IMG/VR virus record: IMGVR_UViG_3300049855_000084
Coordinates: 1 to 28,077 of that record
Source: a virus
Length of the DNA stretch: 28,077 bases
Reading direction: 5' to 3' (one strand)
Shown here one piece after another: positions 1-28,077 of this stretch (positions are counted from its first letter, which is position 1; each line of letters opens with the position of its first letter). Position numbers and translations under genes: made by a program. The notes beneath the pieces were generated by a model. It had not been told where the DNA came from. It saw only the letters and a program-made list of their open reading frames with translations, and did not search any database.

Positions 1-1967
1 CGAATAGTCCACAGCGGGCTGCCTCCAGAGTTCAAAACCTGGAAACCAGTTGGAGTGTACGCAACGGAATATAAAAAAACTCCGTTGTTATAAATTCCAT
101 GTTGTTCAGTAGACGCGGCGCCTAGCTGATGCTGTTTAAAGATTGCCGCATTGCCGATATATTCAATTTTATTAGTCGGCCTGAATGAAATTGCCGAGTT
201 TACATCGATAGTCGCTAGTGCCGCTATATCGGCAGCCTTTGGAGTAATTCCGGTAAATTCAAAATTACTAGTCGCGGCCAGAGTTCCGAGAACCTTGAGC
301 AGATTATTTAATCGGACGCCTGAGACGGTACCGGACGCAATCGTTGTGGTGGATATGAGTGCCGCATTTACGCAATCAACCATGCCACCTATGCACGTGA
401 AACTACTAATCGAAGTTAAATCAAAAATCTTTAATACTCCAGCACCTTCGGACCATGGGTTTATTACGGTTACCCCAGGTGCGCCGTTGAGCGAGTGAGC
501 AATCTCATAATTTTCAGAGACGCATGCTAGCAACAAGGTGTCCGGAGCCGATACGATCGATATGCCAATGCCACCAGCCCCCGATAGAGCGCCATCTGCG
601 TAAACGGTATCCATCACACATGAATTAGAGTCTGACCCAAACTGAAAGCCGATGGTCGCGCTCATACTGGTACACATTTCGAGCTTACTGCCCCATCCTG
701 CTTGATGCAGGATGCCCGTTGAGAAGCCGCGAGTGGTAACGCCACGGGCATAAAAACGAGGTGCGCCAAGGGCCAGGATTCCACGCGCATGCCCTGCGGT
801 GGAATAGACCATCAGATCTTGTACCGAAGCCTGATCGCAACCGGTGTAGGTGCCTCCACTGACGCCCGATCCATTAAAGAATCCAGCTTCAGCACTGTAG
901 CGCAGGCCCGTAGCTGCCACAAAGCCAACTATCCGAATTGCAGATTGGTTAGTAGTTCCGCTCTGGAAATAAATTACGGTTCCGGAAACGGTTCCGGCCG
1001 CTGCGTTGAAATTGAATGGTGGAGCGCCGTCACCAATGAGCGTTACGTAGGCCGGAATATAAATTGGAGCGGTCGTTTTATACACGCCACGACCAATCGC
1101 TACTTTGCGACCGTATCGGTATGCCTGTGCTGGAGTCGCAGCAGCGATTGAGGATTGCCCCGCGTAGTCTAATGCCGCTTGGATAGGAGTTGTGTCGTCA
1201 TTGATTCCGTCGCCTTTTGCTCCGAACCACGCAACATTAAGGATTTCACTGAATACGCGATTCCAGCGACCAGCGCCACCAGCGCCGGGTTGAATGATCA
1301 TGCCGCCGATTTCAGTCGAACTATCAGCGCTGTTCCACCGGAACGTACCGCCGCCACCATCTCCAGCAGCATAATAGCCGCGAACTAGATAGGTCACCGC
1401 CGATGCCGGTGCCGTCAGAGCTTTAAGCTGTGCGATTGTATCGATGACCAGCGTCACCGAAGAGTCCGGCAGGCTGGTCACAGATCCGGTAACGGTCGGG
1501 TCTCCTGCGGCATCAAACCAAAAAGCCTTGAGCGCCCGCAGTGCCTTAGATGGCAAAGGCCCGATTGCCGGATCGGTATCCGGCACCGTGATCTGGCGCC
1601 CAACCTTATTCGATACCTGCTGAATCATCCGCACAACGCGATCAAATGCGCGTTCGACCACGTCGGGGAAGAACCCGCTTTGATTTTTGATGCTGGTATC
1701 TTGCAGCAGGGGGATCGTGGATTTGATCACCCACTTGTAACCGCTGGGCAGCACGCCAGCGATGCGCGTCACTGTGCCGCCCGTGGCGACATTGACGCCG
1801 GTTACGCTGTATTCCGTGCCGTAGGTCAGCGTGCGCGAGGTGCCTGCCGTGTCCGTCTCGACAACCACGACCTCGGTTGCCGCGTTGACGGCGAAGGTAA
1901 ATCCGTACGTGGCGGTCGAGCCGTTGCCGGTGTACGGATTTTCCCCGATGGCATTGCTGATCGTCAT
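1..1967 (-). CDS. Tailspike / tail fibre, N-terminal 655 residues (gene continues past left edge)
   Basis: An open frame runs from an ATG at 1967 to the left edge without a stop. Residues 1-130 look like the virion-attachment domain of T7 gp17-type fibres (starts MTISNAIGENPYTGNGSTA). Residues 248-258 read FGAKGDGINDD, the hallmark start of the pectate-lyase-3 right-handed beta-helix, followed by Gly/Asn-rich short strands. By family this is a trimeric spike that binds and often cleaves a surface polysaccharide (O-antigen or capsule); catalytic residues cannot be assigned because the C-terminus is missing. The gene is AT-richer than the other virion genes and rich in GGA glycine codons (about 20 by eye), which suggests a separate origin for the receptor-binding part. 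It is preceded by a 311-base gap holding RNA genes on the other strand. The start gives a full T7-like N-terminus; no strong Shine-Dalgarno is visible. Confidence 0.9.
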   Translation of the reverse strand, partial: MTISNAIGENPYTGNGSTATYGFTFAVNAATEVVVVETDTAGTSRTLTYGTEYSVTGVNVATGGTVTRIAGVLPSGYKWVIKSTIPLLQDTSIKNQSGFFPDVVERAFDRVVRMIQQVSNKVGRQITVPDTDPAIGPLPSKALRALKAFWFDAAGDPTVTGSVTSLPDSSVTLVIDTIAQLKALTAPASAVTYLVRGYYAAGDGGGGTFRWNSADSSTEIGGMIIQPGAGGAGRWNRVFSEILNVAWFGAKGDGINDDTTPIQAALDYAGQSSIAAATPAQAYRYGRKVAIGRGVYKTTAPIYIPAYVTLIGDGAPPFNFNAAAGTVSGTVIYFQSGTTNQSAIRIVGFVAATGLRYSAEAGFFNGSGVSGGTYTGCDQASVQDLMVYSTAGHARGILALGAPRFYARGVTTRGFSTGILHQAGWGSKLEMCTSMSATIGFQFGSDSNSCVMDTVYADGALSGAGGIGISIVSAPDTLLLACVSENYEIAHSLNGAPGVTVINPWSEGAGVLKIFDLTSISSFTCIGGMVDCVNAALISTTTIASGTVSGVRLNNLLKVLGTLAATSNFEFTGITPKAADIAALATIDVNSAISFRPTNKIEYIGNAAIFKQHQLGAASTEQHGIYNNGVFLYSVAYTPTGFQVLNSGGSPLWTI

Positions 1968-2004
1968 AGCCCGCCACCGTAGCCGGGTGGTGGCTCATCG
2001 TCGC

Positions 2005-2023
2005 CGTGGCAGTTTCTGCAACG
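2005..2023 (+). repeat. 19-bp near-palindrome, copy C (upstream of tailspike)
   Basis: The plus strand reads CGTGGCAGTTTCTGCAACG. The 8-base arms pair except at position 4/16, around a 3-base centre. Near-identical copies lie at 21706-21724 and 24412-24430. This copy sits 37 bases upstream of the tailspike start and 15 bases upstream of the -35 box proposed for the tRNA on the other strand. It could be an operator or a small RNA hairpin; the function is unknown. Confidence 0.55.
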
Positions 2024-2037
2024 TTCAGCGCGTGATG

Positions 2038-2065
2038 TTGCGGATGCGACGACGTTTCATAGAAT
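2038..2065 (+). promoter_or_regulatory. Candidate sigma70 promoter for the plus-strand tRNA unit
   Basis: TTGCGG at 2038-2043 and TAGAAT at 2060-2065 are 16 bases apart. The -10 box matches TATAAT at five of six positions; the -35 box is weak. Transcription would start near 2072, four or five bases before the first base of the tRNA. All flanking protein genes run the other way, so the tRNA needs a promoter of its own, and this is the best candidate I see. The TACAAT at 2071-2076 touches the tRNA and is too close to serve. Confidence 0.4.
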
Positions 2066-2076
2066 GAGAGTACAAT

Positions 2077-2150
2077 GCAGGCATGGCATAGCGGCTGTGC
2101 ACCGGGCCTCCACCCCGGCTAGTCGGGTTCAACTCCTGATGTCTGCTCCA
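2077..2150 (+). tRNA. tRNA-Gly(UCC), CCA encoded, C at position 33
   Basis: The 74 bases fold as a full cloverleaf. The 7-bp acceptor stem is GCAGGCA with TGTCTGC. The 4-bp D stem is GCAT with GTGC, its loop keeping A14, G18 and G19. The anticodon stem is CCGGG with CCCGG around loop CCTCCAC. The variable loop has 4 bases. The T stem is TCGGG with CCTGA around TTCAACT. The 3' end is T73 plus an encoded CCA. Anticodon UCC, U73 and G1:C72/C2:G71 are bacterial glycine identity features. The oddity is C33, where U33 is almost universal, plus an unusual T21. The gene is antisense to all neighbours and lies next to the GGA-rich tailspike gene. A minus-strand ORF over it (2025-2240) reads RHQELNP, the kind of spurious peptide seen opposite tRNA T-arms. 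Confidence 0.87.
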
Positions 2151-2159
2151 GCGAGGGTT

Positions 2160-2240
2160 GTAGGTTGGGTGCCCCATCGCCAGTGAAACTCTGGCTGGCC
2201 CGCAAGGGCGAGGGCTGAGGTTGAAATCTCGGCAAACCAC
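2160..2240 (+). ncRNA. Cloverleaf-like structured RNA of unknown function
   Basis: Ten bases after the tRNA CCA, four helices follow one another. A closing stem pairs GTAGGTT (2160-2166, A bulged) with AACCAC (2235-2240). Inside it are GCCAG/CTGGC with a 7-base loop (2179-2195), GCCC/GGGC with a GCAA tetraloop (2198-2209), and GCTGAG/CTCGGC with an 8-base loop (2214-2233). A very small GGG-TGC-CCC hairpin sits where a D arm would be. The order resembles a class II tRNA (anticodon-like arm, variable arm, T-like arm). But the loops lack tRNA consensus bases, the acceptor stem is bulged and no proper CCA end follows. It may be a degenerate tRNA or a different structured RNA. It shares strand and terminator with the tRNA. 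Confidence 0.45.
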
Positions 2241-2279
2241 ACGACGAACCCCGGCCTTACCGCTGGGGTTCGTCGTTTT
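2241..2279 (+). terminator. Intrinsic terminator of the plus-strand RNA unit
   Basis: ACGACGAACCCC (2241-2252) pairs perfectly with GGGGTTCGTCGT (2265-2276), a 12-bp stem with a 12-base loop, followed by a T run (2276-2279). The T run exists only on the plus strand, so the hairpin best terminates the tRNA transcript. It abuts the stop codon of the minus-strand giant gene, so the stem would also form at the end of that message. Confidence 0.7.
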
Positions 2280-5200
2280 CAGCGAGGCTTGCCGAACAGC
2301 ATCACGCGAATGGCCGCAGCCGGGTCGCCCTTCTTCTCTGCGGTTTCGATGCTGTCGATGATGCGGTTGATCTCGACCGCTGGCAGGCCAAGGAGCGCAC
2401 CGCTGGCACCGATTGCCGCCTTGAGGGCCGCCTTGTCGACATCACCTTGGCGAAGCTGCAATACCAGCCCGTTGGCCACGTCGAACGACCGCAGACCAGC
2501 CGGGCCGCTGTAGCCGAATCCGCCCTGGACGGCTCCGCCGACTTCGCGCACGCCGACCAGCATGCCCATGCCGTAGGCGACTTGATCCGCCGCCATCTGT
2601 TCAAGGCGCTTCTTCTCGTCCTTGTCCTTCTCCCCGCGCAGGAATCCGGTCAGCAGGCCGGATGCCACGGCGGGCAGCGTCCAGACCAACAGGGTGTCAG
2701 TCCCGGCCCGTAGCCAGGAGCGCGGGCTGCTTGGGTCGGCGCGCACCTGCTGCACTGCCTCGCGCTGCAAGTTGTACGTGACGTTGAAGTACGAATAGAA
2801 CGCCGTCAGCACCTTGCTGGCCTCGCCGCCGCGTTGGAATGCCGACAGGTCACCGATGCGGCCAGACCCTTGGGTGTCGAGCACCGTCTGATCAGCGATG
2901 GCAACGGCGTCGGCTTCTGCATCGGCCAGCGGCTTGCCCGCCTTCAGCCCTTCGGCCATGCCGCGCTCATAGGCGCCAATCCATGTCACCGTGTCCACCG
3001 CCTGCTGGACCTTGTGCATCGGGTAATAACCCCAGCGGCGTACGGCGGCCAGCTTGCCCTCGGGCTCTACCCGTCCGGTGGCTTCTTGCAGGTTCTGGAG
3101 CTGTGTGCTGGCCCGCTGGCGCATGGTGCTGGACTTGGCCTTCACCCAGGTTGCCGATGCCTCCATGTGCGTGGCATCGCGGAACACGCGAGCGAACGCG
3201 CTGCCCATGTAGCCGGCGCCCACACGGGGGATCGACTGCGCCAAGCCGGTGAGATTCACCAGGGCGGAAGTCAGGTTGAAGCCGAATGTGGCGGCGCTGC
3301 TGTTTTTGCGCAGGCCGCGCAACAGCCGCTCGCTGGCGCTGCGGGCCGGCTTGTCGCCCACGGCGATGTCTGCGGCGGTGTTCACGAACTGGTCAAGCGC
3401 CCCGCGTCCGTAGCGGTCAATGATCGCCTGCGACAACGCGGCATCACGCAAGAGCTTGTTCTGGTCGATCAGCAATTCCCGGTGCGTGATGTCGTGGATG
3501 ACCTCGGACAGGTGTTCGCCCACGACGCCGAAGTCGAGACGCAGGGCCAAGCCGCTGACATCGCGTGCGCGTTGCTTGGTGTGGCCGCGTCGGGTCTGAT
3601 TCGAGCCCATAGCAGCGCGAAGGGCCTGCTTGGCGTCGGCTGCGGCGTTCAGGTCGCCGGCCTTGCTGCTTAAACGCTGGTCGTATTTGATCGGGTAGTA
3701 CCCGCCCGCCTGCCGTCCGAATCGGCTATCGATCGGCAGGGCTTCGACCTTCTCGGGGGGCAAGCCGGTGGTGCGCTGTTCGATGGCGCGGATCTCGCTC
3801 CAGTAGGAATCGATCTGCTTCCAGGTGGCGTTGACCAGCTTCCAGTCGGCTTCGTCCAGGCTGTCGATCACGGCCTGCATGTCGGCCTTGCCGTAGCCAA
3901 GCTGGCCCAGGTACATCAGCACGCGCTGACGACCTTCCGCATTGCCCCAGTTCAGGACCAAGCCCAGGCGCTGCTCGTTGTTTAAACGCAAACGGGTGCC
4001 GGGGATGTCTTGGCGGCTAATGCCCGCTGATTTCTGCCATTCCTTGAAGTCGGAATCGCGCAGCAGGGTGGCCGAAGACAGCAATTCTTGCTCGGCTGCG
4101 GATGCTTCGTTGCGTGGGCGGATGAGGTATTCCCAGACGGGGCCGGCATTCTGGTAGCCGTCCATTTCACGCGCCAGGAAGCTGTCCTTGCGGTGGTCTT
4201 CAAAATACCGCACGAATCGATCCTGAGCGTTCTCCGTCCAGGTCGTGCCGATGCGCTTGACAACGGTGCGCGTGGCGTGCTCATTGATGCCGCTGACGAG
4301 CAACGCGCTGGCCTCTTCCAGCTCACGCTTGGCGCGATCTTTCAGCAGCTTGTTCTTGAGCTTGGCCAGGTGTTCGACGTTGCGCACCGCGTCCAGCACC
4401 TCGGCTTGTTCGGCTACCGTCAGGTCTGACCAGTTGCGCCGGCCCAGGTCGGCAATCACCTGCTCGCCAATGTTGACCGGCTCGCCGGCATCCTCTTGGC
4501 GAGCGATCCACGATTGCAGGCTTTCACGGCGACGCAGCTCGCGATTGCTGACGCGGCGCAGATCGTAGCCCTCAAGGATGTTGTCGATCTGCTCCAGGTA
4601 GCCATTGGTGCGGGCGAAGCTGAAGCCGGGATTGCTGGCCACGACCTTGCGGGCGTCATCGATCGACGGCACGACCTGCGCCGCGTTGCCGATCTCATCG
4701 TAGACAGTGAACTCCCAGCCACCGGCCTTGCCCAGGCGCTGGCGCGTGTCGAGCGTGTCGAAGCGGTTGAGGTACGTCCGCCCCTTGTCGGATGCTTCCT
4801 TGGCCTCGGTAGCGGCGCGGAACAGGTGCAGGCTGAAGCGCTCTCGCTGGGCGGCGTCGAATGCCTGTCGGTCGTACTTCGCCTGTTGCTCTGGCTTGCC
4901 GTCGCGGGCTTTCGCGGCGGCGCTGAATGCCTCGGCGGACGCCGTACGGGCCGCACGCCAGTAGGTGTCCGGGCGCAAGTTGCTGGCCTTGGTCTTGTTG
5001 ATCAGGTCGCGGGCCACCTGGCGCAGGATCTCAGTGGGCGCGACCTGTTGGCCGACCTTCGATCCCAGGGCCTTCACCTCGCGGTCGAGCACATGACCGG
5101 CGACTTGGTCGGCAAGCTCGCCCTTGGCGATCACGTCCAGGCTTCCATCAACCAGCGGATCGGGATAGCGCTTGGCCATCTCGGCATCCACCTGCTGCGA

Positions 5201-8200
5201 CACGGTCGCGTCGCGATCGGGTGCCGTGGTCAGCGCCATCCATAGGGCGTCGCCGTCCTGATAGCCGAACATCAGCGCGGCATCGGCCAGCGTCATGCCG
5301 CCGTCTGGCGAATAGATCAGTTTCCCGCGGTTGGCCCTGGGCGGTGCGTCCTTGGCCTGCGGGCCGGGCAGCTTGGCCAGGTCGGCAGGGGTGTACGTGC
5401 GTAGCAGGTCGTCCTTGTTGAGCTTGATCCGGCCTTCTTCCGGTGCGCTGTCGCCCAGCATCTCATCCAGGGTCAAGCCCTCGGGTGGTTGGCCGTCCTG
5501 AAGCAAGCGGATGGCCTGATAAACTGGCTGCGCATCGATTTGCTTGGACAGGTCAGCCTTCAGGACTTCCCGCTCACGGTCGCGCTCTTCCGACTCGGCC
5601 AGGAAGTCCGCGTGCATCAGGCGTGCGCGTACGAAGTCGGCGGCGCGATCCTTGCGGTAATCGATCTCCTTGAGGTAGCTGGCGAATTGCTCTTCACTCA
5701 TCCCGGCTTCGGCAGCGGTTTCCCATGGGGATTTGTTGCCGATCTCTTCGCTCGAACGAGCGATGGCATCGTCACTGGCCAGCAGGCGATCGAACACGCT
5801 GCGCACCTCGGGCGTCAGGTTGACGTTCAAGGCCAGCACGTCGCGGTAAATCTTGGTGAGCCAGTTCTTGAAGTTGGCGAAGGCGCGGCGCAGGGTCGAC
5901 GACGGGGCTTTGCCCTCCATCAGGTAGCGTTCAAAGCCACGGGCGAATTGCTCGTGTTGGTCGACGGTGAACGCGGATTTCTCATCCGCGCCCAGCCAGG
6001 TGCGAATGGTCGCCACGTCGGCAACGATCGAATCGGGCGCGGCACCGTTGGTCGCCAAGTCGTCCAGTATCTCAAGGTAGGCGTGGCCCATCTCATGGAC
6101 GAAGGTTGAGCGATCGGCGCCTTCCAGGAGGCCGACGGAGAGTTCACGGCCGGGGGCGACGTTGATTTTGCCGCGGGCGGGTTGGTCGTAGCTCCTGCCG
6201 TTTGCCGCATCGATCTTCGCCGCCTGCTGTACCAGCGAGTCCCATTCCTCCGACTTGGGCGACGGAGTGCGGTCGCCGTTTGCCTTCTTCCACTGCTTCA
6301 CCAGTGAAACGTATTCCAGTGAATGGCCGGGCGCCGCAACGATGCCGCTCTGGAAGAAATTGGCGTTCAGCTCATCGGCAATCCGTTGCTCTTCCTCGGT
6401 GGTCGCAACGGGCTCGCTCTTCAACACTTTGAACGTGTCGGCAAGGTGCCGCTGTGCGACCGCCTCGGCGATGATCATTTCCTGGTTTTTGAGAATCCAC
6501 CGGCCGGCCTTGATGGAGCTGATGTCCTTGCCTGCGGCGTGACGATTGAACGCCTCGTCGAGTTGCGCCGGGGTGATGCCGTCGTCCATTGCCGACTTGA
6601 CCCAAGCCCCGCCCACGCGCTTTTGGTACGTGGTGAAGACGGGGTTACCCTGCTGATCGGTCGAGCTGGTAGGCCGTCCAAGCGTGACATTTTCCCCAAT
6701 CGTTTCGCCAATGGCTTCCTTCAGCGTCAGGTTGTGGACGGGCAACGGCTGCTCTTCCAGTGACCGGCCAACGGCTGCCGGATCTTCGCCGCGTCCGATG
6801 CGCTTGATGTACCGGGAATAGATTTCGAAGGGGTCGACGACCGGCGCGGCGGCGCGGGCCTTCTCCAGGGTCGTCTTCCATTCGTCGGATTTCTGATCAG
6901 GAAGATTGCCGGAATGCTCGCGCTTGAAGGTCGCCAGGGCTTCGCGGTCGGCCTGTTCACGAGATTGCGTGTTGAAGCGCTCGGCGAGGTTCGCCATTGG
7001 CTCGGACACCAGCAGCGATTCATTGCGGGCGGTGGTCGCGTCCCGGCCGGCGGCGATCAATTGGGCTTCGACTTCGCTACGGATCTTGGCCCGGCCCGTC
7101 TCGGTGACAGTGTCCACGGGTGCCGCGCTCTGCTCGGCTGACTGCTTGGCCTGCGAGATGGCGCCCTGCAAGAGGGTGCGCATCTCTTCGGTGGCGGTGC
7201 CCAGCTCTTCGCGGTTGAGCCCATCGGGGCGCATCCGGGCCTTGTCCAGCAACGGGCGGTCGTCCTCGGTCGTGTGCGCCAGGAAGCCAGCCGTCGGCAC
7301 CGGAATAGCGCTGCCTGCTGCCCGTGCGGCTTGGTAGGTGGCCTGATCGACACCCATCTGCACGGCCATCAGCTCGGGGTCGGCGCCCTTGGCCTCGTAG
7401 TGGGCAACGAAGTCCTCGGACTGGAAGTAGGTCGTGGTTCCTGCGGTGCCGGTGTGGCGCTCCAGCAGGTGCTGCAATTGCTCGGGGTTGCGCGTGCCGG
7501 TCTTGCTGCTGCGGGCAAGGTCGAACGCCGCGGCCAGCCCATCGGCTTCCAGGGTTGATTGACGTAGCTGCACGGCTTCGCGCTGCCACTTGTCGCGGGC
7601 GACCTGCGGGAGATTGAAGACGGCGCCGGCAAGCCCGCCCACGGCACCAGCGGCGGCCAGGCGTGGCAAGAGTTGGTCGGCTTTCAGTGCGTTCGGATTC
7701 TGCCCGCTTCCCACTTCGAACAGGGCGTGCCCTAGTTCGGTGGTCGCCTCTTCGGTCGCCTCCATGCCGGCATCAAGCAACAGGTGCTTCGCGGCAGGCA
7801 GCCAGCCATCGGCACCGGTTGCCAGGTGATCGACACCGGGGACCAGGGCGCGTTGAATGCCGGTGCGACCGAATGCGCCAGGGATGAGGCTTTCGATGAG
7901 GTAGTTTGCCGCCCCTGAGCCCGCGCCGTTCTGCTGTGCGTCGGCCAGCCCTTCGCGGATCGCCAGCGGCTGGACCGAGGCGACGGTTGCCGCGAACGTT
8001 CCGGCAGCCTTGGCGGTGCGCGTGCCTAGCAGGGTAGCGACCACGGCACGGGCGCGGCTCGCCTTCATCAACGCGGAAGCACCCTCGGCGAGGGGACCAC
8101 CTGCCAGCATGAGTGGTAGATCGGCGGCAAGCCCACCGACGCCACGCTGAATGCTGCCCGACAGGCCGGGGGAAAGCTGTTGCGATGCGGCGGCCAGATC

Positions 8201-8920
8201 GTTTGCCGCGTTCCTGCCGTCGCTGGTCTGCGTGCCGATAGCTGCCTGGGTAGACGCCAAAGACGAGGCGGCACCGGCCACCAGGTTGGACGCCGGGCCG
8301 AAACGATCTTGCAGCTTCGCCGCGTCAGTCTCAACGGCAGCTTGGTCGAGCCCGATATTCAGGCGGCGCTTCGCCAGCTCGTGGTCGAGGTCGGCCAGCG
8401 AGTTGTACACCGTGGCGTTGCCGTCGCTGTGCAGCTCGTTGATGGTGCCGCCAGGGCCGAATTTGAAGCCCTTGGGCAGGATGCCGAAGGGATCATCGCC
8501 AGGGCCGGCGACCAATCCGGCCACGGCTCGATCGAGATGCCGCAGCACGGGCATGTCATCCTGAGCAACGGCCATGTTGCGCGGATTCGCCAGCCAACCG
8601 GCCAGCTCGGGGTGCTCACGCTGCGTGCGCTCCAGATCGATTTCGCGCACCTTGGCCTGACGCTGCACCTCGTCGAGGTTCCTGTCGACCATATCGGCCG
8701 GCAGCCGGGTGGCGGATGCCAGGGCCATCACCTGGGCGGCGCGGTCTGGTGTCTGCTGAAGCCCTACCCTGGCGCTCGCCTGAAGCGCGGCGTCCTTGGA
8801 CGAGCCAAGCTGTTGCACCAGGTCGTCGTAAGGATTGGCGACCGGCGCGGGATCTTCAGCCGGCGTGACGCCAACCGGTGGCAGGGTGGCAACCAGGGCA
8901 TCATATTCATTTGCTGGCAT
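2279..8920 (-). CDS. Giant internal virion (injection) protein, 2213 aa, with HEMGH motif
   Basis: This very large protein is encoded last in the internal-core cluster, where T7-like phages place gp16. By position and size it is probably a virion protein ejected into the host ahead of the DNA. It is mostly helical, with Ala/Gly-rich stretches near residues 210-440. Residues 942-946 read HEMGH within STFVHEMGHAYLEIL, an HExxH zinc-protease-like motif of the kind found in large polyvalent phage proteins. The last 500 residues hold hydrophobic helices (near SALVNLTGLAQSIPRVG and LLVWTLPAVASGLLTGF) that could insert into the host membrane. I see no lytic transglycosylase motif like that of T7 gp16. 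At 2213 aa it is far longer than gp16 (about 1320 aa). Its start overlaps the upstream gene by 14 bases. Injection role likely; enzymatic role only inferred. Confidence 0.88.
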   Translation of the reverse strand: MPANEYDALVATLPPVGVTPAEDPAPVANPYDDLVQQLGSSKDAALQASARVGLQQTPDRAAQVMALASATRLPADMVDRNLDEVQRQAKVREIDLERTQREHPELAGWLANPRNMAVAQDDMPVLRHLDRAVAGLVAGPGDDPFGILPKGFKFGPGGTINELHSDGNATVYNSLADLDHELAKRRLNIGLDQAAVETDAAKLQDRFGPASNLVAGAASSLASTQAAIGTQTSDGRNAANDLAAASQQLSPGLSGSIQRGVGGLAADLPLMLAGGPLAEGASALMKASRARAVVATLLGTRTAKAAGTFAATVASVQPLAIREGLADAQQNGAGSGAANYLIESLIPGAFGRTGIQRALVPGVDHLATGADGWLPAAKHLLLDAGMEATEEATTELGHALFEVGSGQNPNALKADQLLPRLAAAGAVGGLAGAVFNLPQVARDKWQREAVQLRQSTLEADGLAAAFDLARSSKTGTRNPEQLQHLLERHTGTAGTTTYFQSEDFVAHYEAKGADPELMAVQMGVDQATYQAARAAGSAIPVPTAGFLAHTTEDDRPLLDKARMRPDGLNREELGTATEEMRTLLQGAISQAKQSAEQSAAPVDTVTETGRAKIRSEVEAQLIAAGRDATTARNESLLVSEPMANLAERFNTQSREQADREALATFKREHSGNLPDQKSDEWKTTLEKARAAAPVVDPFEIYSRYIKRIGRGEDPAAVGRSLEEQPLPVHNLTLKEAIGETIGENVTLGRPTSSTDQQGNPVFTTYQKRVGGAWVKSAMDDGITPAQLDEAFNRHAAGKDISSIKAGRWILKNQEMIIAEAVAQRHLADTFKVLKSEPVATTEEEQRIADELNANFFQSGIVAAPGHSLEYVSLVKQWKKANGDRTPSPKSEEWDSLVQQAAKIDAANGRSYDQPARGKINVAPGRELSVGLLEGADRSTFVHEMGHAYLEILDDLATNGAAPDSIVADVATIRTWLGADEKSAFTVDQHEQFARGFERYLMEGKAPSSTLRRAFANFKNWLTKIYRDVLALNVNLTPEVRSVFDRLLASDDAIARSSEEIGNKSPWETAAEAGMSEEQFASYLKEIDYRKDRAADFVRARLMHADFLAESEERDREREVLKADLSKQIDAQPVYQAIRLLQDGQPPEGLTLDEMLGDSAPEEGRIKLNKDDLLRTYTPADLAKLPGPQAKDAPPRANRGKLIYSPDGGMTLADAALMFGYQDGDALWMALTTAPDRDATVSQQVDAEMAKRYPDPLVDGSLDVIAKGELADQVAGHVLDREVKALGSKVGQQVAPTEILRQVARDLINKTKASNLRPDTYWRAARTASAEAFSAAAKARDGKPEQQAKYDRQAFDAAQRERFSLHLFRAATEAKEASDKGRTYLNRFDTLDTRQRLGKAGGWEFTVYDEIGNAAQVVPSIDDARKVVASNPGFSFARTNGYLEQIDNILEGYDLRRVSNRELRRRESLQSWIARQEDAGEPVNIGEQVIADLGRRNWSDLTVAEQAEVLDAVRNVEHLAKLKNKLLKDRAKRELEEASALLVSGINEHATRTVVKRIGTTWTENAQDRFVRYFEDHRKDSFLAREMDGYQNAGPVWEYLIRPRNEASAAEQELLSSATLLRDSDFKEWQKSAGISRQDIPGTRLRLNNEQRLGLVLNWGNAEGRQRVLMYLGQLGYGKADMQAVIDSLDEADWKLVNATWKQIDSYWSEIRAIEQRTTGLPPEKVEALPIDSRFGRQAGGYYPIKYDQRLSSKAGDLNAAADAKQALRAAMGSNQTRRGHTKQRARDVSGLALRLDFGVVGEHLSEVIHDITHRELLIDQNKLLRDAALSQAIIDRYGRGALDQFVNTAADIAVGDKPARSASERLLRGLRKNSSAATFGFNLTSALVNLTGLAQSIPRVGAGYMGSAFARVFRDATHMEASATWVKAKSSTMRQRASTQLQNLQEATGRVEPEGKLAAVRRWGYYPMHKVQQAVDTVTWIGAYERGMAEGLKAGKPLADAEADAVAIADQTVLDTQGSGRIGDLSAFQRGGEASKVLTAFYSYFNVTYNLQREAVQQVRADPSSPRSWLRAGTDTLLVWTLPAVASGLLTGFLRGEKDKDEKKRLEQMAADQVAYGMGMLVGVREVGGAVQGGFGYSGPAGLRSFDVANGLVLQLRQGDVDKAALKAAIGASGALLGLPAVEINRIIDSIETAEKKGDPAAAIRVMLFGKPR

Positions 8921-10655
8921 CGGTGGCGGTCTTCTTGAGGTTGGCGTTGTAGATATCGGTCATCTCAGAATCCGTCAGCGTGCGCCCGGCGCGTGCGGCT
9001 GCTTCCTTGATCTTGGCCGCTTCCGCCGCTGGTACCTGCGACACGGCGAACGCCATGCGATCGACGCCGGGAAGCTGAAAGGTCGGAACCTGCTTCTCGC
9101 TGAAGTTGTCGCCAAATGGATGCAGGATGTAATTTGAAACGAATCCGCGTGGATCTTTCACCGTCTGCTGCATGACCAGCTTGTCACTGATCTTGCGCAC
9201 CTCTTCGGGGCCTACCGGCTTGCCCGTGGCCTGCTGCTGGGCGATCACCGCCTGATCAACGAGGCGACGGAATGCCACGGCAGGCGGGTTGGCCGTCGCC
9301 ACGCCATCCTTCACCGTGTACGGGCGCGGATCGATCCCCAGTCCGGCCAGGGCTTCGTTCACCACGTCTTCGCGTGAGCTGATGCCGTTGAGCACCTTGG
9401 CCGACGCATCGGCGTTGCCCGACTTCTCGCGCAGGTCGGATTGCAGTTTGACCAACTCCTTAAATTCGGTGTTGCTCAACTTCATGCGGTAGTCGAGCAA
9501 GTTGGTCTTCACGAATCCGTCACGGGTCGCATCGGACGACGCCAGGGCCTGGAGCTTGTAATACTGGCCCCAATCGGTGGCAGGCTCTTCACGCTTGGTC
9601 ATCGACGCGGCATAGGCGCGAAGCGTGTTCTGTCGCTCTGGCGGAAGTGCCGACATGGTCTTTGATGGGATGCCATCAGCGCCACGTAGGTTCCTTGGAT
9701 CAGTCAGCGCCTCATAACCCTGCTTGAAAGCGATGTCCTCGGCCTGCCCCTTGGCCTGAAGGTACAGACTGTTGAGTCGCGTCACGCGCTCCATCGTCGC
9801 ATCCTGCAACTTCGGATCGCTGATCTTGCGCACCTCGTCCAGCATGGTGTCCAGTGGCTTCTCGGTCGAGAAGATCGCCGCCGCCTGGCGCTGGCTTTCA
9901 CCACGCGTACCGGCCACGTCCAGGGCGCGGATGGTTTGCGCCTGGGCATCTGGCGTCATCTCGGCCTGATAGCGGTCGAAGTGCGCCTTCGCGCCCGTGT
10001 CGTTCTCATCGGCCAACATGCGATCGATGACGCTGGTGTGCGATTGGCTGATGGTCTTGGCCTTGGTGGTCGCCACCCATTCAGGCGGCAGGCCATTGCG
10101 CTGACCGTATTCCTGCACGGCGTTCGCCTGGCGGTCCAGCTCTTGGTTCACCCGGCCTTCGTCCTGGTAGTAGAGCCCCACCGCCTGCTGGCTGGTGGCA
10201 AGCCCGTCCTGAAACACCTGATCGTCGTACGTGTGACGCTCGGCGCCCATGTGCGACTGCAAAGCGCGATTCACCCCGTTGCGACGGTCAGCGGCCAGCA
10301 GGCGAAATGCCTCTTTCGCGTCGGGGTCGGTCAAGCCTTCTTCGATCTTCGACGCCGTCTTGTCGTAGTCCGGCAGAACCTTGTCAGGCAGGCCGAATGC
10401 ATCCTTGCCGCGCACCTGGAGCGCCATCGGCATCGTATTGGCTTCCCAGGCCCCGAGCTGATTGCTGGCATCCTCAACGGCGATCTGGTGCGCCTTCCGC
10501 TTTTCCTGCTGGTAGATGTCCTGCGTGACATTGCCGACGTTTTGCAGGGCTTGGCCGATGTCGGCCCCATAGTCGGCGGCGGTCGGCTGAAAGTTGATGC
10601 GGGCGGATGGTAAGCCACTCGCCTGAACTTGATGCTGGGCAACGGGAACGCGCAT
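8907..10655 (-). CDS. Internal virion protein, 582 aa (gp15 position)
   Basis: The protein is long, charged and almost wholly helical, with no signal peptide or membrane segment. It lies between a gp14-like core protein and the giant internal protein, which is the place of T7 gp15. It probably forms part of the inner core under the portal and of the ejection tube. The N-terminus (MRVPVAQHQVQASGLPSAR) and the following GADIGQALQNVGNVTQDIY segment resemble the openings of internal proteins in other podoviruses. No enzymatic motif is visible. It begins three bases after the stop of the core protein and overlaps the giant gene by 14 bases, so the three are probably translated as a coupled set. 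The role rests on position and composition rather than a diagnostic motif. Confidence 0.8.
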   Translation of the reverse strand: MRVPVAQHQVQASGLPSARINFQPTAADYGADIGQALQNVGNVTQDIYQQEKRKAHQIAVEDASNQLGAWEANTMPMALQVRGKDAFGLPDKVLPDYDKTASKIEEGLTDPDAKEAFRLLAADRRNGVNRALQSHMGAERHTYDDQVFQDGLATSQQAVGLYYQDEGRVNQELDRQANAVQEYGQRNGLPPEWVATTKAKTISQSHTSVIDRMLADENDTGAKAHFDRYQAEMTPDAQAQTIRALDVAGTRGESQRQAAAIFSTEKPLDTMLDEVRKISDPKLQDATMERVTRLNSLYLQAKGQAEDIAFKQGYEALTDPRNLRGADGIPSKTMSALPPERQNTLRAYAASMTKREEPATDWGQYYKLQALASSDATRDGFVKTNLLDYRMKLSNTEFKELVKLQSDLREKSGNADASAKVLNGISSREDVVNEALAGLGIDPRPYTVKDGVATANPPAVAFRRLVDQAVIAQQQATGKPVGPEEVRKISDKLVMQQTVKDPRGFVSNYILHPFGDNFSEKQVPTFQLPGVDRMAFAVSQVPAAEAAKIKEAAARAGRTLTDSEMTDIYNANLKKTATDASK

Positions 10656-10658
10656 GGG

Positions 10659-11132
10659 TCAAGCCTTCGCTGCTGCGCCGGCAACGTTGCCCCCGGCGCT
10701 GATGAGTGTCCCGATGGCTTGGAGGCGCCCGCGTCGCATGGCGGCATCGCCCTGCATGCGCATACTGGTGGCGTTCACCTTGTAGCCCCAAGCCTCACGG
10801 GCGGCGTTGTTGCGGATGGTCAGCGCGTCCTCTTCGCCAATGCGCTGGGCGTCGATCTGCACCTGGTCGCCACTACTGCCGGCGTCGCCCACCTGCACGC
10901 CCTGGCCGGCGAGCGATGCCCGCTGTGATCCGATCAGTGCGCGGGTCTGAATCCGGCTGCGGGTTTCGTCGACGTTGCCGCGTGCAATGGCGTCGACGGC
11001 CTGCATTTCGGCCACGTTGGCATTCCATTCGCCAATGCGCTGCTCGTCCTGCCCGGCGCGAAAGGAGCCATAGGCGGAAAAGCCAGAGCCGATGAGCCCG
11101 AGGCCAGCGCCAGCGATCATTGCAGCACCCAT
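10659..11132 (-). CDS. Virion core protein, T7 gp14-like
   Basis: This 157-aa protein has an Ala/Gly-rich hydrophobic N-terminus (MGAAMIAGAGLGLIGSGFSA), a helical middle with many Arg, Gln and Asp residues, and an Ala/Gly-rich hydrophobic C-terminus (LISAGGNVAGAAAKA). That layout is typical of the gp14 family of podovirus internal core proteins, which leave the capsid first and form a pore in the outer membrane. The segment RALIGSQRASLAGQGVQV is a recognisable family pattern. It lies directly after tail tubular protein B and before the two larger internal proteins, as in T7-like gene order. A single base separates it from the upstream stop. Confidence 0.8.
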   Translation of the reverse strand: MGAAMIAGAGLGLIGSGFSAYGSFRAGQDEQRIGEWNANVAEMQAVDAIARGNVDETRSRIQTRALIGSQRASLAGQGVQVGDAGSSGDQVQIDAQRIGEEDALTIRNNAAREAWGYKVNATSMRMQGDAAMRRGRLQAIGTLISAGGNVAGAAAKA

Positions 11133-11133
11133 G

Positions 11134-13659
11134 TCAGGCCCCTCCTACATCGCCGGTCGGCGCAACGGCAAGCACCGCCAGCGGCAGCGGGTCTGCCTGC
11201 TGAAGGCACCAATGGCCGTTATTGTTCCAGGTAGAATCTAGACCCACCTCAACGGCACCAGTCTGCAACAGCGTGGGGTCGCCGTAATTCTCAGTGGTGC
11301 GGAACTTGGCTTCATAGAGGTGGTCAAAGTCCGTGCCGGCGTACATGCCGCGGCTCGACTCCAGCAACACGGTTACCTTTTTTACCAGCTTCTTCTTATC
11401 GGTCAGGGTCTCGCTCTGGACGTTCTCCAGATCCAGCGATTCCAACTGGCTCACATAGGGCAGGCCGACGTGAATGATGGTATACGGGCGGGTCAGGTGC
11501 ACCGTTCCACCGGTTACCACCTGCTGCGGCTCAACGTTGCCATCGGCCAGGATGGAAACCGTTTGGCCTTCCAGGTGGCTCAATCCGCCCACGTCGTCAA
11601 CGGCGCGTGACCAGACTGCCGTTGCCACACCCTGGAACGTTGCGGGCACATCACGTTGTGCCCGGACGCTGACGACAGTGCCGCTGGTGTAGGCGATGAT
11701 GCGGGCTTCTAGCTTGGCGGTGCCAATGGTGAGGAAAATGGAGTTGTCCACATCGCCAGCGACGAAGAACGATGCTGAGGCGGTCAGGGTCAACACATCA
11801 TCGACCGTCCACCCGCTACCGGTCAGGGTCATGGTGGTGGCCGACACATTGCGCCCGTCGTAGCTCAACCCGCAGTCAACAAAGAAGGCGTCGATCGCGA
11901 CATTGGTCACCCGGCGCGAGGCAAACCGCTCAATGAAGCGCTTCGTCACGCCGCCGATGGTGCGATTGACCACCACATAGACCGCGTCCTCCGTGCCCTC
12001 GGGGATCGATACGATACGCTCATAGGAGCCCAGGGTGTCGTGACGATGCCAGGCAATCACTTGCTGTTCGCGAAGGTAGGTCAGTCCCAGCATCACGCCA
12101 TCAGCGCGAATGGCCCACACGATGGATTGCGGAATTTCGGCATAGTCCCAATCGACAATGGTCTGACCGTCGAACAGATGAGCGCTGAAGGTGGTCAGGT
12201 CGTCGCCCTGGTATCCATCGGCGTTGATGTCGTAGCGGTAGTCTCGCACGATCGACCCACGCGCTTGCAGGTAGATGGCCGTGTTCCCAATGGCGATGGG
12301 CGACGGATCGCCCGCGCCGTGATAGCCCTGCTGCTGCACGTTGATGGCGGTTGGCTTCACGACGCCGTCGGTATCCCCCTGGATGACGAACTCACCGCCG
12401 CCCGTCAGGGCCGACAGCTTTCCACCAATCTCAATCAGATGCAGCACTTCATTCACCTGTCGCCCGGCGAGGGTGAAAATCACCGCGTCATCGTCTTGCA
12501 CCGGGGTCATGGTCGAAAAGTTGTGAAAGTTGCCAACCTGCGAAAACCACGCCTTTTCCGTGGCGTTGTTGGTATTCGCGAAGCACATGCGTTGCTGGAA
12601 GTACGTGGCAGTTGAAGGGTAGTTGCCAGCCGATCCGAATAGTATCGGGTATTCGGCGGGATTGTCGCTCTGGTCGGGGGTGATTCCTCCGTCCACAAAC
12701 TTAGCCGTCCCGGCAATGCCGATGAATCCGAATACGCCGTTGACCTCTTTGTAGACGTAATAGTTCTTCGCACCGGACACCGCGCCCCAGGTAAGGGTGA
12801 TCGGATTGGCAATGGTTGGCGATGCGATTGAACTTAGGGCAAAATAAATAGTCCGGACCCCTCCGCCGCCGGTAAATGCGCCGTATCCGGTCGAATCGAC
12901 TCCATTGAGCGTGAAGGTATTCAAGCCAGTAACTGTGATGGTGTAGGTATTCCCATTCAGCTGCGTCATGCCGTTGACGACGTAGAAGGTCACTTGGTCG
13001 CCGGTCACATAGCCATGCGGAGCGCTCGTGGTAATGGCGCAAGGGTTAGCATTGGTCGCTGCAAAAACAGTCGCGCCATAGCCGCTGCCGGGTAAGCTTT
13101 CCTCCAGGGTTCCAGACGATACGGCGCTGACCATATATTTGATAGTCAGCGCCCCTGCCGTCCCTGTTCCAGTGACACCTTGGGGGGCCGCAATTGATGG
13201 AAGAAAACTCACCGGAGCCAACGTCCACGCCATGTGCCCGGTGCGCTTCAATTCATACGGCGGATAGTTCGGATGGACGATCGTCACCACATCGGCGCTC
13301 TGCACGTATTGCAGCGTCAGCAAGTCGGCAGTGACGTAGGGGGTGACGATCTCATACGGCACGCCCGGCGAGGTCTCCAACATCGCGCCGTTGCGGATCA
13401 CGCGCATGTACAGATTGCCGAACTCCAGCACATAGGTTTGGCTGGCGTTGAATACGAACTTGATCAGCCGGACAGATCCGCTGCCCTTCGTCTCATAGAT
13501 GAGCTTCGAACCTGGACGGTTCTGCACGCCGCCGAATCGCTGCACCTGGAAATTACGGCAGGTCTTCAGGCCAGACTGATACTTGGACTGATCGGCACGT
13601 GCGTACAGGCCGGGGGCCAGTTCGCCGCCTGAAAAACTCCGCTGGATGGCGGTCGTCAT
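11134..13659 (-). CDS. Tail tubular protein B (T7 gp12-like nozzle) with an added beta domain
   Basis: The N-terminus carries the family signature: SFSGGELAPGLYARAD, then TCRNF and a GGVQNRPG turn (residues 8-50). Proteins of this family form the hexameric nozzle of the short tail, next to the gp11-like ring. At 841 aa it is close to T7 gp12 (about 794 aa). Residues 203-264 form a small beta domain (CAITTSAPHGYVTGDQVTF, then a TYTITVTGLNTFTL strand pair) of the type often labelled ubiquitin-activating E1 FCCH-like. The same kind of domain occurs in the SGNH esterase of this phage (17331-18779). The gene starts one base after the stop of tail tubular protein A and ends one base before the gp14-like gene. 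Confidence 0.92.
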   Translation of the reverse strand: MTTAIQRSFSGGELAPGLYARADQSKYQSGLKTCRNFQVQRFGGVQNRPGSKLIYETKGSGSVRLIKFVFNASQTYVLEFGNLYMRVIRNGAMLETSPGVPYEIVTPYVTADLLTLQYVQSADVVTIVHPNYPPYELKRTGHMAWTLAPVSFLPSIAAPQGVTGTGTAGALTIKYMVSAVSSGTLEESLPGSGYGATVFAATNANPCAITTSAPHGYVTGDQVTFYVVNGMTQLNGNTYTITVTGLNTFTLNGVDSTGYGAFTGGGGVRTIYFALSSIASPTIANPITLTWGAVSGAKNYYVYKEVNGVFGFIGIAGTAKFVDGGITPDQSDNPAEYPILFGSAGNYPSTATYFQQRMCFANTNNATEKAWFSQVGNFHNFSTMTPVQDDDAVIFTLAGRQVNEVLHLIEIGGKLSALTGGGEFVIQGDTDGVVKPTAINVQQQGYHGAGDPSPIAIGNTAIYLQARGSIVRDYRYDINADGYQGDDLTTFSAHLFDGQTIVDWDYAEIPQSIVWAIRADGVMLGLTYLREQQVIAWHRHDTLGSYERIVSIPEGTEDAVYVVVNRTIGGVTKRFIERFASRRVTNVAIDAFFVDCGLSYDGRNVSATTMTLTGSGWTVDDVLTLTASASFFVAGDVDNSIFLTIGTAKLEARIIAYTSGTVVSVRAQRDVPATFQGVATAVWSRAVDDVGGLSHLEGQTVSILADGNVEPQQVVTGGTVHLTRPYTIIHVGLPYVSQLESLDLENVQSETLTDKKKLVKKVTVLLESSRGMYAGTDFDHLYEAKFRTTENYGDPTLLQTGAVEVGLDSTWNNNGHWCLQQADPLPLAVLAVAPTGDVGGA

Positions 13660-13660
13660 G

Positions 13661-14251
13661 TCATTCTCTTCCGCTGATGAAGACGCTGTCCGGCTCCGGA
13701 TCGATGCCGGCCTCGTTGTAGGCGATGGCGCGAGCCTTTTCGATCACCGCCAAGTATCCGGCACGGCACTCTTCTTTTTTGCCAGCGGCGGCACTGATCG
13801 GCGACGCAATGTTGTAGCCCAACAGCCACGCCACGGCCTGCCCAAAGTCGACCGGGTAAAAGCCTGGGTCCGTGATGCGCTTGGTGTACAGGATCACCGC
13901 GGGGCTTTGGTCGCAGTAGATCAACAAGCCGCTGGCATCGCTGCCAACTTTGTACGGTGCGCCCTGCGTCGTGCGCCCGCCGCTGACCAAGCGCTGCAAC
14001 CGCACGGAGTCGTTCGGGTAGCGGTAGCTGTAGCCCCAATCGGTGTTCGGCGCCACGGCGACTTGGCCCAGCGTGGCATAGGTGTCAGCAAACGGCCAGG
14101 GGAACTCGGCCAGCGCCTGTTCCTTGATCGTGGGCAGCCAGAGACGGCACATGGCCGCCTCTTTGCTGTTCTCGTTGATGTTGCTGATAGACCGTGAAAC
14201 GCCCACATTGCTGAGGGCCTGATTGCACAGGTCGAGGTCATTATAGGGCAT
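13661..14251 (-). CDS. Tail tubular protein A (T7 gp11-like adaptor)
   Basis: This 196-aa protein matches the gp11-type head-tail adaptor that forms a dodecameric ring between portal and nozzle. It starts MPYNDLDLCNQALSNVG, then has a segment of the form EAAMCRLWLPTIKEQALAEF followed by PW, the typical pattern of the family's helical core. A YRYPND turn and a YxxTxRITDPGFY-like region follow. The length equals T7 gp11 (196 aa). It sits immediately before tail tubular protein B, the standard pairing. GGTGA stands five bases before the ATG and supports this start. Confidence 0.92.
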   Translation of the reverse strand: MPYNDLDLCNQALSNVGVSRSISNINENSKEAAMCRLWLPTIKEQALAEFPWPFADTYATLGQVAVAPNTDWGYSYRYPNDSVRLQRLVSGGRTTQGAPYKVGSDASGLLIYCDQSPAVILYTKRITDPGFYPVDFGQAVAWLLGYNIASPISAAAGKKEECRAGYLAVIEKARAIAYNEAGIDPEPDSVFISGRE

Positions 14252-14292
14252 GCCGTCACCAGTTCATGGGGCCAGGTAACGCCCGGCCCGGT

Positions 14293-14622
14293 TTACTTCT
14301 TGCCAGCAGGCCGCGATGCCTCGGACATCGTATCGGCGGACTTGGTTCCGCCCTGAATCACCGCAGATGGGGCCGCTTCAATTGGCGCTACCTTGCCCGT
14401 CTTGCCCACCGGCTTTTCAACGCCGCCTTCAATCTGGCGTTGGCGGGCCAGTGCATCGAGACGCACCAGCGCATCCTTTGCTTCATCGTCCAGTGGCACC
14501 CAGCGCGGGCCGATGTTGTCCAGATCAATATCAGCGTCGAACTCACGAACAGCCGGATTGCGGACATCAGCGGCGATGTACTCGCCATTGACGAAAGCTG
14601 AGGAAGTGATCTGGAAGCGCAT
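14293..14622 (-). CDS. Small protein downstream of the cement gene, function unknown
   Basis: The 109-aa product (from MRFQITSSAF) begins with a short beta-rich part of about 45 residues and ends in an Ala/Lys/Gly-rich, probably unstructured tail (PSAVIQGGTKSADTMSEAS). A longer in-frame start at 14703 exists, but it would include the hairpin at 14662-14689 and reads as low-complexity sequence, so I prefer the ATG at 14622. It lies between the cement protein and tail tubular protein A, where BPP-1-like phages carry small virion or head-completion proteins. I do not recognise a family. A structural or assembly role is inferred from position only. Confidence 0.7.
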   Translation of the reverse strand: MRFQITSSAFVNGEYIAADVRNPAVREFDADIDLDNIGPRWVPLDDEAKDALVRLDALARQRQIEGGVEKPVGKTGKVAPIEAAPSAVIQGGTKSADTMSEASRPAGKK

Positions 14623-14661
14623 GGCGAAGTTCTCGTTTTGTTTGGAGGCTTGTGACGCTGA

Positions 14662-14689
14662 ACCCCAGGCGCCTTGCGACACCTGGGGT
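14662..14689 (-). terminator. Hairpin after the capsid/cement genes, possible attenuator
   Basis: ACCCCAGG (14662-14669) pairs with CCTGGGGT (14682-14689), an 8-bp GC-rich stem with a 12-base loop, 27 bases after the cement stop codon. On the coding strand only two T residues follow, so it is a weak terminator at best. It may protect the 3' end of the capsid message or partly reduce read-through, so that capsid and cement are made in excess over tail proteins. Confidence 0.4.
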
Positions 14690-14715
14690 AGAGCAACCAG
14701 CAAAGAGACTGGATC

Positions 14716-15123
14716 TTAGATCAGGCGATATTCCTGATCCCACGCCAAGCCGGCGTAGATGATCGGGATATTCGGCGTGGTGCCGCCAACCGTGTAGTTG
14801 AAGCGCACATAGCGCTTCGGCGTGTGGCTGGCGATACCCAGATTCAGGCGCCCATAGGCGGTTCCGGAAACCAGCGTCGGGGTAGCCGTGGCGATCGTGA
14901 TCAGATTGACCGAGAAAGCCGCATCGTCAGCGCCTTGCAAAGTGACGACCAGGGTTGGGGCCGTGCCGGTCGGGGTTCCGATTTCAACGAACGCACCGCT
15001 AGGTTTGGCGCTGCCATTCCAGCCGAGATTCTTCGCGGCGAGGAAGTCGATGTAATCGGTAGACGCCGCCGAAACGGTCAGCGTCTGGGGGTTGGAGGGA
15101 GCATTCAGAGCATCGAGAAGCAT
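14716..15123 (-). CDS. Capsid cement (decoration) protein, Bbp16-like
   Basis: This 135-aa, beta-rich protein is encoded straight after the major capsid gene. It starts MLLDALNAPSNPQTLTVSA and is rich in Thr, Val, Ala and Gly with almost no predicted helix. Length and position match the BPP-1 cement protein Bbp16 (about 140 aa), a jelly-roll-like protein that sits on the outside of the capsid and stabilises it. The segment YGRLNLGIASHTPKRYVRF is typical of this group as I remember it. Only 48 bases separate it from the capsid stop, and a 6-bp hairpin (CTGAGC/GCTCAG, 15160-15175) overlaps that stop. Assignment by size, fold type and context. Confidence 0.8.
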   Translation of the reverse strand: MLLDALNAPSNPQTLTVSAASTDYIDFLAAKNLGWNGSAKPSGAFVEIGTPTGTAPTLVVTLQGADDAAFSVNLITIATATPTLVSGTAYGRLNLGIASHTPKRYVRFNYTVGGTTPNIPIIYAGLAWDQEYRLI

Positions 15124-15171
15124 GATGGAGTACCTGTGCGGAAGTGGTGGGGCGTGGGGCTGAGCGATTGC

Positions 15172-16176
15172 TCAGACCACCACCGCCTCCGTGTTGGTGA
15201 TCGCATCGACGATGCGGATCGGGATGCCCAGGAAGTGGGCGATACGCGAGCCGCCGCGATCGATCCATTCCAGCAAGTTCACGGTGCCCTTCTTCGCCAA
15301 CTGCTTGTTGAACATCGAGAAGGTCGAGCGATTCATGTAGAACACCGGCTGGACCGTGTTCAGTTCGAACATGGCGGCGATGGCGTCGTACATCGACATG
15401 ACCAGATCGGCACCGGTCGACAGGTCGGCTTTGAGCGCCGAATTGTCGATGTTGCAGATACGGACGAGGTAGCGGTAGTCCTCGACGCACAGGCCCACAT
15501 TCCACACCCACTTGGTAACCCAGGCGGTGTAGCTGTTGCCCGAGGCATCGTTGACGAGCTGCTTGGGCAGATCGGTATCCATCTGCAACCCGGCACGCTG
15601 CCCCTTGGGGTAGATGCCGTACACCGTGGTAGGCGACCAGCCGATGAGCCAGATCGAAGTCTGATCGGCACCGGAAGCCGTTGCATCAGCCTTGATGATC
15701 TGTGCCGAAGCGACATTACCGGCAGTGACGTTCAGGCGCGGCGCCAGGCCCTGGTATTTCTCCGGGGTGCCCGTGGTCGTGCTGTAGAACATGCCGTTGG
15801 CGAGTTCGATGTTGAACGCCTTGGTAAAGGCAATGTCTTCATCACGGCGAAAGGCAGCGGCATTGCCGTTGAGATTCGCCAACTCGGTATCGACCTTCGA
15901 CAAGCCGGTGAGCATCGCGCACGTTTCGACGTACTGCTCGGTCGTGCTCTTGCTGGCAACGATGCCCTGGTTGAACTTGCGATAGGTCAGGGCCGGCAGC
16001 GACGTACGAGCGGTGACCTGGTGGCCGGTGGCAAGATTGCCCTCTTTCCATGCCATGTCTGAGACGAGTGGATTCGTCTTGTCCTGAAGTTCAGCGACGC
16101 GAGCGACAGTGTCGTCCGGATTGGTACGCTTAACGATGTCTTGAAGGGTGGGGAAGAGGGCGCCGAGGGCTGCCAT
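15172..16176 (-). CDS. Major capsid protein (BPP-1 Bbp17-like)
   Basis: The 334-aa protein follows the scaffold gene and precedes the cement gene, the usual place of the coat protein. It begins MAALGALFPTLQDIVKRTN, contains a run resembling the family's E-loop and A-domain region (TYRKFNQGIVASKSTTEQY), and an FRRDEDIAFTKAF helix followed by a short-strand C-terminal half. Size and neighbours fit BPP-1 Bbp17, whose HK97 fold has an unusual rearranged topology. The ribosome-binding site is strong: AGGAG (16183-16187 on plus coordinates) six bases before the ATG. A small hairpin (CCCGC/GCGGG, 16190-16205) lies just upstream and may stabilise the message. No N-terminal prodomain is evident. Confidence 0.9.
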   Translation of the reverse strand: MAALGALFPTLQDIVKRTNPDDTVARVAELQDKTNPLVSDMAWKEGNLATGHQVTARTSLPALTYRKFNQGIVASKSTTEQYVETCAMLTGLSKVDTELANLNGNAAAFRRDEDIAFTKAFNIELANGMFYSTTTGTPEKYQGLAPRLNVTAGNVASAQIIKADATASGADQTSIWLIGWSPTTVYGIYPKGQRAGLQMDTDLPKQLVNDASGNSYTAWVTKWVWNVGLCVEDYRYLVRICNIDNSALKADLSTGADLVMSMYDAIAAMFELNTVQPVFYMNRSTFSMFNKQLAKKGTVNLLEWIDRGGSRIAHFLGIPIRIVDAITNTEAVVV

Positions 16177-16262
16177 GGGAGACTCCTGGCCCGCTGTTGT
16201 GCGGGAATGCGCTCAGCCCGTTGGCGACTGAGGTGGAGATGAAAGAAAAGATGAAAAGAGCG

Positions 16263-16955
16263 TCAGGTTGCGGCAGAAAACATAGTCGGATAGGTCTTCG
16301 CCAAGGATTCCTGCTCGGATGCCTTGGTGCCGCCCCCACCGTTGCCTGAGAAGCCGTCTTCACGCATGAGCTTGCCCATACGCGACAGTTCGCGGCGCAC
16401 CGCAGGATGTGCCACATAGCCGGATTTCTCCAGCAGCTCGCGGAACTCTTTATCGGCTTTGCCAAGGGCGGTATCGAAGTCGCGCTTCGAAGCATCCAGA
16501 TTGGCTCCGCCGATGACGGGATCTGCCTTAACGGCAGCGTCCCATTCCGAGGTGGTCTTGGCCCAGGCGGCTTCCTGTTCCTTGGTAGCCTGGGCAGCAA
16601 GCGTGTTCTGGTGATCCACGAACTTCTGCGCCTGGTCCTGCGAGAGCCCCAGGGTCTTGGCCACGGCGGCGAGCTGTGGCAACGCCTCCTTGGTCAACAG
16701 GGCGCCGGTTGGCAGCTTGAGGTCATAAGCGACTTCCGTCGCCGCTGGCTCAGTCTTGCCGGGAGTAGCCGCAGCGGGTGCGGTTCCGGTGCTGGTCGCT
16801 TCGGTTGCAGCATTGGAAGTGGCTGCGCTTGGAACGACCGTAACCGCAGGCGTTGAGCTTGCGGCAGGTGCCTGCGTTCCACTGGCAGGAGCGGCACCCG
16901 TTCCGGAATTTCCGGGGGTTGAGGTAGGCGCTACTGATGTGGCTTCGTCAGGCAT
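16263..16955 (-). CDS. Capsid scaffolding protein
   Basis: The 230-aa protein has a long disordered N-terminus rich in Ala, Thr, Pro and Ser (residues 1-75), followed by a charged helical half (from about residue 88, KEALPQLAAVAKTLGLSQDQ). It ends with a short region containing Gly repeats and a small C-terminal tail. This is the typical make-up of podovirus scaffolds placed just before the coat gene. The helix-turn around LGLSQDQAQKFVDHQNTLAA is shared by many such scaffolds. It starts 13 bases after the Bbp19-like gene and stops 86 bases before the capsid start. No protease motif is seen. The family is judged by layout and position. Confidence 0.82.
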   Translation of the reverse strand: MPDEATSVAPTSTPGNSGTGAAPASGTQAPAASSTPAVTVVPSAATSNAATEATSTGTAPAAATPGKTEPAATEVAYDLKLPTGALLTKEALPQLAAVAKTLGLSQDQAQKFVDHQNTLAAQATKEQEAAWAKTTSEWDAAVKADPVIGGANLDASKRDFDTALGKADKEFRELLEKSGYVAHPAVRRELSRMGKLMREDGFSGNGGGGTKASEQESLAKTYPTMFSAAT

Positions 16956-16968
16956 AGATATGGCGACG

Positions 16969-17334
16969 CTAGGACGCGGTCTTGTCGTGTCGCCGTTGCA
17001 TTTCCTGCAACATGTCGACGTACTTCTTGGGGAAGTGGTCGGTGATGTCCTTCTGGAAGATCAGGCCAACGTTGCGCATGCCCTCATTGAAGGCGCTGAT
17101 TGAGCCATGCGGGTTGAACGTCGAGCGGTGAACACCGGCAACGTCCAGCAGTCGCCACAGCACGCGTCGACCTTCTGGCGTATCGAGCACCGCGCCCAGG
17201 TCGCGCAGCTCGATCTTGCGGGCATCGCGCTCGGATTCCTTGGCGCGTTGCACCTGCTCGGGGTCGGCAGCATTGGCCACGGCCTGCTTGCGCTCGGGCT
17301 TGGTCTGCCTCTCGTAGTGAACGCCGTCGTTCAC
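16969..17334 (-). CDS. Bbp19-like small head protein
   Basis: This 121-aa helical protein contains the pattern seen in the Bbp19 family of phage proteins: EGRRVLWRLLDVAGVHRSTF, then a glycine turn and FNEGMRNVGLIFQKDI, then a DMLQEM helix. Such proteins are encoded between portal and scaffold genes in BPP-1-like phages; their exact role is not established. The N-terminal 45 residues are charged and probably a coiled helix. Its ATG overlaps the stop of the SGNH gene (ATGA), so translation is likely coupled. Confidence 0.75.
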   Translation of the reverse strand: MNDGVHYERQTKPERKQAVANAADPEQVQRAKESERDARKIELRDLGAVLDTPEGRRVLWRLLDVAGVHRSTFNPHGSISAFNEGMRNVGLIFQKDITDHFPKKYVDMLQEMQRRHDKTAS

Positions 17335-18779
17335 AGTTCCAGCACCTGCTGGAGTGCCCCAGCGACATGACGGGCGACATAGCGATATCCCTCATATGTC
17401 ATATGGATTAGGTCGCTGCTGATGCGCCCGATTGCGGTGCCACGCGAAAGTAACCCCGCTCCGTCTGCTGTAGTGCCTTCATCTGTTCCGGTGCTGGCGA
17501 ATGTGAAAGTCGTTCCGGTCGGAATGCCGGTGACCGTAACCACTCCGTTGTATCCAGTGCCGCCGACAGAGGCCACTGTGACCACGTTGCCAACGGCGTA
17601 GTTATGGGCTGATGCGGTGGTGAGCGTCGCCACGTTGGTGGTGCGAGCGCGGAAGGTCGTTGCCAGCGGGTTGCGGCTACCAGTAAAAAGACCGCTGACA
17701 GGAATCCAGATGAGTCCACGTTTAGACGCCTCTAACCCAATGGCGGACTCAGCCGTGGCGATGGTTGCAGTGAGCGGAGTTCCCGGTGCAAGGATGCCAG
17801 CAACCACAATAATAGAATTTGGAAGACCGGAAATTAACTGGTCCATGCACGCACCGGCGGCTGCGGCTACTTGCGCCGTGGTGAATCCGGCGTGGTCGTT
17901 GATGCCAGCGCGCAAAATTACAACTTCAGGAGCTAGACTGATAACGTCATTTTGAAGACGTGATCCGATAACTACTTTACCACCACCTCCACCATTGTTG
18001 TTGTAACCAGTGGCCCCGACACCTGACATGATTGGTTCAAAGCCAAGAATGCGAGCTATCTCATAGATGGGCGCGCCTGGACCTGTGGCAGTTGCGGCAC
18101 CTGCCCCCTCAGTGGTGCTGTCTCCGACCTCAAGAATACGCGGCAGCGGGCTTGCATTTACAGCCACAACTACGTCTGTTGATTTGACGTTAATGCCAGC
18201 AAATCGAAAGTTTGGACCGCCCTCCAAGCGATAACGGCGCATCTGCGTCGTTCCCGGCTGAAACCGATCGTGATAGATGGACCCGGTTAAAGGCGGTCCC
18301 GCTGTTGGGTCTAGCGCAAAGGGCGCGTCATCTATCCATAATTGAAAATTACTGCCGGTTCCTTTTTGGACGATGTCAAAGTCAGCGGCGTCCATTGCCC
18401 ATTCCCAAGTTGGACAGGCTGCATTTGAAATGCTGCTGGTGATAGCCGTTGCTGGAGCTGTTCCCATAGTATTGTCCGGGAAACCAACACCGGAAATTAC
18501 CACAGGCATTCCGACCGCTCTGAAAAAACCAGAATCCCAGGCATGAGTCACGTTGCCATTTGCCTTGCCATTTACCAACGACGCCGCTCCGGCAGTTCCC
18601 AATAATCGCGACGGTGGAGATGCCATTGCCTGCGTAACAAAACGACCGGCGCGACGGGCGCGGCGAAGTGCGTTAATCAGGCTCGTCATCTCATTGATTC
18701 GCCCGCGTTTAAATCCGCCGCCAATATTGCCGTTCGCGTCGATGAGGACAATCTCGTCGCGTGAGTTAATGCTTGCCAT
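17331..18779 (-). CDS. SGNH/GDSL-type esterase with a beta domain inserted before the catalytic Asp-His
   Basis: The 482-aa protein carries all SGNH blocks: EVGDSTTEG (Ser221), the block II glycine in MSGVGATG (near 253-257), AGINDH (Asn294) and DLIHMTYEGY (Asp456, His459). Such hydrolases remove acyl groups, often acetyl from glycans. Residues 1-210 form a separate beta-rich N-terminal part that could anchor it or bind sugar. Between blocks III and V (about residues 377-445) sits a beta module (AHNYAVGNVVTV ... GYNGVVTVTGI) like the one in tail tubular protein B. The gene lies between portal and Bbp19-like genes, an unusual place for a surface-sugar enzyme, and it is AT-richer than its neighbours, which suggests acquisition. 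It starts 26 bases after the portal stop in an AT-rich leader. Virion location and substrate are inferred. Confidence 0.88.
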   Translation of the reverse strand: MASINSRDEIVLIDANGNIGGGFKRGRINEMTSLINALRRARRAGRFVTQAMASPPSRLLGTAGAASLVNGKANGNVTHAWDSGFFRAVGMPVVISGVGFPDNTMGTAPATAITSSISNAACPTWEWAMDAADFDIVQKGTGSNFQLWIDDAPFALDPTAGPPLTGSIYHDRFQPGTTQMRRYRLEGGPNFRFAGINVKSTDVVVAVNASPLPRILEVGDSTTEGAGAATATGPGAPIYEIARILGFEPIMSGVGATGYNNNGGGGGKVVIGSRLQNDVISLAPEVVILRAGINDHAGFTTAQVAAAAGACMDQLISGLPNSIIVVAGILAPGTPLTATIATAESAIGLEASKRGLIWIPVSGLFTGSRNPLATTFRARTTNVATLTTASAHNYAVGNVVTVASVGGTGYNGVVTVTGIPTGTTFTFASTGTDEGTTADGAGLLSRGTAIGRISSDLIHMTYEGYRYVARHVAGALQQVLEL

Positions 18780-18805
18780 GCTAAATCTCTTTTATTGATG
18801 ATTGG

Positions 18806-20479
18806 TTAAAGCCTGGCGCCGGTCTGCTGGCCCAGGATGTCAGTCAGGGCGTTCTCGCCTCGGGTGTCGGTCTGGCTCAAGAGCTGCGCACCCTTGGCGA
18901 CATTGGCCAAGTTGGCGGCTTGCTGGGCCTGCTGCTGCTGCTGCGCACGACCCTGGCGGATGGCGGCAACCTCGTCGTCACTGCGTGAAAGATCAGGCGG
19001 CACCGACAGGGCATCACTGTAGAAGTCCGCAACCTTGTCCTCGTCGACCTTGTCGAGCACGGTAGGCCGCGCCTGGGCCATGTTGCCCACGGTCGCAACC
19101 CAGCGATCGACGCCACCCACGCGCAACAGGCGTTGAGCGGCGGCCATGATGGACGAGTACTCAACCTTCAGCTCGACGCCGTGCATCTCGGGCGGGGCCT
19201 CGGGAATCAGGCCACGGCGGTATGCGATGGCAAAGGTACGGTCGATCAACGGCGCCAGGATCTCATCGTTCAGGCGCTCAAGCACCGGCCCAAGCATCAG
19301 CATCTTCTCTTCCTGCCGCTGCATGATCTCGGTGGCCGTGACTCCACTGCGTTGATCATTGGCCAGCATCAAAAACAGGTTGGTGAACATGCCGCTCTTG
19401 ATGCGCTGGCGGCAACCTTCCGCCTTCATCTCGGCGTGACTGATGTCGAACTTCACTTCGTGGATGGGCCGCAGGCCCTGCATCCCTTCGCGCACGTCGG
19501 CAACGGTCACCGCACCGGGCAGCAGCGACACCGGACGCTGCGCGACCGATGACGGTCCGACCAATGGCGGATCTACCATCTTATCGACGGCCTTGGCGGT
19601 CTTCTTCTCGTAGAGCTGCAAGGATTTGACATCGCCCAGGATGTTCATCGCCGGGCTGTTGCCGTACACGTCCTCACCGGTGACATCCCAGCGACCACAC
19701 AGGCCGGGGAACTCGTCAAATCCGGATTCACCCAGCGTCTTGTCGTCGTTGCCGTTCTTCTCGTAATAGCAGGACTCAAACTTTTTATGTTTCGCCAGCG
19801 GGCTTTCAGGCTTGTAGTCGTCGTTTGGACCGATGACCTGGATAACTTCTTGCCACGTCTCGCGCTGGTTGTTCTTCCACATGGTCTTGACCGAATCGGA
19901 AACGTTGTCGATGCCAAAGCGGTTGACCATCTGGCGCACCGTCATCGATGTTTCACGGAAGAGCTTGTCGACCTCCAGGCGCTCGTTGTTCGACAGCCAA
20001 TAGCTACCAACCGGCAGCGTATAACACCGGATCACGTCGCGGTCATCATCGAGCACGAGCATCACGCCCGTGCCGAACACGCCCATGTCTCCGTACAGGG
20101 TGGGCAGCGCGTTGTAGAGGTTCGATTTCTCAAAGATCCCGCGAAGTACTTCCGTAACATCGGCAAGCCAACGGCGCACCGAGGCAACCTTCATCATCAC
20201 CGGGTCAGCGGTCGCCAACTCAAACCACAGGCGAGCGGGCGAAGTGACGCCAGACATCAGCCCTGATTGCAGGACGATGGCCGAATCCGTGGCCGTGCCG
20301 TCGATGATGTTCTTGCTGCGACGCTCGCCGCGATTGCGATCTGACGCAAGGAACCGCGAGCGTCGTGGTAGAATGAAGTCCGACAGCTCACGCCAATGCG
20401 TGACCCAGCTTTGCCGCTCATTGTCGAGCTGCTGACGCTGTTCCTCGTACTGCTTGCGCTCGGACTTTTCCACGGGCAT
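18806..20479 (-). CDS. Portal protein (T7 gp8-type head-tail connector)
   Basis: The 557-aa protein has the signature of podovirus head-to-tail connectors: a charged N-terminal helix, WRELSDFILPRRSRF (residues 30-43), then GLMSGVTSPARLWFEL (73-88), and a middle segment GTGVMLVLDDD. Such proteins form the dodecameric portal ring that seals one capsid vertex, passes DNA and holds the tail. The length is close to T7 gp8 (536 aa). The C-terminus is Gln/Ala-rich (a run of five Gln, then AQQAANLANVAKGAQLL) and probably helical, like the barrel region. The start codon shares one base with the stop of the preceding small gene (TGATG). Confidence 0.93.
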   Translation of the reverse strand: MPVEKSERKQYEEQRQQLDNERQSWVTHWRELSDFILPRRSRFLASDRNRGERRSKNIIDGTATDSAIVLQSGLMSGVTSPARLWFELATADPVMMKVASVRRWLADVTEVLRGIFEKSNLYNALPTLYGDMGVFGTGVMLVLDDDRDVIRCYTLPVGSYWLSNNERLEVDKLFRETSMTVRQMVNRFGIDNVSDSVKTMWKNNQRETWQEVIQVIGPNDDYKPESPLAKHKKFESCYYEKNGNDDKTLGESGFDEFPGLCGRWDVTGEDVYGNSPAMNILGDVKSLQLYEKKTAKAVDKMVDPPLVGPSSVAQRPVSLLPGAVTVADVREGMQGLRPIHEVKFDISHAEMKAEGCRQRIKSGMFTNLFLMLANDQRSGVTATEIMQRQEEKMLMLGPVLERLNDEILAPLIDRTFAIAYRRGLIPEAPPEMHGVELKVEYSSIMAAAQRLLRVGGVDRWVATVGNMAQARPTVLDKVDEDKVADFYSDALSVPPDLSRSDDEVAAIRQGRAQQQQQAQQAANLANVAKGAQLLSQTDTRGENALTDILGQQTGARL

Positions 20480-20784
20480 CAGTGCTGGGGCAGGGCGCCG
20501 ATGCCGGCGTTGAGGGAGTCAGTAGTAACGCCGGTGGTGGTGGCCTTGATGCGTGCGCCAACCGGGAGCTTGAACTGCACGAAACCAATGGCGGTAAACG
20601 ATCCACCAGCGATCGGATGCCAGGTGGTGCCATCGTCAGGCGACCAGAAAAACGCCAGCGTACCGGTAGTGAACGTGCCGAATGCTGACAACGTCAGATC
20701 GCCAGCGGCAGACTGCCCCGCGGCGCCCGGTGTATCAGTGTTGCTGGTGATCGGTGCGGATGAATTAAGTTTGGTCAGGGCCAT
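20479..20784 (-). CDS. Small beta-rich structural protein, unassigned
   Basis: This 101-aa protein is rich in Thr, Ala, Gly and Phe with no charged helix. It contains TLSAFGTFTTGTLAFFWSPD, then a segment of the form DGTTWHPIAGG, and ends in a VGARIKATTTGVTTDS strand pair. This reads like a small jelly-roll or immunoglobulin-like domain, the kind used for capsid decoration or virion surface. It sits directly before the portal and shares a base with its start (TGATG). I do not recognise an exact family. A head-associated role is inferred. Confidence 0.75.
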   Translation of the reverse strand: MALTKLNSSAPITSNTDTPGAAGQSAAGDLTLSAFGTFTTGTLAFFWSPDDGTTWHPIAGGSFTAIGFVQFKLPVGARIKATTTGVTTDSLNAGIGALPQH

Positions 20785-20791
20785 TTATTTC

Positions 20792-21211
20792 TCACAGTCC
20801 AAGAAGTGATTTTCCGCCACCGCCACTCGCATCGCCGCCAAGGCCCTGCGAACCGGTGAGGAAGGTCGAGCCACGGCCAGCAGCAGCGGCAAGGCGCTGC
20901 TTGTGACGCAGGGCGCGATCGACGGCTGATGGGTCATCAACCGTTGCGAGGTCCGGTGGCGCGAGGGGGTCGCCCGCCGTGGCGGTGCTCGGGGCAATTG
21001 CTCCAGCAGTGGCGACACCTGCGGCAGCGCCAGCAGCGCCAGCTGTTGCTCCGGCAGCAGTAGAACCGCCAACGGCAGATGACCCCGCTAGTGACCCACC
21101 GCCAACAATTCCACCAGTGACCAATCCGGCGACGATAGGCACAGCAATTTGCCCGACACTGCTGCCGGTGACCTTGTCCCAGGTGTTCTTGATCGGATTA
21201 CCCCCGCCCAT
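20792..21211 (-). CDS. Gly/Ala-rich protein with a GRGSTFLTG C-terminal motif
   Basis: The 139-aa product has a long Gly/Ala-rich hydrophobic middle (near VPIVAGLVTGGIVGGGSLAG and the next 40 residues) that could pass through or lie on a membrane. Its C-terminus, AAGRGSTFLTGSQGL followed by a Gly run and KSLLGL, resembles the G-R-x-S-T-x-L-T-G tail found on many short phage proteins encoded near the portal. Their role is not known to me. It overlaps the end of the acetyltransferase gene by 14 bases. A minor virion protein is possible. Confidence 0.7.
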   Translation of the reverse strand: MGGGNPIKNTWDKVTGSSVGQIAVPIVAGLVTGGIVGGGSLAGSSAVGGSTAAGATAGAAGAAAGVATAGAIAPSTATAGDPLAPPDLATVDDPSAVDRALRHKQRLAAAAGRGSTFLTGSQGLGGDASGGGGKSLLGL

Positions 21212-21671
21212 TGGTCACCTCTTGGTCAAGTCGCTTGACGTACACCGTCTCTGATTTGTCGTATCCACGACGCTCCAGCAGCTTCCCATGATCGGCATGC
21301 GCCTTGGTATGCTGGTAGATCAGCGTGGCCCCGAGGTGGCGAAGCTGCTCTTCGGTAAACGCCAACAGATTGGAGCCACGATGGCCCAGGCGGTGCGCGG
21401 GATCGATGTACAGCGCATCGTGCCAGGCCGACACGGCTCCGGACTGCGGAGATACGCCCAGCACGAAGATGGCGTAACCAACAGCGACGCCGTCCACGCG
21501 CACCGAATAGAAACGCAGATGGCCCGATGCCTTCAGCGCCTCGTAATAGGTGCGTGAAATGGCGAAGGGCAGGTCTTGGAAGTCGCGAGCCGCTTCAAAG
21601 TTGGCACGGAACAGCGGTAGGAACTCGTCCCACGCGTCCAGCATGTCCTCTTCGCGATACTCTGAGCCCAT
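21198..21671 (-). CDS. GNAT-family N-acetyltransferase
   Basis: The 157-aa protein shows the GNAT layout: a first helix pair (residues 8-30), strand RFYSVRVDGVAVGYAIFVLG, strand DALYIDPAHRLGHRGSNLL ending in the Q/RxxGxG/A-like acetyl-CoA loop RLGHRGSN, a helix (AFTEEQLRHLG), strand ATLIYQHTK and the final HGKLLERRGYDKSE segment. It would move an acetyl group from acetyl-CoA to an amine; the target is unknown. GNAT-like folds also occur in T7 gp13-type virion proteins. It starts 55 bases after the large terminase stop, and the gap contains the 19-bp repeat A. Confidence 0.85.
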   Translation of the reverse strand: MGSEYREEDMLDAWDEFLPLFRANFEAARDFQDLPFAISRTYYEALKASGHLRFYSVRVDGVAVGYAIFVLGVSPQSGAVSAWHDALYIDPAHRLGHRGSNLLAFTEEQLRHLGATLIYQHTKAHADHGKLLERRGYDKSETVYVKRLDQEVTNGRG

Positions 21672-21705
21672 CCCGCGACGCTATGGATGCGCCGGATTCC
21701 TGCCG

Positions 21706-21724
21706 CGTTGCAGTTTCTGCCACG
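21706..21724 (+). repeat. 19-bp near-palindrome, copy A (between large terminase and acetyltransferase)
   Basis: The plus strand reads CGTTGCAGTTTCTGCCACG, 34 bases upstream of the acetyltransferase start and 2 bases past the large terminase stop. It differs from copy C (2005-2023) at two positions, 4 and 16, the pair that breaks the symmetry. Confidence 0.55.
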
Positions 21725-21726
21725 TC

Positions 21727-23238
21727 CTACTTGTAGGGATCGTATTCGGTGATGGCCATCATGGACATGGACTGCGCTTCGAACTGAGCGGTATGCCCAC
21801 GATTGGCGATTCCTACCGGGTAGGCGAAGGTCATGGCCAGCGCGTCTCCGTTGTCGGGCGAGGCCAGCCCACGCTTGGCCATGTCTTCCTTTTTCTCCAA
21901 TAGGATGCGGTTGTGCGCATCGTACCCGTATTCGATGCCCTCCAGGTCGTCCCGCAGCTCCTTGTCGGCATCGATACATCCACCCGTGCGCAGCCATTCG
22001 CGCATGCGGCACCACATTTCGGCCCGCTTATTGGCGCAGTTGTCGAGCCCGGCCGTGCCGTCTGCCTTGCTGGCGAAGTTGACCCCGGTGACATTGAAGC
22101 CGAGTTGCCGCAGGCGATCGACCACGCCGGCACCTAGACCCGTCTCGTCAATGAAAACCCCGTCAGGCTTCCACCGGTTGATGAGCTCGCCGATGTGGCC
22201 CACCGTCCACATCAGGTCCGGGTTGCGCCACTTGTCGGCCTTGATGGTGCGAGCATCGGTGCCGCGGCGGAATCGCGCCACGTTCTGATCGCCGCCCTTG
22301 CGGCTGATGTCGACGGCCATGATCAGCGGCTCACGGAAGCCGGCGATGGGCTGGCCCTTGATGGCCTGGTCAATCAGCGTCGAGCTGATGAACTGCGTAT
22401 CGCCGGCCATGGGGAACATGCCACGCACGCGCACGCGCACGAAGTCGGAGTCCTCGCCATAGTCTTCCACCCACTTGGCGAGCTGGCCCTTGTTGGTGCC
22501 CTCCACCGTGCGGCTATCGATCTGCCGATTGCTCCACCGGTGGGCGAGTCGGCCAAAGCATTCGCGGAATCGCCCGGTGTTGCGGGTCGGATTCCCAAAG
22601 GTGAACCACAGGATTTCCGTTCCTTCATCGGTCAGCGCACCCTCAGCAACTTCCCACACGCGGTCAGCAATGGCGCTGCCCTCGTCGAAGATCAAGACGA
22701 CACGCTTGCCAGCATTGTGCAGGCCGGCGAACGCCTCGGTATTGTTCTCGCTCCAGGGGATGGCATCCGCGCGCCAGGTCTTCTCGTGCGCCGGGTCACG
22801 GCTGAACATCGCCGTTGCCGTGCAGGTGAACCAGTGCGAATTGATCATGAGCCGGTGCCACTTGGCCACCTCCGGCCAGGTCTTCGTCCGCAACTGGTTC
22901 TCGGTGTTGGCCGTGACCACCACCTTGCAGTCCTCATGCGTCGACATCGCCCAATCGATGATCCACGACACGCACGCAGACTTGCCGATGCCGTGACCGC
23001 TGGCGGTGGCCGCAAGCACCGGCTCCATGGCTTGCTTGAGCCCGGCGCCCTGCTTGAGCTTCGCGCCGACTTCTTCGAGTAGATCGCGCTGCCATTGCCG
23101 CGGGCCAGCCTCAAGCTCTAGCTCGCTGCCCTTCTCGCCCCAGGGATAGGCGTAGAGCACGTACCCCAGCGGGTCGTGCGTGAATCCGGCGATGTCCTCG
23201 ACCAGTTGCGCCTCGGCTTCGTCAACCGTCTGCGTCAT
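21727..23238 (-). CDS. terL: Terminase large subunit
   Basis: The 503-aa packaging motor has an N-terminal ATPase with Walker A ASGHGIGKSA (79-88) and Walker B VVLIFDE (180-186), plus a coupling-type motif around WFTFGNPTRNTGRF (211-224). The C-terminal nuclease has acidic residues in IMAVDISRKGGDQ (Asp310), GVFIDETGLG (Asp364) and PDNGDALAMTF (Asp462/Asp465). It cuts concatemeric DNA and drives it through the portal using ATP. Length is within the usual range. The start overlaps the preceding gene as ATGA. Assignment as TerL is firm; the packaging mode (cos, pac or direct repeats) cannot be read from this sequence. Confidence 0.96.
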   Translation of the reverse strand: MTQTVDEAEAQLVEDIAGFTHDPLGYVLYAYPWGEKGSELELEAGPRQWQRDLLEEVGAKLKQGAGLKQAMEPVLAATASGHGIGKSACVSWIIDWAMSTHEDCKVVVTANTENQLRTKTWPEVAKWHRLMINSHWFTCTATAMFSRDPAHEKTWRADAIPWSENNTEAFAGLHNAGKRVVLIFDEGSAIADRVWEVAEGALTDEGTEILWFTFGNPTRNTGRFRECFGRLAHRWSNRQIDSRTVEGTNKGQLAKWVEDYGEDSDFVRVRVRGMFPMAGDTQFISSTLIDQAIKGQPIAGFREPLIMAVDISRKGGDQNVARFRRGTDARTIKADKWRNPDLMWTVGHIGELINRWKPDGVFIDETGLGAGVVDRLRQLGFNVTGVNFASKADGTAGLDNCANKRAEMWCRMREWLRTGGCIDADKELRDDLEGIEYGYDAHNRILLEKKEDMAKRGLASPDNGDALAMTFAYPVGIANRGHTAQFEAQSMSMMAITEYDPYK

Positions 23239-23687
23239 GCCGGTGGGGCCGTGAACTTGGTCCGGTTGTAGGGCTTACCATCGATGTCGACCACGCCGAC
23301 ATGAGCCACTTGCAGGCCCTTTGCCTGATCAGGGGTCAACTGCTGGGCGGCGATGGCGATCTGGTCCAGCTCCCACCGGCTCACGTGGGGGATTCCCTCG
23401 GGGGTGTCGCTGAAGAACTCAAGCGGTGGATTGGTCTGTAAGTCGTTCAGCTCCTTGTCGCCGTCCCAGTCGTGACCCAATTCAGCCAGCTTGGCGACCA
23501 TCAGCATGCGCTCAGTGAAAAGCGACTTGTTGGCCTCGTTGATCGCCTTCGATTTCTCCAGCAGCTCATTGTATTGTTCGGCCAACTGCCGGTATTGCCG
23601 ACCAGAGCGAATCAGCTTCGCGGCGGCGGATTCGCAATGATCTGCACGGCGCGGCTGACCGGGGACAATGAGCTTTGATTCTGGCAT
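23235..23687 (-). CDS. Terminase-linked helical protein, unknown
   Basis: The 150-aa protein contains a probable coiled coil (residues 25-70, from AKLIRSGRQYRQLAEQYNEL) and a compact C-terminal part with DQIAIAAQQLTPDQA. It lies between the two terminase subunits and its stop overlaps the large terminase start (ATGA), so an accessory packaging role is possible. I do not recognise a family. Its start (ATG at 23687) lies inside the end of the 82-aa frame described next. Confidence 0.75.
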   Translation of the reverse strand: MPESKLIVPGQPRRADHCESAAAKLIRSGRQYRQLAEQYNELLEKSKAINEANKSLFTERMLMVAKLAELGHDWDGDKELNDLQTNPPLEFFSDTPEGIPHVSRWELDQIAIAAQQLTPDQAKGLQVAHVGVVDIDGKPYNRTKFTAPPA

Positions 23688-23860
23688 GGGATTGGGTCCT
23701 GGCTGTTAAATCGCATCACCGCCCGAACGAGGCGGCAACGCGAGGTGAATTGATTCATGTTCGCAACGTCGGACTTCTGCTGTTTGGCGGGACGCCATTT
23801 GCCATTGCAGCACTCTTCAACCATGTGCGGCGCATCGATGCGGAACACCTGGGGCTTCAT
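23612..23860 (-). CDS. Possible 82-aa protein in the gap after the small terminase
   Basis: The ATG overlaps the small terminase stop (ATGA), as in most junctions of this module, and the frame fills the 169-base gap before the 150-aa gene. The product has a Cys pair (VEECCNGKWRPAK) and an Arg/Ser/Pro-rich tail. The last 76 bases overlap the start of the next gene in another frame, which lowers confidence in the C-terminal part. No family recognised. Confidence 0.45.
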   Translation of the reverse strand: MKPQVFRIDAPHMVEECCNGKWRPAKQQKSDVANMNQFTSRCRLVRAVMRFNSQDPIPCQNQSSLSPVSRAVQIIANPPPRS

Positions 23861-24360
23861 TTCTTGGCCTTCACGCGCTCACGGGCCAGCGAGAGACGCG
23901 AGGCAAGATCGCCAGTGATCTCAACCTCGGTCTTTTCCTTCCAGTCATCGGGTCGGCGGTTCGACAGGTAGAACTTCGCGGCGGCGGTGTCGGGCGGGCA
24001 ATGCTCGGTGATCTTCACGCGCTCAACGCTGGAGCCCTGGCCAGGACCGCCAGAAACGACGACGATCTTCTCGCTCGGGTAGGTGTAACCCGTTGCCCGC
24101 TCATGAAGTGCGCGTTCGACTCGGTCGATGGCATCTTCACGACCCAACTTGATCGCGGCAGCAAAAAGCGGATGCACGCCGCGCCACTCCGTCACTGTAG
24201 TGCGCGTAATTCCAATAGCTTCGGCAATATCTGCCAGTGTCTTGCCTTCCGCTGTCATTTGGCGGGCAAGAATCGGATGCTCATCAGGATGATAGACGCT
24301 CGGCCGGCCCTTGGTCGGCGGCTTCTTCGCCTTGTGAATCGTGCGTTTTCCACGTGGCAT
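23857..24360 (-). CDS. terS: Terminase small subunit with helix-turn-helix
   Basis: The 167-aa protein starts with a basic stretch (MPRGKRTIHKAKKPPTKGR) and then a helix-turn-helix (KTLADIAEAIGITRTTVTEW, about residues 40-59). A helical oligomerisation part follows (LFAAAIKLGREDAIDRVERA), then a segment ending NRRPDDWKEK, which is common to small terminases that recognise phage DNA and load the large subunit. A GTG at 24429 would extend it by 23 residues, but that start lies inside the 19-bp repeat and the extra residues look non-coding, so I use the ATG. No clear Shine-Dalgarno is visible. Confidence 0.85.
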   Translation of the reverse strand: MPRGKRTIHKAKKPPTKGRPSVYHPDEHPILARQMTAEGKTLADIAEAIGITRTTVTEWRGVHPLFAAAIKLGREDAIDRVERALHERATGYTYPSEKIVVVSGGPGQGSSVERVKITEHCPPDTAAAKFYLSNRRPDDWKEKTEVEITGDLASRLSLARERVKAKK

Positions 24361-24515
24361 GCCGGCAACCGTAGGCGCACAGCCCGAGCCGCGCCACGTC
24401 TCCCAGCGTAGGGTTGCAGAAACCGCCACGTTGCCGCCAGAGCCCCGAGTGAGATGCTCGACGCAGGCGGCTTGCCCGTTGGGCTTGGCCGGGTCGGGTG
24501 CGGATTACTTCTCAG
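24361..24515 (-). promoter_or_regulatory. Intergenic leader of the packaging operon
   Basis: This 155-base gap separates the tiny-gene cluster from the small terminase gene. It holds repeat copy B (24412-24430) and a small hairpin (GCCC-AAC-GGGC). I see no convincing -10/-35 pair. It is the only sizeable non-coding stretch in the right half of the window, so it is the most likely place for a packaging-operon promoter or a terminase recognition site. Confidence 0.35.
24412..24430 (+). repeat. 19-bp near-palindrome, copy B (upstream of small terminase)
   Basis: The plus strand reads GGTTGCAGAAACCGCCACG. It differs from the reverse complement of copy C at two positions, while its arm asymmetry falls in the same place. 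It lies 51 bases upstream of the small terminase start. Confidence 0.5.
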
Positions 24516-24617
24516 TCAGGCATCCCATACATATCGTATGGCTACCGCGTGCCAGGTTCTGGTGTGTCCAGTTGCCTTTGCCCATACGTCATCGATTAAA
24601 AACTGTAGGTCACTCAT
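24516..24617 (-). CDS. Tiny protein (33 aa), unknown
   Basis: This frame starts MSDLQFLIDDVWAK and contains three Trp and several His in only 33 residues. Its start overlaps the end of the 58-aa gene by 8 bases (ATGAGTGA). Such short coupled frames are common in phage early regions, but length alone gives little proof. No family recognised. Confidence 0.4.
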   Translation of the reverse strand: MSDLQFLIDDVWAKATGHTRTWHAVAIRYVWDA

Positions 24618-24786
24618 CTTCGCCAGTCAGCATTGAGCGGTAGGCGAATAGAAGCTCTCCGCATTCTTTAATCGGCATTCGCTCAACGAATTGCACCAAC
24701 GTCGCAGGCCGAAGGGCCAACTTGCACACCTGCGGCTTAGATTTCCGATTGGGAAACTTCCGTTTCATGTCTGATCTACGCATCAT
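24610..24786 (-). CDS. Small basic protein (58 aa), unknown
   Basis: The product begins with a strongly basic stretch (MRRSDMKRKFPNRKSKPQ) and continues with a probable amphipathic helix (LVQFVERMPIKECGELLFAY). It might bind nucleic acid, but no motif is diagnostic. Two ATG codons stand in tandem at 24786 and 24783, directly after the TGA of the 38-aa gene. The region is clearly AT-richer than the packaging genes. Confidence 0.55.
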   Translation of the reverse strand: MMRRSDMKRKFPNRKSKPQVCKLALRPATLVQFVERMPIKECGELLFAYRSMLTGEDE

Positions 24787-24903
24787 TCAATCTCCATCAT
24801 GATCATAACGATAGTTTCCAGATTCATTTAAATTGAACCAATCGAGCAAGGGCTCACCTGCAAGAAATTCATCCATTAACGTTATTTTGCGAATCTGTTT
24901 CAT
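24787..24903 (-). CDS. Tiny protein (38 aa), unknown
   Basis: The ATG overlaps the stop of the 121-aa gene (ATGA) and the frame ends just before the next ATG. The product starts MKQIRKITLMDEFLAGEPLL and ends with an acidic, His/Asp-rich tail. Perfect coupling on both sides supports it as a real gene despite its size. Confidence 0.5.
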   Translation of the reverse strand: MKQIRKITLMDEFLAGEPLLDWFNLNESGNYRYDHDGD

Positions 24904-25265
24904 AAATATTCCTTTATCTTCTCGACCATGCGCAACATGTCATCCTTTTCGTAAATCAAATAGAGGGCGTCGCTGTCAAATAATCCGTCACGCTTGGTGC
25001 CTGTAAAGTCAGCCGGAACAGATCTCCCAATCAGCATTTCCAGCTCAGCGCCAGATCCGCAGTCGGAACCATCACTCGGAATGATTTGGTCGCCAGTGAC
25101 CTCCAGATAGATAAAATCTATGTTCCTTCGGCCATTTCCATGGAGTGAATTAAACTTAATGCACAGTCCTGTGCCAGTCGATTCGGTTCCTTTAATTGAT
25201 CCGTGATATGAGAAAAACGTACCAGACGGCAGGGTGAGAAATTCTTGATGTTTAACGATTCTCAT
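24900..25265 (-). CDS. Phage protein of unknown function (121 aa)
   Basis: The protein starts MRIVKHQEFLTLPSGTFFSY, an opening I associate with small phage proteins of unknown role. A beta-rich middle and a C-terminal helix (MLRMVEKIKEYL) follow. It is acidic with no metal site or membrane segment. It is AT-richer than most of the window. Both ends are coupled: the start overlaps the HTH gene stop and the stop overlaps the next start, each as ATGA. Confidence 0.75.
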   Translation of the reverse strand: MRIVKHQEFLTLPSGTFFSYHGSIKGTESTGTGLCIKFNSLHGNGRRNIDFIYLEVTGDQIIPSDGSDCGSGAELEMLIGRSVPADFTGTKRDGLFDSDALYLIYEKDDMLRMVEKIKEYL

Positions 25266-25534
25266 TTTCTTCCCCTCGCCAAAGCCGACACAATCGCCTC
25301 CGTGTCCAGCTTCCTTCGGTCGATCTCTTCACGCGTCGGAAATTTAACGATAGGGGGGCGCACCAGCGTAGGCCGGCGCACCTCCAGCCGTACGCCCCGC
25401 TCACGGATGCGGCGGATGCGTGCCTGGACGATCTCAATCGTCAGCCCCAGCGCCGCGGCAATCTGCCGATCGGTTTGGTGCTCATCCCAGAGTTTGACAA
25501 TCTGGAGATTAATAGCGTCGTGTGATTCTCTCAT
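25262..25534 (-). CDS. Small helix-turn-helix protein (90 aa)
   Basis: Residues 10-45 form a clear helix-turn-helix: QIVKLWDEHQTDRQIAAALG, then LTIEIVQARIRRIRERG as the recognition helix. The fold type resembles homeodomain-like or sigma region-4-like HTHs. The rest is basic and Pro-rich, without a dimerisation domain. It may be a phage regulator, and could be the protein that binds the 19-bp near-palindromes, but nothing in the sequence proves this link. The start overlaps the 137-aa gene stop as ATGA. Confidence 0.75.
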   Translation of the reverse strand: MRESHDAINLQIVKLWDEHQTDRQIAAALGLTIEIVQARIRRIRERGVRLEVRRPTLVRPPIVKFPTREEIDRRKLDTEAIVSALARGRK

Positions 25535-25944
25535 GCGCTGACCTTCGCAGCGAAGATCGTGAACGTCAGGCGGTGGCCGATACCGTGCACTTGATCATTG
25601 GTTTCCTGAATGAATCCCTCGTGCATCAGATATTGGGCAATCTTCAATGCAGCGCCCCTGCGTGCGTGCTCAACCAGGAACCCCGAGCGCGATTGGGTGC
25701 CGGGGCGCGGTTCGTCCTCGACCATCACTGTGTACTGCGCTTTCTCAATCTGGCCCATGAGCACTTTGATGGTATGAAATGCCCCTGGGCCCGGCGTCCA
25801 TTGAATCGGCTCGCGTGGTTGGTGTCGATCAAAGAGCTCCATAAGCCCAGTTCGGTAGCGTTCGACGGCTTCGGATCGGGCATATTCCAGAGCCTTGAAA
25901 TCGGCAATCCGTCGCTTGGACTTGTATGGTTTAATCCGGCTCAT
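25531..25944 (-). CDS. Phage protein of unknown function (137 aa)
   Basis: The protein starts with a basic segment (MSRIKPYKSKRRIADFKALE), has a helix with RSEAVERYRTGLMELFD, and a beta-rich second half (QYTVMVEDEP, HRLTFTIFAAK). No known motif. A good ribosome-binding site (GAAGGAAA) lies upstream in an AT-rich 25-base gap after the 70-aa gene; this is one of the few junctions in this stretch that is not overlapping. Confidence 0.75.
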   Translation of the reverse strand: MSRIKPYKSKRRIADFKALEYARSEAVERYRTGLMELFDRHQPREPIQWTPGPGAFHTIKVLMGQIEKAQYTVMVEDEPRPGTQSRSGFLVEHARRGAALKIAQYLMHEGFIQETNDQVHGIGHRLTFTIFAAKVSA

Positions 25945-25969
25945 GAAGTAATTTCCTTCAGTTTTTATT

Positions 25970-26182
25970 TCAAAAGTGTGGTGTTTGTTGATTAGCCGAA
26001 CGCATCGGCACCTGTCGCAACTGGCGTCCGTCCGCCATCAGCTTCTCTGCCACAAGAAGGGCAGCGCATACCCCGGCTCTGCGTGTTTCCTGGGTCGGGG
26101 CCTGGACGTAGTCCTCCAGCGCGGTGGTCAGGGCCTGATTTGCGTCGAGGGCGGCGTCGAGGTGAGGTCGTAATGCGGTCAT
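25970..26182 (-). CDS. Small helical protein (70 aa), unknown
   Basis: The preferred start is the ATG at 26182, which overlaps the HNH stop as ATGA; a start at 26197 would add five residues. The product is mostly two helices (LDAALDANQALTTALEDYVQ, then RRAGVCAALLVAEKLMADGR). It may be an adaptor or an inhibitor, but no family is recognised. Confidence 0.6.
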   Translation of the reverse strand: MTALRPHLDAALDANQALTTALEDYVQAPTQETRRAGVCAALLVAEKLMADGRQLRQVPMRSANQQTPHF

Positions 26183-26508
26183 GCTTGGTCCACCCAAATC
26201 GCACAGAAATGCATCAGCGCTCTGGCGTCAGACTTAGAATCCAACCAGTTCCAGGCCAAGTTCTGGCGAATCAAAGCGACCAGGCGCCCAGTCATAGCCA
26301 ACCGGACCGGATGCTTCGCCCATGCAACGTCGCAAGGCAGCAGATTGCCCTTGGAGATATTGCAGCCACCGCAGACGTGAACGATGTTCCTGGCCCCACC
26401 GGCTGCCTGGTATCGACGAGAGCGGGGGATGATGTGATCGGCGGTGATTTGGTGAGGGCGCATGCGGTAGTCGCAGTAGTGACACTTGGTGCGGAGGGGG
26501 ATGGTCAT
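26179..26508 (-). CDS. HNH endonuclease (109 aa)
   Basis: The product has the full compact HNH signature: KCHYCDYRM (first zinc Cys pair, residues 9-12), ITADHIIPRSR (catalytic Asp-His), and HVCGGCNISKGN (second Cys pair and the Asn). Such small HNH proteins near terminase genes often nick or cut DNA as part of packaging. It could also be a free-standing homing nuclease, but it is tightly embedded (ATGA overlaps on both sides), which favours a phage function. Confidence 0.88.
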   Translation of the reverse strand: MTIPLRTKCHYCDYRMRPHQITADHIIPRSRRYQAAGGARNIVHVCGGCNISKGNLLPCDVAWAKHPVRLAMTGRLVALIRQNLAWNWLDSKSDARALMHFCAIWVDQA

Positions 26509-26684
26509 GGTTCATCCCTCGGCGCCGCTTCGTCCATCCCAAAACTCCAACCGGATGTCTGACACGTGCGCTCTTCCGGCCATGGGGCCACCGTGTGCAT
26601 GGGGATAAGCCCTCGCTCAGTGTTCACCGCACGCCAACAGATCGGGCAGATCGGCATGGGTTCGCCGTCAACCGTGATGATCAT
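26505..26684 (-). CDS. Small protein with a CPIC motif (59 aa)
   Basis: The frame starts MIITVDGEPMPICPICWRAV and has a third Cys (RTCQTSGW), so it could bind zinc with a short knuckle. Both ends overlap neighbours as ATGA, and it fills the gap between the 167-aa gene and the HNH gene exactly. No further family information. Confidence 0.65.
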   Translation of the reverse strand: MIITVDGEPMPICPICWRAVNTERGLIPMHTVAPWPEERTCQTSGWSFGMDEAAPRDEP

Positions 26685-27184
26685 GCGACCTCCGGCACAT
26701 CGAACACACCATCGGCTTCCGCCATGCGCTGCTCGTGATCAATCGCCCCGCGACGGTGACCGGTTGCCACGGCGCCATCGAGCCATTCGCGCACGGCCTG
26801 GCCATTGGGGATTGGGAGCATCTTGCAGGAAACCAGGATCGATAGCCCCCGGCGTCCGATACGGTCGGCCCATCGGTCGCCATACCATCCGGTGATCATC
26901 TCGCGGACCTTATCGCCGTTCACTGCCCTGCGTTCGACCTCGGTGGAATCATTAGCCTTGGCCAAGATGCGACGATGCCAGGCTGGGCCAAGCATGACGG
27001 GCCGCAGGAGGTCGATCATGTCTCCCTTCCATGCCAAGCAGCAGACCGGGAGCGGTTCGCTATTCTTGGTCCAGGAATCCCCCCAGGCTGACTTTTCTGC
27101 GGCCACGCAATCCACATAGGACACCTGTGTCCTATGTCCCACAGGCTGGCTGGAAGTGATCGCGATGATTGGTTTCTTGCCCAT
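26681..27184 (-). CDS. Phage protein of unknown function (167 aa), possibly self-regulated
   Basis: The protein is basic, has two adjacent Cys (EPLPVCCLAWKGD) and a C-terminal part with NGQAVREWLDGAVATGHRRG. I do not recognise a family. Its ribosome-binding site (AGGA, nine bases before the ATG) lies in ACACAGGACAC, which is nearly identical to one arm of a perfect inverted repeat inside codons 20-27 (27114-27137). The other arm can therefore pair with the ribosome-binding site. This suggests translational control. Confidence 0.75.
   Translation of the reverse strand: MGKKPIIAITSSQPVGHRTQVSYVDCVAAEKSAWGDSWTKNSEPLPVCCLAWKGDMIDLLRPVMLGPAWHRRILAKANDSTEVERRAVNGDKVREMITGWYGDRWADRIGRRGLSILVSCKMLPIPNGQAVREWLDGAVATGHRRGAIDHEQRMAEADGVFDVPEVA
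27114..27137 (-). repeat. Perfect 11-bp inverted repeat early in the 167-aa gene
   Basis: Arms ACATAGGACAC and GTGTCCTATGT are separated by two bases. A third, imperfect copy of the first arm (10 of 11, coding strand ACACAGGACAC) covers the ribosome-binding site of the same gene at 27191-27201. The three half-sites could form alternative RNA structures, or a DNA operator. Confidence 0.6.
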
Positions 27185-27186
27185 GG

Positions 27187-27480
27187 TTATGTGTCCTGTG
27201 TGTTTTTAGAGAGCCATTCGACTGCCTGGCTAAACCAGATTCGCTTACCATCGGGTAGAGGCTTCAGGAGCCATGAATACATCACGTCGAAGCACTCTCG
27301 GCCGTAAAATTTCCAGAGCCCACCCCGCGCCACAGCCTCCCGGTACGCCTTGGTGCGTTTGCATTTTTGGCAGGTGACAATGTGCGTCGACACACTGGTG
27401 GAATACGGCATGTTAGGTATCACTCCGCAGCCCGGTAGCGTAAGACAAGATCCGCGACCGTAGTGAATTTTATTGATCAT
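27187..27480 (-). CDS. Cys-containing small protein (97 aa), unknown
   Basis: I use the ATG at 27480, which follows a G-rich ribosome-binding stretch and overlaps the preceding gene by 11 bases; an ORF start at 27552 would overlap it far more. The protein contains CLTLPGC and a TCQKCKRTKAY segment with a CxxC pair, suggesting a small zinc-binding fold, and ends KNTQDT. Possible nucleic-acid contact; no family assigned. Confidence 0.7.
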   Translation of the reverse strand: MINKIHYGRGSCLTLPGCGVIPNMPYSTSVSTHIVTCQKCKRTKAYREAVARGGLWKFYGRECFDVMYSWLLKPLPDGKRIWFSQAVEWLSKNTQDT

Positions 27481-27688
27481 TCCCACCCCCTGCACGAAGG
27501 ACTTGCTCACGGGCTTCAAGTAATTTGCGAATCGACAAAGATGTACTTCCACGTGTTAGCTCAAACCCGGTATTTAAATAGTCAGCCGCCCGCAGCAACG
27601 CGACATACGCATCCGAAAGTTCAACGGATACGGTAACCGTTTTTGGGCGGTTGTCGTAGGGCAGCATGATGCTAATCGGCTCAGTCAT
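27470..27688 (-). CDS. Small protein (72 aa), unknown
   Basis: The ATG at 27688 shares one base with the SSB stop (TGATG). A GTG at 27691 is possible but would add only one residue. The product is a short strand-rich part (KTVTVSVELSDAYVALLRAA) followed by a helix (LSIRKLLEAREQVLRAGGG). It is coupled to SSB, so a role in replication or recombination is possible but not shown. Confidence 0.65.
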   Translation of the reverse strand: MTEPISIMLPYDNRPKTVTVSVELSDAYVALLRAADYLNTGFELTRGSTSLSIRKLLEAREQVLRAGGGNDQ

Positions 27689-28077
27689 CACGCCCCCTGG
27701 AATTGGCAGATGGCGAAGGGCGCGTCTTCCGGCACAGGACCGCCAGCAACAGGCGCAGGACGGCGCGGGGCTGGGGCGATGTCAGGGGCGGCTTCCGTCC
27801 GGTCTGCCACCGTCTCGACCTCAAAGTCAAAGCTGCCACAACGCACTTCAAGGCTGACCTGATTCTTGCCATCCTTGTCAGTCCAGGCCCGCGTGGACAG
27901 GTCGCCACTACCGGCAATGAATGCGCCCTTAACCAGCTTGCTAACCTGGAACTCGGCAGGCTCCCAGCAGGAAATACGCAGCCAGAGGAAGGTATCTTCC
28001 GCGCCATTGCGCCCCTTCTGTTTTTTGCAGATGGAGACTTCAATCAGTTGCTTGCCTCCTGCGGTTTTTGGTTCGGC
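27688..28077 (-). CDS. ssb: Single-stranded DNA-binding protein, C-terminal part (runs past right edge)
   Basis: The frame is open to the right edge with no start inside the window. The visible 129 residues match the OB-fold of phage/bacterial SSB: LWLRISCWEPAEF, then KGAFIAGSGDLSTRAWTDKD (loop and strand typical of the SSB core), then an SLEVRCGSFDFEVETV strand. SSB coats single-stranded DNA during replication and recombination. The tail is Pro/Ala-rich. Unlike the usual DDIPF-type end, it has EDAPF and then nine more residues (AICQFQGA region), so the partner-binding tip is either shifted or lost. Confidence 0.85.
   Translation of the reverse strand, partial: AEPKTAGGKQLIEVSICKKQKGRNGAEDTFLWLRISCWEPAEFQVSKLVKGAFIAGSGDLSTRAWTDKDGKNQVSLEVRCGSFDFEVETVADRTEAAPDIAPAPRRPAPVAGGPVPEDAPFAICQFQGA

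What the first reader, a model, noticed from the sequence alone, without database searches (positions are those of the whole stretch)
2160..2240. Second cloverleaf-like RNA that is not a canonical tRNA
A closing stem encloses a tiny hairpin, a 5-bp arm with a 7-base loop, a GNRA (GCAA) tetraloop hairpin, and a 6-bp arm with an 8-base loop, 81 nt in all. The architecture is that of a class II tRNA, yet the loops lack tRNA consensus bases and no CCA end is in register. It could be a decayed tRNA, a tRNA mimic or a new phage RNA.
Basis: partly seen in the sequence, partly recalled or inferred. Interest (0 to 1): 0.6.

Follow-up and report, generated by a model that had tools for sequence, protein, structure and literature searches.

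The report
Spacer after a phage glycine tRNA
The supposed new cloverleaf RNA is most likely just the poorly conserved stretch between a phage glycine-tRNA gene and its transcription stop signal, possibly a wrecked old tRNA; it is ordinary.

Summary
As one cloverleaf RNA they are not supported. The 81 nt fold only modestly better than shuffles (z about -1.6 to -1.9), and about 7% of all 81-nt windows of this phage do as well. The closing stem has 4 bp and vanishes (probability 0.00-0.04) once the RNA starts at 2151 or earlier. Neither Rfam's tRNA model, nor any other Rfam family, nor a class II tRNA covariance model built here recognises the element. The only close relative found (L003, 97% identical in the neighbouring protein) keeps the preceding tRNA-Gly(TCC), with a compensatory change, and the following hairpin/terminator, but has 75 unrelated bases in between; 79 further IMG/VR loci lack the tRNA. 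Best reading: a structured but non-conserved trailer between tRNA-Gly (2077-2150) and a hairpin with a T-run (2241-2279), inserted antisense between two structural genes of a BPP-1-like podovirus. A strongly decayed class II tRNA stays possible: ARAGORN at 90% threshold reports 'tRNA-Phe(aaa)' at 2155-2240, which 0.28% of shuffles match on that strand. Low interest. The odder item nearby is tRNA-Gly itself, with C33 instead of U33 in both phages.

The parts
2077..2150 (+). tRNA-Gly(TCC) with encoded CCA, antisense to the flanking structural genes
   Evidence: ARAGORN, Rfam RF00005 45.3 bits; in L003 67 of 74 positions identical, with a compensatory C-G to T-A change in the anticodon stem (2103/2117) and a G-U to G-C change in the acceptor (2142)
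   Evidence: no similarity to the 75 nt in the same place of L003 (800 of 1000 shuffles align as well); no Rfam or class II tRNA model match
2155..2240 (+). sub-threshold tRNA-like call: ARAGORN 'tRNA-Phe(aaa)', class II layout, possible pseudogene
   Evidence: appears at 90% of ARAGORN's default threshold, not at 91%; 28 of 10000 shuffles give a + strand call; structure 12.7 kcal/mol less stable than the MFE of the same stretch
2179..2195 (+). 5-bp arm with 7-nt loop TGAAACT (no U33-like base)
   Evidence: probability 0.96 alone, 0.03-0.22 in longer RNA
2198..2209 (+). GCCC-GCAA-GGGC hairpin (variable-arm-like)
   Evidence: mean pair probability 0.65-0.92
2214..2233 (+). last arm, GCTGAGGT-TGAA-ATCTCGGC (6 to 8 bp), T-arm-like loop sequence
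   Evidence: mean pair probability 0.96-0.97 in every context
2241..2279 (+). 15-bp hairpin followed by TTTT: probable intrinsic terminator of the + strand transcript; also directly behind the stop of the - strand 2213-aa gene
   Evidence: sequence, fold; hairpin kept in L003 with shorter stem and T5, one G-C to C-G double change read by eye; 10-bp stem with T tail listed for L003. The window's copy was not listed by the scan.

Best explanation
2151-2232 is the 3' trailer of a small antisense (+ strand) transcription unit in a BPP-1-like podovirus: tRNA-Gly(TCC), about 80-90 nt of trailer, then a terminator hairpin. The RNA would be made as one precursor; host nucleases (RNase E/P and exonucleases, as for ordinary bacterial tRNA precursors) would remove the trailer. 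The trailer's hairpins come from its G+C-rich sequence and are not a maintained cloverleaf. Shown: tRNA, following hairpin, lack of conservation, context-dependent fold. Inferred: co-transcription, processing and lack of function.
For: tRNA-Gly found by ARAGORN and Rfam with structure-preserving changes in L003. The hairpin with T-run follows in both phages. Between them the two phages share nothing alignable, although the flanks are 84-100% identical in the nearest 50-100-nt bins. Fold stability and branching are near the genome background, and the cloverleaf is lost in longer RNA. No match to any of 4227 Rfam families above gathering and no tRNA match in the element at E up to 10. Only short chance ORFs in the element.
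Against: ARAGORN at a lowered threshold sees a class II tRNA layout here more often than shuffles do (28 of 10000, + strand; about one call per 19 kb of other fetched DNA), so the resemblance may not be pure chance. No sigma-70-like promoter was found upstream. Only one close relative is available. No transcript data.
Confidence: 0.6

Rival explanations
1. The element is a strongly decayed class II tRNA gene (Leu/Ser/Tyr-like) that once stood in tandem with tRNA-Gly; it no longer makes a tRNA.
For: ARAGORN at 90% threshold: 7-bp acceptor GGGTTGT/GCAAACC with one G.A mismatch, 3-bp D stem, 5-bp/7-nt anticodon arm, variable arm with GCAA loop, 5-bp T arm with loop TTGAAA. + strand calls in 28 of 10000 shuffles. 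Best pairwise match is an E. coli tRNA-Leu (L210), with shared CCAG..CTGGC, CGCAAGG and GAG..TCTCG pieces. It lies directly behind a real tRNA gene.
Against: Rfam tRNA model silent, whereas intact class II tRNAs score 48-61 bits with it (long rows). Class II model R1 built from 19 tRNAs gives only a 21-nt local match of 5.8 bits with filters off, while the class I tRNA-Gly itself scores 28.8. Pairwise similarity to class II tRNAs is within shuffles (63 of 500). The tRNA-like fold is -21.8 against -34.5 kcal/mol MFE. No U8, U33 or C56 equivalents and a 6-nt T loop. L003 has no such remnant.
Confidence: 0.27
2. The segment is a functional, quickly exchanged small RNA (for example a 3' external transcribed spacer acting as an RNA sponge, in the manner of E. 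coli 3'ETS-leuZ, or a host-specific regulator) swapped between phages as a cassette.
For: Sharp replacement of 82 by 75 nt between conserved neighbours; persistent T-like and GCAA hairpins in every context; 3'ETS-leuZ shows that tRNA trailers can act as RNAs (annotated; PMC5222698 and PMC6191717 came up, not read beyond the search result).
Against: No conserved sequence or structure between the two phages; no further copies in the viral, phage or plasmid searches; no expression data.
Confidence: 0.1
3. A tRNA mimic or decoy that binds a synthetase or soaks up a tRNA-cutting defence enzyme.
For: Only the loose class II layout.
Against: The tRNA-like fold is not favoured, is absent from the relative, and no acceptor CCA is in register.
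Confidence: 0.03

Closest known systems
3' trailer (3' external transcribed spacer) of bacterial tRNA operons, e.g. 3'ETS-leuZ of E. coli
   Same: directly behind a CCA-encoding tRNA, hairpin-rich; 3'ETS-leuZ lies immediately 3' of leuZ in the E. coli annotation
   Different: no evidence that this one is stable or pairs with other RNAs; antisense in a phage structural operon
tRNA pseudogenes in phage tRNA clusters
   Same: adjacent to a real tRNA, rough class II layout in a sub-threshold ARAGORN call
   Different: no score from tRNA covariance models and not shared with the close relative
Bordetella phage BPP-1 / Caulobacter phage SR18 (Rauchvirus) Bbp10-Bbp9 junction
   Same: same neighbouring Bbp10-like gene and a hairpin right behind its stop
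   Different: those phages have no tRNA there; the tRNA unit is an insertion seen only in the window and L003

Membership tests
tRNA (RF00005, class I/II) | score of the tRNA covariance model at or above gathering (29 bits) | tested here: not met
   no match in 2151-2240 at gathering or at E up to 10
class II tRNA (Leu/Ser/Tyr) | full-length match to a class II covariance model | tested here: not met
   model R1 from 19 class II tRNAs: only local scraps up to 5.8 bits with filters off
class II tRNA (Leu/Ser/Tyr) | 7-bp acceptor, D, anticodon, long variable and T arms in order | tested here: inconclusive
   ARAGORN layout at 90% threshold with one acceptor mismatch, 3-bp D stem and 6-nt T loop, but that fold is 12.7 kcal/mol above the MFE
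class II tRNA (Leu/Ser/Tyr) | consensus bases U8, G18-G19, U33, U54-U55-C56 and CCA end | tested here: not met
   A at 8, G at 33 in TGAAACT, TTGAAA in place of TTCRANY, CAC after the discriminator; U33 and the TTC of the T loop are invariant in the 19 reference tRNAs. A G18-G19-like GGG is present.
structured functional RNA in general | compensatory base changes in homologues | tested here: not met
   the only homologous gap (L003) has unrelated sequence; no further homologues found
tRNA precursor trailer | lies between a mature tRNA 3' end and a terminator on the same strand | tested here: met
   tRNA-Gly ends at 2150, hairpin plus TTTT at 2241-2279; the hairpin is judged from sequence and fold, as the terminator scan did not list it
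tRNA precursor trailer | co-transcribed with the tRNA and removed by processing | not testable with these tools
   needs RNA data

The most novel reading that the evidence does not exclude
The place behind the phage tRNA-Gly is an exchange site for short accessory RNAs (sponges or defence decoys) carried as an RNA-only moron in an otherwise conserved structural operon; the window and L003 carry two different ones.
Probability: 0.06. Interest if true: 0.5.

Novelty: not a real feature. Interest (0 to 1): 0.12.

Why it matters
Mostly as a caution: a tidy hand-drawn cloverleaf in an 81-nt G+C-rich stretch can be produced by the choice of ends, and it dissolves when the natural precursor is folded. 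If the decayed-tRNA reading is right, it is one more case of tRNA loss in a small phage tRNA unit. The neighbouring tRNA-Gly with C33 kept in two phages may deserve more attention than the element.

Tried and rejected
Homologue hunts: viral contigs by protein and by five DNA patterns; phages, plasmids and genome contigs gave only L003 as a homologue of the unit. The two extra hits of the tRNA 5'-half pattern (L163, L164) are chance: no tRNA is called there. Weak Rfam hits (RsmY, Twister-sister, rnk leader, mir-6536, BSnc120) are all far below gathering. Opposite strand: z -0.17, nothing. Coding: only short chance ORFs; the - strand 71-aa ORF also runs through the tRNA and its part in the trailer is not kept in L003. 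A solitary CRISPR-repeat-like element was considered; no CRISPR family of Rfam was reported. My own first view that no acceptor stem longer than 4 bp exists was wrong; ARAGORN's reading shows a 6-of-7 one. A count of pairs was mistakenly asked on a protein alignment and gave nothing.

Full report
Setting. The window is a 28-kb virus record of a podovirus related to Bordetella phage BPP-1 and Caulobacter phage SR18 (Rauchvirus). The 2213-aa protein encoded at 2279-8920 on the - strand matches phrog_9880, and its C-terminal third is 35-37% identical to the corresponding proteins of those phages. The next gene on the - strand is a fibre-like gene (3-1967, by position). BPP-1 and SR18 have short junctions there with a hairpin behind the stop codon and no tRNA.

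Observation. Two corrections: the closing stem is only GGTT/AACC, and the last arm can close to 8 bp with a UGAA loop. The excess stability is small: z -1.88 with 6 of 200 shuffles as stable, and z -1.6 to -1.8 in four further sets. Across the window's own DNA, 6.9% of 81-nt stretches reach the same z. A four-branched closed fold occurs in 0.14% of shuffled 81-nt windows; 1 of 1400 sampled native windows has one where about 2 are expected.

Context. Folding only 2160-2240 gives the cloverleaf. Folding 2151-2240, 2151-2282 or the whole unit 2077-2282 removes it: closing-stem probability 0.01, 0.04 and 0.00; anticodon-like arm 0.14, 0.22 and 0.03. Bases 5' of 2160 (GCGAGGGTT...) pair with the anticodon-like arm region instead. 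The last arm (0.96-0.97) and the GCAA hairpin (0.65-0.92) persist.

Comparison. One close relative exists in the viral collection (L003, 97% protein identity). The fibre-gene side is 94-100% identical in each 50-nt bin from 1651 to 2050, and the Bbp10-like gene about 90% at DNA level. tRNA-Gly is kept (67 of 74 positions) with one double compensatory change in the anticodon stem (2103 C to T with 2117 G to A) and one G-U to G-C change in the acceptor (2142), so it behaves like a working RNA gene. The hairpin is kept with a shorter stem and a longer T-run. The 82 nt 2151-2232 of the window face 75 unrelated nt in L003: a global alignment scores no better than 800 of 1000 shuffles. L003's segment has no tRNA match in covariance searches and none in ARAGORN down to 70% of threshold. 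Of the 80 loci found with a Bbp10 alignment, only L003's own record (L083) carries a tRNA; the other 79 have none. Thus the element has no homologue to test covariation on, and whatever is there is not kept within the lineage.

Is it a tRNA? Rfam's tRNA model does not report it even at permissive thresholds. Intact class II tRNAs of a reference genome score 48-61 bits with the same model (long matches). A class II covariance model was built from 19 Leu, Ser and Tyr tRNAs of E. coli K-12 and one other bacterium. With filters off it gives only local scraps in the element, best 5.8 bits over 21 nt, while it gives 28.8 bits to the class I tRNA-Gly next door. Pairwise similarity to the 19 tRNAs is within shuffles (63 of 500 for the best, 40 of 500 for the mean). 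On the other side, ARAGORN at 90% (not 91%) of its default threshold reports a class II 'tRNA-Phe(aaa)' at 2155-2240. Shuffles of the region give a + strand call in 28 of 10000. In 1.43 Mb of other fetched DNA there are 76 such calls, about one per 19 kb, and the window has one more at 6724-6803 inside a gene. The tRNA-like fold is about 13 kcal/mol worse than the MFE and lacks U8, U33, the TTC of the T loop and CCA. I therefore rate a decayed class II tRNA as possible (0.27) but behind a plain trailer (0.6).

Mechanism. Most likely a + strand RNA starts upstream of 2077 (no sigma-70-like promoter was found), runs through tRNA-Gly and the trailer, and stops at the hairpin 2241-2279. Host enzymes then cut at the tRNA ends. 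The last steps are inferred from general tRNA biology, not shown. E. coli's 3'ETS-leuZ (annotated directly behind leuZ) is the known case where such a trailer has a job; nothing here shows the same.

Limits. One close relative, no transcript data, no host known. E-values of the home-made covariance model are rough.

Noticed in passing
window 2107-2113 (anticodon loop CCTCCAC) and L003 6340-6413 (- strand, CCTCCAA): tRNA-Gly(TCC) has C where nearly all tRNAs have U33, in both phages, although its stems are kept by compensatory changes; it may decode poorly or serve something other than ordinary translation. U33 is invariant in the 19 class II tRNAs aligned here.
   Followed up: partly
window 2045-2279: The whole tRNA-Gly unit is an antisense insertion between Bbp10-like and fibre genes, present only in the window and L003 among about 80 related loci, like a moron made of RNA genes.
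   Followed up: partly
window 801-1650: The fibre gene loses identity to L003 step by step downstream of its conserved first part (about 94-100% at 1651-2050, alignment lost near 1250 and below), as expected of mosaic tail fibres.
   Followed up: no
L077 8197-8245 and L078 8221-8285: SR18 and BPP-1 have hairpins right behind the Bbp10-like stop; BPP-1's has T5 on the gene strand, SR18's has its A-run on the gene strand, so it would stop the opposite strand, as in the window (read by eye).
   Followed up: no
L163 4019-4037 and L164 4045-4063: The 19-base 5' half of the phage tRNA-Gly also occurs by chance in two unrelated viral contigs where no tRNA is called there; in L164 it lies inside an ORF of 173 aa (3593-4114).
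   Followed up: partly
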